NCBI RefSeq assembly: GCF_020193655.1
Contig: NZ_JADYVE010000004.1
Coordinates: 62,001 to 126,000, forward strand
Direction of reading: 5' to 3'
From: Ensifer sp. IC3342
GTDB taxonomy: Bacteria > Pseudomonadota > Alphaproteobacteria > Rhizobiales > Rhizobiaceae
Length of the DNA: 64,000 bases
A model generated the notes under the pieces. The model was not told where the DNA came from and ran no database searches. It saw only the letters and a list, made by a program, of their open reading frames with translations. A program made the position numbers and the translations under genes. This document shows positions 1-64,000 of this stretch, piece after piece. Numbering within the stretch: position 1 is the stretch's first letter; each line of letters begins with the position of its first letter.

Positions 1-876
1 GAGACCGCCCCCGATCGAATAGTCGACCGCGACGTCGCGGCCTTCCAGAACGATCGGCGCGTTTTCCGGCGGCGATGCCTTGCGTCCGCTCGGTTCGGCG
101 GCAAGCAGCATCTTCGTATAATCGGCCTTCGGCCGTTCGAAGATATCCGCCGTCGTGCCATGCTCGACGACCTCGCCCCGGCGCATCACCGCAACGCGCT
201 CGGCAAAATGGTTCACGATGCCGAGGTCGTGCGTGATCAGCACGATTGCCATGCCGAAGCGCTTCTGCAGCGACTTCAGAAGATCGAGAATCTGCGCCTG
301 AATGGTCACATCCAACGCGGTCGTCGGCTCGTCGGCGATCAGGATGTCCGGCTCGTTGGCAAGCGCCATGGCGATCATGACGCGTTGCCGCTGACCGCCC
401 GAGAGTTCGTGCGGATAGCTGTCGATGCGACGAGCCGGTTCGGGAATGCCCACGAGTTCCAACAGTTCAAGCACCCGCTTGCGCGCCTGCTTGAACGTCC
501 CGCCGCGGTGGTGGACGATCGGTTCGGCAATCTGCCGCCCGATCGTGTAGAGTGGATCGAGCGACGTCATCGGCTCCTGGAAGATCATCGTGATCTTCGA
601 ACCCCTGACGTTGTTCAGCGCCTTGGGCGCAAGGCCGACAAGCTCCTTGCCGCGATAGCTGGCCGAGCCGGTCACGGTGCCGTTCTTTGCCAAAAGTCCC
701 ATGATGCCCATCATGGTCTGGCTCTTGCCCGAACCGGACTCCCCGACAACCGCCAGCGTTTCGCCGGCGCGGACGTCGAGATCAATGCCTTTCACGGCCT
801 CGACGGTACCGTCTGGGGTCGAAAAGTCCACCTTGAGACCGCGGACGGTAAGAATGGATTCCTTCATGTCTGCCAT
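1..876 (-). CDS. Oligopeptide/dipeptide ABC transporter ATP-binding protein, probably fused OppDF (partial)
   Basis: Energises uptake of oligopeptides through the OppBC permease encoded just upstream. The frame is open without a stop from the ATG at 876 to the window edge (292 codons). It shows Walker A GESGSGKS (about residue 42), the signature LSGGQRQRV, Walker B ILIADEPTTALD and the H-loop THDLG. After one complete NBD ending near residue 260, a second strand-like segment (APIVLEGRDVAVDYSIGGG) begins. That suggests a tandem DppD-DppF fusion as is common in rhizobia rather than a single NBD. A second in-frame ATG lies at 867. The start lies just downstream of the oppC stop (one-base gap), so translation is probably coupled. 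The C-terminal half is outside the window. Confidence 0.9.
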   Translation of the reverse strand, partial: MADMKESILTVRGLKVDFSTPDGTVEAVKGIDLDVRAGETLAVVGESGSGKSQTMMGIMGLLAKNGTVTGSASYRGKELVGLAPKALNNVRGSKITMIFQEPMTSLDPLYTIGRQIAEPIVHHRGGTFKQARKRVLELLELVGIPEPARRIDSYPHELSGGQRQRVMIAMALANEPDILIADEPTTALDVTIQAQILDLLKSLQKRFGMAIVLITHDLGIVNHFAERVAVMRRGEVVEHGTTADIFERPKADYTKMLLAAEPSGRKASPPENAPIVLEGRDVAVDYSIGGGL

Positions 877-877
877 G

Positions 878-2014
878 TCAGCGGTCCTTCGGGTCGAGCG
901 CATCGCGCAGGCCGTCGCCGACGAAATTCAGCGAAAACAGCGTGACGACGAAGAAGATGGCCGGGAAGATGAGCAGCCACGGCGCCGACTGGATATTGTT
1001 TGCTCCTTCGGAGATCAGCGCACCCCAACTCGTCAGCGGCGCCTGCACGCCGAGGCCGAGGAAGGAGAGGAAGCTCTCGAGCAGGATGACCTTCGGCACG
1101 ACGACGGTGACGAAGACGATCACCGGGCCGATCGTGTTCGGAATGATATGCCGTCGAATGATCTGCCAGTCGGTAAGACCCAGCGCCTGCGCCGCGCCGA
1201 CGAACTCGCGCCGTTTGAGTGCAAGCGTCTGCCCGCGCACGATACGCGCCATGTCCAGCCATTCGACCGCGCCGATCACAAGGAAGATCAGGATGAAGCT
1301 GCGGCCGAAGAAGACGACGAGCACGACGACGAGGAAGACGAAGGGCAGCGAATAAAGGATCTCGACCAGACGCATCATGACATTGTCGACGCGCCCGCCG
1401 ATATAGCCCGAGGTCGCACCGTAGACGACGCCGATGCCGAGCGAGACGAGGCTCGCGAGCAGCCCGACTGCGATCGAAATCTGTCCACCCAGCATCACGC
1501 GAACGAGCAGGTCGCGACCGTTCGAGTCAGTGCCGAACGGGAAATATTCGCGGTCCACCTGGCCTTCGACCTTGAGCGTACGACCATCGTCTTCAGTCGC
1601 AACGACCTTCGTGCCCTCGAATTCGTTGGCCCTGTCGAAGTAGCGCGTCGCGCGCGGGTCGATCGGCTGGTCCGAAGTAGAAGTAATCGTGGCGGTGAAG
1701 TTTTCTCCTTCGACGTTGAATTCCTTGAGCGTGACGCGCGCGCGGGTCGCGACACCTTCCATCACGTCCTGAAGCGTCGAGGTATCCGGCCGCGGTTCGA
1801 GGCTAGGGGCTATCGAGACATAGGACGGGAACACCTGATCGTAGGTATGCGGCGAGAATAGCGGCCCGACGAAGGAGAAGAGCGCAATCAATACCAGCAT
1901 CACGCAACCGGCCATGGCGGCGCGATTGCGGCGGAAGCGGAGCGCGGCGAGCTGGAAGAGGCTGCGTCCCTTGGTTTCCGGCGTGGACGCCGGTACGTGG
2001 ACGATATCAGTCAT
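878..2014 (-). CDS. oppC: Oligopeptide ABC transporter permease OppC
   Basis: Inner-membrane permease subunit (378 aa) of the peptide importer. I start it at the ATG at 2014 (MTDIVHVPAS...), which overlaps the end of oppB by 8 bp; the longer open frame upstream runs through oppB. An N-terminal anchor near residues 30-50 is followed by a periplasmic stretch of about 110 residues. Then comes the BPD_transp_1 domain with the EAA-like loop (GAAQALGLTDWQIIRRHIIP) near residue 270. The long periplasmic insertion after TM1 is larger than in minimal OppC proteins but usual for alpha-proteobacterial members. Transcribed in the order oppA-oppB-oppC-oppDF. Confidence 0.93.
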   Translation of the reverse strand: MTDIVHVPASTPETKGRSLFQLAALRFRRNRAAMAGCVMLVLIALFSFVGPLFSPHTYDQVFPSYVSIAPSLEPRPDTSTLQDVMEGVATRARVTLKEFNVEGENFTATITSTSDQPIDPRATRYFDRANEFEGTKVVATEDDGRTLKVEGQVDREYFPFGTDSNGRDLLVRVMLGGQISIAVGLLASLVSLGIGVVYGATSGYIGGRVDNVMMRLVEILYSLPFVFLVVVLVVFFGRSFILIFLVIGAVEWLDMARIVRGQTLALKRREFVGAAQALGLTDWQIIRRHIIPNTIGPVIVFVTVVVPKVILLESFLSFLGLGVQAPLTSWGALISEGANNIQSAPWLLIFPAIFFVVTLFSLNFVGDGLRDALDPKDR

Positions 2015-2930
2015 GGCGAACCCTCGGATCGAGCAGGCCGTAAAGAATATCGACCAGAAGATTGAAAACGATGACGAAGATGGCGATGAGGACCACCGTG
2101 CCCATGACCAGAGTGTAGTCGCGGTTGATAGCGCCGAGTACGAAATAGCGTCCGACGCCTGGGATGGTGAAGATCGTCTCCACCACGGCCGAACCTGTAA
2201 GGAGTGCGGCCGCACAGGGCGCGAGATAAGAAACCACCGGAAGCATCGCGCCGCGCATCGCGTGCGTCACCACGACCGCGCGTGACGGCAGGCCATAGGC
2301 CTTTGCGGTACGGATGTGGTCGGTGTGGAGCGCTTCGATCATCGAGCCACGGGTAAGCCGGGCGAAGACGGCGAGCTGCGGCAATGCCAGCGCGATCATC
2401 GGCAGGATCAGGAAGCGGAACGATCCGTCTCCCCAGCCGCCCGCCGGCAGCCACGACAGGACGATTGCGAAAACGAGCGTCAGGACCGGACCGACGACGA
2501 AATTCGGAACGGTGACGCCAATCGTCGAGACGGCCATGATCCCGAAATCGAGGATGCTGTTCTGCCTAAGGGCTGCAATCGTGCCGGCGATCACACCGCC
2601 GATCACGGCCAGAAGCAGTGCATAGAAACCCAGCTCCATCGAATAGGGCAGGCCCTTGCCGATCAGCTGCGCGACATTGTTATCATGGTAGATGTAGCTC
2701 GGGCCGAAGTCGCCCGTCACTGCATTGCTGAGATAGATAACGTATTGGCGCCAGAGCGGCTGATCGAGGTGATAGGTCCTCATCAGGTTCTCCATCGTGG
2801 AGGGAGGGAGAGGACGCTCGAGATTGAAGGGGCCGCCTGGGGCAAACCGCATCAGAAAGAAGGATATGGTGACGACGATGAATAGCGTCGGCACCGCACT
2901 CGCCAGTCGGCGGAGGATGAAGGGGATCAT
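2007..2930 (-). CDS. oppB: Oligopeptide ABC transporter permease OppB
   Basis: First permease subunit (307 aa), partner of OppC in the inner membrane. It begins MIPFILRRLASAVPTLFIVV, the typical OppB N-terminal membrane segment with a following FAPGGPF motif. About six membrane helices are visible, and the cytoplasmic EAA loop (TAKAYGLPSRAVVVTHAMRG) lies near residue 200. Start at 2930 is preceded by a GGAG-type site. Its 3' end overlaps oppC. A strong stem-loop separates it from oppA, so it is probably expressed below the binding protein. Confidence 0.95.
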   Translation of the reverse strand: MIPFILRRLASAVPTLFIVVTISFFLMRFAPGGPFNLERPLPPSTMENLMRTYHLDQPLWRQYVIYLSNAVTGDFGPSYIYHDNNVAQLIGKGLPYSMELGFYALLLAVIGGVIAGTIAALRQNSILDFGIMAVSTIGVTVPNFVVGPVLTLVFAIVLSWLPAGGWGDGSFRFLILPMIALALPQLAVFARLTRGSMIEALHTDHIRTAKAYGLPSRAVVVTHAMRGAMLPVVSYLAPCAAALLTGSAVVETIFTIPGVGRYFVLGAINRDYTLVMGTVVLIAIFVIVFNLLVDILYGLLDPRVRHD

Positions 2931-2942
2931 GGATGTACTCCG

Positions 2943-2978
2943 GAGGCGACGCGCGGCAGACCGGCCGCGCGTCGCCTC
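2943..2978 (-). terminator. Stem-loop between oppA and oppB
   Basis: A perfect 15-bp GC-rich stem (arms 2943-2957 and 2964-2978) with a 6-nt loop lies directly after the oppA stop and before the oppB start. There is no long U tract. Between a binding-protein gene and its permease this usually acts as a partial terminator or 3' mRNA stabiliser; that role is inferred. Confidence 0.7.
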
Positions 2979-2984
2979 AATTCG

Positions 2985-4583
2985 TTATTCGGCGACGCTC
3001 AGGAACTTGCTCAGGTGCGCGTTCGGTCCGTTGTCCTGCCAGCCCTTGACGCGGCTCGAGACGAGCCACAGGTCCGCCTGGGTGAGGAACGGCGCGACCG
3101 GCTGTTCCTTCATCAGCAGGGTCTCGGCTTCATGGAGAAGCTTCGCGCGCGCTGCCGGATCCTGTTCTTCATAGGACTTCTTCATCAACGCGTCGTACTC
3201 GGCGTTCTCGAAGTGGCCATAGTTGAAGGTCTTGTTGCTGCTGAGGCTCAGTGCCAGGAAGTTTTCGGCGTCGGCATAGTCGGCAACCCAGCCGGCACGC
3301 GCGACGTTGAACTTGCCGCCTTCCTGCAGGTAGGCGTAGTGCGACGATACGTCGAGGTTCACCAGCGAGACCTTGGCGCCGAACGTGTTCTTCCACATGT
3401 CAGCGACAGCCGTTGCAACACGTTCATGGTTCGGGTTGGTGTTGTAGCGGATTTCGATGTTGAGCGGCTTGCCGCCCTCACCGTAGCCGGCCTCCTTCAT
3501 CAACGCGATTGCCTTGTCCTCGCGGTCGAGCTGCGACATGTCCGCAAAATCGGCCTTCGCGGGCTCACCGTAGCTCTCGATGCCGGGCGGGACCATGGAG
3601 TAGGAGGGAAGCTGCGAGCCGCTGTAGATCTCCTTGGCGAGGAAGTCGCGGTCGACCGCCATCGACAGTGCTCGGCGAACGCGGACGTCGTTATAAGGCT
3701 CCTGCCGCGTGTCGAATGCATAGTAATAGGTCGCCAGTGTCGGCGAGACGTGGACCTGGTCGCCATACGACTTGCGCAGGCGCTCGATCTGGTCGGCCGA
3801 GAAGTTGTAGGCGAGGTCCATTTCCTTCGCTTCGAAACGACGCACCGAGGCAGCCTGGTCGTCGATCGGGTAGAAGATCACCTTGTCGAGCTTGACGTTG
3901 GCGGCGTCCCAGTAGTTCGCGTTTTTCTCGACGGTCAGGCTGTCGTTCGGCACATGGGCGGTCAGCTTGAACGCGCCGTTCGAGACCATGACACCCGGCT
4001 TGACGAAATCGGCGCCGTTCTTCTCGACGCTTGCCTTGCTGACCGGAAGAGCGGTCTGGTGCGCGAGCAGTTCCAAGAAAAACGGGGTCGGGCGCTCAAG
4101 CGTGATTTCGAGCGTCTTTTCGTCGACCGCCTTCACACCGAGCTGGTCGACCGGAAGCTCGCCCTTGTTGACCTTCTCGGCATTCTTGATCGGGAAGAGG
4201 ATGTTGGCGTATTCGGCCGCCGTCTTCGGATCTTCCACACGGCGGAACGAGAAGGCGAAGTCCTCGGCCGTGACCGGCGAACCATCCGACCACTTGGCGT
4301 CGGCGCGCAGCTTGAACGTATAGACGGTGCCGTCATCCGAAAGCTCCCAGGTTTCGGATGCACCCGGGATGATCTTGCCCGCGGCGTCGTAAATCGTCAG
4401 GCCCTCATAGAGATCCTTCAGGATGAACTCTTCGATGTTGATCGAAGTGTGGGCCTGGTCGAGCGTCTGCGGCTCGCCGGCGTTGCCGCGGTGAAGCACC
4501 GCTTCCGCGAGCGCCGGGCTTGCGCCGATCAGCAGCGAGCCAAGCAATGCAGCGGCGCTGAGTTTGAGTTTCAGTGAGGTCAT
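2985..4583 (-). CDS. oppA: Periplasmic oligopeptide-binding protein OppA
   Basis: Substrate-binding protein (532 aa), family SBP_bac_5, that delivers peptides to OppBC. The start at 4583 (MTSLKLKLSAAALLGS...) has a GGAGAA ribosome site about 8 nt upstream and gives a clean signal peptide: positive n-region, hydrophobic core and an ASPALA cleavage site near residue 26. The mature part starts EAVLHRGNAGEPQTLDQAH, and the family pattern around RRALSMAVDRDFL is present near residue 310. An upstream in-frame start at 4637 would bury the signal peptide and is rejected. First gene of the operon; promoter expected in the AT-rich stretch upstream. Confidence 0.95.
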   Translation of the reverse strand: MTSLKLKLSAAALLGSLLIGASPALAEAVLHRGNAGEPQTLDQAHTSINIEEFILKDLYEGLTIYDAAGKIIPGASETWELSDDGTVYTFKLRADAKWSDGSPVTAEDFAFSFRRVEDPKTAAEYANILFPIKNAEKVNKGELPVDQLGVKAVDEKTLEITLERPTPFFLELLAHQTALPVSKASVEKNGADFVKPGVMVSNGAFKLTAHVPNDSLTVEKNANYWDAANVKLDKVIFYPIDDQAASVRRFEAKEMDLAYNFSADQIERLRKSYGDQVHVSPTLATYYYAFDTRQEPYNDVRVRRALSMAVDRDFLAKEIYSGSQLPSYSMVPPGIESYGEPAKADFADMSQLDREDKAIALMKEAGYGEGGKPLNIEIRYNTNPNHERVATAVADMWKNTFGAKVSLVNLDVSSHYAYLQEGGKFNVARAGWVADYADAENFLALSLSSNKTFNYGHFENAEYDALMKKSYEEQDPAARAKLLHEAETLLMKEQPVAPFLTQADLWLVSSRVKGWQDNGPNAHLSKFLSVAE

Positions 4584-4898
4584 TGTTTTTTTCTCCTTCC
4601 CCTCGTTTTGGGTTGTGATCGCAGGAGAGAAGGGCAAATTCTCAACAAAGGCAAGGCGCTTTGTGCGGAAAATTGCATCCTTCTCTATAGGCAGTTATTT
4701 TCATAGACGCATAGGTTGTATTTCGTTTGCGGTGATTTTCGTCTCCTTTGCGACTTTGGTCAGGCTGGACAGCAACAGGCCGAACTGCAAACTGTAACGT
4801 TTTAGATCGGATTCAAGCACCGTCCCTTCGGCCCCGAAAAGCGGCATGGGAGGGCCGATATGCAAAGTTTGTGAATTGAAGCGGCACTTTACGTAATA

Positions 4899-4937
4899 TG
4901 CAAAAAAATCTGCGCCTCCTGTCGCAATTTTTTTGCA
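4899..4937. repeat. A/T-rich inverted repeat in oppA-fba intergenic region
   Basis: Perfect 11-bp arms TGCAAAAAAAT (4899-4909) and ATTTTTTTGCA (4927-4937) around a 17-nt spacer. Because each arm carries a run of seven A or T, it could form a bidirectional intrinsic terminator or a curved operator. Function unknown. Confidence 0.55.
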
Positions 4938-5109
4938 ATTCGCGAGTCCGCATCGACCGCGACGCCACGTCGTTAAGGAGCGATCTCGTCTCTCGTCGAC
5001 AACCGGCATGCGCGCCTTTATCTCCTTCCTCGCGCCACCCTGCCAGCACCACCAGAAAGCGAAAGCCGTGAATTTTGGCGGTGCGATTTCTCATCCACAG
5101 CAAAATCCG

Positions 5110-5123
5110 TTGACGCACGTCAA
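5110..5123. promoter_or_regulatory. FNR/FixK-type palindrome upstream of fba
   Basis: TTGACGCACGTCAA fits TTGA-N6-TCAA with perfect 5-bp arms. It lies about 206 bp before the fba start, farther than usual for an activator site, so its target promoter is unclear. Confidence 0.4.
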
Positions 5124-5329
5124 TCAAGTGTTTGGCCGTGCCGCTGCCCCCGTTGCCAAAAGGTCCGCATGAATTATTGTGCCTTTGACTTGGTCCGGCA
5201 GCGTCCGTCGAAGCACGGTCAAAAGCGGCTTCGACGCCCTCGCAAACAAGACCGTTCGGGGACTGTTGAACCCATGACCGCCTATCCACGGCCCCTGGAG
5301 TGGGGCGTTCAGCATCAGGGAGATTTCGA

Positions 5330-6376
5330 ATGGCATTGATCACATTGCGGCAACTGCTCGACCACGCGGCGGAGAATAATTATGCGCTGCCAGCCTTCAA
5401 TGTGAACAATCTCGAATATATTCAGGCCGTCATGCGAGCCGCTGATGCGACGGATTCTCCGGTGATCCTGCAGGCGAGCCGCGGAGCGCGCGCCTATGCC
5501 GGAGACGCCTTCCTCCGGCACCTGATCCTTGGCGCGGCCGAGGAGTACCCGCATATTCCGGTCTGTCTGCACCTCGACCACGGCGACCAGCCATCGACCT
5601 GCATTTCCGCCATCACCAATGGCTTTACCTCGGTGATGATGGACGGCTCGCTCGAAAAAGACGGCAAGACCGTGGCGAGCTATGAATATAATGTCGCGGT
5701 GACTGCAGAAGTCGTGAAGATTGCTCATGCGGCCGGCGTATCCGTCGAAGGCGAACTCGGTTGCCTTGGCAATCTTGAAACAGGCGCCGGCGACAAGGAG
5801 GACGGCCACGGTTTCGAAGGCAAGCTATCCCGCGAAGAACTGCTGACGGATCCGGAGCAGGCGTTTGATTTCGTGTCCAAGACCGGCGTCGATGCGCTTG
5901 CCGTCGCGATCGGCACCAGCCACGGCGCCTACAAATTCACGCGCGAGCCCGACGGGGAGATCCTTTCGATCGACACGATCGCCAAGATCAACCGGCGGCT
6001 GCCGAACACCCACCTCGTCATGCATGGATCGTCGTCCGTTCCGGCCGATCTCCAGGAACTCTTCAATGCCTACGGCGGCAAGATGAAGAAGACCTGGGGC
6101 GTGCCGGTCGCAGAGATCCAGAAGGCGATCCCGCTTGGGGTCCGCAAGGTCAATATCGACACTGACCTCCGGCTCGCCTTCACCGGCGAAATCCGCAAGC
6201 ACCACCTTGAGCATCCGGACAATTTCGACCCGCGCAACTACCTGAAGCCTGCGATCGCGCGCATGACCGAGGTCTGCAAGGAACGCTTCGAGGCATTCCG
6301 CGCCGCCGGCCAAGCCTCGAAGGTCAGGGTGCTGCGCCTGCCGGAAATGGCCAAGCATTACGCCAAGGCCGCCTAA
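5330..6376 (+). CDS. fba: Class II fructose-1,6-bisphosphate aldolase
   Basis: Zinc-dependent aldolase (348 aa) that splits or forms fructose 1,6-bisphosphate in glycolysis, gluconeogenesis and the Calvin cycle. The start at 5330 ([20 protein letters not shown]) has a GGGAG site 8-12 nt upstream. Metal-binding and catalytic signatures are visible: LHLDHGD near residue 83, GELGCLGN near 137, AVAIGTSHG near 200 and [10 protein letters not shown] near 232. The length and the KKTWGVP/NYLKPA segments match the Calvin-cycle-type subgroup (CbbA-like). It stands alone on the plus strand with a strong terminator behind it and converges on msbA2. In S. meliloti pSymB I recall a class II aldolase gene at the same place. 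Confidence 0.95.
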
Positions 6377-6411
6377 CCCGTCGCGCCAGGCGCATAGGCA
6401 AGCAACAATCA

Positions 6412-6445
6412 CGATGCGGCGCGCCTGAAATGGCGCGCCGCATCG
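6412..6445. terminator. Bidirectional terminator-like hairpin after fba
   Basis: Perfect 14-bp stem (6412-6425 / 6432-6445) with a 6-nt loop lies between the convergent ends of fba and the ABC exporter, followed by a short T-rich stretch. Confidence 0.7.
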
Positions 6446-6458
6446 CTGTTTGCTGAAC

Positions 6459-8264
6459 TCAACCGTGGCGCTCCACGCGCGTCTCGTGCTCGTAGAGCTG
6501 ATCCATGCTCAACGAGGCGACGTCAGCCAGCGGCGTCTGGCTTTGCACGCGGCCACTGCCGAGAACCACCACGTCGTCGCAGAACGAAATCGTGCTGCGG
6601 TGATGGCTGATCACGATGGTCGTGCGGCGGCCAGCCCTTAGTCTCAGCGTCTCGACGATCGCGGCCTCCGACAGGCCGTCCACGGCATTGGTCGCTTCGT
6701 CGAGGATCAGAATTTCGGGGTCGCGCACCAAGGCCCTGGCAAGGGCAACGCGCTGCCGCTGCCCTGCCGACAGGCTCGCCCCCCGATAGCCGACGACGGT
6801 CGCGTATCCCTCGGGCAGCTTTTCCACGAAGCTGTGCGCCTCGGCCAGTTTCGCTGCCCGCTCGACTTCGGCGATGGTAGCGTCCTGGCCATAGGTGATG
6901 TTTTCGAGGATGCTGCCGTCCACCAGTTCGAGGTCCTGGCTGGCGACGGCAATCTGGCGGCGCCATTGGGCCGGATCGATTTGATCGAGCGGCACGCCAT
7001 CGATGAGGATGCGTCCTTCGTCAGGGTCCACAAACCGGCACAGGAGATTGACGATCGTGGTCTTGCCGGCGCCCGACCGCCCGATGATCGCCGTCGACCG
7101 GCCGCTGCGAATTTCGAAGGTCGCCGCGCGCAGCACGATGGGGCGGGACTCAGAGCCCGGATATCGGAATGTCACGTGATCGAATTTCACGCCCTCGTGC
7201 AAACCGGCAACGGGCTCATGACCCGCGGGAGGCTTTGGCTTGTCTGACGGATCGAGGAGCCAGCGCACCTCTTCGAGCGAACCGCTCCAACCCTGGATCT
7301 GTCCCCAGGACATCTGCAGCGCGCGCACATGCGGCTGCAAACGATAGAGCAGCACGACGAAAGCGGCGATGACCGGAAAGCTCACGCCCATAGACCACGC
7401 ACTGACAACCGCCGCCAGGAACAGGGCGGAATGCAGCACTTCGGTGAGCGGCGGCAACGAGCCCTGGCGGCTCTGCAGCACGAATCCGGCCCGGCGGACG
7501 GCGTCCGAAGCGGAATCGAACACCGCCTTCTCGCGGTCCTCCTGGCCGAACACGCGGATCAGCCGTCCGGCATGCACCAGATGAAGCATCCTCGCGGCGA
7601 GCTCGCTGTTGAAGGACGTCACATCGCGGCTCGGGCCTCTAAGAGTAGCCGATAGGGCGGCGTGCGCGAGTTGAACGAGAACAAGGCCAAGCGCGACGAA
7701 CAGCGTCATCTGCCAGGAAAGCAAGAGCAGAAACGCAAGCAGGATGATGGCAGCGGACCCGTTCACCAGGGCAGCAAGCACCGTCTGTATTGCGTCGGAG
7801 GCCCGCCATGATTCATTGGAGATGATGTTGAGCAGGCGACCGGGACTTTGCTGCAGGAAGAAAGGATATCCGATCCTTAGGAGCTGGTCCGAGAGAGCAC
7901 TTCGGATCGCGTGACTGGCCTTTCCATAGATAAAGGTCGTCAGCAGGGTGTTCGCGAATGCGAGGATGTTCTTCAGCGCGATCAGCGCGAGAACCCCCGC
8001 TGCGATCGCCAGTAGCCTTTGGCCGTTATCGAGCCCCGCCCCCACCTGCTGGAAAAAGGCGGAAATCCCCTGTAGTCCGCCGGCATCCTGATTTCCGGCA
8101 ATAATGCCAAGCATCGGGATGATAAGTCCGATGCCGGCGCCTTCGAGCGCGGCGCTGGCGAGGCCCAGAACCACGACGATGGGCAGCAAACGCAACTGCC
8201 TTCCCAGCGCGTTGCGCAGAACGTGCATGCCGGGCAATAGGAATCGCAACATGACGGCCCTCAT
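6459..8264 (-). CDS. msbA2: MsbA-type polysaccharide/lipid-linked glycan ABC exporter
   Basis: Half-size ABC exporter (601 aa): N-terminal ABC membrane domain (about residues 20-320, six helices) followed by a nucleotide-binding domain. The NBD has Walker [12 protein letters not shown] near 392, signature LSAGQRQRVALARAL near 500, Walker B ILILDEATNAVD and the H-loop ISHHRS. The start at 8264 overlaps the preceding glycosyltransferase stop as ATGA, so the two are translationally coupled. By order (two glycosyltransferases, acyltransferase, aldolase next door) it corresponds to msbA2 of S. meliloti, reported as needed for symbiosis and thought to flip a polysaccharide intermediate. Homology to msbA2 is from memory of gene order. 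Confidence 0.88.
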   Translation of the reverse strand: MRAVMLRFLLPGMHVLRNALGRQLRLLPIVVVLGLASAALEGAGIGLIIPMLGIIAGNQDAGGLQGISAFFQQVGAGLDNGQRLLAIAAGVLALIALKNILAFANTLLTTFIYGKASHAIRSALSDQLLRIGYPFFLQQSPGRLLNIISNESWRASDAIQTVLAALVNGSAAIILLAFLLLLSWQMTLFVALGLVLVQLAHAALSATLRGPSRDVTSFNSELAARMLHLVHAGRLIRVFGQEDREKAVFDSASDAVRRAGFVLQSRQGSLPPLTEVLHSALFLAAVVSAWSMGVSFPVIAAFVVLLYRLQPHVRALQMSWGQIQGWSGSLEEVRWLLDPSDKPKPPAGHEPVAGLHEGVKFDHVTFRYPGSESRPIVLRAATFEIRSGRSTAIIGRSGAGKTTIVNLLCRFVDPDEGRILIDGVPLDQIDPAQWRRQIAVASQDLELVDGSILENITYGQDATIAEVERAAKLAEAHSFVEKLPEGYATVVGYRGASLSAGQRQRVALARALVRDPEILILDEATNAVDGLSEAAIVETLRLRAGRRTTIVISHHRSTISFCDDVVVLGSGRVQSQTPLADVASLSMDQLYEHETRVERHG

Positions 8265-9298
8265 CTCAACTTTGCCGCTGTCTGGTCGATCTGACGCAGC
8301 CCTGCACGCGGCGCAGGGCCGGTCGCGGCAAGGCGCACGAACCTTGCGGCGCCAAGCAGGTTCATCGACACGATCGGCCAATGGGATAGCTGGAGTTCAG
8401 GGTCGAACCTCTCACCACCCAAGGTTTGGCCGCAGGCGGATCTGAAGGTCCAGCAGAAGTGCTTGAGCAGCCAGGGCGCCCTGAATAGATGCTTCAAGCA
8501 AAGAGCGCCGTTGCCGAGGCTGTAGTTGCGGTGCAGCTTCTCGATGGCCTCCCGAGCCTTCCGTCCATGGTGGTGATAGACGGTCATGTCGGGGACGTAT
8601 TCGACCGGGATATCGAGCTGAAAGGCGCGGACGAGATAGTCGGTATCCTCAGCCGATTGCAGCGGCGCGCCAGCCCCGAAGCGCTCGTCGAAAGGTCCGA
8701 CCAGCGCCGCGACGTCGCGGTGCATTGTCATGTTGCAGCCGAGCACGAAACCGCCCGGATGGACGTCGCGTGTCAATCGCGCAGAAACGGTCGATCGTTT
8801 GATCGTGAATGGCAGATCTGAGGGGTCGCCAAGTTCGACGCGGCCGCCGCGGATGATGCGCCGTTCGCCATCGGCGTAATGCCGCGCGAGATCGCTGAGA
8901 TAGTGGCTGTGCACTTCGCAGTCGTCGTCGACGAAAACGAGAATCCGGCCGCGTGCCCGCTCCATTCCTGCGTTGCGCGCCGCCGCCAGGCCCGGGCGCG
9001 GCTCGGCTACGAGCGCGATCGCGACAGGTGACGCCGCCGCTATGCGGATCAGCTCGTCCGGCGTCCCATCCGTCGAGCCGTTGTCGACGATCACGAGCTC
9101 GCTGGTTATGCCAGCATAGGCAAGACACGCGGCTTCGATCGACCGGATGCAGGCGGCAAGTGCCTCAACGCGGTCCCGCGTGCAGACGATGAAACTTGCG
9201 AATGGCCGCGACCTGCCAGAAATCGGAGTGGTGGAGGTTGGCCGCGCAACCACCGCGTCGGGATGCTCTCGTGCGGCTGCAGGACGTTCGGACGCCAT
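8261..9298 (-). CDS. Family 2 glycosyltransferase
   Basis: Predicted cytoplasmic inverting GT-A glycosyltransferase of about 345 aa. It shows the N-terminal SFIVCTRDR strand, the nucleotide-binding VDNGSTDGT motif and a DxD-like FVDDDCE around residue 120. Start choice is uncertain: the ATG at 9298 lies just past the upstream gene's stop (9300), while an ATG at 9313 would overlap that gene by 14 bp. Neither has a clear ribosome site. It ends in an ATGA overlap with the MsbA-like exporter, so it probably adds a sugar to the glycan that exporter moves. Donor and acceptor cannot be read from sequence. Confidence 0.87.
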   Translation of the reverse strand: MASERPAAAREHPDAVVARPTSTTPISGRSRPFASFIVCTRDRVEALAACIRSIEAACLAYAGITSELVIVDNGSTDGTPDELIRIAAASPVAIALVAEPRPGLAAARNAGMERARGRILVFVDDDCEVHSHYLSDLARHYADGERRIIRGGRVELGDPSDLPFTIKRSTVSARLTRDVHPGGFVLGCNMTMHRDVAALVGPFDERFGAGAPLQSAEDTDYLVRAFQLDIPVEYVPDMTVYHHHGRKAREAIEKLHRNYSLGNGALCLKHLFRAPWLLKHFCWTFRSACGQTLGGERFDPELQLSHWPIVSMNLLGAARFVRLAATGPAPRAGLRQIDQTAAKLR

Positions 9299-9299
9299 C

Positions 9300-10403
9300 T
9301 TAGGCCATGCCATTCTGATGAAGAACAGTCGCGGCGGGCACCGATTGCAAGTATCGCGCCAGCCCGTCCACCCGCCTCGTGGCGGCAAGCGAAATGCGGC
9401 TGCACCACGGCGCCCGCGCGCCGGCGAGCAGGCTGTATCGCTCCCGGCGCCGAATTAGGCCCCATTTTCCCGTCTGTGCCAGGAAAGCATGGGTCAGCTC
9501 CGGTCGCTCTTCATCGGCTATGAGCTGATAGAGAAAATAGAAGAAACAGAGGGCCCCGTCCTTATAGGCCCGGCGCACCTCCACTGGTAGGGACAAAATG
9601 TTCCGTTCGAGCGACAGGATGAATTCGGCGAGATTCCGGATCGTCTCCATCGTGACCGCAATGCCGATCTCGGCGAGCGCGGTCGTGTCATCGACAAGGC
9701 ATTCCCGCTCAAGGTTTTCGGCCACGATCTTCAGATGGCTCTGGCGCATCCGACGCTTGTGCTTGTTCGTGACGCTGCCGCCGTGGATACGATAGGCGAC
9801 CAGGGCTTCATCGATAATCGAAACCGGGAAGCGATCGGCAATGCGCCTGAACAGATCGAAGTCCTCCGCATGCACGTAGCTCGCATCGTAAGCGAGCATC
9901 GGCTCCGGAATTACCTTCCGATTGTAGATCACGGTCGAGTGCATGAAGATCGTGAAGAACATCGACAATGTGCGCAGGCTTCCGGACCGAAAGATCGGGT
10001 TGGGCGTACCGCGAATGATGCGATTGCCGATCAACGTGTCGATTCCGGTACCGCAAAGCGCCAGCCCCGGCCGTTGGTCGAACAACGCGACCTGACGCGA
10101 AAAGCGGGACGGATAGGAAATGTCGTCGGCGTCCATCCTGGCGACGAGTTCGCCTCTGGCGAGAGCCAGCCCCTCGTTCAACGTGGCAATAAGGCCGCGG
10201 TTTTCGCGCGAGACGATGAGGATGCGACGGTCATTCTTCCGATATCGCTCGAGGATGTCCAGCGAACGATCCGTCGACCCGTCGTCGATGGCAATGATTT
10301 CGACATGTTCGTGGCCCTGGTACAGCATGCTTTCGAGTGCCGCGGGAAGATATGGTTCCGCGTTGTAGACGGGCAGCAGGACAGAGACCAATGGCGTGGG
10401 CAT
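9300..10403 (-). CDS. Family 2 glycosyltransferase
   Basis: Second GT2 enzyme of the unit (367 aa), beginning MPTPLVSVLLPVYNAEPYLP, the classical first strand of the fold. It has IDDGSTDRS near residue 41 and the metal-binding RMDADD motif near residue 92. A C-terminal region of about 130 residues after the catalytic domain is helical and less conserved. It lies 16 bp after the acyltransferase gene and 1 bp before the next glycosyltransferase, so all four genes look like one transcript. Sugar specificity unknown. Confidence 0.92.
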   Translation of the reverse strand: MPTPLVSVLLPVYNAEPYLPAALESMLYQGHEHVEIIAIDDGSTDRSLDILERYRKNDRRILIVSRENRGLIATLNEGLALARGELVARMDADDISYPSRFSRQVALFDQRPGLALCGTGIDTLIGNRIIRGTPNPIFRSGSLRTLSMFFTIFMHSTVIYNRKVIPEPMLAYDASYVHAEDFDLFRRIADRFPVSIIDEALVAYRIHGGSVTNKHKRRMRQSHLKIVAENLERECLVDDTTALAEIGIAVTMETIRNLAEFILSLERNILSLPVEVRRAYKDGALCFFYFLYQLIADEERPELTHAFLAQTGKWGLIRRRERYSLLAGARAPWCSRISLAATRRVDGLARYLQSVPAATVLHQNGMA

Positions 10404-10419
10404 TGTTCAGCTCGTGTAG

Positions 10420-11592
10420 TTATCGAAGGGATTTGCGGGAACTGATCGGTTCCGGCCAATAGGCGGGGTGTTCGGCGTCCCTGCCTCCCATCCGGTCGCC
10501 CGCGTTCGTGAATACCGGCATAACTCCCGATGCCTTCGGCCGGACGTATGGAAAATGCCGTTTCAGCGCGTTGAGCGGCTTTTCGAAGGCCAGCCAAGAG
10601 ATCGACGCGATCAGCAACGTGGCTGCTCCCGCAACCAGGAACCGCCCAAGCCCCTGCTCGGAGACATTGATGGGAAGCCAGGGCTGAGCCTTGACCGCCA
10701 GCGCAAGCACGATCGCATGATAGAGATAGACGCCATAACTGATGCGCCCGAGCGCGGTTACCGCCGGAAGCTCGGTCAGGCGACCGAGATAGCCGTCGAT
10801 CCCTCGCGAACAACTACCAACCAGCATCGTCAGCGGCAAAAGCGGAAAAACCTCCAGCCCGATCCAGCCCAGCCACTCCAGCATCGGCGTCAACGTCACG
10901 GGCCTCAACCAGAACAGGAAGACGAATGCACTGAGGAGGGGCATCCAAGACCACCTTGCCCATTGCGGCCAGGCCGCATTCTTCGACCGGCAGGCGGCGA
11001 GGAGGGCACCCGAGGCGAGCGCGTCCATTGAGGCGGGGGGTAGCAGATCGCGAGCCAGCGACGGTATACCCGTGAACGGCCAATAGAAGCGGTAGGCGAT
11101 GGAGCAGGCGATGACGCCGAGGCAAATTGCTGTGATCGAGCGTCTCGGGGCGATGAGGACGATCAGCGGCCAGACGATGTAGAATTGCTCTTCAATGCTA
11201 AGGCTCCACGTATGACAGAGGACCCATGGCGTCCACGCGTCTTGGAGCGCGTACCAGAAATTCGAAAGATAAAGCGCGTGCCACGCCAGCACCGTCTTGG
11301 AACTCTCTAGATCGATCAGCCAGACGATGCCGAGGACCGCGAAATAGGGCGGAAAGATGCGCAGCGCCCGACGCGCATAAAACGACTTCAGCGCCATCGC
11401 CGGTTCGAAACGGGCATTTTCGCGTGCGTCGAGCAGCAGCCGGGTAATCAGGAAACCGCTCAGCACGAAGAACAACCGCACGCCGATGTGACCCCAATAG
11501 GACCCGTCGGCCGCGAAGAAATGTCCATAGAGCACCATCGTGACAGCGACGGCTCTCAACCCATCCAACTGCCGCTCGCGTGCGATCCGCAT
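10420..11592 (-). CDS. Acyltransferase 3 family membrane protein (OafA/ExoZ-like)
   Basis: Integral membrane O-acyltransferase (390 aa) that would add acetyl or succinyl groups to sugars of the exported glycan. I start it at 11592 (MRIARERQLDGLRAV), preceded by GGAGGGGG. The R-x-LDGLRA motif and the VRLFFVLSGFLITRLLL segment are hallmarks of Acyl_transf_3. About ten membrane helices follow, including the SIEEQFYIVWP motif. The protein ends with a soluble tail and lacks the extra SGNH domain seen in long OafA proteins. First gene of the acyltransferase-GT2-GT2-msbA2 operon; its promoter must be in the AT-rich gap upstream. Confidence 0.92.
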   Translation of the reverse strand: MRIARERQLDGLRAVAVTMVLYGHFFAADGSYWGHIGVRLFFVLSGFLITRLLLDARENARFEPAMALKSFYARRALRIFPPYFAVLGIVWLIDLESSKTVLAWHALYLSNFWYALQDAWTPWVLCHTWSLSIEEQFYIVWPLIVLIAPRRSITAICLGVIACSIAYRFYWPFTGIPSLARDLLPPASMDALASGALLAACRSKNAAWPQWARWSWMPLLSAFVFLFWLRPVTLTPMLEWLGWIGLEVFPLLPLTMLVGSCSRGIDGYLGRLTELPAVTALGRISYGVYLYHAIVLALAVKAQPWLPINVSEQGLGRFLVAGAATLLIASISWLAFEKPLNALKRHFPYVRPKASGVMPVFTNAGDRMGGRDAEHPAYWPEPISSRKSLR

Positions 11593-11989
11593 CGAACATC
11601 CCCCTCCGAGTTCAAATCTTTGTGGGATACTCTCCTGGTGGCACCAGCTCCCTACATGATCATGATTTTTGCCGCCGGTTTCGGTGATTGCCTGTGGCGA
11701 GGAACCCCTGAAATTATGCAGGTAAATGAATGGATAATGGGCGGTATAGGTGACTGTAGGGGCGAATAGGGCCAAACTTTGGCGGGGCAGAGCCAAGGAT
11801 AATGCTTCAGCAGCCGAGAAACCTGAAGTGTGTCTTTGCGGCAATACCAGACGAAAGTCTGATTAGACGTGATGTCGAGCGCAACTGCGGCGACATTAGT
11901 TGTAGAAATCTTGACGGTACAGCCCACCGTCTGCGCGATGATAAGAATATACTAATTCAACCATCCCGGGCGAGCATTCGCTGAGTCGA
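11593..11989. other. Intergenic region upstream of the polysaccharide operon
   Basis: About 397 bp, lower in GC than its surroundings and without a supportable gene. It separates the polysaccharide operon start (11592) from the end of the MerR/XRE/cupin regulator gene and should carry the operon promoter. I see no clear operator. Confidence 0.55.
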
Positions 11990-12811
11990 CTAGAATGTCG
12001 GCGGCGTGTTGATCCACAGCAGAATGGTCTCGCCGTCGTGGCGATTGGACCAGGCATGCCGGCGGCGGCTCTCGAAATAGAGCGAGTCGCCCGGATGAAG
12101 ATCGTAGAACTGATCGGAGTCCAATATGAATTCAACGCGACCGGAGAGAACATAGACGAACTCCTCGCCGTCGTGGCGATATGCACCCTCGCTCGAAGCG
12201 CCCGGCGCCAGCACAAAACGATGGCAGTCCATCTGATTTCTGCCTTCCGCGAGCAATTGCACGGTCACCCCTGGCGTCGTGCGCGGCCAGTTGCGCCACT
12301 CGCCGGCCCTGACGAGCGCCCGTACCTCCGGTTCTTCTTCCCCCGAAAGGCTGGAAACAGTCGTGCCGAAATATTCCGCGAGATTATGGAGCACTGCAAC
12401 GGAGACGCCCTGCGAGGTGCGTTCCAAGGTCGAGAGCACCGATGCGGCAATGCCGACATCGTTTGCCACCTGCTCGAGCGTCTTGCCCGCGGCGTGCCGC
12501 AGGCTCCGCAACTTTCGGCCCACCTGGAGATCGGCACTGCTCTCCGACGATGCAGCCGGACCGTCGTCGTTCGCGCCCTCTGCCTCCAAAGCCTCGCGTA
12601 TGGCGGCCGGGTTCAGACCGCGCTCGGCACGAAACCAGGATATGCGCTTCAGTCGGGCGAGATCTGCATCGGTATATTGCCGATGCCCCGTCGCCGAACG
12701 CTCGGGCACTACGAGCCCCTGCGTCTCCCACAGCCTGAGCGTGGACGCCGACACGCCGGCGAGCCTCGCCGCCTCGGCGACCTTATAGCGTATATTGCCG
12801 GCTCCGCTCAT
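11990..12811 (-). CDS. MerR + XRE + cupin three-domain transcriptional regulator
   Basis: Unusual regulator of 273 aa with three modules. A MerR-type winged HTH spans residues about 8-70 (YKVAEAARLAGVSASTLRLWE, with the GHRQYTDADLARL wing). A second XRE/Cro-type HTH spans about 95-155 (RKLRSLRHAAGKTLEQVA). A C-terminal cupin sensor spans about 190-270 (HDGEEFVYVLSGRVEF and PGDSLYFES). The start at 12811 (MSGAGNIRY) has GAGGAAACGG upstream. XRE+cupin regulators commonly control amino-acid or polyamine catabolism; the added MerR head makes this one distinctive. It is divergent from gabT-gabD across 231 bp containing repeated TTGCA motifs, so it is the likely regulator of that operon (inference). 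Confidence 0.9.
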   Translation of the reverse strand: MSGAGNIRYKVAEAARLAGVSASTLRLWETQGLVVPERSATGHRQYTDADLARLKRISWFRAERGLNPAAIREALEAEGANDDGPAASSESSADLQVGRKLRSLRHAAGKTLEQVANDVGIAASVLSTLERTSQGVSVAVLHNLAEYFGTTVSSLSGEEEPEVRALVRAGEWRNWPRTTPGVTVQLLAEGRNQMDCHRFVLAPGASSEGAYRHDGEEFVYVLSGRVEFILDSDQFYDLHPGDSLYFESRRRHAWSNRHDGETILLWINTPPTF

Positions 12812-12946
12812 CGATCCGTTTCCTCTTTCTGGCATCGTGGCTCCAGGCGATTCAAAGCTGTCGGCACTGGAAGCAATCTAGCCGCCGCGCCCGTCGGTTC
12901 ACAAGAAGCGCTCATCAGTGGCGGTGTTGTCTCGATCACCAAATTT

Positions 12947-13008
12947 GATTTGCAATCCATGTGAAAAGATGTACCACTTCCGAAGAAAAATTGCAGAAAA
13001 AATGCAAT
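12947..13008. promoter_or_regulatory. Candidate operator region, TTGCA repeats upstream of gabT
   Basis: Two palindromic sites lie in the divergent spacer: GATT-TGC-AATC at 12947-12957 and ATTGCA-N7-TGCAAT at 12990-13008. The shared TTGCA half-site and the place next to the two-HTH regulator suggest binding sites for it. Not tested. Confidence 0.5.
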
Positions 13009-13042
13009 ATATATTCCTCTCCTCGCAAACAGGACGACGACG

Positions 13043-14311
13043 ATGACCAGCCTCACCGATCGCAAAAACGCAGCCATCTCCCGTGGTGTCGGAATGACCA
13101 CACAGATCTACGCCGACCGTGCCGAAAATGCCGAGATCTGGGACAAGGAGGGCAACCGGTACATCGACTTCGCCGCGGGCATCGCCGTCGTCAACACGGG
13201 CCATCGCCACCCCAAGGTGATCGCAGCGGTCAAGGAGCAGCTCGACCGCTTCACCCACACCTGCCACCAGGTCGTTCCCTACGAAAATTATGTCCATCTC
13301 GCTGAGCGCCTGAACGCGCTGGCGCCGGGCAACTTCGCCAAGAAGACGATCTTCGTCACGACCGGCGCGGAGGCCGTCGAAAACGCGGTCAAGATCGCCC
13401 GCGCCGCGACGGGTCGCCAGGCGATCGTAGCCTTCGGCGGCGGCTTCCACGGCCGCACCTTCATGGGCATGGCGCTGACCGGCAAGGTCGTGCCCTACAA
13501 GGTCGGGTTTGGCGCAATGCCGGGAGACGTCTTCCACGCCCCCTTCCCGATCGAACTGCACGGCGTCAGCGTCGAACAGTCGCTTGCCGCACTGAAGAGA
13601 CTCTTCGCCGCCGATGTCGATCCGGGTCGCGTGGCTGCGATCATCATCGAGCCCGTTCAGGGCGAAGGCGGCTTCTACCCGGCCCCGACCGCCTTCCTGA
13701 AGGCGCTTCGCGAAATCTGTGACCAGCATGGCATCCTGCTGATCGCCGATGAGGTGCAGACCGGCTTTGCCCGCACGGGCAAGCTCTTCGCGATGGAGCA
13801 CCATGACGTCGCGCCCGATCTGATGACGATGGCAAAGAGCCTTGCCGGCGGCTTCCCGCTTGCCGCGGTCACCGGCCGCGCCGAAATCATGGATGCGCCC
13901 GGACCGGGCGGCCTTGGCGGCACCTATGGCGGCAACCCGCTCGGCATTGCCGCGGCCCATGCCGTCCTCGACGTCATCGAGGAGGAGAAGCTGTGCGAGC
14001 GCGCGAACCAGCTTGGCAATCGTCTGAAGCAGCGCCTCGCCGCAATCCGCGACAAGGCGCCGGAGATCGTCGATATTCGCGGTCCGGGCTTCATGAATGC
14101 GGTCGAATTCAACGACGTGAAGACCGGTCTGCCGAGCGCCGAATTCGCCAACAAAGTCCGCCTTATTGCGTTGGAAAAGGGCCTGATCCTGCTGACCTGC
14201 GGCGTCCATGGCAACGTCATCCGCTTCCTGGCGCCGATCACGATCCAGGACGAAGTCTTCGCGGAAGCGCTCGATATTCTCGAAGCGTCGATCATCGAGG
14301 CGCGTGGTTGA
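13043..14311 (+). CDS. gabT: 4-aminobutyrate (GABA) aminotransferase
   Basis: PLP-dependent class III aminotransferase (422 aa) converting 4-aminobutyrate and 2-oxoglutarate to succinate semialdehyde and glutamate. Visible features are GAEAVENAVKIARA (substrate/PLP phosphate binding, near residue 112), FHGRTFMGMALTG near 148, LLIADEVQTGFARTG near 233 with the PLP-contacting Asp, and the Schiff-base Lys in MTMAKSLAGGFPL near 268. Start at 13043 has an AGGA site. gabD follows 128 bp downstream on the same strand, completing the GABA shunt to succinate. Other omega-amine substrates are possible for this family. Confidence 0.95.
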   Translation: MTSLTDRKNAAISRGVGMTTQIYADRAENAEIWDKEGNRYIDFAAGIAVVNTGHRHPKVIAAVKEQLDRFTHTCHQVVPYENYVHLAERLNALAPGNFAKKTIFVTTGAEAVENAVKIARAATGRQAIVAFGGGFHGRTFMGMALTGKVVPYKVGFGAMPGDVFHAPFPIELHGVSVEQSLAALKRLFAADVDPGRVAAIIIEPVQGEGGFYPAPTAFLKALREICDQHGILLIADEVQTGFARTGKLFAMEHHDVAPDLMTMAKSLAGGFPLAAVTGRAEIMDAPGPGGLGGTYGGNPLGIAAAHAVLDVIEEEKLCERANQLGNRLKQRLAAIRDKAPEIVDIRGPGFMNAVEFNDVKTGLPSAEFANKVRLIALEKGLILLTCGVHGNVIRFLAPITIQDEVFAEALDILEASIIEARG

Positions 14312-14323
14312 CGGCAACTCGGG

Positions 14324-14341
14324 CGCCCGCTATCGCGGGCG
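14324..14341 (+). terminator. Short hairpin between gabT and gabD
   Basis: A 7-bp CGCCCGC/GCGGGCG stem with a TATC loop lies 12 bp after the gabT stop. No U tract; it may only attenuate or protect the gabT message. Confidence 0.4.
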
Positions 14342-14439
14342 TCCGGTGAACGACGCCGGCTCGGGGTGGGCAACCGCCGCTCCGCAAAAATGAAGCGAGG
14401 CTTGGCCCTGCCACAACAGGCCTCGCCCGAGGACGTGCC

Positions 14440-15915
14440 ATGGGATTAACATCCGCACTGACCAAGCACCTGCGAGCAGCCGACCTGTTTGCGGCACTCG
14501 AAAATGTAACCCGGCCCTCCATCAAGTGGACCGGCGCAACCTTCGACGTCTTCAATCCCTCGACCGGTGAATTGCTTGCAACTCTCCCCGATATGGGAAT
14601 CGACGAGGCGCATGCCGCGATCGATGCTTCGGCCGCCGCACAAGGCCCCTGGGCTGCAAAGCCGGCGAAAGAGCGAAGCGCAATCCTGCGCCGCTGGCAC
14701 GACAAGATCATCGAGCATGCCGATGATCTTGCCGCCATCCTCACCGCCGAAATGGGCAAGCCGTTGGCAGAAGCGAAGGGTGAGGTGCTTCACGCGGCGT
14801 CCTATGTCGAGTGGTATGCCGAGGAAGCCAAGCGCGTCTATGGCGAGACCTTCCCCGCGCCGGCCAACGACCGCCGCATGCTCGTCATCAAGCAGCCGGT
14901 CGGTGTCGTCGGCACCATCACGCCATGGAATTTTCCGGCCTCGATGGTGGCGCGCAAGATCTCGCCCGCGCTCGCCGCCGGCTGCGCGGTCGTGCTGAAG
15001 CCGGCGGAACAGACGCCGCTCGTGGCCGGCGCTATGTTCGTGCTCGCGGAAAGGGCCGGTTTTCCGAAAGGCGTCGTCAATTTGCTTTACGCAGCCGAAG
15101 GCGCCCCGATTGGCCGCGAACTCTGCAGCAACCCCAAGGTCCGCAAGATCAGCTTCACCGGCTCCACCGAGGTCGGGCGTCTGCTGATGCGGCAATGCTC
15201 CGACCAGATCAAGAAGGTCAGCCTGGAACTCGGCGGCAATGCGCCCTTCATCGTTTTCGACGACGCCGACATCGACGAGGCGGTGGACGGCGCCGTTCAG
15301 GCCAAATTCCGCAATGCCGGCCAGACCTGCGTTTCGGCCAACCGCATCTATGTGCAATCCGCCGTGCACGGCGCTTTCGCGGAAAAATTCGTCGCCCGCG
15401 TGCGCGAACTTAGTGTCGGCGACGGGTTTTCTGCCGGGGTCGCGATCGGTCCGATGATCGACAGCCATGCGATCGAGAAGATCGAGGCGCATGTCGCCGA
15501 TGCCTTGGCCAAGGGCGGAGAAGTACGATGCGGCGGCAGGCGGATCGGCACCAGGGGTACCTTCTTCGAGCCGACGGTTCTAACCGGCATTACGCATGGC
15601 ATGCGCGTTGCCCAGGAAGAGACCTTCGGCCCGATCGCGCCGATCATCCGTTTCGAAACGGCCGAGCAGGTGGTCGCCGAGGCCAACGACACGATCTATG
15701 GCCTCGCCGCGTATTTCTACGCCGAGAACCTGAAGCGCGTCTGGCACGTGGCCGAAGCGCTCGAATATGGCATGGTCGGCATCAATACCGGGCGGATGTC
15801 TTCAGAAGCCGCGCCCTTCGGCGGCATCAAGCAATCCGGTATCGGCCGGGAAGGCTCCCGCCATGGGCTCGAGGACTACCTCGAGATGAAATATCTCTGC
15901 ATGGGCAATATCTGA
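14440..15915 (+). CDS. gabD: NAD(P)-dependent succinate-semialdehyde dehydrogenase
   Basis: Aldehyde dehydrogenase family enzyme (491 aa) that oxidises succinate semialdehyde, the GabT product, to succinate for the TCA cycle. Conserved elements: TPWNFPASMVARKISPALAAG (cofactor binding, near residue 160), the FTGSTEVGR glycine motif, general base in LELGGNAPFIVFDDAD near 262, and the catalytic Cys in NAGQTCVSANR near 295. The C-terminal GGIKQSGIGREGSRHGLEDYLE is typical of GabD. The ATG at 14440 gives the family length. It converges on ackA 43 bp further on. Confidence 0.95.
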   Translation: MGLTSALTKHLRAADLFAALENVTRPSIKWTGATFDVFNPSTGELLATLPDMGIDEAHAAIDASAAAQGPWAAKPAKERSAILRRWHDKIIEHADDLAAILTAEMGKPLAEAKGEVLHAASYVEWYAEEAKRVYGETFPAPANDRRMLVIKQPVGVVGTITPWNFPASMVARKISPALAAGCAVVLKPAEQTPLVAGAMFVLAERAGFPKGVVNLLYAAEGAPIGRELCSNPKVRKISFTGSTEVGRLLMRQCSDQIKKVSLELGGNAPFIVFDDADIDEAVDGAVQAKFRNAGQTCVSANRIYVQSAVHGAFAEKFVARVRELSVGDGFSAGVAIGPMIDSHAIEKIEAHVADALAKGGEVRCGGRRIGTRGTFFEPTVLTGITHGMRVAQEETFGPIAPIIRFETAEQVVAEANDTIYGLAAYFYAENLKRVWHVAEALEYGMVGINTGRMSSEAAPFGGIKQSGIGREGSRHGLEDYLEMKYLCMGNI

Positions 15916-15958
15916 GGGCAACCGGTAGCCTCGCCTACGTCGATGAGTTCGGGCCTGA

Positions 15959-17137
15959 TCAGGCTGCATGCGTATCAATGAGCTCAAGGGTGTGGCGCGC
16001 GATCATCAGTTCCTCGTCGGTTGGGATGACATGAAGGGCGATGCGGCTTTTGGCAGTTGAGATCAATGCGGCACCCGCCTCGTTCACCGCCGGGTCGAGC
16101 TCTGCCCCAAGCCAGCCGAGGCCTTCGACGATGCGTGCGCGGATCGGGGGCGAGTTCTCGCCGACGCCCGCCGTGAAGACCAAGGCATCGACCCCTCCCA
16201 GTGCCGCCGCGAGCATCCCAATATTGAGCACACACCGATAGACGACGTGGGCGACGGCAAGCGCGGCATTCGGGTCGGCGCTCGCTAGAAGTTCGCGCAT
16301 GTCGCTCGACAGGCCGGATAACCCTTTGAGCCCGGCGTCATGGTAGAGCAGATCGGAGACCTTCTGAGCGCTCATGCCCTTCTGCATGATCAGATAGAGG
16401 ACGACGCCCGGATCGAGCTGGCCCGGTCGCGTCCCCATCGGCAACCCGTCGAGGGCGGTGAAGCCCATTGTGGTCTCGATGCTGCGGCCGTCGCGCAACG
16501 CGCACATAGAAGCGCCGCTGCCGAGGTGGGCGACAATGACGCGGGCCGCTTGCGGCGCCACCTCGCGGAGCCGCTCGGCGATATACTCATATGATAGTCC
16601 GTGAAAGCCGTAGCGCCGGACACCCTCGTCATAGAAGCTTCGCGGCAGGGCGTAGCAATCAGTGTGCTCGGCGTGGCCACGATGAAAGGCAGTGTCGAAG
16701 CAGGCGACCTGCGGCACATCCGGATTGATCGCCATCGCCAGACGGATCGGCGCCAGGTTGTTCGGCTGATGCAGAGGTGCGAGATCCTGGTAGCTCGCGA
16801 GGCGATCGAGCACGGCCGCATCGATCAGCACGGGCCGCGTGTAGTCCGGGCCGCCGTGCACGACTCTGTGACCGACCGCCCGCAACTCGAAGCCTTCCAG
16901 CGTCAGGAGCCAGCGTCTGGCCTCGGCAATGGCGGCCGGAAGGTCGCGAACGGCCTTTGCGTCATAGGTCTGGTCGATGAGCCCGGCGCCGTCAGCCGCC
17001 GTCGCCTGCAAACGCGGCCTCGTGCCGATACCGTCGATTTTCCCGCGGATCTGGCGTGTCAGGTCCATTCCGGCGATGCCGAAAACCTGGAACTTGAGGC
17101 TCGATGAGCCGGCGTTGACGACAAGGAGCGCGTCCAT
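15959..17137 (-). CDS. ackA: Acetate kinase
   Basis: Interconverts acetyl phosphate + ADP and acetate + ATP (392 aa). Start at 17137 ([20 protein letters not shown]) gives the canonical N-terminus, and an AAGGAG site lies about 9 nt upstream. ASKHA-fold motifs seen: NAGSSSLKF (adenosine/phosphate 1), GHRVVHGG near residue 88, AHLGSGASM near 205 and [12 protein letters not shown] near 320. It lies 4 bp after the phosphotransacetylase-like gene, so the two form one operon making ATP from acetyl-CoA. An FNR/FixK-type box stands in front of the operon, which would fit microaerobic overflow metabolism. Confidence 0.95.
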
Positions 17138-17141
17138 GGCG

Positions 17142-18098
17142 CTACACCGCTGCCACTTGGGCGGCCCGCCGCCGCGCCGTGTAGAGCGCAGCGACAGCGC
17201 ATGATGCAAGGCGTGTGCGCACTGAATCCGCCCGCGAGGTGAGCACGATCGGCACACGGGCGCCAAGGACGATGCCGGCGGCATCTGCGTGAGTGAGGAA
17301 AGTCAGGTTCTTGGCGAGCATGTTCCCGGCCTCGAGATCCGGCACGACGAGGATCTGGGCGTGGCCGGCAACCGGCGATTTGATGCCCTTGATGCGCGCC
17401 GCTTCTGGATCGATCGCGTTGTCGAAGGCGAGTGGCCCTTCAAGCAGGCCGCCCGTGATCTGGCCGCGTTCTGCCATCTTGCAAAGCGCCGCGGCCTCGA
17501 TCGTCGAAGGAATCTTCGTCGTCACGGTCTCGACCGCCGAAAGAATAGCGACGCGCGGCTCGCCGAGACCGATCGTGACCCAGAGATCGATTGCGTTCTG
17601 CACGATGTCGCGTTTGGCTTCGAGGTCCGGGAAGATGTTGATCGCGGCGTCCGTGACGAACAGCGTGTCGGCATGGCCGGGCACGTCCATGACGAAGACG
17701 TGGCTGATCCGCCGCTCGGTTCGAAGGCCCGTGGCCGAGGCGGCGACCTCGTGCATCAGTTCGTCGGTATGCAGGCTCCCCTTCATCAGGAGTTCGCCGC
17801 TGCCCTCGCGGATCAATGCGACCGCCTTGGCGGCCGCGGCGTGGCTGTGCGGGACATCGACGATTTCCCACCGACCGAGATCGAGCCGGTGTTCCGCTGC
17901 CACGTTACGGATCTTGGCTTCCGGCCCGACCAGCACGGGCATGATGAGCCCCGTCTCGGCGGCTTCGATAGCGCCGCTCAGCGAAGTTTCATCGCAAGGA
18001 TGCGCTACGATGGTGACCGCCGGCGCCTCGGCCCGTGCAGCCGCGATCAGGCGGTCATATTTGGAAGGCTGCGTCGCCAGCGTGATGACCTCGGACAT
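17142..18098 (-). CDS. pta: Phosphate acetyltransferase (phosphotransacetylase-type)
   Basis: Short PTA_PTB-family enzyme (318 aa) that would swap CoA for phosphate on acetyl-CoA, feeding acetyl phosphate to AckA encoded 4 bp downstream. Motifs: [14 protein letters not shown] near residue 105, [23 protein letters not shown] near 140 and [10 protein letters not shown] near 230. It resembles the phosphotransacetylase half of 'enoyl-CoA hydratase/phosphate acetyltransferase' annotations but has no hydratase domain, so it is the short form. A phosphate butyryltransferase activity is the main alternative. The likely promoter contains the FixK-type box 71 bp upstream of the ATG. Confidence 0.87.
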
Positions 18099-18168
18099 CC
18101 GGAACTCCTTCCTGTTCGGGACGCGTTGTGGTTAGGGGCAGCTTTGCGCCCAATGTGAGGCACCGGCG

Positions 18169-18182
18169 TTGATCTGCGTCAA
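18169..18182. promoter_or_regulatory. FNR/FixK-type box upstream of pta-ackA
   Basis: TTGATCTGCGTCAA matches the rhizobial FixK consensus TTGAY-N4-RTCAA in both half-sites. It lies 71 bp from the pta ATG (leftward) and 219 bp from htpG (rightward), so pta-ackA is the likelier target. This predicts microaerobic induction. Confidence 0.72.
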
Positions 18183-18400
18183 GAATGCAGGCAAGCCGCA
18201 AGGCGGCAGCCGGATCATTCCTTGTACATTTCGCGCGAACGCGAACTTTGCCGCCAACCTCATGTCCGTCCCGGCTTCAAACGTCCACGAAGGTCTACGC
18301 AGCAGCGTCGCACCGAAACGTAACCTCGACAAGACGACCCTTGAAAATCGGCGCGTGGCTTGCCAATTGGGGCAGACAAATCAAGGAGGTTTGCAACGCG

Positions 18401-20290
18401 ATGAGTGAAGTCGAAATGTCCGTCGAAAAACATGTCTTCGAAGCCGATGTGGCGCGGCTGCTCCATTTGATGGTGCACTCGGTCTACTCGGACAAGAATA
18501 TCTTCCTTCGCGAACTGATTTCGAATGCGGCAGATGCCTGCGAGAAGCTGCGCTACGAGGCGATCGTCGCACCAGAGTTGCTCGCCAACGATCCCGCACC
18601 ACGCATCACGTTGACGCTGGACGAGGAAAAGGCCCGTCTCGTCGTCGAGGACAACGGCATCGGCATGAGCCGTGACGAACTGGTCGAATCCCTCGGCACC
18701 ATTGCACGTTCCGGCACGCGCGCCTTCATGGAGCGGATCGAGGCGGCGCAGGGCAAGGAAGGCGCGCAACTCATCGGTCAGTTCGGCGTTGGCTTCTATT
18801 CCGCCTTCATGGTGGCCGACAATGTCGACGTCGTCTCCCGTCGCGCCGGCTCGGACAAGGCCTGGCATTGGGCGTCCGACGGCAAGGGCAGCTACACGGT
18901 TTCGGCGGTCGATCTCGCCGATGCTCCGGCGCGCGGCACGCGGATCACGCTGCACCTCATGGATGACGCCAAGACTTACACGTCGCGCTGGACGGTCGAG
19001 CGGATCGTCAAGGAGCAGTCCGGCCATGTGCCCGTGCCGATCTCGATCGTCGAGAAGCCCGGCGGCGAACCCGCCCAGGTCGCTGATGGCACGGCGCTCT
19101 GGACCAAGCAGAAGAGCGAGATCTCCAAGGAAGACTATGCCGATTTCTACCGCAGCGTCGCCGGCCAGTATGACGAACCAGCGGTGACCGTTCACTTCCG
19201 GGCGGAAGGCCGCCACGAATATACGGCGCTCGCCTTCGTGCCGGGCTCCAAGCCGTTTGATCTTTTCGACCCGGATCGCAAGGGACGGATGAAACTCTAC
19301 GTCAAGCGGGTCTTCATCACCGACGAGGCGGAATTGCTGCCGCGTTACCTGCGCTTCGTGCGCGGGCTTATCGACACGGCCGATCTGCCGCTCAATGTCT
19401 CGCGGGAGATGATCCAGGAGAGCCCGCTGCTCGCGAGCATCCGGAAGGGGCTGACAAACCGTGTCCTGACCAGCATCGAGAAACTGGCGGAAAGCGAGCC
19501 GGAAGCCTTCGCCAAGGTCTGGGAAAACTTCGGCAGCGTCATCAAGGAAGGCATCTACGAGGACTTTGAGCGGCGGGCGCAACTCATTGCGCTTTCGCGT
19601 TTCCGCACCACCGTGTCGGACGACAAGCCGCGGGCCTTGAACGACTACGTCAAGGACATGAAGGACGGGCAGACGGCGATCTACTACCTGACCGGCGACA
19701 ACCTTGCGCAATTGAAGGCCTCGCCGCAGCTCGAAGGATTCCGCGCCCGCGGCATCGAAGTGTTGCTGCTCACCGACCCGGTCGACAGCTTCTGGGTGAC
19801 CTCGGCGCCGGAATTCGAAGGCAAGCCGTTCAAGTCGATCACCCAAGGGGCGACGGATCTTGCCGGTATCGCAAAACAGGAGGCCGACGGGACGACGTCC
19901 GGGGAGACGAGCCAGACCGTTACGGAATTCGTGGCCTTTGCCAAGACGGCGCTCGGCGATGCGGTGTCCGATGTCAGGACCTCGGAGCGGTTGACGGAAA
20001 GCGCCGTCTGCCTCGTCGCGCCGGAGCACGGACCGGATCGCCAGCTCGAGAAAATGCTGCAGGGGGCGGGCCGCATCGAGGGCGCGGCAAAGCCGATCCT
20101 CGAGATCAATCCCGGCCACAGCCTGATTGCCGCCATTGCTGCCTGCCCAGCCGAGGACAACGCATTCCGCGAGGACGCGGTAAAGCTCCTGCTCGACCAG
20201 GCGCGCGTCCTCGACGGCGACAAGCCCGAGGACCCGCGCGCCTTCGCCGAGCGGCTGTCGCGCGTCTTCAGCCGGGCTTTGAAAGGTTAG
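18401..20290 (+). CDS. htpG: Molecular chaperone HtpG (Hsp90)
   Basis: Bacterial Hsp90 (629 aa), ATP-driven cytosolic chaperone. The start at 18401 (MSEVEMSVEKHVFEADVARL) follows an AAGGAGG site 12 nt away; a longer in-frame extension to 18185 lacks homology. The GHKL ATPase domain is clear: ELISNAADACEKLRYEA near residue 35, DNGIGMSRDEL near 85 and GQFGVGFYSAFMVAD near 127. The middle-domain RFVRGLIDTADLPLNVSREM near 330 is also present, and the C-terminal dimerisation domain is complete. Single gene, followed by a RIME-like element. I see no heat-shock operator in the 302-bp upstream gap, only the FixK-type box that faces pta. Confidence 0.96.
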   Translation: MSEVEMSVEKHVFEADVARLLHLMVHSVYSDKNIFLRELISNAADACEKLRYEAIVAPELLANDPAPRITLTLDEEKARLVVEDNGIGMSRDELVESLGTIARSGTRAFMERIEAAQGKEGAQLIGQFGVGFYSAFMVADNVDVVSRRAGSDKAWHWASDGKGSYTVSAVDLADAPARGTRITLHLMDDAKTYTSRWTVERIVKEQSGHVPVPISIVEKPGGEPAQVADGTALWTKQKSEISKEDYADFYRSVAGQYDEPAVTVHFRAEGRHEYTALAFVPGSKPFDLFDPDRKGRMKLYVKRVFITDEAELLPRYLRFVRGLIDTADLPLNVSREMIQESPLLASIRKGLTNRVLTSIEKLAESEPEAFAKVWENFGSVIKEGIYEDFERRAQLIALSRFRTTVSDDKPRALNDYVKDMKDGQTAIYYLTGDNLAQLKASPQLEGFRARGIEVLLLTDPVDSFWVTSAPEFEGKPFKSITQGATDLAGIAKQEADGTTSGETSQTVTEFVAFAKTALGDAVSDVRTSERLTESAVCLVAPEHGPDRQLEKMLQGAGRIEGAAKPILEINPGHSLIAAIAACPAEDNAFREDAVKLLLDQARVLDGDKPEDPRAFAERLSRVFSRALKG

Positions 20291-20306
20291 GAAACTTAGC
20301 GGATAT

Positions 20307-20424
20307 GCCCCTCATCCGCCTGCCGGCCACCTTCTCCCCCGCAAGCCGGGCGAAGGGACAAGCGGCAGCGCCCGCTCTAAAATCCCCTCGCCCCGCCTGC
20401 GGGGAGAGGGTTAGGGTGAGGGGC
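20307..20424. repeat. RIME-type intergenic palindromic element
   Basis: A 118-bp sequence with terminal inverted repeat GCCCCTCA/TGAGGGGC and internal palindromic parts (CCTTCTCCCCC, GGGGAGAGGGTTAGGG). This matches my memory of the rhizobial RIME1 family of intergenic mosaic elements. It lies between the convergent ends of htpG and the CoA-transferase gene and may work as a transcript end. Confidence 0.78.
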
Positions 20425-20460
20425 AAAAGCTGCAAATTCGCAACGTGAGCCTAGCCGGTC

Positions 20461-21648
20461 TCACCCTTTCGCTTTCGGGACGGCCATGCCGATCTCAGCC
20501 AGCACCTCTTCCGTATGCTCCCCAAGCCGCGGTACGCCGCGCTCGAGTGCGAGCGACGCGCCAGAGAAGCGAAGCGGAGTCCTGACGCCCGGTGACGTTC
20601 CCGTCGCCGCGCCGGTGTGGGGCGTGTCCACCCGCATCTGCCGATGAAGGATCTGAGGGTCGGCAAAAACGTCCGCGACCGTGTTGATCGGGCCGCCCGG
20701 CACACCCGCGGCTTCGAGTTTCGCCAGGAGCGCGTCCCGTGCGAACTTCGCCGTCTCCGTCGCGAGTTCCGGCGTCAGCATATCGCGATGCTGCACACGG
20801 CCGGCATTGGTTCGGTATCGCTCGTCAGACGCCAGGTCGGCGCGACCGAGCACGTCGCAGAATTTGACGAACTGCCGGTCGTTTCCGACGGCGACGATGA
20901 GATGCCCGTCGGCGGTCGGAAAGACCTGATAGGGCGCAATGTTCGGATGCGCATTGCCAAGACGCCGCGGCGCCTTGCCCGAGACGAGAAAATTCAGCGC
21001 CTGATTGGCGAGCACGCCTGTCATGCAATCGAGGAGCGCCATGTCGATCTGCTGCCCCTCGCCGGTACGTTCGCGGTGCGCAAGCGCGGCCTGCACTGCA
21101 ATCACACCGTAAAGCCCCGTGAAAATGTCCGCGAAGGCGACGCCGATCTTCTGCGGCTCGCCTTCTGGCTCGCCGGTCAGATCCATGATCCCGCTCATGC
21201 CCTGGACGATGTAGTCATACCCGGCGCGGTGCGCATAGGGGCCGTCCTGGCCGAAGCCGGTCACCGAACAATAGATGAGCCGCGGGTTGACGCTTCTCAG
21301 GCTCTCGTAGTCGAGGCCGTACTTGGCGAGACCGCCGACCTTGAAGTTTTCGAGGAGCACATCGGATTGTGCCGCCAGCCGGCGCACGGCCTCCTGCCCC
21401 TCCTCTGTCGTGAAGTCCAGCACGACCGAGCGCTTGCCCCGGTTGCAGGCGTGGAAATAGGCGGCGTCGAGCTTCTCACCTCCCTCGCCTTCCACGAAAG
21501 GTGGTCCCCAGGTTCGGGTATCGTCACCTGCCGGACTTTCGACCTTGATGACGTCGGCGCCGAGGTCGGCGAGCGTCTGGCCGATCCAGGGGCCAGCCAG
21601 GATGCGGGCGAGTTCGAGAACCCGGATACCCTTGAGCGGCGTTTCCAT
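20461..21648 (-). CDS. CaiB/BaiF family CoA-transferase (class III)
   Basis: Family III CoA-transferase (395 aa). N-terminal LKGIRVLELARILAGPWIGQ and DLGADVIKVESPAGDDTR are family signatures. The catalytic Asp is expected in VAFADIFTGLYG near residue 170. It begins 11 bp after gcdH, so the two are co-transcribed. Next to glutaryl-CoA dehydrogenase the likeliest job is to activate glutarate to glutaryl-CoA (succinyl-CoA:glutarate CoA-transferase, as in human SUGCT). That assignment rests on context; the fold alone does not fix the acyl donor or acceptor. Confidence 0.92.
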   Translation of the reverse strand: METPLKGIRVLELARILAGPWIGQTLADLGADVIKVESPAGDDTRTWGPPFVEGEGGEKLDAAYFHACNRGKRSVVLDFTTEEGQEAVRRLAAQSDVLLENFKVGGLAKYGLDYESLRSVNPRLIYCSVTGFGQDGPYAHRAGYDYIVQGMSGIMDLTGEPEGEPQKIGVAFADIFTGLYGVIAVQAALAHRERTGEGQQIDMALLDCMTGVLANQALNFLVSGKAPRRLGNAHPNIAPYQVFPTADGHLIVAVGNDRQFVKFCDVLGRADLASDERYRTNAGRVQHRDMLTPELATETAKFARDALLAKLEAAGVPGGPINTVADVFADPQILHRQMRVDTPHTGAATGTSPGVRTPLRFSGASLALERGVPRLGEHTEEVLAEIGMAVPKAKG

Positions 21649-21659
21649 GACGATAACGC

Positions 21660-22847
21660 TCAGAAGAACGCCTGCAGCCCGGTCTGGGCGCGGCCGAGGA
21701 TTAGCGCATGCACGTCATGCGTGCCCTCATAGGTGTTGACGGTCTCCAGGTTCAGCATGTGACGCATCACCTGATACTCTTCCGAGATACCGTTGCCGCC
21801 GTGCATGTCGCGGGCCATGCGGGCGATGTCGAGCGCCTTGCCGCAATTGTTGCGCTTGACGATCGAGATCATTTCCGGGGCCATCCGGCCCTCGTCCATC
21901 AGCCGGCCGACACGGAGCGCCCCCTGCAGTCCTAGCGTGATCTCAGTCTGCATGTCCGCGAGTTTCTTCTGGAAGAGCTGGGTCTGGGCGAGCGGACGGT
22001 TGAACTGCTTGCGGTCGAGCCCGTATTGGCGCGCCGCGTGCCAGCAGAATTCAGCCGCACCGAGCGCGCCCCAGGAGATGCCGTAGCGGGCGCGGTTGAG
22101 GCAGCCGAAGGGACCCTTGAGCCCTTCGACATTCGGCAGCAGCGCGTCCTCGCCGACCTCGACATCGTCAAGAACGATCTCGCCCGTGATCGATGCGCGC
22201 AGCGAAAGCTTGCCGGCGATCTTCGGCGCCGAAAGTCCCTTCATGCCCTTTTCCAGCACGAAGCCGCGGATCGCGTTTCCATGGGCCTCCGACTTCGCCC
22301 AGACGACGAAGACATCGGCAAGCGGCGCGTTGGAGATCCACATCTTCGAGCCGATCAGCCGATAGCCGCCATCGGTCTTGATCGCCCGCGTCTTCATGCC
22401 TGCGGGATCGGAGCCGGCGTCCGGCTCGGTCAGCCCGAAGCAGCCGATCCACTCACCGCTGATGAGCTTCGGAAGATATTTCCGCTTCTGATCCTCCGAA
22501 CCGTGGGCGAAGATCGGATAAATGACGAGCGACGACTGCACGCTCATCATCGAACGATAGCCGGAATCGACACGCTCGATTTCGCGGGCGACGAGGCCAT
22601 AGGAGACATACGACGCGCCGACGCCGCCGTAGGTGTCGGGCACAGTGACGCCGAGCAAGCCGAGATCGCCCATTTCGCGGAAGATCGTCGGGTCGGTCTT
22701 TTCTTCGCGATATGCTTCGATCACGCGCGGCTGCAGCTTCTCCTGGGCATAGGCGCGTGCCGTATCGCGGATCATCCGCTCGTCTTCGCTCAGTTGATTC
22801 TCGAGCAGAAACGGATCGTCCCATTGGAACTGGATCTTTTCGGCCAT
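21660..22847 (-). CDS. gcdH: Glutaryl-CoA dehydrogenase
   Basis: FAD-dependent acyl-CoA dehydrogenase (395 aa) that oxidatively decarboxylates glutaryl-CoA to crotonyl-CoA in lysine, hydroxylysine and tryptophan catabolism. Features: [22 protein letters not shown] in the N-terminal helical domain, [20 protein letters not shown] (FAD/substrate loop) and [11 protein letters not shown]. The catalytic Glu lies in [20 protein letters not shown] at the C-terminus; this context distinguishes GcdH from other ACADs. First gene of the operon with the CoA-transferase; a LysR regulator is divergent 165 bp away. Confidence 0.95.
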
Positions 22848-22912
22848 GTCTCTCTCCCGTCGTATTTTCCGCCTGTGGTTATGACAAGCAGGTGCAAGTG
22901 TTTCAAACGAAA

Positions 22913-22929
22913 ATGAGGCACTGCCTCAT
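22913..22929. promoter_or_regulatory. Palindrome in gcdH/LysR divergent promoter
   Basis: ATGAGGC-ACT-GCCTCAT, perfect 7-bp arms, 66 bp upstream of gcdH and 84 bp upstream of the LysR gene. Position and symmetry suit the binding site of the divergent LysR regulator. Confidence 0.55.
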
Positions 22930-23012
22930 GCGTCCAGGGAATGGACCTTGCGCCCGAGGCGGTTCTGCTGATTATTCGGAAATGCGATACAGAGATCGAC
23001 GCGCCCGCCACC

Positions 23013-23969
23013 ATGACCAACAATCGCCTCGAACGTTTTGCCCACAATCTCGACTGGAATCTGCTGCGCACCTTCGTCGTCGTCGTCGAGGAGGGCAGCA
23101 TCACGGCGGCGGCCAACCGGCTGCTTCTGCAGCAGCCGGCCGTCAGCATGGCGTTGAAGCGGCTGGAGCAGACCGTCGGCCAGAAGCTGATCGACCGGAG
23201 GCCGGGCCGGTTCAATCTCACCGAAGCGGGTGAGAAATTGCACGGCCAGTGCCGGGACATCTTCGCGGCGGTGGTCCGTCTGCCCAATGTTCTGGAGACC
23301 GCGGGCGAGGAGGTGACCGGCCATCTCAACATCCATTCGGTGAGCCATGCCCACAATCCGGCCTGGGATCGCAAGCTCGACACTTTCTTCCGAATGCATC
23401 CGAAAGTGACACTGTCGGTGACTATCGCGACGACGGTCGATGTGCTCAGCGCCGTCGAGCGCAACATCGCCACGATGGGTCTTTGCGACGGCATCATTCC
23501 CGGCGGATTGAACAAGAGCTTCCATATTCGCGAGCGTTACGCACTTTATTGCGGGCGCGGCCATCCGCTGTTCGGTGTCGAAGGGGTCGATTTCAACGAC
23601 CTGCGGGGCAACCCCTACATCGCCTTCATTGCCGACGTCCTTGGCGGGCAGCACATGAATTCGGTGACCGCCGTTCGCGCAATCGGCTCCTTCGGCCAGC
23701 AGGTCCGTGGCGTTTCCTGCAATGTCGAGGAGGTCATGCGGCTGATTTCGGCCAATGTCGGTATCGGCATGCTGCCCGATCACCTCGCGGGCCCTGCAGT
23801 CGAGGCTGGGCACTTGTGGCAGTTGCCGCCTTATAGCGACCTTCCGACGACGGATGTCTTTCGTATCTCGAACCCGAACTCGATTCTCAACCCGGCGGAA
23901 GCAGCCTTTCTCGCGCATGTCGCGGACACGGAACCGCTGGATCACTGCGTCGCTCATCATCTGGATTGA
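23013..23969 (+). CDS. LysR family transcriptional regulator (divergent from gcdH)
   Basis: LysR regulator (318 aa). I start at the ATG at 23013 (MTNNRLERFAHNLDWNLLRTF). The frame is open up to 22941, but that extension has no homology. The winged HTH (LLRTFVVVVEEGSITAAANRL...QPAVSMALKRLEQTVGQKLI) covers residues about 17-75, followed by the periplasmic-binding-like effector domain. Divergent placement next to gcdH and the glutaryl-CoA pathway suggests it senses glutarate or a related acyl-CoA, as GcdR/GcvA-like proteins do elsewhere. The next gene is on the same strand 83 bp downstream and may or may not be co-regulated. Confidence 0.93.
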   Translation: MTNNRLERFAHNLDWNLLRTFVVVVEEGSITAAANRLLLQQPAVSMALKRLEQTVGQKLIDRRPGRFNLTEAGEKLHGQCRDIFAAVVRLPNVLETAGEEVTGHLNIHSVSHAHNPAWDRKLDTFFRMHPKVTLSVTIATTVDVLSAVERNIATMGLCDGIIPGGLNKSFHIRERYALYCGRGHPLFGVEGVDFNDLRGNPYIAFIADVLGGQHMNSVTAVRAIGSFGQQVRGVSCNVEEVMRLISANVGIGMLPDHLAGPAVEAGHLWQLPPYSDLPTTDVFRISNPNSILNPAEAAFLAHVADTEPLDHCVAHHLD

Positions 23970-24052
23970 TAACGGCATTTCCAACTATAAATTTGAACGA
24001 CGCTGATGCTCTCCTTATGGTCCGCCTCAATCGACCTGAGGAGCCCCGAAAT

Positions 24053-25180
24053 ATGCGGAAATACGATGTGGTCATCATTGGCGGCGGAATTGCGGGTCTG
24101 TCGCTTGCCTATTTCCTGAGCCAGCATCGCTCGGTTGCCGTCGTCGAACGGGAGGACGCGCTTGGTTACCACAGCACTGGCCGATCTGCCGCCGAGTTCG
24201 TCCTGCGGCACAACGCGCCGGAAGTGTGCGCGCTGGCGAGGATTGCTAAAAACTTCTTCGATCGACCGCCGCAGGGCTTCACCGATGTGCCGCTCTTGAA
24301 GCAGCGCGGCGGCGTCGTGATCGCCAGCGCCGACAAGATCGAGCGGTTCGAAGCGGTTCTGGCCGAGGAACGCAGGTTCACGCGGGAAATCGAACGTCTG
24401 ACACCGGAAGCGGCCGGGTCCCGCGTTCCGATCCTCAAACCCGGCTACGTCGCCGCCGCCTACTACGACCCTAATTTCTGGGACATCGAGGTAGAAAACC
24501 TGCTTCAGGGCTACATCAGGGGCGCCCGGCGGAACGGAAGCGAGATCCTGGAACGCCATGAGATCTTGTCGGCCGAACGGGATGGGGCCGACTGGATGCT
24601 GAGGACGGCCGGCGGCGAGATCAGCGCTAAGGTCGTCGTTAACGCGGCCGGTGCCTGGGCCGACCCGATCGCCGCGCTCTTCGGGGTCGACCCGATCGGC
24701 ATCGTTCCGCATCGCCGCACCGCCATTACCGTCGATCTCCCGGTCGGGGTGGATGCGACAACCTTGCCGGAAATCAACGAGATAGATGAGGACTTCTACA
24801 TGAAGCCGGAAGGCGGGCGACTGCTCGCCTCTCCAGCGGACGCCACGCCTTGCGAGCCGTCCGATGTCCAGCCGGAGGAGATCGATATCGCCTGGGCTGC
24901 ACATTACGTGGAGGAAGCCACCACAATCTCCGTGCGGCGGATCGCCAAGAGCTGGGCGGGCCTTCGCAGTTTTTCCGCCGACAAGCTGCCCGTCGTCGGC
25001 TTTTCGCCAGGGCGATCGGACTTCTTCTGGCTTGCCGGCCAGGGCGGCTACGGCATCCTTACGTCACCGTCGCTGGGGCAGCTTGCCGCAAGCCTGCTGA
25101 TGGACAGGCCCGTGCCGGAGTCGTTTCGACACGAGGCCCTCGATCCCCGGTCCTTTTCCCCTGCCCGCTTCCAAAAGTAG
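24053..25180 (+). CDS. FAD-dependent D-amino-acid dehydrogenase (DauA/D-arginine dehydrogenase-like)
   Basis: DAO-family flavoenzyme (375 aa). The start at 24053 (MRKYDVVIIGGGIAG) is preceded by GAGGAG. The N-terminal dinucleotide-binding motif GGGIAG and acidic end of strand 2 (VVERE) are clear, followed by GYHSTGRSAAEFVL, which covalent/non-covalent FAD enzymes of this group share. The C-terminus has WAGLRSFSADKLPVVGF and WLAGQGGYGILTSPS. Length and motif order match the P. aeruginosa D-arginine dehydrogenase DauA closely as I remember it. No dauB or transport partner is adjacent, so the substrate (D-Arg/D-Lys or another D-amino acid) is inferred. Confidence 0.85.
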   Translation: MRKYDVVIIGGGIAGLSLAYFLSQHRSVAVVEREDALGYHSTGRSAAEFVLRHNAPEVCALARIAKNFFDRPPQGFTDVPLLKQRGGVVIASADKIERFEAVLAEERRFTREIERLTPEAAGSRVPILKPGYVAAAYYDPNFWDIEVENLLQGYIRGARRNGSEILERHEILSAERDGADWMLRTAGGEISAKVVVNAAGAWADPIAALFGVDPIGIVPHRRTAITVDLPVGVDATTLPEINEIDEDFYMKPEGGRLLASPADATPCEPSDVQPEEIDIAWAAHYVEEATTISVRRIAKSWAGLRSFSADKLPVVGFSPGRSDFFWLAGQGGYGILTSPSLGQLAASLLMDRPVPESFRHEALDPRSFSPARFQK

Positions 25181-25291
25181 CAAAAGTTTTAACGCCGGCG
25201 CAGAGATACCGTGGGCCTGCGGCATCGACCTCAGCTACGTGCAGGATATGAGAAGGCCTCAAGCTGAGCGAACTACTGTGACGCTCCGAAT

Positions 25292-25534
25292 CTAGATCCC
25301 GGCAAAGCCTTCTTCGTCTATGTCGCCGGCGCCCAGCGCCACCAACTGGTCCAAAAGCCATGACGCGGCCGGCCCCGGCGGCGTATCGCGCCGCCAAACG
25401 CCGGCGAAACGATAGATCCCGCCATGGGGATCAGGGATCGCCAGTCGCATAAGCGTGTCGTCGTCTAGATCGGGCTGGACCAAAGGCAGGGGCATGTTGC
25501 CCCAGCCGCGTCCCTGGCGCAGCAGCGCGCTCAT
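25292..25534 (-). pseudogene. LysR family regulator, C-terminal remnant
   Basis: About 75 residues of the end of a LysR effector domain (QGRGWGNMPLPLVQPDL...AASWLLDQLVAL) read leftward to the TAG at 25292. The HTH and most of the sensor domain are missing. Its upstream end at about 25520-25534 abuts, head to head, the truncated start of an MFS gene on the other strand. A single deletion of a divergent regulator-transporter pair explains both truncations. Confidence 0.8.
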
Positions 25535-26756
25535 GGCGCCGACCTGGCAGGCGATCGTGCCCGAACTCGTCGAGAAGAAGGACGTCAAGAGCGCTGTCGC
25601 ACTGAATTCGCTGGGTATAAACATCGCGCGGTCGATCGGACCGGCGGTCGGCGGGGTACTGCTCGCCTGGTCGGCGCCGCCGTGACCTATGGCGTCGATG
25701 TCATCAGCTATCTCTTCGTCATCAGCGCGCTCCTATGGTGGAAACGCCCGCCGGAGATCGAGGACGCGCTTTAGGAGAAATTCGCCGGGGCCTTCCACGC
25801 CGGCTTGCGCTACGCCAAGGCAAGCCACGAGCTTCATGTCGTGTTGCTGCGGCCGTCTTTTTCGCTTTCTCGAGCGCGGTATGGGCGCTGCTGCCGCTGA
25901 TTGCACGCAACCTCCTCGGTGGCGATGCCGGCTATTACGGCATTCTGCTCGGCGCGGTTGGCGCCGGTGCGATCGGTGGTGCCGTTCTGATGCCGAAGTT
26001 GCGCGCCCGCTTTGATGCCGACACGCTTCTTCTTGGCGCCGCAGGCGTGACGGCTGCGGTCATGGCGGGGCTCTCGTTCGCGCCCTCACAATGGCTGGCG
26101 CCTGTGGTGCTTCTCGCCCTCGGCGCTGCCTGGATCACTGCTCTGACGACACTCAACGGCGCCGCGCAATCGATCCTCCCGAACTGGGTGCGCGGCCGTT
26201 CGCTCGCCGTCTACCTGACGGTATTCAACGGGGCGATGACCGCCGGCAGCCTTATTTGGGGTGTTGTCGCCGAGGCGGCTGGTGTTCCTCTTACCTTGTT
26301 GATCGGCGCGGCTGGCCTGTTCGCCGTCGGCCTCGTCTTCCATCCGCTCAAGCTTCCGAGGGGCGAGGCCGATCTGTCGCGTCGAATCATTGGCCGGAGC
26401 CGCTCACCGCCGAGCCCGTCGAGAATGATCGAGGCCCGGTCATGATCCTCATCGAATACCGGGTCGCAAGAGCCGACAGGGATGGATTTCTCGATGCCAT
26501 CCATCGCCTGTCGCAGGAGCGACGGAGGGATGGCGCCTATAGCTGGGGTGTGACGGAAGATGCGGCAGATCCCGAACGGATCGTCGAATGATTCATGGTG
26601 GAGTCCTGGGCCGAGCACCTCAGACAGCATCGGCGAGTCTCAAAGGCGGACGCCGATGTGCAGCAGGAGGTTTTGCGCTTCCAGCAGGGACCGGAAGCGC
26701 CGGTCGTGCGCCACTTCCTCGCCGTCAACCGGCCGCGTACCAATCGTCGCGGTTAG
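25527..26756 (+). pseudogene. MFS transporter (EntS/MFS_3 type) with C-terminal monooxygenase-like domain, degraded
   Basis: Homology starts abruptly at about 25527 (LMAPTWQAIVPELVEKKDV, normally near residue 130), so the first four or so helices are gone. The rest is broken by frameshifts near 25670, 25850 and 26382 and by a TAG at 25772. The largest clean piece (about 25845-26380) contains FFAFSSAVWALLPLIARNLL to LPRGEADLS. A C-terminal ABM-like domain (MILIEYRVARADRDGFLDAIH) from 26442 is cut by TGA at 26589, where family members have Trp, and resumes as FMVESWAEHLRQH to 26756. Several independent lesions mean old, true decay. Confidence 0.85.
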
Positions 26757-26919
26757 CGGTCAAAAGGAACCAGCAAAACCGTTACAGACACCGGTTGTAG
26801 TGAACTGGTTCCCGCTGTCGGTGAGCCGTGGACGTTATACGGGACGGCTGCGATCAAGCGCAGCAGGAACTCGCGCGAGACTGCGGTGGTGGCCTTCTCG
26901 TTTAGTTCGACAAAGGCGA

Positions 26920-27193
26920 CTAGAGCCCTTCAGGGTTAAATGGAAACAGTTCTGTTGGCCCAAACGGAGTCGTATGATCGACCGGCCGGCGCGCGGCGTA
27001 GCCAAAGCATACGTCCAAGCCGGCCGGCCGATCAGGCGGCCCGTTTCAGCCAACCCGCAGGGCGGGCATCTTTCCGTCAGGCTCAGAGGCGATCGGCTCG
27101 GACGTACATCCGGGTACGCCCTTCGCCGATCGCCTGTCCTGACGAAAACCTGCTCCGGCAGAACTGCTTCCATTTAACCCTGAAGGGCTCTAG
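26920..27193. repeat. 274-bp nested inverted-repeat element
   Basis: Outer arms 26920-26954 and 27159-27193 are complementary in 34 of 35 positions (CTAGAGCCCTTCAGGGTTAA...). Inside are two more stem-loops: 26976-26990/27019-27033 (14 of 15) and 27087-27097/27125-27135 (11 of 11). The layout is that of a closed stem carrying two hairpins. There is no transposase. It may be a MITE-like element or an intergenic palindromic mosaic. Its right end supplies the stop codon of the small secreted protein gene on the minus strand. Confidence 0.75.
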
Positions 27194-27435
27194 AAGCTGA
27201 ACCCGCCAGGCGCACCTTGGGAGACATTCGGGAGCCACAGGCCTTCGGCACCACGCCAGCCGACAATCGGAATGTCGCACTTGAGATCGAACTTGCCGAT
27301 GGGCGCCTGGCGAATACAATTCTCTGCGGTCCTGAATTTGTGACCGGGAATCTGGATCGTTTTGTCTTCCGCATAGGTGACAGCGAACGATGAGAGGGCC
27401 AGCGCCGTAATGGCGGAAAGGGTGCTCTTGGGCAT
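27190..27435 (-). CDS. Small secreted protein of unknown function
   Basis: 81 aa with a convincing signal peptide (MPKSTLSAITALALSSFAVTYA, cleavage before EDKTIQIPGHKF) and a mature part of about 59 residues. The mature part holds two Cys (NCIRQAP and DLKCDIP) that could form a disulfide in the periplasm. Start at 27435 has GAGGGGGA upstream. I do not recognise the family. The stop TAG lies inside the right arm of the 274-bp inverted repeat, so the C-terminus may have been altered when the element arrived. Confidence 0.65.
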   Translation of the reverse strand: MPKSTLSAITALALSSFAVTYAEDKTIQIPGHKFRTAENCIRQAPIGKFDLKCDIPIVGWRGAEGLWLPNVSQGAPGGFSF

Positions 27436-27580
27436 AACTGCGTCCCCCTCGTTTCAACAAATGCTGATTTTACATCACGCCGAGGAAGTTGGCTTTTAGC
27501 CTTTCCGAGCTAGATTGGGCGGAGCATGATCGGCATTTACAGCCTGCCTTGTTGACCCCTCTACGGCGCCTCCGCGTCGT

Positions 27581-27686
27581 CTACTGCATGTTTCCTTAAA
27601 TCGTACTCGATTTAAGGGTAAAAACATGCAGCAATTCAAAGTGCTACAGCGTCCTTTGCGCGTCTGATAGACACGCGGCGCTGTAG
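27581..27686. repeat. Two-module palindromic mosaic element, copy 1
   Basis: Module alpha (CTACTGCATG...ACATGCAG) holds a TTAAATCG/CGATTTAA inverted repeat. Module beta (CTACAGCGTCC...GGCGCTGTAG) holds a GCGCGTCT hairpin. The same two modules with the same linker (CAATTCAAAGTG) occur at 39450-39556; single modules occur at 44715 and 50066. Rhizobial intergenic repeat. Confidence 0.8.
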
Positions 27687-27732
27687 AACATCGCTACACT
27701 AAGCGCGATGGCCGGAGAGCTTCGAAGCGGTT

Positions 27733-28143
27733 CTACCGCTCCAATCTCTCAGGCCGCCCGCGACCGAGCGCGCCTTCGGCACGGGCTTGCAGATAGGCGT
27801 AGATGTCGTCGATATAGGGAGCGAAATTGGGATCGTTGCCGAAGGCCCTCATGACCGAAGTGCCGCCACTGCTCCGACCGTTACGAACGACATGCCTGAA
27901 CTCCTCGATTTCGAGCGGCCGGTCAACGAGAGAGGACGCAAAGCTCGAGCCTATTCCGTCGGGGCCGTGGCAATGGTTGCAGCCGGAATTATAACGCCGA
28001 TAGCCATTATAAGTCCGCGCATCCGCCTTGCCGCCGATGACTCTGTAGAATCTGTCGGCGGCTACATCCTCCGCGAACAGTCCCCCGCCCGCAAAGACCC
28101 AGAATACGACAGCGAACAGAACCCGATACTGCAATGGACGCAT
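27733..28143 (-). CDS. c-type cytochrome, PQQ/methanol-dehydrogenase-associated type (XoxG-like)
   Basis: Monoheme periplasmic cytochrome c (136 aa) with an N-terminal signal segment (RVLFAVVFWVFAGGGLFA) and one CNHCH heme motif near residue 54. The block ADARTYNGYRRYNSGCNHCHGPDG and the later SVMRAFGNDPNF (probable Met ligand) resemble cytochromes that take electrons from XoxF/PQQ alcohol dehydrogenases. No quinoprotein dehydrogenase lies in this window, so its partner must be elsewhere, or the gene is an orphan. It is about 30 residues shorter than relatives I recall, mostly at the C-terminus. Followed upstream by two small genes on the same strand. Confidence 0.85.
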   Translation of the reverse strand: MRPLQYRVLFAVVFWVFAGGGLFAEDVAADRFYRVIGGKADARTYNGYRRYNSGCNHCHGPDGIGSSFASSLVDRPLEIEEFRHVVRNGRSSGGTSVMRAFGNDPNFAPYIDDIYAYLQARAEGALGRGRPERLER

Positions 28144-28210
28144 GTGCCGTTGCCTCGACAGCGCTTCATGCCTTCCGCAATACGATTGGCTTTGGACCTG
28201 CGAAAAGATC

Positions 28211-28411
28211 TCAGACCCTCAGGTCCGGCAATAGCCTCCACCGCTGCACGAATCGACCGGGATGCGTCTCGATCCAACGTGCGACGAATGCCTGCGCCTC
28301 CATAAAGGCAACGCTTGGATTCGGGGCCAAATCCCGAACGATCTCCTCACGGACCTCGCAAGCCTGAGGCGTATTCGACAGGCAAACCAACATAATCAGT
28401 GTGTAGAGCAT
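28211..28411 (-). CDS. Small hypothetical protein
   Basis: 66 aa (MLYTLIMLVCLSNTPQACEV...). The N-terminus is short and hydrophobic, like a weak signal segment, and the rest is charged. The ATG at 28411 has AGAGGGGAA about 5 nt upstream; a longer reading from 28477 adds a tail without support. It lies 67 bp from the cytochrome c gene on the same strand and may be co-transcribed. No recognised family. Confidence 0.5.
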   Translation of the reverse strand: MLYTLIMLVCLSNTPQACEVREEIVRDLAPNPSVAFMEAQAFVARWIETHPGRFVQRWRLLPDLRV

Positions 28412-28508
28412 CGTTCCCCTCTCTTCCCGAAGCTCTCGTGCTGGCGATGTTCTCATCCCCGGATTGTCAGTGACCACCCGCCTGTTCCGGACCGATCAAA
28501 AGGATCCG

Positions 28509-28877
28509 TCACTCCTCGAGTATGGCGCTGGTCGTCACGCTGTCGAACGGAGTGGCGGCTGCCTCGTTCACGAGAAGGACTTCGCCATCGCGTATGATCT
28601 CGAAGTCGACAGAAGGTTGGCCGATCTCTTGAGGCACGGAGATCATCAGCCGCTGCCCTGGTCCGAGCGTAGATACGAAGCGGATCGGTTGCTCTTCTGC
28701 CCCCGAGGCTAGGGTCGCAACCACCCGGTAGCCCTCCTTTTCGACAGTGTAATACACAGCGCCATTAAAGCGGCCGAGATGAATACTTTGGCCATTCCCC
28801 GGCATCAGGTCCGACGCCGCCGCCGTGCCCGTCATGGCGAGCAAGGCCATTGCAAATACGAAAGAACGTTTGGTCAT
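28509..28877 (-). CDS. Secreted hypothetical protein
   Basis: 122 aa, signal peptide MTKRSFVFAMALLAMTGTAAA followed by SDLMPGNGQSIHLGRFNGAVYYTV. The mature part looks like a small beta-rich domain (alternating hydrophobic residues, no Cys). Start at 28877 is supported by a GAAGGAGG site 7-14 nt upstream. It is first of three small leftward genes ending with the cytochrome c gene, which suggests a periplasmic job linked to it. Family not recognised. Confidence 0.75.
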   Translation of the reverse strand: MTKRSFVFAMALLAMTGTAAASDLMPGNGQSIHLGRFNGAVYYTVEKEGYRVVATLASGAEEQPIRFVSTLGPGQRLMISVPQEIGQPSVDFEIIRDGEVLLVNEAAATPFDSVTTSAILEE

Positions 28878-29074
28878 CGCTGTCCCTCCTTCGCGAGCCA
28901 TCAACTGCCCAATTTAAAGGGCTACACAGTCCTGTGGAGATCTTATAAGACGCGCAGCACGGCAGATTGTCTGTTCCCATGGTGACACACCCAGCCTATG
29001 CGCGGAGAGCTCAGGCAAAATCGGTGCGGTCCCCCAATTTCCCGCCGCCGATCCCCTAATTTTCGCGAGCCTGC

Positions 29075-31738
29075 CTACTGTAGATCACTGGCTGACAGCA
29101 GCCACGGCTCGCCGCGCAGCCGCAGGAGGACTTCCATCCGGTTGGCGGCGTTGAACTTGCCGAGCACTGCGGAAACCTGATGCTCGATCGTGCGCGGCGA
29201 GCGCGACAGGCGTCGGGCGGCTTCTTTGTTGCTCATGCCTTCGGCCATCAGGGCAAGTACCTGTTGTTCGTGCCGCGTCAGGCCAAGTGGGTGACGGCGA
29301 GCCGCCGCGTATGGCCCCCTGCGGGCTTTCGGCAACTGACCTGCTACACCCAGGCGCCGCGCCTGCTTTCGCGTCAGCGCTGCGGCGGGACGCGCTTCCA
29401 ACGACTCGAATATGGTCACGGCACGAGCCAATGCGGGTCCGGTCTCGGCTCCGCGAACCTGCATCAGGGCGAGCGCCGCCTCGTAGGGAAGCCCCAAGCG
29501 TTCCCATTCCGTTGCCGCCGCCAGCGGATTGTCACCGAGTTCGGCGGACCGCAGCGAAGGAATCCGCGCGGTCGACGTCGGCAGAGGCCTGGCCATGCCG
29601 CATCGCTGCCACCAGACGGCCATTTCGCCCAAATCCCAGGCACGGAAGTTGTCGAGATCCATCGCGGAGAGGGCAGTCAGCTGTTCGTGGCTGGCGCTCG
29701 GATCCTCGGCGAGCCAGGCGGCTTCCGTCAAGGCTAGGCGGACTGGCACGATCCGTTGGAGCTCGCCAGTTGCCAGTCCTTCCTGGAGCGCTTGTTGCAG
29801 AAGGGCCAAGCCACCGGGCTCACCCAGTCGCACCCGCACCCTTCCAAGCACGGTAAGTGCCGGCAGATGCATGACCATCGCCAGCCGTTCCAGGTTCATG
29901 ACGCCCTGCGCAATGGTTTCGGCTTCTCTGAAACGGCCCTGCTCCATGCGAAGCTGCGCCTGCCGCCCGAGCAGGTATTGTGCCGCCGAATCGAGATCGT
30001 GCTTGGTCGCGAGCGCGGTGCCTTCAGCCAGCAAGCGTTCGGCCAGGGCAAGTTCATTGGACGCAACGGCGCACTCCGCGAAGTTGGTGTACGCCCGCAC
30101 GGCATGATCGTGAAATCCGTGCTCAAGCGCCAGCGCCAAGCTTTCCTCCAGCCTCTCGCGACCGCCCGGACGGCCGGCGAAAAGGAGCGCGGTGCCGACA
30201 TTGTTCAGGGCATGAACGCGCGTTTCGACCTCGCCAAGTTGATCGGCGAGAGCGATCGCGCGTAAGCCCCAGTCTATCGCTTCGTCGAAGCGATAGTGCA
30301 GCATGTGCAACTGCGAGCGCGTGCTGTAAGCCATTGCCAATTCCGGCCCGGGCGGCAGCCTTTCCATTTCGCGCACGGCTTGGTCCGCGCACTCCTCCGC
30401 TGGCTCGCCTTCGCCGCGGCGCCAGTGCAGCCGCGAGAGCCTGCACAGGTTAGGACCGATCTTGTCGGTGCGCCCCAGTTCGCGCCAGATCTCGATCGCG
30501 CGATGGTGCGCCTCGATCACCGGTTCGTAGACAAGCAGCGCCAGTCCCGCCTCATAGGCCCAATCTCCGTAAATTTGGGCGGCCTGCTCCGGTGGGGCTT
30601 GCGCAATATACTTCAGGGCCGTCGCCAAATGCGACGCGGCCTCCCGATGGGCGCCCAGACGCGCAGCATGTGCCGCAGCCTGCGGGGCAAGTTCGAGGAC
30701 GCGTGCCCCATCTTCGGCTCCAGCGGCGTGATGGACCCGGCGCGAAAGCAACGCCGACGCATGCGCCGTCGGGAGTCGCGATATCGCCGCTTCCACTTTT
30801 GCATGGAGGGACCTTTGAAAGCTCGGTGGCAGCCGGTCGAGTGTCGCCTGCCGGGCAAGTTCATGCCGAAACATCAGGGCGCCGTGATTGTCTCGCTGCA
30901 ACAATCCGCGCGCCACGCACTGGTCCACCAGTGGTTCAGCCTCGGCACCCAGGAGAGCCCGGACCAGCCACCGCTCCACGCTGCCCGGCACGATGCTGAT
31001 CACCTCGAGCACTTCCCGCTCACCTGCCGTGAGCCGCGAGAGACGGGCCCAGACCGCATCGCGTATGGAATCCGGAACGCGCCCCGGCTCGGTTTCTCCG
31101 CTTGCCAAAAGCTCGGTGATGAAAAAGGGGTTGCCCTCCGTAACGCGATAAAGATCCGCGCCGCAGCGGCCCGCCTGTTGCGCCAATACTGTCACGGCCT
31201 CGGGAGACAGCGGTTCCAACGCTATGCGCGTGACCGACGCCGACGGGAGGTCGCCCACTACGTGTGTCAGCGGATGATCGGCGCCGATCTCCTCACTGCG
31301 CAGGCTGAGCACGAGCACGGCAGGGAGCGAGGAGATGCGGCGGCCGAGGTATTTTACGAGGTCGAGCGTGGCGTTATCGGCCCAGTGAACATCCTCGAAG
31401 ATCAATACGATCGTGTCACCGGCGTGCTGGAGTACATTCAAGAGTGCCGGAAAGAGTCGCTCCGGCGGAGCCGCCTGGTCGAGCAGCGCGGCCACCGCGG
31501 GGTCAAGCAGTTGCCTCATGTCCTGCAAAGGCCCGAGCGGGCATGGCGTAAAAAGCGCCTCGCACCACCCCCAAAGTACCCGGCAGCGCTTGTCCACATG
31601 CGCCGCAAACTCGCGCAGGAGGGAGGTCTTGCCAATTCCCGCCTCGCCTTCGAGCAGCACAGTGCTACCACGTCCGGCCGCGGCGCTTCGCACCGCACCT
31701 AGCAAAACCTCGAGTGGACCCTCTCGATCGAGCAACAT
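29075..31738 (-). CDS. LuxR-family regulator with AAA ATPase and TPR-like domains (MalT/LAL type)
   Basis: Large ATP-binding LuxR-type (LAL) activator of 887 aa. Start at 31738 (MLLDREGPLEVLLGAV). An N-terminal AAA_16/STAND ATPase has Walker A GEAGIGKTS near residue 31 and Walker B VLIFEDVHWAD near 116. A long TPR-like helical middle spans about 350-720 (EAASHLATALKYIA, DEAIDWGLRAIALADQLG and similar). A C-terminal GerE HTH (LTRHEQQVLALMAEGMSNKEAARRL) sits near 825-885. The ligand is unknown. The three small genes ending with the cytochrome lie directly downstream on the same strand and are possible targets. AT-rich upstream region. Confidence 0.93.
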   Translation of the reverse strand: MLLDREGPLEVLLGAVRSAAAGRGSTVLLEGEAGIGKTSLLREFAAHVDKRCRVLWGWCEALFTPCPLGPLQDMRQLLDPAVAALLDQAAPPERLFPALLNVLQHAGDTIVLIFEDVHWADNATLDLVKYLGRRISSLPAVLVLSLRSEEIGADHPLTHVVGDLPSASVTRIALEPLSPEAVTVLAQQAGRCGADLYRVTEGNPFFITELLASGETEPGRVPDSIRDAVWARLSRLTAGEREVLEVISIVPGSVERWLVRALLGAEAEPLVDQCVARGLLQRDNHGALMFRHELARQATLDRLPPSFQRSLHAKVEAAISRLPTAHASALLSRRVHHAAGAEDGARVLELAPQAAAHAARLGAHREAASHLATALKYIAQAPPEQAAQIYGDWAYEAGLALLVYEPVIEAHHRAIEIWRELGRTDKIGPNLCRLSRLHWRRGEGEPAEECADQAVREMERLPPGPELAMAYSTRSQLHMLHYRFDEAIDWGLRAIALADQLGEVETRVHALNNVGTALLFAGRPGGRERLEESLALALEHGFHDHAVRAYTNFAECAVASNELALAERLLAEGTALATKHDLDSAAQYLLGRQAQLRMEQGRFREAETIAQGVMNLERLAMVMHLPALTVLGRVRVRLGEPGGLALLQQALQEGLATGELQRIVPVRLALTEAAWLAEDPSASHEQLTALSAMDLDNFRAWDLGEMAVWWQRCGMARPLPTSTARIPSLRSAELGDNPLAAATEWERLGLPYEAALALMQVRGAETGPALARAVTIFESLEARPAAALTRKQARRLGVAGQLPKARRGPYAAARRHPLGLTRHEQQVLALMAEGMSNKEAARRLSRSPRTIEHQVSAVLGKFNAANRMEVLLRLRGEPWLLSASDLQ

Positions 31739-32085
31739 CGCTCCCCCTCTTCGGGAGTATAACAAGAAGACCAGCTTTACACGACGAGCTTTGTGTGAGT
31801 TGAGGTGCGTATTTCAACAATAATAATTATAACTTTTTGAAATTCCTTTCGGAAAAATGGAGTAATCCCCTTGTGGTTGCTTGATCTCGACGCTGAAACC
31901 GGAGCGCGCGCAGGGTTGAGATCAGCGACTTTATTACCGCTCGCAATCCGGTAAGTTGCGATAGGCGCAACAGAAACTGAACCCCGGGTTGAGAACGGCT
32001 TGCGAGCCTCGGATTTCTTCGTGCCGCAAAAGTAGTTCCACATCGGACCGCATCCATCACGCGGCCCGCACATTCGCCGACAGGA
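31739..32085. other. AT-rich intergenic region
   Basis: About 347 bp between the LuxR/ATPase gene and the end of the broken gluconate permease. The part near 31800-31870 is strikingly AT-rich for this replicon and probably holds the regulator promoter. No gene, repeat or operator that I can support. Confidence 0.5.
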
Positions 32086-32802
32086 TCAGACCACCAGCGA
32101 CAGCAGCAGGATCAGGACGAGACCGACCACCGAAAGAATGGTTTCCATGAGGCTCCAGGTCTTGAAAATCTCCGGGACCTTCATGTTGAAGTACTGCTTC
32201 ACGAGCCAGAGTCCGGCATCGTTGACGTGGGACAGGACAACCGATCCTGTACGGTCGCAAGCACCAGCAGTTCTCGATTGACGCCTGGAACCATTGCAAC
32301 GACGGGCGCCACAAGCCCTGCCCCGGTGATGGTTGCAACGGTCGCCGAACCGGTCGCGATCCTGATCACGGCCGCAACCAGCCACGCGAGCAGTGTCGGC
32401 GATATTTGGGCCTGCACCGCAAGATGGCCGATCACGTCACCAACCCCGCTTGCGACCAGCATCTGCTTGAAGCCGCCACCAGCGCCAACAATGAAAAGGA
32501 TACCGGCAACGGGCGTCAGGCTGTCGGTCAGCAGGGAGATGATCTTTTCACGCGAGAAGCCGCAGGCCGACCGAAGGTGTAGAAGGCGAGCAACAGGCGG
32601 CAAGCAGCGCGGTGATCGGGTGGCCGATGAGATCGATCCAGATGCGGACCGGATTGTCGGCCACGAAGGCCACGTCGGCGAATGCCTTCAGGAGCATCAG
32701 GAATACTGGCAGAAGGATTGTTGTCAGCGTCACGCCAACGCTTCTCCCTTTGGGCAGGTCCAGAAAGACGTCAGCGACATCCCGGACCTGTGCAAAATTC
32801 AT
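32086..32802 (-). pseudogene. gntP: Gluconate:H+ symporter (GntP family), broken
   Basis: Pieces of one permease in several frames. 32802 leftward gives MNFAQVRDVADVFLDLPKGRS...NPVRIWIDLIGHPITALLAA. A frame change near 32590 leads to LLAFYTFG, another to ACGFSREKIISLLTDSLTPVAGILFIVGAGGGFKQML. A further shift near 32255 leads to SVVLSHVNDAGLWLVKQYFNM and the normal C-terminus. The N-terminal half of the family is absent. gntK lies just upstream and a GntR-type operator remains at 32824, so this was the regulated permease of the gluconate locus. Confidence 0.85.
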
Positions 32803-32823
32803 CTGATGTGTGAATGGGTGGCG

Positions 32824-32837
32824 AGGTAGCGCTATTT
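32824..32837. promoter_or_regulatory. GntR-type operator before the gntP remnant
   Basis: AGGTAGCGCTATTT shares the TAGCGCT core with two sites in the gntK/gntR spacer. It lies between the gntK stop and the permease remnant, where an internal promoter of gntP would have been. Confidence 0.55.
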
Positions 32838-32873
32838 TTTGCGGCGTGATTGAGTGACCGTTGCTTGCAACGT

Positions 32874-33404
32874 TCAGACAGGACCCGTCCCGTTCGCTTC
32901 TTGCCACCATCGAACCGCCTTCTCCGCTATCGTCTCGACCGGCAGACTTGCGTCCACGGCAAGCGTCAGCGGCTCCTGATAGGGCGGCTCAAGCGTCTGG
33001 TACTGGCTTTCGATCAGGCTTGCCGGCATGAAGTGCCCCGGACGCGTGGCAACGCGTTGCGCGGCCAGATCTCGTGCTAGGTCGAGATAGACGAACCCTA
33101 GTCTTGGTTCCCCCTGCCGGAGCAGGTCGCGATAGCTTTTTCTGAGCGCAGAACAGGTAAGAACTGGGCGCTCGCCGGCAGCGATTACCGCGGCGACTTC
33201 ATCGCTGAGGCGGCAAAGCCAGCCGTGCCGATCTTCGTCGGTAAGGGGGACGCCGGCGCTCATCTTGGCAATGTTGGCGGCAGGATGAAAAGCATCACCC
33301 TCGATCAAACGGCCTTGGTACTTAGCGGCGATGGCGGCGCCGACGCTGCTCTTTCCGCAGCCCGAAACGCCCATTACGACGACACCGCGTATTTGCTCGG
33401 CCAT
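32874..33404 (-). CDS. gntK: Gluconokinase
   Basis: Phosphorylates gluconate to 6-phosphogluconate with ATP (176 aa), feeding the Entner-Doudoroff and pentose phosphate routes. P-loop GVSGCGKSSVG near residue 11, then the family marks EGDAFHPAANIAKMSAGVPLTDEDR, CSALRKSYRDLLR and RPGHFMPASLIESQ. The start at 33404 (MAEQIRGVVVMG) has GGGAGGAAAAAT in front. Divergent from the LacI-type regulator, with two operator-like palindromes between them. Its partner permease downstream is broken, so gluconate must enter by another transporter for the gene to be useful. Confidence 0.95.
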   Translation of the reverse strand: MAEQIRGVVVMGVSGCGKSSVGAAIAAKYQGRLIEGDAFHPAANIAKMSAGVPLTDEDRHGWLCRLSDEVAAVIAAGERPVLTCSALRKSYRDLLRQGEPRLGFVYLDLARDLAAQRVATRPGHFMPASLIESQYQTLEPPYQEPLTLAVDASLPVETIAEKAVRWWQEANGTGPV

Positions 33405-33418
33405 ATTTTTCCTCCCCA

Positions 33419-33432
33419 AGATAGCGCTGTCT
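33419..33432. promoter_or_regulatory. GntR-type operator, gntK side
   Basis: AGATAGCGCTGTCT, a near-perfect palindrome 15 bp upstream of the gntK start. Same core as the sites at 33541 and 32824. Expected to be bound by the divergent LacI-family regulator. Confidence 0.68.
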
Positions 33433-33540
33433 CATACCGTTTAAAAAAATACCTCCATGCCGATGGGCACAGAGGTGACTGGAAATGAACGTCCTCGAAA
33501 TCGCCGTAAACCTCCTAGCGGCGAGATCTCATTCCCCGTA

Positions 33541-33554
33541 AGGTAGCGCTGTCT
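33541..33554. promoter_or_regulatory. GntR-type operator, gntR side
   Basis: AGGTAGCGCTGTCT, 39 bp upstream of the regulator start; same core palindrome as 33419-33432, 122 bp away. The paired spacing could allow DNA looping and autoregulation. Confidence 0.65.
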
Positions 33555-33592
33555 TAACGAAGCGAAGCCGTATTGGCAAGCATCAAAGTATC

Positions 33593-34606
33593 ATGCGCAA
33601 AGAAGCCTCCCGCGCCACTGGCCGCCCTACCCTCGCCGAGGTCGCACAGCTTGCCGGCGTCTCGCAGATCACCGCATCGCGCGCATTGCGCGACGTCCCG
33701 ACGGTTGATCCGGTGCTGGCCTCGAAGGTGCGCGAAGCCTCGAAAGCCTTAGGCTATGTGCCGAACCCGGCTGCACGCACGCTGGCCTCGGCGCGCAGCC
33801 AATCGGTCGTCGTGCTTGTCCCCGCACTCTCGAACCAGCTGTTCATCGAAACGCTCGAAGCCATTCACAATGTTCTTCGCCCGCGCGGCTATGAGGTCCT
33901 TATCGGAAACTTCCACTATTCCCGGGAGGAGGAAGAGGAGCTCATCCGCAATTATCTTGCCATCCAGCCTTGCGGAATCCTGCTCACCGGCTTCGATCGC
34001 ACGGACGCGTCCCTGCGCCTGCTCGAAGCAAACAAGGTCCCCTGCGTCCACATGATGGAGCTCACGAAAGCCGATGACGTCTTTTCGGTTGGTTTCTCGC
34101 AGGAAGACGCCGGAGCTGTCGTGGCGCGGCATCTTCTGGCGAAGGGAAAGCGGCGGCTCGCCTATGTCGCCGCTCAACTCGACGCCCGCGTGATACAACG
34201 CGGCGAAGGGTTCAAGCGCGCACTCGCCGAAGCGGGCGTAGACGCATTGGAGCTGGCGGTGCCCGACCCCTCGTCCGTCGGGCTCGGCGGAGAGCTCTTC
34301 GATAGCTTGCTGCGGCGGCATCCGGATGTCGACGGTATTTTCTTTTGCAACGACGACTTGGCCCATGGCGCGATCTTTGAAGCCCTGCGGCAAGGAATAT
34401 CCGTTCCTGGCCGTGTTGCTTTCGTCGGCTTCAACGACCTGCCGATGTCGGCCCATATCGTTCCGCGGCTGACCTCGATCCACACCCCTCGAGAAGATGT
34501 CGGCAAACATGCTGCGCATTTGATGCTGGCGCTGCTTGCGGGCGCGGAAATTCGCGAGCGGACGATCGATCTCGGGTTCGAACTCGTCGTTCGGGAGAGC
34601 AGTTGA
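33593..34606 (+). CDS. gntR: LacI-family transcriptional regulator (gluconate, GntR type)
   Basis: LacI-family repressor (337 aa). N-terminal HTH and hinge (PTLAEVAQLAGVSQITASRAL...VREASKALGYVPNPAARTLAS, residues about 12-66), then a periplasmic-binding-like effector domain with VVVLVPALSNQLFIETLE and FVGFNDLPMSAHIVPRLTSIH. It is divergent from gntK, and three copies of one palindrome flank gntK and gntR. By family and context it should respond to gluconate or 6-phosphogluconate. The start at 33593 fits the family length. Confidence 0.9.
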   Translation: MRKEASRATGRPTLAEVAQLAGVSQITASRALRDVPTVDPVLASKVREASKALGYVPNPAARTLASARSQSVVVLVPALSNQLFIETLEAIHNVLRPRGYEVLIGNFHYSREEEEELIRNYLAIQPCGILLTGFDRTDASLRLLEANKVPCVHMMELTKADDVFSVGFSQEDAGAVVARHLLAKGKRRLAYVAAQLDARVIQRGEGFKRALAEAGVDALELAVPDPSSVGLGGELFDSLLRRHPDVDGIFFCNDDLAHGAIFEALRQGISVPGRVAFVGFNDLPMSAHIVPRLTSIHTPREDVGKHAAHLMLALLAGAEIRERTIDLGFELVVRESS

Positions 34607-34781
34607 CGGCAGGCGCAGGCGCCAAAACCTTGGAGCGAATTCGAATGATCGCCGCACCCCCTTGATCGCTTCGATTTAGGGGACCATTCAGCGGTATTCC
34701 GCTTCGGCATTCACCGGCAAGGCAACGCCATCACGTTGGCCAGCCGCGCCAACGGGGCGTCTATCAACGGAGTCGTGTCCA

Positions 34782-35531
34782 ATGGACGATCATGAGCATC
34801 ACAAGCACCGCCACCATCACGGGCAGCAGGACGCGACGAAGCCAGGCATGACGCGGCCGAGGAAAACGTGGACATTTCTGCCCTCAGGGAAAAGGCGGAA
34901 GGCTTGCGAGGTGAAGGGGCGACCGTAATCTTTGCCGCCGTCGATGGCCCGCGTCGGCGGACTTTTTGCCATTTCAGATCCGATCAAGTCGACCACACCC
35001 GCTGCCGTCGAGGCTCTGGTAAAGGAAGGTGTCCGAGTGGTCATGCTGACGGGGGACAACAAGAGCGCGGCGCATGTGGTTGCCAGGAGGCTCGGCATCG
35101 AGGAAGTCGAATCCGAAATCCTGCCGGAGCATAAAAGCGAGATCGTCGCGCGATTACGCCAGGAGGGCCGCACAGTTGCGATGGCCGGTGGCGGGGTGAA
35201 CGATGCCCCTGCCATTGCCGCGGCGGATGTCGGCATTGCCATGGGAACCGGGACGGATGTTGCGATCGAGAGCGCCAGCGTAACGTTGCTTAAAGGCGAT
35301 CTTCAAGGCATCGCACGAGCAGGGCAGCTCAGCCACGCCACGATGAAGAATATCCGGCAGAACCTGTTCTTTGCCTTCATCTACAACGCCGCCGGCGTGC
35401 CGGTCGCCGCCGGTGTCCTTTATCCGGTGTTTGGGCTACTTTTGTCACCGATCATTGCTGCGGCGGCCATGGCGCTCTCTTCCGTCAGCGTCATCGGCAA
35501 CGCTCTGAGATTGAGGCGTGCGCAGATATGA
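34782..35531 (+). pseudogene. Copper-type P1B ATPase with internal deletion and frameshift
   Basis: Starts as a His-rich metal-ATPase N-terminus (MDDHEHHKHRHHHGQQD at 34782, GGAG upstream). It jumps within about 25 codons to the end of the P/N region (VDISALREKAEGLRGEGATV, another frame), and after one extra base near 34945 continues as [34 protein letters not shown], the [22 protein letters not shown] hinge motif and the last two helices are intact. The metal-binding CPX helix, DKTGT phosphorylation site and most TMs are missing, so no transport is possible. Its 3' end overlaps the convergent kinase gene by 87 bp. Confidence 0.85.
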
Positions 35532-37049
35532 AGGGGGAAGTTTCAGGATCTCCGAGGCGATTTGTTCGGCGCTGCGGGCGGCGTCGATCCGCCTCCAGCC
35601 CATCTCGCCGCTGTCGCGAGCCAGCTGTCCGGACAGAACATCGAGATTCGCATCCGAAGGCCCACCGCTTCGGGAGGCAACGCGGTCGCGCAAAAGCGCC
35701 GCTTTTGCATCCAGCCACACGGCGGTGAACGGGATACCGAGCTCCTCTGCAAGCTTTTCCAACAGATTGCGATTGTCCGGCCTGTCGAATACGGCATCGA
35801 CAATCACACTGCCTCCTGAGGCCAGGAGCAAGCGGGCCCTTTCTGCCATTTGGCGATAGACCTTTTCCGATACCTTGGGACGGTAAGCCGAGGGCGGCAG
35901 TCTGGTTTCCGCTGGAACGTCATACATGGCCTTTCTGACGCGGTCGCTTTCGACAATCCTGGCGCCCGGCGGCGCACCCACTTGCGCAGCCAATGTCTCT
36001 GCCACCGTCGTCTTGCCGGACCCGCTGAATCCACCGATGGCAACCAGCCGTGCCGACACGGGCTGGATCAGCGAGCGCGCCAAGTCGAAGTAGGATCTCG
36101 CTTCGGCAACGAGTTTCGCCGAAGTCTCTCCGCTTTCTTCCACCTGTGTCGCGGTGACGTGCGCCCTTACGGCGGCGCGAATTGCCATCAGGTACGGCAG
36201 AAGCACGAAACCGTCCTCGTCATCGGAATCGTCCAGGTATCGATTCATCACCAGGTTTGCGAGATCCGGAAAGCCGCGATGCCAAAGATCCATCAGGAGA
36301 AAGGCGAGGTCATAAAGTGTGTCGATCGTGGCGATCTGATCGTTGAACTCGATGCAATCGAACAACCGCGGCTCAGCCTCGAACAGGCAGATGTTACGCA
36401 GATGCAGATCGCCATGGCAGCGCCTAACCTTTCCTGCCGCCTCGCGCCGATCGAGCAGTGCCGCATGACGCGCGAGCCCCTTTTTGAATGCGAGAGTGAA
36501 GGCGGCGAGCTCGTCCGGCTGAAAGACCCGGCTCGTTGCAAAACCCGCGGCATTGATGCGGAGAACTCCGGCGATATTGGCAGCGCCTCCGCCCTCGTGA
36601 ACGACCGGCGCCGCGCGATGAAAGCGCGCGATCATCTGCGCAGCCGCAGTCATGAGCTGAGGCGTCAACCTGCCCTCGACAGCCATTCGATCGAAGAGCG
36701 AGCGCTGATCGAAACGCACCATTTCAACCACTGAGTCGACCAATTCCCCACGGCCGTCAAACGTCAGAGCGCCATCCTTCTCGCGGGTTATTCGTCGAAC
36801 GCCGAGATACAGTCCAGGCGCAGTCGCGGCGTTGAGCTCCACCTCCTTCTGGCAGGCATCGAGCCGCAGGCTGGCTGTCGAGAAATCGACATAGGGCAGC
36901 TTGACCGCGCGCTTCATTTTGAAGGCGCGCTCGCCGACGAGGAAGATGCGGGAAATATGCGTCTCCATCGTTTCGACCGGCTCGGTGGTGCCATGAGAAG
37001 CGGGAGCGCTGAGAAACGCGACCGCCGCGGTCTGGTCTTCCGCTATCAC
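35445..37049 (-). CDS. Bifunctional aminoglycoside phosphotransferase-like / P-loop kinase protein
   Basis: 534-aa protein with two domains. An APH-like domain spans about residues 30-330 ([16 protein letters not shown] catalytic loop near 212 and DCIEFNDQ). A C-terminal AAA_33/zeta-type P-loop kinase begins at [13 protein letters not shown] near 343. The protein starts with GTG at 37049, with AGGAGG 5 nt upstream. Such fusions (COG0645/COG2187) often sit with universal stress proteins and heavy-metal ATPases in low-oxygen stress loci, as here. A perfect FixK-type box lies 58 bp upstream. Substrate unknown. Confidence 0.9.
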
Positions 37050-37106
37050 GCATGCCTCCTGTTTTCTCCGACTGCGCCATGGAACGCCGTTTGGGGATCG
37101 TTCTCA

Positions 37107-37120
37107 TTGATACCGATCAA
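37107..37120. promoter_or_regulatory. Perfect FNR/FixK box
   Basis: TTGATACCGATCAA equals the textbook consensus TTGAT-N4-ATCAA. It is 58 bp from the GTG start of the kinase gene (leftward) and 167 bp from the Usp gene (rightward), so it could serve both divergent promoters. Confidence 0.82.
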
Positions 37121-37287
37121 CCAATGCAGTCACCAAAGGAAACCCTCAACCGGCGGAAGCGTTTCACGAAGTAGCACGCCGCGCCCAGATCGCTCGGCCC
37201 CTGCGGGTTGATACAGCTCAATGCGGGACGCGGTCACTCGCTTAGGCTGACGACCGAAGCGCAACCACTCTTCAACGGAGAACGCCC

Positions 37288-38121
37288 ATGCCCTTCAAAA
37301 CAATTCTCACCGTCACAGGTGTCGACAGTCCGGACAGCGATCTGCAAACGGCTGCCGATCTCTGCGGCCAAGCGGGTGCGCATCTTTCTGTCCTGGTTAT
37401 CGCCCTGGCTCCACCTCCGCCGATCGGAGAGTATGCGACTGTTTCCACGATATGGCTGGAACAACGCGATCGCGATCGCGAGAAGCTTGAAGCTTGCGCG
37501 AACCACGCGCGCGGAACGATGTCCCGCACGGATGTCTCTTTCGCGGTCGACGGTATCTACGCCGAAGCCGGGACGGCAGATCGGGAGATTGGCGACCGTG
37601 CACTCTATACCGATCTGGTCCTGGTCGGATCACGCGTTCTGGGCAACGCGGACCTGAAGCGGCAGGTGATCAACGGAAGCCTCTTTCAGGCAATGCGCCC
37701 GATCATGCTCATCCCGACTGACAGCAAGCCGAGTCTTCGGCCGAAGAGAGTCCTGCTTGCCTGGGACTCGCGCGCGGAAGCTGCACGCGCAGCGCGCGAG
37801 GCTCTCGAACTCATGACGAAGGCGACCTCGGTCCACGTGACCCTGGTTGACCCGGAGGCAGGTCCCGCGAAGAGCGGCGAGGAGCCCGGCGCCGATGTCG
37901 CCGCCTATCTCGCTCGCCACGGCATCAACGTAACGGTCGATCAGTTGCCGAGCGCCGGCCGTCCTGTCGCGCGCGTGCTGCAGCAGCATGCCGTCGACAT
38001 ATCCGCCGACATGATCGTCATGGGGGCATACGGGCATTCGCGTGTGCGCGAGTTGATCTTCGGCGGTGTCACGAAAACGATGCTCGACGAAGCCGCCATC
38101 CCCATATTGATGGCCCGTTGA
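37288..38121 (+). CDS. Universal stress protein, tandem UspA domains
   Basis: 277 aa made of two UspA domains (residues about 1-140 and 150-277). The second carries the nucleotide-binding pattern GAYGHSRVRELIFGGVTKTM; the first has a degenerate version (GSRVLGNADLKRQVINGSLF). Tandem Usp proteins of this kind are often induced by low oxygen or stationary phase in rhizobia. The ATG at 37288 follows AACGGAGAAC. It faces away from the bifunctional kinase gene across a spacer with a perfect FixK box. Confidence 0.92.
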   Translation: MPFKTILTVTGVDSPDSDLQTAADLCGQAGAHLSVLVIALAPPPPIGEYATVSTIWLEQRDRDREKLEACANHARGTMSRTDVSFAVDGIYAEAGTADREIGDRALYTDLVLVGSRVLGNADLKRQVINGSLFQAMRPIMLIPTDSKPSLRPKRVLLAWDSRAEAARAAREALELMTKATSVHVTLVDPEAGPAKSGEEPGADVAAYLARHGINVTVDQLPSAGRPVARVLQQHAVDISADMIVMGAYGHSRVRELIFGGVTKTMLDEAAIPILMAR

Positions 38122-38303
38122 GCCGGCGGTTCGCCGAGCGCGTCGCGGAGACCGACGCCGAACGGAAGACGGCAATACGCGCCAAGATCGGTGTGGATCT
38201 GGTAAAGTTGCCGATATCGGACACCGAATGATACTTCTCGGATGGGGCATCCGCCCCTCCGGACGGAGATCGCTACAGACGACGCCAATTGGAGGTTACA
38301 CCA

Positions 38304-38723
38304 ATGAGCGAAGCTTGGGACCTGTCGATTTCACCGGAAAAAGTCTGCTATTTCATAGTCAAGGCCCGCGAATTCGACGTCAAGGATGCCGTGACGGACC
38401 CCGACCCGGCATCCAACGCATCCGACGACAACATGGCCTCGGTGCTTGAGGATCAACCGGACGATCCCGTCGAGGCTGAACTTGCGAGCGCGATCTGGGC
38501 GCTCAACGAAGACGAGCAGATCGATCTGGTCGCTTTGACCTGGCTCGGCCGCGGCGACGGCAAGTTGGAAGACTGGGACGATATTCGTGCTCAGGCCGCC
38601 GAGTCTCACAATAACCGGACCGCCGCCTATCTGCTCGGCATACCGTTGCTGGCGGACTACCTGGAAGAGGCACTGGCGCAATTCGGCGAGTCCTGCCAGG
38701 ACTACGAAATCGGGCGCCTCTGA
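38304..38723 (+). CDS. DUF3775 domain-containing protein
   Basis: Small acidic protein (139 aa) of the DUF3775 family. Typical segments are LSISPEKVCYFIVKAREFDVKD, the Asp/Glu-rich linker, and DEQIDLVALTWLGRGDG...WDDIRAQA with TAAYLLGIPLLADYLEEAL. No signal peptide. Start at 38304 is chosen for the GGAGG site 8-12 nt upstream. Function unknown. It lies 182 bp after the Usp gene and before the DUF4405 gene, all on the plus strand. Confidence 0.9.
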   Translation: MSEAWDLSISPEKVCYFIVKAREFDVKDAVTDPDPASNASDDNMASVLEDQPDDPVEAELASAIWALNEDEQIDLVALTWLGRGDGKLEDWDDIRAQAAESHNNRTAAYLLGIPLLADYLEEALAQFGESCQDYEIGRL

Positions 38724-38796
38724 GTTCCTTATGCGCAGAGACGAGGGCGTCTGCCTGCGGAGGCAGATACCTGCGGCTCAAAATTTGGGAAGGTGA

Positions 38797-38810
38797 TTGA
38801 TTTACGTCGA
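38797..38810. promoter_or_regulatory. Weak FNR/FixK-like site before the DUF4405 gene
   Basis: TTGATTTACGTCGA keeps TTGA-N6-TC-A with one mismatch in the second half-site. It is 80 bp upstream of the GTG start, a suitable place for activation. Weaker than the boxes at 18169 and 37107. Confidence 0.4.
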
Positions 38811-38890
38811 TAATTACAAACAGTTAACTGTCTCGCGTCACTTGAGCGCGCTAGCGTTCGTTGCAGGCAACAGAAAATCAGAGGTGCACC

Positions 38891-39391
38891 GTGAAAGTCA
38901 TCCTGCAGCGATATGCGACGCCATTCATCACTGGTCTATTTCTCGTTTCGCTCATTTCCGGGGTCGCGCTGTTCTTCCATGTCGGCAACGGCGTCTTCAA
39001 CGAGATTCATGAATGGCTGAGCATCGTCCTCATCCTGCCGTTCGCGCTGCATGTTTGGAGAATCTGGTGGTCGATGATGCATTACCTCGGACGTCTTCCA
39101 ATGACGCTTGCGCTGCTGGTCTCGACGGGAGCGGCCGTCGCCATGACATGGCCGGGCGGTGAGGGTCGCAGCGGCGGGCCACCGCAGATCGCCTTCAGCC
39201 GGCAAATCATCGCCAACACCGCCGGCGAGATCGCACCGCTTTTAGGTCAGACGAGCGAAAGCCTGGTCGAAACACTCAAGGCGCGTGGGTTCGCGGCAGC
39301 GGCTCCCGACATGACTTTGATCGAAATTGCGACGAAATCGGGCAAGAATGAATCCCAGCTGCTGCGCGCCCTTTTGCCGGAGCAACCGTGA
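38891..39391 (+). CDS. DUF4405-type membrane cytochrome-like protein
   Basis: 166-aa membrane protein. Start is GTG at 38891 with GAGGTG upstream. Two N-terminal helices contain His residues in the DUF4405 pattern (VALFFHVGNGVFNEIHEWLSIVLILPFALHVWRIWW), which may bind heme as in small cytochrome b-like proteins. A third helix follows (TLALLVSTGAAVAMTW). The C-terminal 80 residues are soluble and probably periplasmic, ending in a helical domain (TLIEIATKSGKNESQLLRALL). A possible FixK-like site upstream and the neighbouring stress genes suggest a low-oxygen role. No experimental function known to me. Confidence 0.82.
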   Translation: MKVILQRYATPFITGLFLVSLISGVALFFHVGNGVFNEIHEWLSIVLILPFALHVWRIWWSMMHYLGRLPMTLALLVSTGAAVAMTWPGGEGRSGGPPQIAFSRQIIANTAGEIAPLLGQTSESLVETLKARGFAAAAPDMTLIEIATKSGKNESQLLRALLPEQP

Positions 39392-39449
39392 CAAGTGCAA
39401 AAACAGCACGACTTTGTTCTACAGGCCCGCAATCTTCTTGAGTTTCTAG

Positions 39450-39556
39450 CTACTGCATGCTTCCTTAAATCGTCGCCGATTTGAGGAAACATGCAGCAAT
39501 TCAAAGTGCTACAGCATCCTTTGCGCGTCTGACAAGACGCGCAAAGGACGCTGTAG
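39450..39556. repeat. Two-module palindromic mosaic element, copy 2
   Basis: Same arrangement as 27581-27686: alpha module CTACTGCATG...ACATGCAG, linker CAATTCAAAGTG, and a beta module with perfect GCGCGTCT/AGACGCGC and CAAAGGACGCTGTAG ends. It fills much of the 348-bp gap between the DUF4405 gene and minE, where no gene is seen, and may end transcripts from both sides. Confidence 0.8.
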
Positions 39557-39739
39557 AGGCGGAGAAGGCGAACGGGGCAGCGGCGCAACAGCACATCCGG
39601 TCCGAACGAACCGAGCGATTGGCAGGCGCTCGATGGTTTCGACGCGAACCGTAGGCGATGCCGCCTCGGCGAGGACGGATGTCTCGGCCACCGCTCGCGG
39701 CCGGCCGAGACTGTCGTTAAACTTGCAGGCCTTCCCTTG

Positions 39740-40003
39740 TCAGGCCGCCCGCACATTCGCGTCGAGCGGAATCTCGATGTCGACCTCCAGTGTCGAGACC
39801 TGTTCGCCGCGGTCCATCTTCACGTTCACTTTGTCGCGGTCGACCTGGACGTGTTTGGCAATAACCGCGAGGATTTCCTCCCGCAGTTGCGCGACCAGGT
39901 CCGAATGACCGACCGAGGCTCGCTCATGAGCGAGCAAGACCTGGAGGCGTTCGCGTGCGGTCGGCGCCGATGTTTGCTTGGTGAAAAAGCTGAAAATACT
40001 CAT
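39740..40003 (-). CDS. minE: Cell division topological specificity factor MinE
   Basis: 87 aa. The N-terminal anti-MinCD part ([27 protein letters not shown]) and the C-terminal dimerisation domain ([41 protein letters not shown]) are complete. MinE drives MinD off the pole and restricts MinC to cell ends. The ATG overlaps the minD stop by 4 bp, so translation is coupled. Last gene of minCDE. Confidence 0.97.
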
Positions 40004-40818
40004 GCTGCCCTCCGTCCGAATATCTTTCCGAACAGGCCGCCGCGCTTTTCACCTGGAATGGTGATCGGAACCGTTTCGCCTGCGAGCCGCCGTGCGGCAT
40101 CGAGGTAAGCAAGCGCCGGGGCGCTGCGGCTGTCGGCGATCGTGACCGGTGCGCCGATGTTGGAAGCGCGCAGAACATCCATGCTCTCCGGAACGATTCC
40201 GAGCAGCGGGATCGAGAGGATCTCGAGGACGTCATCGACCTTAAGCATGTCGCCCCGCTCTGCGCGGTTGGCATCGTAGCGGGTAAGCAGCAGATGCTTT
40301 TCCACGCGCTCGCCGCGCTCCGCCCGCTCCGTCTTGGAGTCCAGAAGGCCGATGATGCGATCCGAGTCGCGAACAGACGAGACTTCCGGGTTGGTGACGA
40401 TGACGGCAACGTCGGCATGGCGCATGGCGAGCGTGGCGCCGCGTTCGATCCCAGCCGGGCTGTCGCAGATGATCCAGTCGAAGTGCTTCTTCAGCTCGGC
40501 CATCACCTTTTCAACGCCCTCGGCCGTCAGGCTGTCCTTGTCGCGGGTCTGCGATGCCGGCAGCAGGAAGAGCGTTTCTAGTCGCTTGTCGCGGATCAGC
40601 GCCTGCGGTAGCTTGGCGTCGCCTTGTATGACATTGACTAGATCATAGACGACGCGCCGCTCCGCGCCCATGACCAGATCGAGATTGCGCAGGCCGACGT
40701 CAAAGTCGACGACCACCGTCTTCTCGTTTCTCTGCGCCAATGCCGCACCGAGTGCGGCGGTAGACGTCGTCTTGCCGACGCCGCCTTTACCCGATGTAAC
40801 CACGATTACTTTCGCCAT
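40000..40818 (-). CDS. minD: Septum site-determining ATPase MinD
   Basis: Membrane-cycling ParA/MinD ATPase (271-272 aa). Deviant Walker [15 protein letters not shown] near residue 11, switch [17 protein letters not shown] and [14 protein letters not shown] are present. The C-terminal amphipathic membrane helix ([15 protein letters not shown]) is intact. Recruits MinC and is stimulated by MinE. It lies 32 bp downstream of minC and overlaps minE. In S. meliloti minCDE also lies on pSymB. Confidence 0.97.
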
Positions 40819-40850
40819 CTTGCACTCCTGTTTCCCGGCCGGCAGCCGGC

Positions 40851-41603
40851 TCAGTTTAGTCTCTCTGCCATGATTGAATCGCCTTCGAGCCAGAGCTGCA
40901 CCGCCTGCCCGCGAAGGTGTGGCGCCATGTCGTCGGCGGTCTTGTAGACGCCGTCGATTGCCAACAATTCTGCTTCAAGCTTGCGGCAGAAGATGCGCGC
41001 CGAGGCATTGCCCACGGATCCCGCCAGCGCCCGTCCCCGCAGCGTTCCATAGATATGGACCGAACCACCCGCGATGATTTCCGCACCCGAGGCGACCGAC
41101 CCGACGACGGTGACGTCGCCTTCGGGAAAGATCACCGATTGCCCGGACCGGACCGGTTCCTTGATGATGATCGAAGGCATTGCCCTGACCACCTGCGGCT
41201 CGGGGCGAACGGCAAGCTCTGCCGGCTTGCCCTGACCGGATTTGGCCGATTCGGCGGCCTGTTCGGCCGACGGAACCTCGAAATCGGGAGCGGGCCGGCC
41301 GCCCTTCATGGCCGGGGGCATACCCGGCTCGAACAGTGACGGGCGCCCGCCTTCGATGCCCATGATGCGCACGTTGCGTTTCGCAAGCTCACCGATCAGC
41401 GCCTTTAACTGCGTCCGATCGATCTCGATGTCTTCGACGTCGAGGACGACCGGTCTGCCCAGGAAAAACCCCGCCGAGCGCGAGGCCAAGTCGTCGAGCC
41501 GGGTAAGCCATCCATCGAGAGGCAGTTCCGGAGAAAGCACGAGCGCCAGGAATGAGCGGCCCTTGATACGGATCGAGCGAGTATCTGTTAGCACTTTGGT
41601 CAT
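40851..41603 (-). CDS. minC: Septum site-determining protein MinC
   Basis: FtsZ polymerisation inhibitor (250 aa). The N-terminal domain (SIRIKGRSFLALVLSPELPLDGW) and the C-terminal beta-helix MinD-binding domain (VRSGQSVIFPEGDVTVVGSVASGAEIIAGGSVHIYGTLRG, with GNASARIFCRKLEAELLAIDGVY) are both complete. They are joined by a Pro/Lys-rich linker at about 100-150. First gene of minCDE; the 1.2 kb upstream holds no gene and should carry the promoter close to 41604-41660. Confidence 0.95.
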   Translation of the reverse strand: MTKVLTDTRSIRIKGRSFLALVLSPELPLDGWLTRLDDLASRSAGFFLGRPVVLDVEDIEIDRTQLKALIGELAKRNVRIMGIEGGRPSLFEPGMPPAMKGGRPAPDFEVPSAEQAAESAKSGQGKPAELAVRPEPQVVRAMPSIIIKEPVRSGQSVIFPEGDVTVVGSVASGAEIIAGGSVHIYGTLRGRALAGSVGNASARIFCRKLEAELLAIDGVYKTADDMAPHLRGQAVQLWLEGDSIMAERLN

Positions 41604-42035
41604 CTACGTTAATTTTTGGTTGCTAAGATTTACGTGAACCGTGGTTAACAAATGGTTAATCGCGGCACCCTGCATGAAGCTGGAGAGCCGGATTTGACGG
41701 CAGAAAAAGCGCTTCTGAAGACGCGACGGTACACCTGACGAGAACGGTGATTTGCCGGTGTTGCAGCAATCCCGGCGTGGCGCGCCCGACCAGTCGTGCC
41801 GGCGATCGCCTGGTACTCTTTCATCCCGAAATTAGACACGCTCCGATACGCCACCCGCCATCCGCCGACGAATCGTGGGCGCTTAATTGCAGGGCAAGGT
41901 CGCCCCTCACCCGGGTTGGGCGAAGCCTGCTTGCATTATCAGTTGTCTGCGGCCATGCCGCCGCCGAATCTTCGGAGAATTGTCTGCGCGCCGCCGCCAT
42001 TGCAGTGCTGATCACTCGCCCCCGCCGCAGGCTCC

Positions 42036-42245
42036 CGACGGAGATAAGACACGTCGATAGCGAGCCGCCTCCCAGGCAGCAAAACGCCGCTCTTCGAAGT
42101 CCACATGGCGGGCGCAACCGGTTCGCGCAGCCGCGCCAGCAGTTCTAACGACACCACAAGCGGGGGCGTCGAACGACTTGGCCAGTGTTTCGAGGCGCTG
42201 CGCCACGTTCACCGCGTCGCCGATCCAAAGATCGTCTCGCACCTA
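42036..42245 (-). pseudogene. Class III adenylate/guanylate cyclase, C-terminal remnant
   Basis: WIGDAVNVAQRLETLAKSFDAP (near 42230-42165) is the IGD-x-VN-x-AxRLE part of the cyclase catalytic domain. After a frame change it continues as VVSLELLARLREPVA and LLPGRRLAIDV, as cyclases do. The metal- and purine-binding parts upstream are gone. A leftover in the 1.2-kb gap between minC and phnC, which otherwise has no gene. Confidence 0.65.
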
Positions 42246-42619
42246 AAAACATCAGCGGCAACCTGGTCTGGCAAAGCAGAAGCGAGACGAATTTATCGCA
42301 GAGCATGGGCGTCTGTCTTGCGAGGACCGTAAGCTTGAGCCCGCCGAGCGCTATGGCGAGGAAGCCGGGCCCGCCTGCATTGAAGTCCAGTGCCACCAAA
42401 CGCACGCCGCTAAGATGCAGCCAGGCCCACAAATCGACAACGGCCGATTTGAAATGCTTGTGCGCCAATTGTCATCGTGTTCTGCATCGCAAGTTTGCCC
42501 TCCGGCTCGTCGTCCCGATCTAATGTTTCCCGAGCCTCAGTCTAGTGATTCGTGCACGCTCCAATTCGGGGATCCAGCCTTCGCAACGAGAGCCGGCCTT
42601 CTCCACGAATGAGCATAGT

Positions 42620-42666
42620 GAACCGAGGGCCATCGCTCGCGCCGGCGGAGCGATGGCCCTCGGTTC
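42620..42666. repeat. Perfect 19-bp hairpin upstream of phnC
   Basis: Arms 42620-42638 and 42648-42666 are exactly complementary (GAACCGAGGGCCATCGCTC) around a 9-nt GC loop. There is no U tract on either side. It isolates the phn promoter from the decayed region; terminator or insulator role is inferred. Confidence 0.75.
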
Positions 42667-42716
42667 AGGTTGGTGTGAAGGGCCACGCCGGCTCGCGGCT
42701 GTGAACTGTTACAGAA

Positions 42717-42734
42717 ACGACAAAAAACTGACAT
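42717..42734 (-). promoter_or_regulatory. PHO-box-like site upstream of phnC
   Basis: On the minus strand the 18 bp read ATGTCAGTTTTTTGTCGT: two TGTC half-sites 11 bp apart, 11 of 14 fixed positions of the PhoB consensus CTGTCAT-N4-CTGTCAT. It lies 74-91 bp before the phnC start. It fits phosphate-limited control, as known for phoCDET of S. meliloti. Confidence 0.6.
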
Positions 42735-42807
42735 TTGGCGTTCATCTGGCGCCGCTATGGCAGGTGTCATACCGATGACCGGTCCCCCTAAAAAGGAACT
42801 GCTGCCA

Positions 42808-43650
42808 ATGTTTCAGTTGAAGAACGTAACCCGCCAGTTCGGCGCGAAAACAGCCGTCAGCTCGGTTACCTTCGACATTCCGCAGGGCCAGATGGTCGGC
42901 ATCATCGGCCGCTCGGGTGCCGGCAAGTCGACGCTGCTGCGCATGATCAACCGGCTGGTCGATCTCTCGTCCGGCTCGATCGAATTCGGCGGCACGGAAG
43001 TGTCCTCGCTCCGCGGTGCGGCGCTGCGCAATTGGCAACGCGATTGCGCGATGATCTTCCAGCAGTTCAACCTCGTGCCGCGGCTCGACGTTTTGACCAA
43101 CGTCCTGCTCGGCCGCCTCAACCACCGCTCGACCGCGCTCAGCATCCTCAACATGTTTACGCGCGAGGAGCGGATCATGGCGATCGGCGCGCTCGAACGC
43201 CTTGGCATCGAGCAGACGGCATTGCAGCCGGCCGGCACGCTTTCCGGCGGCCAGCAGCAGCGCGTCGCGATCGCCCGCGCTCTGATGCAGCAGCCGAAGG
43301 TGCTCTTGGCCGATGAGCCGATCGCCTCGCTCGACCCGCTCAATGCCAAGATCGTCATGGATGCTCTGCGCGACATCAACGAGCGCGACGGCATCACCGT
43401 CATCACCAACCTGCACACCCTCGACACCGCCCGGAACTACTGCGAGCGGATCATCGGCATGGCGCATGGGCGCGTCGTCTTCGACGGACAACCGAAGGAC
43501 CTGACGGCCGCAGCCGTCGCGGAGATCTACGGCGCAGACACCACAATCGAAGAATCGATGACCTCCACAAGCATCAACATTCCCGCGGCACTCCCGCAGG
43601 AAAAAACCGCATCGGCTGGCCTCAAGCCGCTGGCACTGGCCGGTCTCTGA
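42808..43650 (+). CDS. phnC: Phosphate/phosphonate ABC transporter ATP-binding protein (PhnC/PhoC)
   Basis: ATPase subunit (280 aa) for high-affinity uptake of phosphate and phosphonates. Start at 42808 ([12 protein letters not shown]) with AAGGA about 9 nt upstream; an earlier in-frame start at 42757 lacks support. Walker [10 protein letters not shown] near residue 37, Q-loop [20 protein letters not shown], signature [15 protein letters not shown], Walker [13 protein letters not shown]. The C-terminal 30 residues (after ESMTSTS) are an extension without homology. First gene of phnC-phnD-phnE-phnE, called phoCDET in S. meliloti, behind a PHO-box-like site. Confidence 0.94.
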
Positions 43651-43740
43651 CGACCCGCCACGATCGAACGCCCGCGTCAAGGGCACCTCTTTGCAACCGA
43701 TATCGATCCGGCAACGCCGGAAAAACGGGAGACAAACCTC

Positions 43741-44646
43741 ATGTTGAAGAAAGCTCTTTTGGGCGCTGTTGCGCTCCTCGCCCTCGTCGGCCAGGCCCAG
43801 GCCGAAGACCTCAAGGAATTCCGCATCGGCATCCTTGGCGGCGAAAACGAAGCCGACCGGCTGCGCAACTTCCAGTGCCTGGTCGACAAGCTCCCGGCCG
43901 CAATCGGCGTCGAAAAAGTCTCGCTGTTCCCGGCCGCCGACTATGACGGCGTCATCCAGGGCCTGCTCGGCGGTACGCTCGACTACGCCGAACTCGGCGC
44001 TTCCGGCTATGCCAAGATCTACCTTGCCAAGGCAGACGCGGTCGAGCCGATCCTGACGACGGTCCAGACCGATGGTTCCACCGGCTACCACTCTATCATG
44101 GTTGCCCGCAAGGACTCCGGCATCACCAAGCTCGAAGACCTCAAGGGCAAGAAGCTCGGCTTCGCCGATCCGGACTCGACCTCCGGCTATCTCGTTCCGC
44201 TCGTCACGCTTCCGGAAGCGATCGGCGCGCCGGTCAAGGAATTCTTCGGTGAAACCGGATTCGGCGGCGGCCACGAGAACCTCGTCCTCGAAGTCGTCAA
44301 GGGTACGTTCGATGCCGGCACGACCTTCGGTTCTGGTATCGGCGAATTCAAGGACGGCTACACCTCGGGTAACCTGCGCAAGATGGTCGACAAGGGCATC
44401 GTCGACATGAATGACCTCGTCGAGCTGTGGAAGTCGCCGCTGATCCCGAACGGCCCGATCGTCGTGCGCACTTCGATGAACGACGACATGAAGGCAAAGT
44501 TCAAGCAGTTCATGATGGACCTGCCGAAGACCGACGCCGCTTGCTTCTCGGCCATCCAGGGCGGTGATTTCACGGGCTTCACCGAAGTCAATGCCGATTT
44601 CTATAAGCCGATCATCGACGCTCGCAAGGCAACGATCGGCGGCTGA
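43741..44646 (+). CDS. phnD: Phosphate/phosphonate periplasmic binding protein (PhnD/PhoD)
   Basis: 301 aa. Signal peptide MLKKALLGAVALLALVGQAQA, then the mature EDLKEFRIGILGGENEADRL. Family features: LDYAELGASGYAKIYL, STGYHSIMVARKDSGITKLEDLKGKKLGFADPDSTSGYL (the SxSS-like ligand loop near residue 145). Delivers phosphate or phosphonate to the PhnE pair. RBS GGGAGA. It is followed by a strong hairpin, consistent with higher expression than the permeases. Confidence 0.95.
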   Translation: MLKKALLGAVALLALVGQAQAEDLKEFRIGILGGENEADRLRNFQCLVDKLPAAIGVEKVSLFPAADYDGVIQGLLGGTLDYAELGASGYAKIYLAKADAVEPILTTVQTDGSTGYHSIMVARKDSGITKLEDLKGKKLGFADPDSTSGYLVPLVTLPEAIGAPVKEFFGETGFGGGHENLVLEVVKGTFDAGTTFGSGIGEFKDGYTSGNLRKMVDKGIVDMNDLVELWKSPLIPNGPIVVRTSMNDDMKAKFKQFMMDLPKTDAACFSAIQGGDFTGFTEVNADFYKPIIDARKATIGG

Positions 44647-44673
44647 TCGCCAAGGCATCAGATACGCGCTGGC

Positions 44674-44708
44674 CTCATTGCAGCGCCGCACAGCGGCGCT
44701 GCAATGAG
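44674..44708 (+). terminator. Hairpin after phnD
   Basis: Perfect 15-bp stem (44674-44688/44694-44708) with a 5-nt loop, 27 bp after the phnD stop. Expected to attenuate transcription into the permease genes or stabilise the phnCD message. Confidence 0.65.
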
Positions 44709-44714
44709 TTCGAG

Positions 44715-44768
44715 CTGCTGCATGATTTTATCCTTAGATCGAGTTTCGACTTGGGAATCATGCGGTAG
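44715..44768. repeat. Single alpha module of the mosaic element
   Basis: CTGCTGCATG...AATCATGCGGTAG with an internal TCGAGTTTCGA palindrome. A diverged copy of the first module of the 27581 and 39450 elements, here without the second module, inside the phnD-phnE spacer. Confidence 0.6.
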
Positions 44769-44840
44769 CGGCCAGCGTTTGATTTGTCTGGAACTGCCAC
44801 AAGCATCCATCTCAAGAGGCCGGCACGCGCCGGAAATCCC

Positions 44841-45803
44841 ATGGCCACTTCCGTGCTTTCCCGGCAGCTCAGCGAGAGCGGCGCTCTGGTGGAGCGTCAC
44901 TGGCAGGAACTCAATGCCCGCCGCCGCCTTTATACCCTACTGGGTCTGGCACTCCTCGCTCTGACGCTGTTCGCCTCGCTCTGGTTCGCAAACGACTCGA
45001 ATGCCGGCAAGTTCTTTGACCGCCTGCCGCATTTCTTCGATTTCGTCGGCGATTTGGTCCCGCGCGACGCCATGGAAATCGTGCGTGCCTTGTTCGACCT
45101 GCCATCGCCCTATGACGACGGCAGCTTCAAGTACAACTATGCGGACGGCCGGCTTTATCTCACGGACAGCCTCTACATCCCGGAATATTTTCACAGGATG
45201 CTGGAGACGGTGAACATCGCCATCTTCTCGACAGTGGCCGGCGTCTTTTTCGGCTTCATCCTCTCGTTCCTGGCTGCCCGCAATCTCACGCCCAATCCCT
45301 GGATCAGGGGCCCGGTGCGCCGGTTGATGGAGATCCTGCGCGCCTTCCCCGAAGTGGTCATCGCCGGCTTCTTCCTGGCGATCCTCTCGCTTGGCCCCAT
45401 TCCTGCGATTGCGGCGGTGTCGATCCACACGATCGGCGCGCTTGGCAAATTGTTCTTCGAGGTCGTCGAGAATGCCGATATGAAGCCTGAGGAAGGCTTG
45501 CGCGCCGTCGGCGCGAACTGGATCGAGCGGGTCTGGTTCGGCATCGTTCCGCAGGTTCTCCCGAATTTCACCAGCTATTTCCTGCTTCGCCTCGAGATCA
45601 ATGTGCGCGCCTCGACGATCATCGGCGCCGTCGGCGGCGGCGGTATCGGCGAGTTGCTGCGCCTGTCGATCGGCCAGGGTCACGAGGCAAAGACCATCGC
45701 GATCGTAATTCTGTTGTTCACGACGATCTTCGCCGTCGACCAATTTTCCGCATGGCTCCGCCGCCGCCTTGTCGGCGATCAGGCCTTCCAGCTTGCCCAG
45801 TAG
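44841..45803 (+). CDS. phnE: Phosphonate/phosphate ABC transporter permease PhnE (PhoE)
   Basis: Permease of 320 aa. I take the ATG at 44841 (MATSVLSRQLSESGALVERHW); an earlier start at 44784 lies in the repeat-bearing spacer. One N-terminal helix (LYTLLGLALLALTLFASLWF) is followed by a periplasmic stretch of about 110 residues. The BPD permease domain carries the EAA loop VGANWIERVWFGIVPQVLPNF near residue 240 and INVRASTIIGAVGGGGIGELL, the PhnE signature. Works as a heterodimer with the second PhnE encoded 9 bp downstream. Confidence 0.93.
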   Translation: MATSVLSRQLSESGALVERHWQELNARRRLYTLLGLALLALTLFASLWFANDSNAGKFFDRLPHFFDFVGDLVPRDAMEIVRALFDLPSPYDDGSFKYNYADGRLYLTDSLYIPEYFHRMLETVNIAIFSTVAGVFFGFILSFLAARNLTPNPWIRGPVRRLMEILRAFPEVVIAGFFLAILSLGPIPAIAAVSIHTIGALGKLFFEVVENADMKPEEGLRAVGANWIERVWFGIVPQVLPNFTSYFLLRLEINVRASTIIGAVGGGGIGELLRLSIGQGHEAKTIAIVILLFTTIFAVDQFSAWLRRRLVGDQAFQLAQ

Positions 45804-45812
45804 GAGCGCACC

Positions 45813-47327
45813 ATGACCGCCTCGACCAAGCCGAGCCTCCCTGAAATGGAAGCAATCGCCGCGCGCCATCCGCACCTCTTGCACTCCTCTTCAAGAAAGA
45901 GGTTCAAAGCGGCACTGATCGGCATCGGCGTGCTGCTCTACATGGCCTTCAGCTGGTGGTTTTTTTCGATCGGCCATGTGCTTGCCAACGCCAATTGGGG
46001 TATCGCCGGCACCTATCTCGCCGACTGGGTCTCCTATGAGGTCCGGCCGGAGATCGCGATCGCGGCCGATGGCACGATGGCTGTCTCATATGCGCGCAAT
46101 TCGCCGCTCGGCCCCAATCCCAACCCCGATTGGGTCACGCTCGAGAAGAAGACCGTGACCCGAACGATAGAGGCGCCAGCCGCTCCTCAGGCGTCGAAGC
46201 CGAAGGCAAGTTCATCTTTCAATTTCATGGCGCCGAACGCCGCGCTCGGTGGTTCCCAGACGGCTCAAGCACAGAACCGGATCGAAACGCGCAACGAAGA
46301 AGTCGTAGTTCGCGCGCTGATCACCTACGATCGCTCGACGAATATCGAAATCGCCGATGGCTTGGTAAAGGCGACGCACAGCGGCGAGACGCTGACGATG
46401 ACCGTCGACGGGGCCGATACGGTAACGCCGCAGGGTCCCCTGCCCCGCTGGGCCAGGCAGAAGCGGCCGGGAGAAAAGATCACGCTCTCCTTCGGCCTCA
46501 CCGGCTGGGCGGAGGTCGAAGGCGACAAAGTCTCGATCCGCAATCGCTTCTTCGGCTGGGCAAACTTCCTCTTCGACAGCAACTCGCCGTTCTTCGGAAA
46601 GCCCTATGGCGAAGTGGTGTCGCTGATCGTCTCCGGCGAGCGGATCGATCCGGCACGCTCCAACCTTTCGCTTGCCTGGAACAACATTCTCTACAATGCG
46701 GAGTGGCAGCATCTCGACGTCTGGACCAAGCTGCTGCAGACGATTGTCATGGCGTTCGTCGGCACTCTCTTCGCATCGCTGATCGCCTTTCCGCTCTGCT
46801 TCCTCGCCGCGCGAAACATCACGCCGAACCTTTTCGCCAACCAACTCGCCAAGCGCTTCTTCGATTTCCTGCGGTCGGTGGACATGTTCATCTGGGCGCT
46901 GTTCTTCACGCGCGCCTTCGGTCCCGGCCCGCTCGCCGGCATCTCGGCGATCTTCTTCACCGACACCGGCACACTAGGCAAGCTCTATTCCGAGGCGCTC
47001 GAAAACATCGACGACAGGCAGCGCGAAGGCGTGAAGTCCGTCGGCGCGACGCCGATCGCGGTACAACGCTTCGGCGTGCTGCCGCAGGTCCTGCCGGTTT
47101 TTGCCAGCCAGGCGCTCTACTTCTGGGAATCGAACACCCGCTCGGCGACGATCATCGGCGCCGTCGGCGCCGGAGGCATCGGGCTCAAATTGTGGGAGGC
47201 GATGCGCACCAACTCCGATTGGGAAAATGTCGCCTATATGGTGCTTTTGATCTTGATGGTTGTCTTCGTTTTCGACAGCATCTCAAACGCGTGCCGATCG
47301 CGGCTGATGGGGCGGAAGCCGCACTAG
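45813..47327 (+). CDS. phnE: Phosphonate/phosphate ABC transporter permease PhnE2 (PhoT) with large periplasmic domain
   Basis: Second permease, 504 aa, much longer than the usual 260-320. After one helix (ALIGIGVLLYMAFSWWFF, near residue 32) comes an extracytoplasmic segment of about 230 residues. That segment includes an Ala/Pro/Lys linker (APAAPQASKPKASSSF) and beta-rich sequence. The BPD domain then begins near residue 305 (TIVMAFVGTLFASLIAFPLCFLAARNITPN). It has the EAA-like KSVGATPIAVQRFGVLPQVLP and NTRSATIIGAVGAGGIGLKLWE. Corresponds to phoT of S. meliloti by order. Confidence 0.93.
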   Translation: MTASTKPSLPEMEAIAARHPHLLHSSSRKRFKAALIGIGVLLYMAFSWWFFSIGHVLANANWGIAGTYLADWVSYEVRPEIAIAADGTMAVSYARNSPLGPNPNPDWVTLEKKTVTRTIEAPAAPQASKPKASSSFNFMAPNAALGGSQTAQAQNRIETRNEEVVVRALITYDRSTNIEIADGLVKATHSGETLTMTVDGADTVTPQGPLPRWARQKRPGEKITLSFGLTGWAEVEGDKVSIRNRFFGWANFLFDSNSPFFGKPYGEVVSLIVSGERIDPARSNLSLAWNNILYNAEWQHLDVWTKLLQTIVMAFVGTLFASLIAFPLCFLAARNITPNLFANQLAKRFFDFLRSVDMFIWALFFTRAFGPGPLAGISAIFFTDTGTLGKLYSEALENIDDRQREGVKSVGATPIAVQRFGVLPQVLPVFASQALYFWESNTRSATIIGAVGAGGIGLKLWEAMRTNSDWENVAYMVLLILMVVFVFDSISNACRSRLMGRKPH

Positions 47328-47342
47328 ATCACGAACGTGATC
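47327..47342. repeat. Short palindrome after phnE2
   Basis: GATCACG-AA-CGTGATC, perfect 7-bp arms, beginning in the last base of the phnE2 stop codon. Too tight a loop for a good terminator; it may be a protein-binding site or a common rhizobial intergenic motif. Confidence 0.4.
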
Positions 47343-47531
47343 GATTTCTGATAAACGGAGCGGGATGCGGGCGGAAAACCGAACGCACAAGTCCTCATCC
47401 CGCTCTGACCCGAATTGCGTTTCGCACTGAAGTCATCATGATGTTGTCATGCAAATCGGCTAGCTGCGCATCGCACCCCGCGAACATCGACCCGCCGGAC
47501 GGCGGGCCGGTCGATACAGAAAGTGAGACCC

Positions 47532-48239
47532 GTGCGTTATGCAATCTACTTCGCGCCGCCGGCCGACGACCGGCTGACGCAGACCGCAGCCCGTTGGCTT
47601 GGCCGCGATGCCTTTGTCGATGGAGCTCTGGGCTGGCCGGAAGTCCCGGCGCTCGGGCGCGAAGATCAGATGGCGTTGACGGCAGATCCGCGCCGATACG
47701 GCTTTCACGGAACGCTGAAGGCGCCCTTCGAGCTCGCGGAAGGCAAGAGCGAAGCGGATTTGCTGGCGGCCTTCGACGAGTTTGCGGCGGAGATCGAAGC
47801 CTTCGAGGTCCCGCAGATCGTGTTACACCAGATCGGCCCCTTTTTCGCACTGGTCCCGGCCGAAGACTGCCCACCTCTTCGAAACCTGGCGGAACAGGCC
47901 GTTCGCCGTTTTGAACCGTTCCGGGCGCCGCTTTCCGATGCCGATATCGCTCGCCGCAATCCGGAGAAGCTCCCGGAGCGGCAGCGCGAGTATCTCACGA
48001 CATGGGGTTACCATTACGTCTTCGAGGAATTTCAGTTCCATCTGACGCTAACGGGACCAGTGCCGAAGGAGACGCAAACAGTGATGCGTGAGACGCTCAC
48101 CGGCGCATTCGAGGCGTTCATCGGCAAGCCGCTCGACGTTTCGACCGTTGCACTTTTCGTCGAGCCCCATCGCGGCGCGCCGTTCACCGTCCATTCCCTG
48201 CTGCCGCTTGGCGGCGCATCCCAACGAAAGATCGCATGA
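47532..48239 (+). CDS. DUF1045 protein of phosphonate operons (2H phosphoesterase-like)
   Basis: 235-aa protein that accompanies phn operons (TIGR03223-type). Two HxT motifs (FHGTLKAPF near residue 59 and FHLTLTGPV near 165) identify a 2H phosphoesterase fold, which would act on a cyclic phosphate; ribose 1,2-cyclic phosphate from C-P lyase action is the natural candidate. Start is GTG: 47532 gives MRYAIYFAPPADDRL with AAGTGAG upstream, while GTG at 47523 would add three residues. It is separated from phnE2 by 204 bp and from phnM by 1 bp. Confidence 0.85.
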   Translation: MRYAIYFAPPADDRLTQTAARWLGRDAFVDGALGWPEVPALGREDQMALTADPRRYGFHGTLKAPFELAEGKSEADLLAAFDEFAAEIEAFEVPQIVLHQIGPFFALVPAEDCPPLRNLAEQAVRRFEPFRAPLSDADIARRNPEKLPERQREYLTTWGYHYVFEEFQFHLTLTGPVPKETQTVMRETLTGAFEAFIGKPLDVSTVALFVEPHRGAPFTVHSLLPLGGASQRKIA

Positions 48240-48240
48240 G

Positions 48241-49380
48241 ATGACCAAAGAACAGGTTTTGAGCAACGCCCGCATCGTTCTGGAGGACAGGATCGTCAAC
48301 GGCTCCGTCCTCATCCGCGACGGCCGGATCGCCGATATTTCGGAAGGGGCAAGCCGCACGGGTGAAGATTTCGAGGGCGACTACCTGCTGCCCGGCCTGA
48401 TCGAACTTCACACCGATCACCTGGAGGCGCATTACTCGCCGCGCCCGGGCGTGCGGTGGCTGAAGATCGCGGCGATCCAGGCCCACGACGCCCAGGTCGT
48501 CACCTCCGGCATCACCACGGTCTTCGACTGCCTGCGTCTCGGTTCGGACGAGGACGGCGGCTTCCAGAAGGGCGAGATGCGCAGCATGGCCGACGCCTTG
48601 GCACAGGCCAAGGAGGAAGGACGCCTGCGCGCCGACCACCTCATCCACCTGCGTTGCGAGGTTTCGACCTCCGACGTCCTCGATCATTACGAGGATTTTC
48701 AGGACGACCCGCAGGTCCGACTGGTCTCGCTGATGGACCATGCGCCGGGACAGCGCCAGTTCCAGACGATGGATCAGTACACCCTCTACTACAAGACGAA
48801 GCGCGGCCTCTCGGACGAGGCATTCGCCGAGTTCGTCGAGCGTCAGCAAGCGCTTTCCGCCCGCTACGCCACGCCTCATCGCACCGCGCTGGCAAAGGCC
48901 TGCGCGGCGCGCGGCATCACCATCGCAAGCCACGATGATGCGACGGTCGAGCATGTCGAGGAATCGATCGGCTACGGCATCCGTCTGGCGGAATTCCCGA
49001 CGAGCTTCGAGGCGGCGGAAGCCTCGCATCGCGCCGGCTTGAGCGTGCTGATGGGCGCCCCTAACATCGTGCGCGGCAAGTCCCATTCCGGCAACATCGC
49101 AGCCCGCGATCTCGCCGAGCGCGGCGTGCTCGACGTGCTTTCGTCCGATTACGTTCCCTTCAGCCTCATCCATGCGCCCTTCATTCTGGCTGACGAGGTC
49201 GAGGCGATCGATCTTCCGCAGGCGATCTCCATGGTTACGGCGACGCCGGCGCGCACCGTCGGGCTCGATGATCGTGGCCGGATCGCCGTCGGGCTGCGCG
49301 CCGATATTGCGCGCGTCCACCGTCCGCAGGGAATTCCAGTTGTTCGCTCCGTCTGGCGCGAAGGACGGCGTGTCGCATGA
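48241..49380 (+). CDS. phnM: Alpha-D-ribose 1-methylphosphonate 5-triphosphate diphosphatase PhnM
   Basis: Amidohydrolase-superfamily enzyme (379 aa) that releases pyrophosphate from the ribosyl-phosphonate triphosphate made by PhnGHIL. Metal ligands are visible: the LIELHTDHLEAHY motif near residue 55 (HxDxxE form), HLRCEVS near 139, ASHDDATVEHVEES near 226 and SSDYVPFSLIHA near 303. Starts 1 bp after DUF1045 and overlaps phnN by 4 bp (ATGA). The C-P lyase core genes phnGHIJKL are not in the window, so this module must cooperate with another locus. Confidence 0.95.
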   Translation: MTKEQVLSNARIVLEDRIVNGSVLIRDGRIADISEGASRTGEDFEGDYLLPGLIELHTDHLEAHYSPRPGVRWLKIAAIQAHDAQVVTSGITTVFDCLRLGSDEDGGFQKGEMRSMADALAQAKEEGRLRADHLIHLRCEVSTSDVLDHYEDFQDDPQVRLVSLMDHAPGQRQFQTMDQYTLYYKTKRGLSDEAFAEFVERQQALSARYATPHRTALAKACAARGITIASHDDATVEHVEESIGYGIRLAEFPTSFEAAEASHRAGLSVLMGAPNIVRGKSHSGNIAARDLAERGVLDVLSSDYVPFSLIHAPFILADEVEAIDLPQAISMVTATPARTVGLDDRGRIAVGLRADIARVHRPQGIPVVRSVWREGRRVA

Positions 49381-49964
49381 CCGCGGTCGGACAGGGGCAT
49401 GGAGCGCTCATCGTCGTCGTCGGCCCAAGCGGGGCAGGCAAGGACAGCGTCATGGGATTCGCTGCGCGCCATTTCGCGCATCGCCCGGATATCCTCTTCG
49501 TGCGGCGCGTGATCACGCGCCCGTCGGATGCCGGCAGTGAAGTGCATGAAAGCGTCTCGATGGCGGAATTCGAGGACATGAGCCGAAGCGGCGCCTTTGC
49601 CGTTTCGTGGCAGGCTCATGGTTTGAGCTACGGCGTTCCGATCGAGATCGCCGACAAGGTCGCAAGCGGCATGACGGCGATCGTCAACGGCAGCCGCGCC
49701 GCCCTTCCCGCAATTCGCGCCGCCTTCGGCACCATCGCCGTCGCGCTCGTGACCGCGGACACGGCTGTGCTGGCGAAGCGCTTGGCCGAGCGTGGGCGCG
49801 AGAGCGAGGACGACGTGTTGCGCCGGCTCACGCGGCAGACGCCGGACATCGTTGCCGGACCCGACGTGACGGTGATCGACAATAGCGGCCGGCTCGACGT
49901 CGCCGGGCAGCGCTTCGTCGCGCTCGTCGAGCGGCATTGCGCAGCATTGCATCATCCCGTCTGA
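49377..49964 (+). CDS. phnN: Ribose 1,5-bisphosphate phosphokinase PhnN
   Basis: Guanylate-kinase-like enzyme (195 aa) that phosphorylates ribose 1,5-bisphosphate to PRPP at the end of phosphonate breakdown. P-loop VVVGPSGAGKDSVMG near residue 12, then FVRRVITRPSDAGSEVHESVS and SWQAHGLSYGVP as in GMP-kinase folds, and LAERGRESEDDVLRRL in the lid region. ATGA overlap with phnM. Last gene of the block; a beta-type repeat module follows. Confidence 0.94.
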   Translation: MTAVGQGHGALIVVVGPSGAGKDSVMGFAARHFAHRPDILFVRRVITRPSDAGSEVHESVSMAEFEDMSRSGAFAVSWQAHGLSYGVPIEIADKVASGMTAIVNGSRAALPAIRAAFGTIAVALVTADTAVLAKRLAERGRESEDDVLRRLTRQTPDIVAGPDVTVIDNSGRLDVAGQRFVALVERHCAALHHPV

Positions 49965-50065
49965 GCAAGAACGAAGGATCGCGAACGTCGCGCCGCCGGC
50001 CCCAATAGTCCTGGGCCTTTTCGCGCGGCGCTCGTTGGCGGCAACAGACGTTGCCTACAGACAGC

Positions 50066-50112
50066 CTACTGCCGCGACCTTTGCGCGTCTCAAAAGACGC
50101 GCAGCGCTGTAG
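50066..50112. repeat. Single beta module of the mosaic element
   Basis: CTACTGCCGCGACCTTTGCG...GACGCGCAGCGCTGTAG: the second module of the elements at 27581 and 39450, alone, between the convergent ends of phnN and the ArsR gene. The GCGCGTCT/AGACGCGC stem suits a two-way terminator. Confidence 0.65.
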
Positions 50113-50148
50113 TCGGGACTCGCGCGAACGGTTCCCCGGCGAATATGG

Positions 50149-50520
50149 CTATTGTCGGTCGCCTTGCGCCAGTGCCTCTTCCGCCGCTTCCTCGATCTTC
50201 CTTACCATCGGCATGTTCACCGCGGCGGCGATGACGGAATCGAGCAGGCCCGGAAAGCGATTGTCAAGGTCGTCGCGCCGCAGCGTCACCAGTCGGCTCG
50301 TGCCGGAGACTTCCGTGCGGGTGATGCCGGCCTCGCGCAGCTTGGCCAGGTGGTAGCTGATATTGGTCTTGGAGCCTAAATCGGTGAAGTTCAGGCACAT
50401 GGTCGGCCGCCCCTCGCGGCGCGCGAGATAGCCCACGATCGCCAGGCGCGTCGGGTCGCCAAGGGCGGCGAGCACGTTCGAAAGGGTGATCTGATCGGCG
50501 GTGGGATGTGGTAGGGTCAT
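50149..50520 (-). CDS. ArsR-family transcriptional regulator
   Basis: Small winged-helix repressor (123 aa) starting at 50520 (MTLPHPTADQITLSNVLAALGDPTRLAIVGYLARRE). HTH core GSKTNISYHLAKLREAGITRTEVSG near residue 60. No CxC metal motif is seen; one Cys (MCLNF) precedes the HTH, so it is likely a non-metal or thiol/organic-signal member. Divergent from an MFS pump across 144 bp with a GTTCAA/TTGAAC palindrome. Confidence 0.9.
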   Translation of the reverse strand: MTLPHPTADQITLSNVLAALGDPTRLAIVGYLARREGRPTMCLNFTDLGSKTNISYHLAKLREAGITRTEVSGTSRLVTLRRDDLDNRFPGLLDSVIAAAVNMPMVRKIEEAAEEALAQGDRQ

Positions 50521-50634
50521 GGTCCGAAGATAGCTGCGACGGAACGCCAGTTCAACGCGGCGGGGCGGTCGCTCGCTCACACAAGGGTAGTAGTAGAAAA
50601 GGCATATTGACATGGCGACCGACCATGTTCAATA

Positions 50635-50652
50635 GTTCAATATCTTTTGAAC
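50635..50652. promoter_or_regulatory. Candidate ArsR operator before the MFS gene
   Basis: GTTCAA-TATCTT-TTGAAC, perfect 6-bp arms, with one more GTTCAAT half-site just upstream (50628). It ends 12 bp before the pump's ATG, so binding would block translation start or the promoter. Confidence 0.6.
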
Positions 50653-50664
50653 AAAGGACCCCTC

Positions 50665-51849
50665 ATGGACAAGCGCCTCATCTGGCTGGCTGTCGGCTCC
50701 TTCACGATGAGCACCGTCGGCTTCGTTTTTTCGAGCCTTCTACCATCGATCGCGGCCGATACGCACACGACCATCCCACATGCGGGGCACCTGATCACTG
50801 TGTTCTCGCTTTCCTACGCCATCGGCGCGCCGTTGCTTTCGGCGCTGGCAGGCGCGGCTGACAGGCGACGGCTGCTTGTGGCTGCGATGCTTGCCTTCGT
50901 GGCAGGCAATGGGATTGCTGCGACAAGCGTCTCGTTCACCACGCTGCTGCTCGCCCAAATCGTGATGGGAATGGCGAGCGGTTTGTTTGCTGCCACCGCC
51001 CAGGCGACGGCGGTTTCGCTGGCCGGCTCGGAGCATCGAGCGCTGGCAATCTCGATTGTCGTGGGCGGCACCACCTTCGCGGTGGCGTTGGGTGCCCCTC
51101 TCGGCGCGCTAATCGCCGCCTTCTGGGGCTGGCGCGGCACTTTCGGGGCGGTCGCCTTGCTCGGGCTCGCCTGCGCCACCGTGTTGTGGCTGCGTCTGCC
51201 GCGAGGCCTCAGCGGAACGAAGCTGACGCTCTCCGAACGCTTTAGCGCCATCGGTCTCCCGGGCGTGGGCTCCTCGCTGATGGTGACCTTTCTCTACCTT
51301 GCGGGCGCCTTCGTGATCATCTCCTATCTCGCGCCGCTAGCGATCGACGGGGCGGGGCTTTCGAAAATGGCGCTGCCAGGCCTGCTGCTTGCTTTCGGCG
51401 CGGGCGCGGTGATCGGCAACCTTTCCAGCGGCTTTTTGGCCGACCGGGTCGGCGCGACGCGCATGGTGGTGCTTTCGCTGATGTCGGCGCTGGTGGTGTC
51501 GTTGGTGATTGCCTTCGGGCTCAATCTCCTGCCGCGCAGCCTCGCCGGCCTGCTACTGATCGGTATCATGGTGCCGTGGGGCATCATCGGCTGGGCGTTC
51601 CCGCCGGCACAGGCAAGTCGCATCGTCGGCTTCGCACCGGAGGTGGCGCATCTGACGCTGTCACTCAACGCCTCGGCGATTTATCTAGGCATCGCCAGTG
51701 GCACGGCGATCGGTGGACGGGTGCTGGAAAACACGGCCGCAGCCAACCTCGGCTTCATCGCGGCACTGTTTCCGGTGGCCGCACTCGCCGCACTTTACGC
51801 GGGCCTGCGCTCCTACCAGCGGCGCTTGGCGGCCACTCTTGCGGAATAA
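50665..51849 (+). CDS. MFS efflux transporter (AraJ/YdhP-like)
   Basis: 12-helix drug:H+ antiporter-type MFS protein (394 aa). Start at 50665 (MDKRLIWLAVGSFTMSTVGFVFSSLLPSIA) with AAAGGA upstream. The loop 2-3 motif appears as GAADRRRLL near residue 67 and loop 8-9 as GFLADRVGATRM. Most like the arabinose/purine-efflux-like group (AraJ, PbuE). Under the probable control of the divergent ArsR regulator. Substrate unknown. Confidence 0.9.
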   Translation: MDKRLIWLAVGSFTMSTVGFVFSSLLPSIAADTHTTIPHAGHLITVFSLSYAIGAPLLSALAGAADRRRLLVAAMLAFVAGNGIAATSVSFTTLLLAQIVMGMASGLFAATAQATAVSLAGSEHRALAISIVVGGTTFAVALGAPLGALIAAFWGWRGTFGAVALLGLACATVLWLRLPRGLSGTKLTLSERFSAIGLPGVGSSLMVTFLYLAGAFVIISYLAPLAIDGAGLSKMALPGLLLAFGAGAVIGNLSSGFLADRVGATRMVVLSLMSALVVSLVIAFGLNLLPRSLAGLLLIGIMVPWGIIGWAFPPAQASRIVGFAPEVAHLTLSLNASAIYLGIASGTAIGGRVLENTAAANLGFIAALFPVAALAALYAGLRSYQRRLAATLAE

Positions 51850-52390
51850 GTTCAATCTCAAATGAAGCCGGCGCGTGGAACAAGAGCCTACCAGCGCCGG
51901 CCAACACGGCGCCGGCGCTGACGCCAAACTCGATAGGATCACTGAGCGGCATCCGATTTCGCCGATCGCAAAACCTGCCGATTAACCGGCCCAAACGCAC
52001 TCCGGCCAAGCTCTTCGACGCTCTCCGCCTCCAAGAGTGCAGATTGGTGCACTGCATCTGAGCGATCTCAATCCGGAGAGCGTGCTGACTGACCGCGACA
52101 GTGCTGCAGCACCGAGCGATCTGCCTTCCTACACTGCGACGTGTTCAGACTGCGCGCGGACCATGAAGCGTGCGCCGAGGTCGCCGCGCCCAGAACGGCA
52201 CAGCTCCACCCGGCGGCAGCAGCATGTCGCGCCGCGCCTGGCGAAGACAACACACCCGACTGAAGCCTCAGATCTCGCGCACGTGCCGCCCGGATCTTCC
52301 ATGCTGCAAGATCACTCTATGTTCTCTGGTATCAGGCCGATCCAGGCACCTCGTGCCATGAGGCCGAGAATTTTCGCTTGTCATTGGCGA
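51850..52390. other. Intergenic region before the hut operon
   Basis: About 540 bp after the MFS gene without a gene I can support; the open frames look like noise. No hutC/hutF or known repeat is present. It ends at the hutI promoter and the palindrome listed next. Confidence 0.5.
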
Positions 52391-52409
52391 TAATATGTCT
52401 ATACATTAT
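52391..52409. promoter_or_regulatory. Candidate HutC operator at hutI
   Basis: TAATATGTCTATACATTAT: core ATGTCTATACAT resembles GntR/HutC-type sites (TGT-N-TA-N-ACA), with outer TAAT/ATTA arms. 22 bp before the hutI ATG. No hutC is in the window, so the repressor would be encoded elsewhere. Confidence 0.55.
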
Positions 52410-52430
52410 CCCAAAGAAGGGCGGTAATCC

Positions 52431-53678
52431 ATGGACCAAAACGGCAACCCAAGTTCAGGCAGAACCAGCCTCTGGCGCAATGCCCGCCTAGCGACCCTTC
52501 GCGAGGATACGGAGCCGCTCGGCATCATCGAGAGGGGCGCTGTCGCGGCCCGCGGTGACCGAATCGTCTACGTCGGCGCAGAAGAAGACCTGCCCCGGGA
52601 TCTTGCCCGAGCGGACCAGACAACCGACTGTGAAGGCCGCTGGATCACGCCGGCGCTCATCGATTGCCACACCCATATCGTCCATGGCGGCAACCGCGCG
52701 CGTGAATTCCAACTGCGGCTCGAAGGTGCCACTTACGAGGAAATCGCACGCGCCGGCGGTGGCATCGCCTCGACGGTGAAGGCGACCAATGCGCTGTCGG
52801 CCGACGAGCTGGTAGAAGCAGCACTCCCGAGGCTCGACACGCTGCTCGGCGAGGGCGTCGCGACGGTCGAGGTGAAGTCCGGCTATGGGTTGAATATCGA
52901 AGCCGAGTTGAAGATGCTGCGCGCCGCGCGCCGGCTGCAAGAGTTGCGCCCAGTGCGCATCGTCACGAGCTATCTCGCCGCGCACGCGACACCTCCCGAA
53001 TATAAGGGCCGTAACGGCGACTATATCGCCGATGTCGTGCTGCCGGGCCTCAAGAGCGCCCATGCAGAGGGCCTGATCGACGCAGTCGATGGATTCTGCG
53101 AAGGCATCGCCTTCTCACCCGACGAGATCGCCCGGGTCTTTGACGCCGCTAAGGCGCTTGGCCTGCCGGTCAAGCTCCACGCGGAGCAGCTTTCGGATCT
53201 CGGTGGCGCCAAGCTCGCGGCCTCCTACGGCGCGCTTTCGGCTGACCACCTCGAATATCTCGACGCGGAAGGCGCGGCGGCACTGGCAAGGGCCGGGACC
53301 GTCGCCGTGCTTCTGCCCGGTGCATTCTATACGCTTCGGGAAAGGCAACTGCCGCCGGTTCAAGCCCTGCGTGATGCCGGCGCGCGTATCGCCATTGCGA
53401 CGGACTGCAATCCGGGCACTTCTCCGCTGACCTCGGTGCTTCTGACCATGAACATGTCGGCGACGCTTTTCCGGCTGACCGTCGACGAATGCCTCGCGGG
53501 TGTCACGCGCGAGGCCGCACGCGCGCTCGGAATCCTCGACAAGACCGCTACGATCGAGGTCGGCAAGTCCGCTGACCTCGCGATCTGGAACATCGATGAG
53601 CCTGCCGAACTTATCTATCGGATAGGCTTCAATCCGCTGCATCAGCGCATCTTTGGAGGCGAAAGAATCGGCCAATGA
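52431..53678 (+). CDS. hutI: Imidazolonepropionase
   Basis: Amidohydrolase (415 aa) converting imidazolone-5-propionate to N-formimino-L-glutamate, third step of histidine breakdown. Metal site [12 protein letters not shown] near residue 78, [20 protein letters not shown] near 105, [25 protein letters not shown] near 247 and [13 protein letters not shown] near 323 are all present. First gene of hutIHGU; the stop overlaps the hutH start (ATGA), so the genes are translated together. Confidence 0.97.
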
Positions 53679-55210
53679 CCATTGTACTTAAGCCAGGCTC
53701 CGTTCCGCTCAAGGATCTGGAGACGATCTACTGGACCCGGGAGCCGGCCCGCCTCGACCCCGCGTTCGACGTCGCCATTGCCAAAGGCGCCGCTCGCATC
53801 GCCGAAATCGCGGCTGGCAATGCCCCGGTTTACGGCATCAACACCGGCTTCGGCAAACTGGCTTCGATCAAGATCGACAGCGCCGACGTGACGACGCTGC
53901 AGCGCAATCTCATCCTGTCGCATTGCTGCGGCGTGGGTGCGCCCCTGCCGGAAAACATCGTCCGGCTGATGATGGGGCTGAAGCTCGTCTCGCTCGGCCG
54001 CGGCGCTTCGGGCGTTCGCCTCGAACTTGTCCGCCTGATCGAAGCGATGCAGGAACGGGGTGTGATCCCGCTGATCCCAGAAAAGGGGTCAGTGGGTGCA
54101 TCGGGCGACCTTGCGCCACTTGCGCACATGGCGGCCGTGATGATGGGCCACGGAGAAGCGTTCTTCGATGGTGAGCGCATGCCGGGCGGAGCCGCGCTCG
54201 AAAAGGCCGGTCTTACGCCCGTGACGCTCGCCGCGAAGGAAGGCCTCGCCCTGATCAACGGCACGCAGGCGTCCACCGCTCTTGCGCTCGCCGGCCTCTT
54301 CCGTGCCCATCGCGCCGCACAGGCGGCGCTCATCACCGGGGCGCTTTCGACCGATGCCGCAATGGGATCCTCGGCGCCCTTCCATCCCGATATCCACACG
54401 CTGCGTGGTCATCAGGGCCAGATCGACACCGCCGCCGCCCTTCGGCAATTGCTCGAGGGATCCGTGATCCGGCAGAGCCACATCGAGGGCGACGAACGGG
54501 TGCAGGACCCCTACTGCATCCGCTGCCAGCCACAGGTCGACGGCGCCTGCCTCGACCTCCTGCGCTCCGTCGCCGCATCGCTCACGATCGAGGCCAATGC
54601 CGTCACCGACAATCCGCTGGTGCTTTCGGACAACTCCGTTGTCTCGGGCGGCAATTTCCACGCCGAACCGGTGGCCTTCGCCGCCGACCAGATCGCGCTT
54701 GCGGTTTGCGAAATCGGCGCGATCGCGCAGCGCCGCATCGCGCTTCTTGTTGATCCGGCGCTCAGCTACGGCCTGCCGGCGTTCCTCGCCAAGAAGCCGG
54801 GGCTCAATTCGGGCCTGATGATCGCCGAAGTTACCTCCGCCGCCCTGATGTCTGAAAACAAGCAGCTCGCGCATCCGGCTTCCGTCGACTCGACGCCAAC
54901 ATCCGCCAACCAGGAAGACCACGTGTCGATGGCCTGCCACGGCGCGCGCCGCCTGCTGCAGATGACCGACAACCTGTTCTCGATCATCGGCATCGAGGCC
55001 CTGACGGCCGTCCAGGGCGTCGAGTTCCGGGCACCGCTGACGACGAGCGCGGAACTGTCGAAGGCCATGGCTGCCGTTCGCAGCGTGTCGCCGACGATCG
55101 AAGAGGACCGCTACATGGCCGACGATCTCAAGGCGGCCGGTGAACTCGTCGCCTCCGGCGCGCTCAACGCCGCCATCTCCGACGGCATCCTTCCGAAGCT
55201 GGATCTCTGA
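53675..55210 (+). CDS. hutH: Histidine ammonia-lyase
   Basis: Removes ammonia from L-histidine to give urocanate (511 aa). The MIO cofactor triad Ala-Ser-Gly lies in [16 protein letters not shown] near residue 142. [11 protein letters not shown] near 53, [12 protein letters not shown] near 280 and NQEDHVSMA near 410 complete the active site. Length is normal. Overlaps hutI by 4 bp and is followed by hutG after 1 bp. Confidence 0.97.
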
Positions 55211-55211
55211 T

Positions 55212-56023
55212 ATGGCCATTTTCGAAGTCCATCGGGGCACCTCCCCCGTCATCCTTGGCTTCCCCCACACAGGCACCGACGTGCCCGCACCGATCTGGGA
55301 GCGCCTCAACGACAACGGTCGCATCCTCGCCGACACGGACTGGCACATCCACGAGCTCTACGAGGGGCTTCTGCCGGAAGTCACGACCGTGCGCGCGACC
55401 TTCCACCGCTACGTCATCGATGCCAACCGCGACCCGGAAGGCGTGAGCCTCTATCCCGGCCAGAACACCACCGGTCTCGTGCCGGAAACCGACTTCGACG
55501 GCGTGTCGATCTGGAAGGAAGGCCAGGCACCGACGGAGGACGACATTGCGACGCGGCTTCGCGATTTCCATGCTCCCTATCATGCGGCGCTCGCCGCCGA
55601 GATCGAGCGCGTCAAGGCGATCCATGGCGTCGCGGTGCTCTACGACTGCCACTCGATCCGCTCGCACATTCCCTTCCTCTTCGAAGGCAAGCTGCCCGAC
55701 TTCAACATCGGCACGGACATGGGCAAGACCTGCGCCGCCGAAATAGAAAGGGCAGCGGCAGAAATCGCCGCTTCGGCAGAGGGCTACTCCAGCATCCTGA
55801 ACGGCCGCTTCAAGGGCGGCTGGACCACCCGTCACTATGGGCGCCCGAAAGTCGGCGTCCATGCGATCCAGATGGAACTTGCGCAGTCCACACATCTGGC
55901 GACCGAAGCGCCGCCTTTCTCGCTGGACTCCGCGAAAGTCGAACGCCTGCGCGCCCAACTCAAGGCCATCCTCAAACGCATCGAAACAACGGCATTCGCC
56001 CTCAAACTGACAGGGAGTGAGGC

Positions 56024-56027
<4 letters not shown>
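55212..56027 (+). CDS. hutG: N-formylglutamate deformylase
   Basis: Hydrolyses N-formyl-L-glutamate to glutamate and formate (271 aa). Start at 55212 ([25 protein letters not shown]). [23 protein letters not shown] and [16 protein letters not shown] carry the probable zinc ligands of the COG3741 family. This type needs HutF (formiminoglutamate deiminase) to make its substrate, and no hutF is in the operon. ATGA overlap with hutU. Confidence 0.93.
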
Positions 56028-57703
<1,676 letters not shown>

Positions 57704-57711
57704 CGAAAGAT

Positions 57712-57736
57712 GCGGGAGGCCGCCATGGCCTCCCGC
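57712..57736. terminator. Terminator-like hairpin after hutU
   Basis: 10-bp stem GCGGGAGGCC/GGCCTCCCGC with a 5-nt loop 8 bp after the hutU stop, then TCCCCTTTGC. Serves the convergent MFS gene as well. Confidence 0.7.
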
Positions 57737-57755
57737 TCCCCTTTGCAGGCGACTG

Positions 57756-58970
57756 CTACGGCAGCGAAACCGCCCTGCGACGAGCGCCGTCGAGGAACAA
57801 AAGCAAGCCGCCGCCTACAATCCCCGCAAGTGCGCCAAGAAGCGCTGTTCCGGAATAGTCGCTAATGCGGGTGCCGAGCGCGAAAAGGGCCGCACTGAGC
57901 GCCCCGCCGAAAAAGATGTTCACCGCGATCAACGAGCTACCGAGCCCCGGACGATCGGCAATCAGGTCTTGCAGATAGGTGATCGGAATGCTGATCAGCG
58001 CTGCCGCCCCGAAGCCGCTGATGAGTGTCAGCGCATATATATGCCAGGGCCGGGACGAAAAGCCGAGCAGCGCCATATAGACGACGTAGATTGCCGTTCC
58101 GAGCGCAAGTGCGTCGATATGGTTGAGGCTGTACTGGATCCGTCCCCAGACCAGGATGAAGATCACCTCCAGCAGCGCCACGACACCGACGACGATGCCG
58201 ACATCGGTGGCCGTCCCGCCGGCAGCACCGGTGACGATCAACGGCAGCACCGCTGCATTGACGTGCAGCGTGGAGCAGATGAGCGCCACGGCGACAAGCC
58301 GGGCAAGAACACGCGGCGAGAGAATTTCGGCGAAAGAGGCGAGATAGGAAAGCCGCTTGCTCAGGATCGGATCCACGCCACTTCGGGCCGGCAACAGGGA
58401 GAAGATGAGCAACAGATTGGCGATACAGCCGAGGCTCGCCAGCAGATAGGCAGGCAGCATGCTGCCCCGCGCCGACAGCACGAAGCCGACCAACCCCGGA
58501 ACAAGAACCCACGAGAGCGATATGGCCGCCCTCACGCCGGAATTGACCGCTGCTGCGTCCTTGCCGCCCATGCCGTTCGCCGCGGCGCGGACGTTGGCAA
58601 ACAGGAGCGAGTTGAGCGCGCCGTAGATCGGCAGCAGAGCCAACGTGGCGACAACGAAACTCGTTTGTGTCGGCAAGGTGTAGACCAGGCCGTAGCCGAT
58701 CGCGCCGGAGAGGATGACCGCCAACATCAGCGTCCGGTAATTGCCGACGCGATCGGCAACGATGCCGACAGTGACGCTGACGGTGACATTGACCAGCGCC
58801 GCAACGAAGATCAGCGCCGAATAGAACCCGTCGCTCAAGCCAAGCTCGGTGATCCCGACCACCGACTGATAGGGTGAGGTCGCAGCACCCGAGAAACCGA
58901 AAAGAAAGATGGCAAGCACGCTCGCCCGAATGACCGGGTTGCGCATGGCGAAGAGCAGCGAGGGAGACAT
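57756..58970 (-). CDS. MFS transporter, sugar-efflux (SET)-like
   Basis: 404-aa, 12-helix MFS protein (NPVIRASVLAIFLFGFSGAATSPYQSVVG at the start). A loop 2-3 motif DRVGNYRTLM near residue 73 and overall pattern (FALLPIYG-like segments, NSGVRAAISLSWVLVPGLVGFVL) recall SetA-type sugar exporters. Start at 58970 with AGGGAG upstream. It lies 86 bp downstream of the amino-sugar-like operon on the same strand and may belong to it. Substrate not determinable. Confidence 0.88.
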   Translation of the reverse strand: MSPSLLFAMRNPVIRASVLAIFLFGFSGAATSPYQSVVGITELGLSDGFYSALIFVAALVNVTVSVTVGIVADRVGNYRTLMLAVILSGAIGYGLVYTLPTQTSFVVATLALLPIYGALNSLLFANVRAAANGMGGKDAAAVNSGVRAAISLSWVLVPGLVGFVLSARGSMLPAYLLASLGCIANLLLIFSLLPARSGVDPILSKRLSYLASFAEILSPRVLARLVAVALICSTLHVNAAVLPLIVTGAAGGTATDVGIVVGVVALLEVIFILVWGRIQYSLNHIDALALGTAIYVVYMALLGFSSRPWHIYALTLISGFGAAALISIPITYLQDLIADRPGLGSSLIAVNIFFGGALSAALFALGTRISDYSGTALLGALAGIVGGGLLLFLDGARRRAVSLP

Positions 58971-59056
58971 GGTTCGATCCGCGAGCGCGAAGTCTTGTGA
59001 GGAGGCTGCCCAGGGCGGGCGGGGCGTTGTGGGAGTTTGCTACGTTAAGTCCTGAC

Positions 59057-60490
59057 TCAGGTCCAACGCGCCGAGAACCGCGCCCTCGGCTCGAAATCGA
59101 AATCACGGTCGAACGGGAAGATCGGCCGCTGTCGGCGTTCGCTCGCGAGGTTTTCTATGTCCTGATTGACGACGCCGTCCGTCAGCGCCATCAGGTTGGG
59201 ATTAGCAATCGGCGCAAGCTCCGGCGAAAGATAGCCGGACTTGACGACGAGCAGGCGCACGGTGCTGGGATCGAGACCGAGGCGGCGGAAGTCCTCAATG
59301 TTGTGGTATGGGCGCCGACGCGCTGACAGCACGACCTCGATCTCGCCGATGCCGACGACCGCCTGACGCTCGGCAATTGGTCCCGGATCGTCCAACCGCA
59401 CGACAGTGGCCGTGACCTCCGCGACAGGGCTCGATGCGTCAAGGCTGCCGCCGAGCCGCAATTCGAGAGTCGCACCTTCGCCAGCCGCGAAACAGGCCTC
59501 GACGGCCGGCCGGTCGGCGATGCCGGCAATCAGTGCGTCCCGCCAGCCGCGCGCGAGAAGCGCCTTCAACACGTCGGCTCGGTCGCCGACGCCACCTCCA
59601 GTGGGGTTGTCCCCGGAATCGGCGAGGATGACGGGCTTCGTTGCCGTCTCCTCGGCAATATCGAGCATCGCTTCGAGCGGACCGGTGACCGGACCGAAGC
59701 GGAAATTCTCCCGCTCGCTCCAGTAGCTTGCGGCGATTTCCACCGCTGCCTTCGACGCGGCCGCCCTATCCGATCCGGTCACCACGGCGCAAGCTGTCGC
59801 CCGCGGTTCGTCCGCCCAGACGTAGCCCACCATCAGGTTGGCATCGAGAGTGCCGGGGCGCGCATCGAAGTCCGGCAGGCGCCGGTAAAGTCTGCTCGCA
59901 GGTTCATCCTCCGTCGACGTGCATTCCCCCGGCAGCAGCAGCGGCACGGGCGCCCAGGCGACGCCTGGGCGCGTTCCCGTCCGCAGAGCCTGCACCAGCA
60001 TCGACCAGGCCCGGACCATCGTCTCGCGCGTATCGATGTGCGGCGCGGTGCGGTAGCCGGCAAAAATGTCGATCTGGTCGATGATCTTCTGGCTGACATT
60101 GCCGTGAAGATCGTAGCTGGTTGCGATCGGGCAATCGGGGCCGACGATCGCGCGGGCGGCCGAAATCCAGTCGCCTTCGGCGTCGTCCATACCCTCGACC
60201 TTGATCGCCCCATGCATTGCAAGATAGAGGCCGTCGAGCGGCAGGGCAGCACGCAGCCGCTCGAGGAATTCCGTCTTGAAGGTATCGTAAGCTGCGCGCG
60301 AAACGGGGCCGCCGGGCACGGCGCGTGCATGGAGAAGCGGAATATGCTCAAAGCCGTCGGCCTCGAGAAAACTGAAATAGTCCGCTTGCAGGAGCTCCGC
60401 TCCCCTCAGCACACGGAAGTCTTCGCCGGTCATCAAGACGGGCGAATAGGTGCTGCACTCCGTATGGATTCCACCGATGGCGATCCGCAT
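59057..60490 (-). CDS. M81 family metallopeptidase (MlrC-like)
   Basis: 477-aa protein of the MlrC family (DUF1485 + MlrC_C). N-terminal MRIAIGGIHTECSTYSP and YLAMHGAIKVEGMDDAEGDW, then TSYDLHGNVSQ with probable zinc ligands near residue 130. The C-terminal ADSGDNPTGGGVGD and VVKSGYLSPELAPIA close the family pattern. MlrC was named for microcystin breakdown, but most members are in operons for other small molecules. Here it starts 10 bp after a hexosaminidase gene, which suggests cleavage of an amide in an amino-sugar compound (inference). Confidence 0.92.
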   Translation of the reverse strand: MRIAIGGIHTECSTYSPVLMTGEDFRVLRGAELLQADYFSFLEADGFEHIPLLHARAVPGGPVSRAAYDTFKTEFLERLRAALPLDGLYLAMHGAIKVEGMDDAEGDWISAARAIVGPDCPIATSYDLHGNVSQKIIDQIDIFAGYRTAPHIDTRETMVRAWSMLVQALRTGTRPGVAWAPVPLLLPGECTSTEDEPASRLYRRLPDFDARPGTLDANLMVGYVWADEPRATACAVVTGSDRAAASKAAVEIAASYWSERENFRFGPVTGPLEAMLDIAEETATKPVILADSGDNPTGGGVGDRADVLKALLARGWRDALIAGIADRPAVEACFAAGEGATLELRLGGSLDASSPVAEVTATVVRLDDPGPIAERQAVVGIGEIEVVLSARRRPYHNIEDFRRLGLDPSTVRLLVVKSGYLSPELAPIANPNLMALTDGVVNQDIENLASERRQRPIFPFDRDFDFEPRARFSARWT

Positions 60491-60500
60491 GGCTTCAGAC

Positions 60501-62420
60501 TCACAAAATCGGGCTCAGAGGGGCGATCGCGGCGAAACGCAGCCAGTCCTTTTGCGCCTTCGGCGTCCAGGCCGCTTCGGCGATGGCGGAGAGGCGCGGG
60601 AAGACGAGACGGTTGAAATAGCCGCGCGAGAGGAAATGTTCCGACCAGATGCAGGCCTGCACGCCTTTCATGCGGTGCTTCAGTTCTTCCGGGAATTCAC
60701 CTTCCGCCTCATAGGCATAGGTATGCGCTGGCGTTGCCGTGCCGGCCCAGCTAGCGCCCGGCTCCTGGAAGGCTTCGGCCTGCGCCATGTCGAGGTAGTA
60801 GGCCTGGCCGGGTGTCATCACGACATCGTAGTCTTCGCGCGCCAGTTCGATCCCGACCTTGGGGTTCTCCCAGGCCATCAACAGCGTGCCCTCGGTGCCA
60901 ACGCCGCCGCCATGGGCGACCTCGTTCCAGCCGACGAGCTTGCGGTCGCGCGCCGTCAGCATCTGCTTCACCTTTTTGAGGAAATAGGACTGAAGCGCGA
61001 ACGTCCCGGAAATACCCTCTCGTTTCATGAGGTTGCGGGCCAATGGCGAGGCCAGCCACGAACCATTGGCCACCTCGTCGCCGCCGACATGGATATATTG
61101 GCTCGGGAAGAGCTCGACCATTTCGTCGAAAACCTTCTCGAGGAATTCGTATGTCAGCGGAATGGCCGGGTTCAGCGCATTGTTGGGGTAGCCCTGGACC
61201 GAATGATAGCTTTCCGGAGCCTCCTGCCCATCGGCGAGCTCCGGCAGGGCGACGAGCGCGGCCGTGCTATGGCCGGGAATGTCGATCTCCGGCACGACCT
61301 CGATATTGAGCGCGCGGGCATGGGCGACGATCGCCCGCACCTCCTCCTGGCTGTAGAAGCCGCCGACCGGTTCGGCGCCGTTGCCGAGCTGCGGCAGCAT
61401 CGGCTCGTCCGGCCCGCGAAGCACGCCGAGCGTCGTCAGCGTGGGATAGGCCTTGATCTCCAGCCGCCAGGCTTCGTCGTCGGTCAGATGCCAGTGGAAG
61501 ATGTTGAGCTTGAACCAGGCGAGAATATCGATGAGCCGCATGACATCGGCGGTCGGATAGAACTGGCGGGAGACGTCGAGATGGCAGCCGCGCCAGCCAT
61601 AGCGCGGCCGGTCGGAAATCGTGCCCGAGACGGGAAAGCGGAACTTGCCCCCCTCCCTGCGCGCGCCATCAAGCAACTGCGCGAGCGTCGTCAGACCATA
61701 TTGCCGGCCGGCGGCCGCGCCGTATTCGAGCCGGATCTCCCGCTCGGAGAAGGTCAGCGCATAGGCCTCGGAAGCAAGTTCGGGCTTTTCGGCGAAAAGG
61801 ATCGGGCGACCCTGCGGGGAGGAGGCGAGCGTGAAGGGAGCGTGGCCTCCCGGGAAAAGGCGATGAAAGAGCGCCAGCGCCGTATCGACCGCCCTGATCT
61901 CGTCCTTGTTGCTTCCCGGTGCCGGATAGAGAACGACCGGGAATCCATCACCTGGGACGACGTCGATCTTCGCCGGCCACGGCTGCAAGGCGAAGGGCAG
62001 GTCGAGCTTGCCTTCCGGCAGGCGCTGCGGCGGAGGCTCGCTGGTGACCCCTTCCAGGAGCAGATCGGAAACCGCCACCGGGACATGTCGCCCGTCTGAG
62101 AGCGTCAGATAGGCCGACTTTGTGCCGTCCGTGCAGTGTTTTGCCTGCCTGTGCAGCCCGCTGACCGTAAAGGCCCAGCTTTCGCCCGCGCCGAGAACAA
62201 ATCCCTTCGGCGGCGCGAATTCGTGGAAATTGGCATTGCGGCGCAGAAAGACGACGTTCTCGCAAGCGGCCGGATCGATGACACGGGTCAGCGATGTGTA
62301 GACGAGGCGAAAGTCGCTGAGGGGGTCATCAGAGAGATTGACGAGGGTGAAGGTGAAGCGTCCGAACGGACCGCCATCCGGTTGCCAGGCAGATTCGAGG
62401 CGATAAGAAACCGGCTGCAT
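60501..62420 (-). CDS. Beta-N-acetylhexosaminidase, GH20
   Basis: 639-aa glycoside hydrolase family 20 enzyme. An N-terminal domain of about 150 residues is followed by the GH20b domain and the catalytic (beta/alpha)8 barrel from about residue 270 (RPRYGWRGCHLDVSRQFYP). FHWHLTDDEAWRLEI, VPEIDIPGHSTAALVA and the catalytic pair in YIHVGGDEVANGSW near 433 are intact, as is WNEVAHGG. No signal peptide, so it should act in the cytoplasm on imported chitooligosaccharides. RBS GGGAGGA. Third gene of the RpiR-SDR-GH20-MlrC operon. Confidence 0.94.
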   Translation of the reverse strand: MQPVSYRLESAWQPDGGPFGRFTFTLVNLSDDPLSDFRLVYTSLTRVIDPAACENVVFLRRNANFHEFAPPKGFVLGAGESWAFTVSGLHRQAKHCTDGTKSAYLTLSDGRHVPVAVSDLLLEGVTSEPPPQRLPEGKLDLPFALQPWPAKIDVVPGDGFPVVLYPAPGSNKDEIRAVDTALALFHRLFPGGHAPFTLASSPQGRPILFAEKPELASEAYALTFSEREIRLEYGAAAGRQYGLTTLAQLLDGARREGGKFRFPVSGTISDRPRYGWRGCHLDVSRQFYPTADVMRLIDILAWFKLNIFHWHLTDDEAWRLEIKAYPTLTTLGVLRGPDEPMLPQLGNGAEPVGGFYSQEEVRAIVAHARALNIEVVPEIDIPGHSTAALVALPELADGQEAPESYHSVQGYPNNALNPAIPLTYEFLEKVFDEMVELFPSQYIHVGGDEVANGSWLASPLARNLMKREGISGTFALQSYFLKKVKQMLTARDRKLVGWNEVAHGGGVGTEGTLLMAWENPKVGIELAREDYDVVMTPGQAYYLDMAQAEAFQEPGASWAGTATPAHTYAYEAEGEFPEELKHRMKGVQACIWSEHFLSRGYFNRLVFPRLSAIAEAAWTPKAQKDWLRFAAIAPLSPIL

Positions 62421-62444
62421 GAGCGTCCTCCCGATATGGCTTTG

Positions 62445-63221
62445 TCAGTAATGGCTGGATTGCGAAAAGGTGCGTGCGACTTCCGCCTGGCCTGCGGTAA
62501 GCCCGCAATCGACCGGCAGGCAGACGCCGGATATGGCGCCCGCCTGAGGGCCTGCCAGGAACTGGACGGCATTGGCGACGTCCTCCGGATTGACAATGCG
62601 CTGCAGCGGATACCAGCGCTTCGCCTCCTCGAAGACCTGCGGGTTGGCCGCTGCACGCGCTTCCCAGGCCTGGGTGCGCACGGTACCGGGCGCCACCGCA
62701 TTGGCGCGGATTCCGAACTTGCCGTATTCGACGGCGATCAGCCGGGTCAGGTGAAGCAGGCCAGCCTTGGCGGCGCTATAGGCCGGGTGGCCGAAAACAC
62801 TCATGCCGTTGACGGATGCGATGTTGACGACCGATCCCCGGCTTTCCTTCAGCATGTCCTCGACGGCCCGGAAGCATAGGAATGCTGCTTCGACATTGAG
62901 CGCATTGTCCATGCGCCAGATTTCCGGCGTCGTGTCGTGCAGGCTAACGGCGCGCGCAGCACCGGCATTGTTGACGAGCGTGCGCACCGCTCCCAGTGAT
63001 CCGGCTGCCACCGCCATCGACGCAACGCTCGCGGTATCCGTGACATCGCAGGCGATGGCTGCGAAACGGTCCTGGGCGCCGAGATCCCGCGCGACCCTTT
63101 CCGCCGCATCGCCGTCGATGTCAGCAAGCACGACCACCTCATGATCACCGGCCAGTCGACCGGCGATTGCGCGGCCGATATCACCGGCCGCACCGGTGAC
63201 GATCGCGACGGATTTCTTCAT
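62445..63221 (-). CDS. SDR-family NAD(P)-dependent oxidoreductase
   Basis: Classical short-chain dehydrogenase (258 aa). The start at 63221 (MKKSVAIVTGAAGDIGRAI) has AGGAG 8 nt upstream; the longer frame to 63272 runs over the regulator gene. TGAAGDIG cofactor motif near residue 9, NNAGAA near 84, catalytic Ser in NIASVNGMSV and YSAAK near 150. The acidic residue at the end of strand 2 (LADID) favours NAD. Lies 19 bp after the RpiR gene and 24 bp before GH20. Probably a sugar or polyol dehydrogenase of that pathway. Confidence 0.92.
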   Translation of the reverse strand: MKKSVAIVTGAAGDIGRAIAGRLAGDHEVVVLADIDGDAAERVARDLGAQDRFAAIACDVTDTASVASMAVAAGSLGAVRTLVNNAGAARAVSLHDTTPEIWRMDNALNVEAAFLCFRAVEDMLKESRGSVVNIASVNGMSVFGHPAYSAAKAGLLHLTRLIAVEYGKFGIRANAVAPGTVRTQAWEARAAANPQVFEEAKRWYPLQRIVNPEDVANAVQFLAGPQAGAISGVCLPVDCGLTAGQAEVARTFSQSSHY

Positions 63222-63240
63222 GCGGCGCTCCTGTGGCACA

Positions 63241-64000
63241 TCAGTCTCCGAGAAGCTGGCGATCATCGCCATCCCTGTGCACCACCAGCTGCTGCTTGAT
63301 GCGCCTTAGCGTCGCCGCCGCCTGCGGCTGGACGCGGTAGGCGACGAGGCTCGCGATGATATCAAGCAAGGCCAGATAGGCGATGCGCGTGGATGTCGGA
63401 CGGTAGATGTTGTTGCCCTCCGGCAGGTCGACCGGAACGGTGATGTCGGCGGCAAGTGCGACGGGGCTGCCGCTCTGGGTCAGCGCGATCGTCGGAACCC
63501 GGGCTTCGCGGGCGAGCGTGAAGGCACGCACGAGCTCCGCGTTGCGCCCTGATAAGGAAGAGCCTATCAGCACGTCCGTCGGTTTGGCCGCGGCGGCCAT
63601 CATCAACTGCATGCTGTGATCGGAACTCGAGGTGATGCGCAGGCCGAGCCTAAAGAGGCGGTTCTGCAATTCGCTCGCGATCATCGACGAATTGCCGCCC
63701 GAACCGAAGGCGTAAATCATTTCCGCTCTGGCGAGCCGCTCGGCGGTCTCCTCGATCGCGGCGAGATCGAGCGAGCGGTGCAGCAGGAAGAGTGCGTTCT
63801 GCGCCTTGGTAATGATATCCTGCGCGACGTCGGCCGGCTCTTGGCTCTTCGGCTCGGGCTTCAGGTAGCGCATGCCGATATAGGCGGTGCGGGCCAATTG
63901 CACCTTGAAGTCGGAAAAACTCTCACAGCCGAGACGTCGGCAAAAACGGGTCACCGTTGGCGGCGAAACATCGGCCTTACCCGCAAGCTCGATGATCGAG
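63241..64000 (-). CDS. RpiR-family transcriptional regulator (partial, start beyond window)
   Basis: Frame is open to the window edge, so the N-terminus is missing; an internal GTG at 63954 is not the true start. The HTH_6 domain tail (SIIELAGKADVSPPTVTRFCRRLGCESFSDFK) is followed by a SIS sugar-phosphate-binding domain (IYAFGSGGNSSMIASELQNRLFRLG, SSLSGRNAELVRAFTLARE). RpiR proteins sense phosphosugars, often GlcNAc-6-P or related. First visible gene of the leftward operon with SDR, GH20 and MlrC, which it probably controls. Confidence 0.92.
   Translation of the reverse strand, partial: SIIELAGKADVSPPTVTRFCRRLGCESFSDFKVQLARTAYIGMRYLKPEPKSQEPADVAQDIITKAQNALFLLHRSLDLAAIEETAERLARAEMIYAFGSGGNSSMIASELQNRLFRLGLRITSSSDHSMQLMMAAAAKPTDVLIGSSLSGRNAELVRAFTLAREARVPTIALTQSGSPVALAADITVPVDLPEGNNIYRPTSTRIAYLALLDIIASLVAYRVQPQAAATLRRIKQQLVVHRDGDDRQLLGD

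Follow-up and report, generated by a model that had tools for sequence, protein, structure and literature searches.

A gene in Ensifer sp. IC3342, divergent from the GABA aminotransferase gene gabT, encodes a single protein chain in which two DNA-binding heads of unrelated families precede a cupin domain. The locus thereby raises the question of what such a regulator controls, and through which of its heads it recognizes DNA. We analyzed it within a 64,000-nucleotide stretch of contig NZ_JADYVE010000004.1 (positions 62,001–126,000), hereafter the window, to whose numbering all coordinates refer. The genome around the window comprises 7.4 Mb in 115 contigs and is Sinorhizobium-like, the top named plasmid match being S. 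mexicanum (95.7%), with near relatives of the window possibly excluded from that comparison.

Domain organization of the regulator

11990..12811, minus strand: regulator gene, encoding a 273-amino acid MerR-XRE-cupin protein, very probably a GabR ortholog (open frame, Pfam matches, ortholog stops)
12581..12787, minus strand: MerR-type winged helix-turn-helix (HTH) head, residues 17–85 (MerR_1 match, invariant S31–E37)
12527..12580, minus strand: linker between the heads, residues 86–103 (low conservation, variable length)
12356..12526, minus strand: Cro/XRE-type HTH head, residues 104–160 (HTH_31 and HTH_3 matches, 104–161)
12011..12220, minus strand: cupin sensor domain, residues 206–275 (Cupin_2 match)

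The regulator lies in an enclosing open frame of 281 amino acids (11990–12835, minus strand), the numbering of which is used for all residues here. Its start is placed at M9 of this frame (position 12811), because the orthologs at loci L119 and L126 have stops directly upstream of that methionine. The protein is thus 273 amino acids in length, as in the original prediction, and the three domains named there all exceed their Pfam cut-offs. MerR_1 matches residues 17–85 with 78.6 bits (cut-off 21.6), and the Pfam MerR model also matches (50.3 bits), which identifies this head as a MerR winged HTH. The second head scores 57.0 bits with HTH_31 (cut-off 27) and 32.8 bits with HTH_3 (cut-off 23), and Cupin_2 matches residues 206–275 with 69.5 bits (cut-off 27.2). 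Four cupin residues (H221, E224, E225, and H260) show no variation across 12 divergent members. The order of an HTH followed by Cupin_2 is that of XRE-cupin proteins of the PuuR/PauR type, but this HTH is not the sole DNA-binding domain, given the MerR_1 head at residues 17–85. The regulator has no Pfam match to the GntR HTH and aminotransferase-like domain that make up a MocR-type GabR.

MerR proteins usually have their winged HTH directly before a long dimerization helix, together with an effector domain. In an alignment of 39 chosen orthologs, linker 86–103 is gapped and has a mean modal frequency of 0.31, versus 0.75–0.83 in the three domains. This speaks against a long dimerization helix of the MerR type, and the MerR heads are therefore probably carried on a flexible tether. 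TnrA is among the structural matches of the MerR head. Public records annotate close members as "MerR family transcriptional regulator," including an S. meliloti record with the same gene order as in the window, and this label masks the XRE-cupin body.

A palindromic site between the regulator and gabT

13043..14311, plus strand: gabT, GABA aminotransferase, the probable target gene (NCBIfam NF005692, 874 bits; cut-off 724)
14440..15915, plus strand: gabD, succinate-semialdehyde dehydrogenase, in the probable target operon (TIGR01780, 674 bits; cut-off 646)
12991..13007, plus strand: putative operator O2, TTGCA-N7-TGCAA, TTGCAGAAAAAATGCAA
13008..13015, plus strand: TATATATT, possible −10 element of gabT adjoining O2 (assigned from its sequence)

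The regulator gene is divergent from gabT-gabD, and the spacer between them had been predicted to hold two kinds of TTGCA palindrome. The one at 12991–13007 is real and conserved: TTGCAGAAAAAATGCAA occurs upstream of gabT, without change, in 27 of 30 aligned spacers from the genus, and locus L026 has a paired change in its arms (TTACA...TGTAA). More widely the motif is a 17-bp palindrome, YTRCA-GAAAAAA-TGYAR. With up to two mismatches, YTRCAGAAAAAATGYAR is present in all 141 divergent regulator-gabT spacers, which are those left of 150 loci after setting aside eight without gabT at ≥60% identity and L081, which was out of range. Some genomes are represented by duplicate loci, and the 141 therefore correspond to 122 distinct spacers (71 with no mismatch, 48 with one, and three with two). 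Markov controls gave one occurrence in 2440 at up to two mismatches. This genome has a single perfect copy (12991–13007); six further copies have two mismatches, and no copy has exactly one. A palindromic putative operator at a neighboring metabolic gene, as found for XRE-cupin regulators, is thus present in 141/141 spacers.

A TAT-rich stretch follows the operator in the genus alignment. The gabT promoter in the window has a −10-like TATATT and no clear −35. Elsewhere in the spacer, CTCGATCACCAAATTTGATTTGC (12931–12953) is strongly conserved within the genus and partially in related genera; it is perhaps the promoter of the regulator itself.

Distribution and origin of the fusion

That MerR and XRE heads normally belong to separate families, as the original prediction stated, is true in general, but the MerR-XRE-cupin chain recurs in this family (matches at E≤1e-40 in 56 of 297 sampled genomes, own genome included). 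In a sample of 60 genomes, including this one, matches at E≤1e-30 occur in 32 of 32 further genomes of the genus (the match in G008 being partial), in one of three from the same family, and in none of 24 from the same order. A class-wide sample yielded three matches among 289 genomes, namely the own genome, a racemase fusion (G099), and an XRE-cupin protein without the MerR head (G228). In a phylum-wide sample, an alignment-based search matched 43 of 398 genomes at E≤1e-25; eight of the matches span the whole model and most others cover the XRE-cupin part only. A scan of contigs gave 363 relatives, and the best 80 of them, which were retained, are all close; a search of a phage collection gave nothing useful. 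The architecture thus defines an established subfamily of Rhizobiaceae and of some further families.

In a tree of the XRE-cupin part (55 rows, excluding L005, L085, L200, and most near-copies), all 29 MerR-bearing proteins fall on the same side of a branch with support of 96/95, and the tree is therefore compatible with a single fusion of the MerR head. This is support for a single origin rather than proof, because long branches meet at that point and the plain XRE-cupin rows were mostly retrieved by a profile built on the fused proteins. The family offers a natural case in which two unrelated DNA-binding heads have been kept together since an apparent single fusion, and allows one to ask what the second head does.

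Several members depart from this plan. Four have about 350 additional residues (L079 4545–6455; L080 of G604; L083 3733–5686; and L199 of G708) and form one clade (100/100); the two that were scanned, L079 and L083, each contain a full proline racemase domain. In these fusions the regulator is joined to an enzyme, and no operator with up to two mismatches was found near G598, G604, and G099 (34–38% identical) or G708 (36%). The same search found none near the distant member in G448 (about 38–40% identical). At L085 4185–5020 (G400, among the 56 matching family genomes), the MerR and XRE parts are in different frames, so that the chain is split between its heads, by sequencing error or genuinely; both operators are intact there. 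Three loci of the same genus (L077, L081, and L082) have a second regulator, about 42–45% identical, convergent to another gabD. CTACAGAAAATATGCTG is located upstream of this second gabD in all three, and L081 retains a gabT-like remnant between the CTACAGAAAATATGCTG site and the second gabD.

Co-occurrence of the operator and the regulator

Among the 56 regulator-bearing genomes of the family, 53 have a gabT-type regulator, and G448, G598, and G604 have distant members. In 49 of the 53, the 900 bp upstream of the regulator contain a site with no or one mismatch (the entry for the own genome, G000, being taken from its motif scan). The remaining four (G520, G449, G577, and G560) have the regulator unlinked from gabT, and in all four a palindrome with perfect arms is still located at gabT. 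It is found at −141 or −148 of gabT in G520, G449, and G577, with two, four, and four mismatches, respectively, all of them central. In G560, the regulator is 177 kb away and two exact tandem operator copies are present at gabT.

The gabT promoters of genomes without the regulator served as a control. Of 30 such family genomes chosen (no match at E≤1e-40 among up to eight scored candidates per genome), 12 yielded gabT at E≤1e-150, in a total of 13 loci. The palindrome is in none of these 13 promoters (350 bp each), including those of three gabT genes that are 81–83% identical to the one in the window. The presence of the palindrome at gabT in the unlinked genomes and its absence from all 13 regulator-less promoters indicate that gabT is very probably the target, and so support the likely role at gabT that had been predicted for the double-headed protein; as genomes and spacers share descent, these counts are not independent events. 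Outside the family, an exact operator (G977) and a symmetric variant, TTGCAGGAAAACTGCAA (G880), are situated between a 57–58% identical regulator and a divergent gabT (73–76% identity).

Pure self-regulation was rejected. At the three unlinked regulator loci checked, no arms-perfect site occurs in the 400 bp before the regulator, and gabT retains it.

Of 241 family genomes without the regulator, 61 contain the motif at some position with up to one mismatch, versus 29 of 241 for a reversed-pattern control (about twofold), and the motif is therefore not wholly confined to carriers of the regulator. One regulator-less genome (G469) has an exact copy and G545 has an extra one (contig C4); neither copy is close to gabT or gabD. 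In G572, an exact operator (L231 1489–1505) lies ~78 bp before an ABC-transporter solute-binding gene (SBP_bac_8), about 5 kb from the regulator, which suggests that uptake is part of the regulon in that genome.

Single, tandem, and decayed operators

12950..12955, plus strand: TTGCAA element, possible −35 hexamer, 2 bp ahead of the first operator position (assigned from the placement of TTG in spacers)
12958..12974, plus strand: decayed first operator O1' (CATGTGAAAAGATGTAC), at an offset of exactly 33 bp upstream of O2

Two sites are present in 36 of the 122 distinct spacers, at a spacing of 33 bp in 25, 32 bp in six, 34 bp in three, and 11 and 28 bp in one each. Another 46 have the upstream site (O1) only and 40 have one intact site of the O2 type. 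A TTG hexamer precedes the first intact site in 81 of the 122, by 2 bp in 77 and by 3 bp in four; the 41 spacers that lack it are essentially of the Sinorhizobium/Ensifer type. In 40 spacers of this type, what similarity to the motif is left peaks at −33 among 73 upstream offsets (7.08 mismatches versus a mean of 11.81), and in 39 of the 40 a TTG is placed 2 bp before the decayed site. In the window, this site is O1', which keeps the right half-site ATGTAC. A tandem pair might have been the ancestral state, but this idea is weakened because in the 46 spacers with O1 only, position +33 holds no clear remnant of another site (10.98 mismatches versus a mean of 11.71).

The second of the predicted TTGCA palindromes, GATTTGCAATC (12947–12957), lacks conservation as a palindrome: of the 30 genus spacers, 15 retain TTTGCAATC and eight have TTTGCTTTC in its place. 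The TTGCAA near 12950 was accordingly rejected as an operator in its own right, and by sequence comparison is the TTG element beside the decayed first operator. What stands of the prediction for the spacer is the palindrome at 12991–13007 and the presence of two sites.

O1 and O2 were compared in the 34 two-site spacers with a spacing of 32–34 bp. In these, the A-tract of O1 and its right arm, TGTAG, are fixed and 3.15 of 5 of its arm pairs are symmetric, and O2 has 4.85 of 5 arm pairs symmetric and a free center. Two kinds of site thus do exist, and they are not quite the pair first proposed.

Proposed mechanism and alternatives

We consider it likely, with a probability of about 0.6, that the protein is the rhizobial GabR, a local repressor of the divergent gabT-gabD that is relieved by GABA or the semialdehyde and that consists of an XRE-cupin body with a MerR head. 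According to this model, an XRE-cupin repressor of the PuuR/PauR type would carry the additional MerR head on a flexible tether, and a GabR dimer would cover the gabT promoter by occupying a single 17-bp palindrome, as with O2 in the window, or, in many relatives, a tandem O1-O2 pair separated by about 33 bp, or three helical turns. GabR would block the gabT promoter in the absence of inducer. Binding of GABA or of its product, succinic semialdehyde, in the cupin pocket would release GabR from DNA and turn gabTD on. The architecture, the operator, its co-occurrence with the regulator, and gabT as the target are well supported by sequence; we infer the dimer, the tether, the ligand, repression rather than activation, and the head that reads the operator. 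GABA-relieved repression is proposed because other XRE-cupin proteins, such as those of P. aeruginosa, are local inhibitors, with palindromic motifs where these have been determined, and because PuuR comes off DNA on sensing putrescine (PMC7901475).

Reported expression in nodules provides a setting for such a switch. At what is very probably the corresponding R. leguminosarum locus, where the regulator gene bears the name gabR, pea bacteroids show increases of about 80-, 65-, and 7-fold for gabDTR (PMC6421345). GABA breakdown is thus strongly on in pea nodule bacteria, and the regulator, together with its DNA site, is the likely switch. In strain UPM791, the consecutive tags RLV_7109–7111 are assigned to GabD, GabT, and a MerR regulator, the last presumably an ortholog of the regulator studied here; RLV_7111 is reported as overexpressed in lentil bacteroids and GabD as 3.24-fold higher in pea (PMC7950203), which would fit repression. 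The gabT transcript is reported as about equal in the two hosts (0.85-fold; PMC10228743), which does not fit repression.

As to which head reads the operator, the recognition-helix residues S31–E37 of the MerR head are invariant in the 39 chosen orthologs, and positions 131 and 133 of the XRE head, which by comparison with phage repressors probably lie at the start of its recognition helix, vary. The MerR head is therefore slightly favored as the reader. Invariance of S31–E37 is in part family consensus, because the racemase fusions, members without the gabT operator, likewise show no variation at T32, L33, R34, and W36. The original prediction suggested that the two TTGCA palindromes may be read by one head each, which as stated is unsupported; intact tandem O1 and O2 share one motif, and the simplest reading is therefore that one type of head binds both.

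MerR proteins are often activators. Their promoters have 19–20 bp spacers with the operator inside, and the sites of TnrA and GlnR have a 5-7-5 geometry. The regulator could accordingly be a MerR-type activator, its MerR head sitting in a stretched-spacer promoter and untwisting it when the cupin senses GABA, with the XRE head mainly a dimer platform. The TTG that 81 of the 122 distinct spacers have 2 or 3 bp ahead of their first site would suit this, as would an A/T-rich hexamer at a 20-bp spacing that would match MerR promoters, the 5-7-5 geometry of the site taken with the TnrA match of the MerR head, and the −10-like TATATT without a clear −35 in the window. However, the best-conserved hexamer after the TTG (TAGGAW) is at a 16-bp spacing, as in an ordinary promoter lying under an operator, although this hexamer overlaps the right arm of the operator itself. 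The 20-bp spacing is weakened as a sign of activation because the 16-bp reading is at least equally conserved; as the spacer of this first promoter can be read as either 16 or 20 bp, activation as by MerR proteins retains some probability. In P. aeruginosa, each of the eight XRE-cupin proteins examined acts as an inhibitor (PMC7901475), and on balance we hold activation to be a minor possibility.

The differences between O1 and O2 permit another arrangement, in which one pair of heads occupies the symmetric O2 and the other pair O1, so that a dimer bridges ~33 bp. The 32–34 bp spacing in 34 of 36 two-site spacers, the near-symmetric O2 with its free center beside an O1 with fixed A-tract and TGTAG arm, and the retention of both heads with their recognition-helix cores across a variable linker are in line with it. 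We nevertheless consider it unlikely: O1 and O2 share a motif and, for the most part, the left arm TTGCAG, which favors a single type of head, the additional constraints on O1 may stem from an overlapping promoter, and spacers with O1 only (46 of 122) or one O2-type site (40 of 122) indicate that two full sites are unnecessary. In its most elaborate form, which is slightly more doubtful again, the homodimer would present four DNA-binding domains, drawn from two unrelated families. One type of head would sit on symmetric O2 and the other on asymmetric O1 three helical turns away, and the cupin would toggle a clamp that holds both sites over the gabT promoter; reduction of O1 to a half-site in Sinorhizobium would alter the logic of the clamp. 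Finally, the palindrome might serve a different regulator or be part of the gabT promoter, with GabR a mere neighbor. The site is in a promoter region and its conservation could have other causes, but it tracks the regulator rather than gabT (present at gabT in 4/4 unlinked genomes, in 0/13 regulator-less promoters) and accompanies it in the two genomes outside the family, which makes a bystander role for GabR highly improbable.

The repressor model thus remains our preferred reading. It is in keeping with gabT being reportedly induced by GABA, as the title of an article by Prell et al. 2002 (Microbiology 148:615-623) has it.

Comparison with known systems

Judged by sequence, the regulator resembles PuuR of E. 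coli and PauR, PsdR, and ErfA of P. aeruginosa in its XRE HTH and Cupin_2 body, probable local control of catabolism, and palindromic site. The PuuR profile aligns over positions 4–185 of 185 with residues 101–281. Unlike PuuR, however, the regulator scores 53.3 bits where the PRK09943 equivalog cut-off is 211, and unlike the XRE-cupin repressors in general it has an additional N-terminal MerR head. PauR has 29 direct target genes, its regulon including the gabT2 operon (PMC7901475), whereas the regulator has one perfect site in this genome. With the MerR family (TipA, TnrA/GlnR, and CueR), the regulator shares a winged HTH with the family consensus helix and wing; unlike in that family, a linker of low conservation comes after this head and leads to another HTH that is unrelated to it.

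The closest named counterpart is GabR of R. leguminosarum. In R. johnstonii 3841 (locus L178), the regulator is 75% identical and likewise divergent from gabT-gabD, and it is very probably the ortholog, an identity drawn from gene order. Control of GABA genes and the name GabR are also shared by the MocR-type protein of B. subtilis (GntR with an aminotransferase domain), the PucR-type protein of Corynebacterium, and the sigma-54-dependent protein of B. thuringiensis, all of which have unrelated domains. Titles and the starts of abstracts in the open-licence literature yielded no description of the MerR-XRE-cupin architecture, and "MerR" is absent from the main text of the survey of XRE-cupin proteins (PMC7901475). 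The gabR name, the XRE-cupin body, and the target pathway are thus known and the second head is unusual; newly outlined are the putative operator, which is single, doubled, or half-decayed according to lineage, and with it a likely GABA switch.
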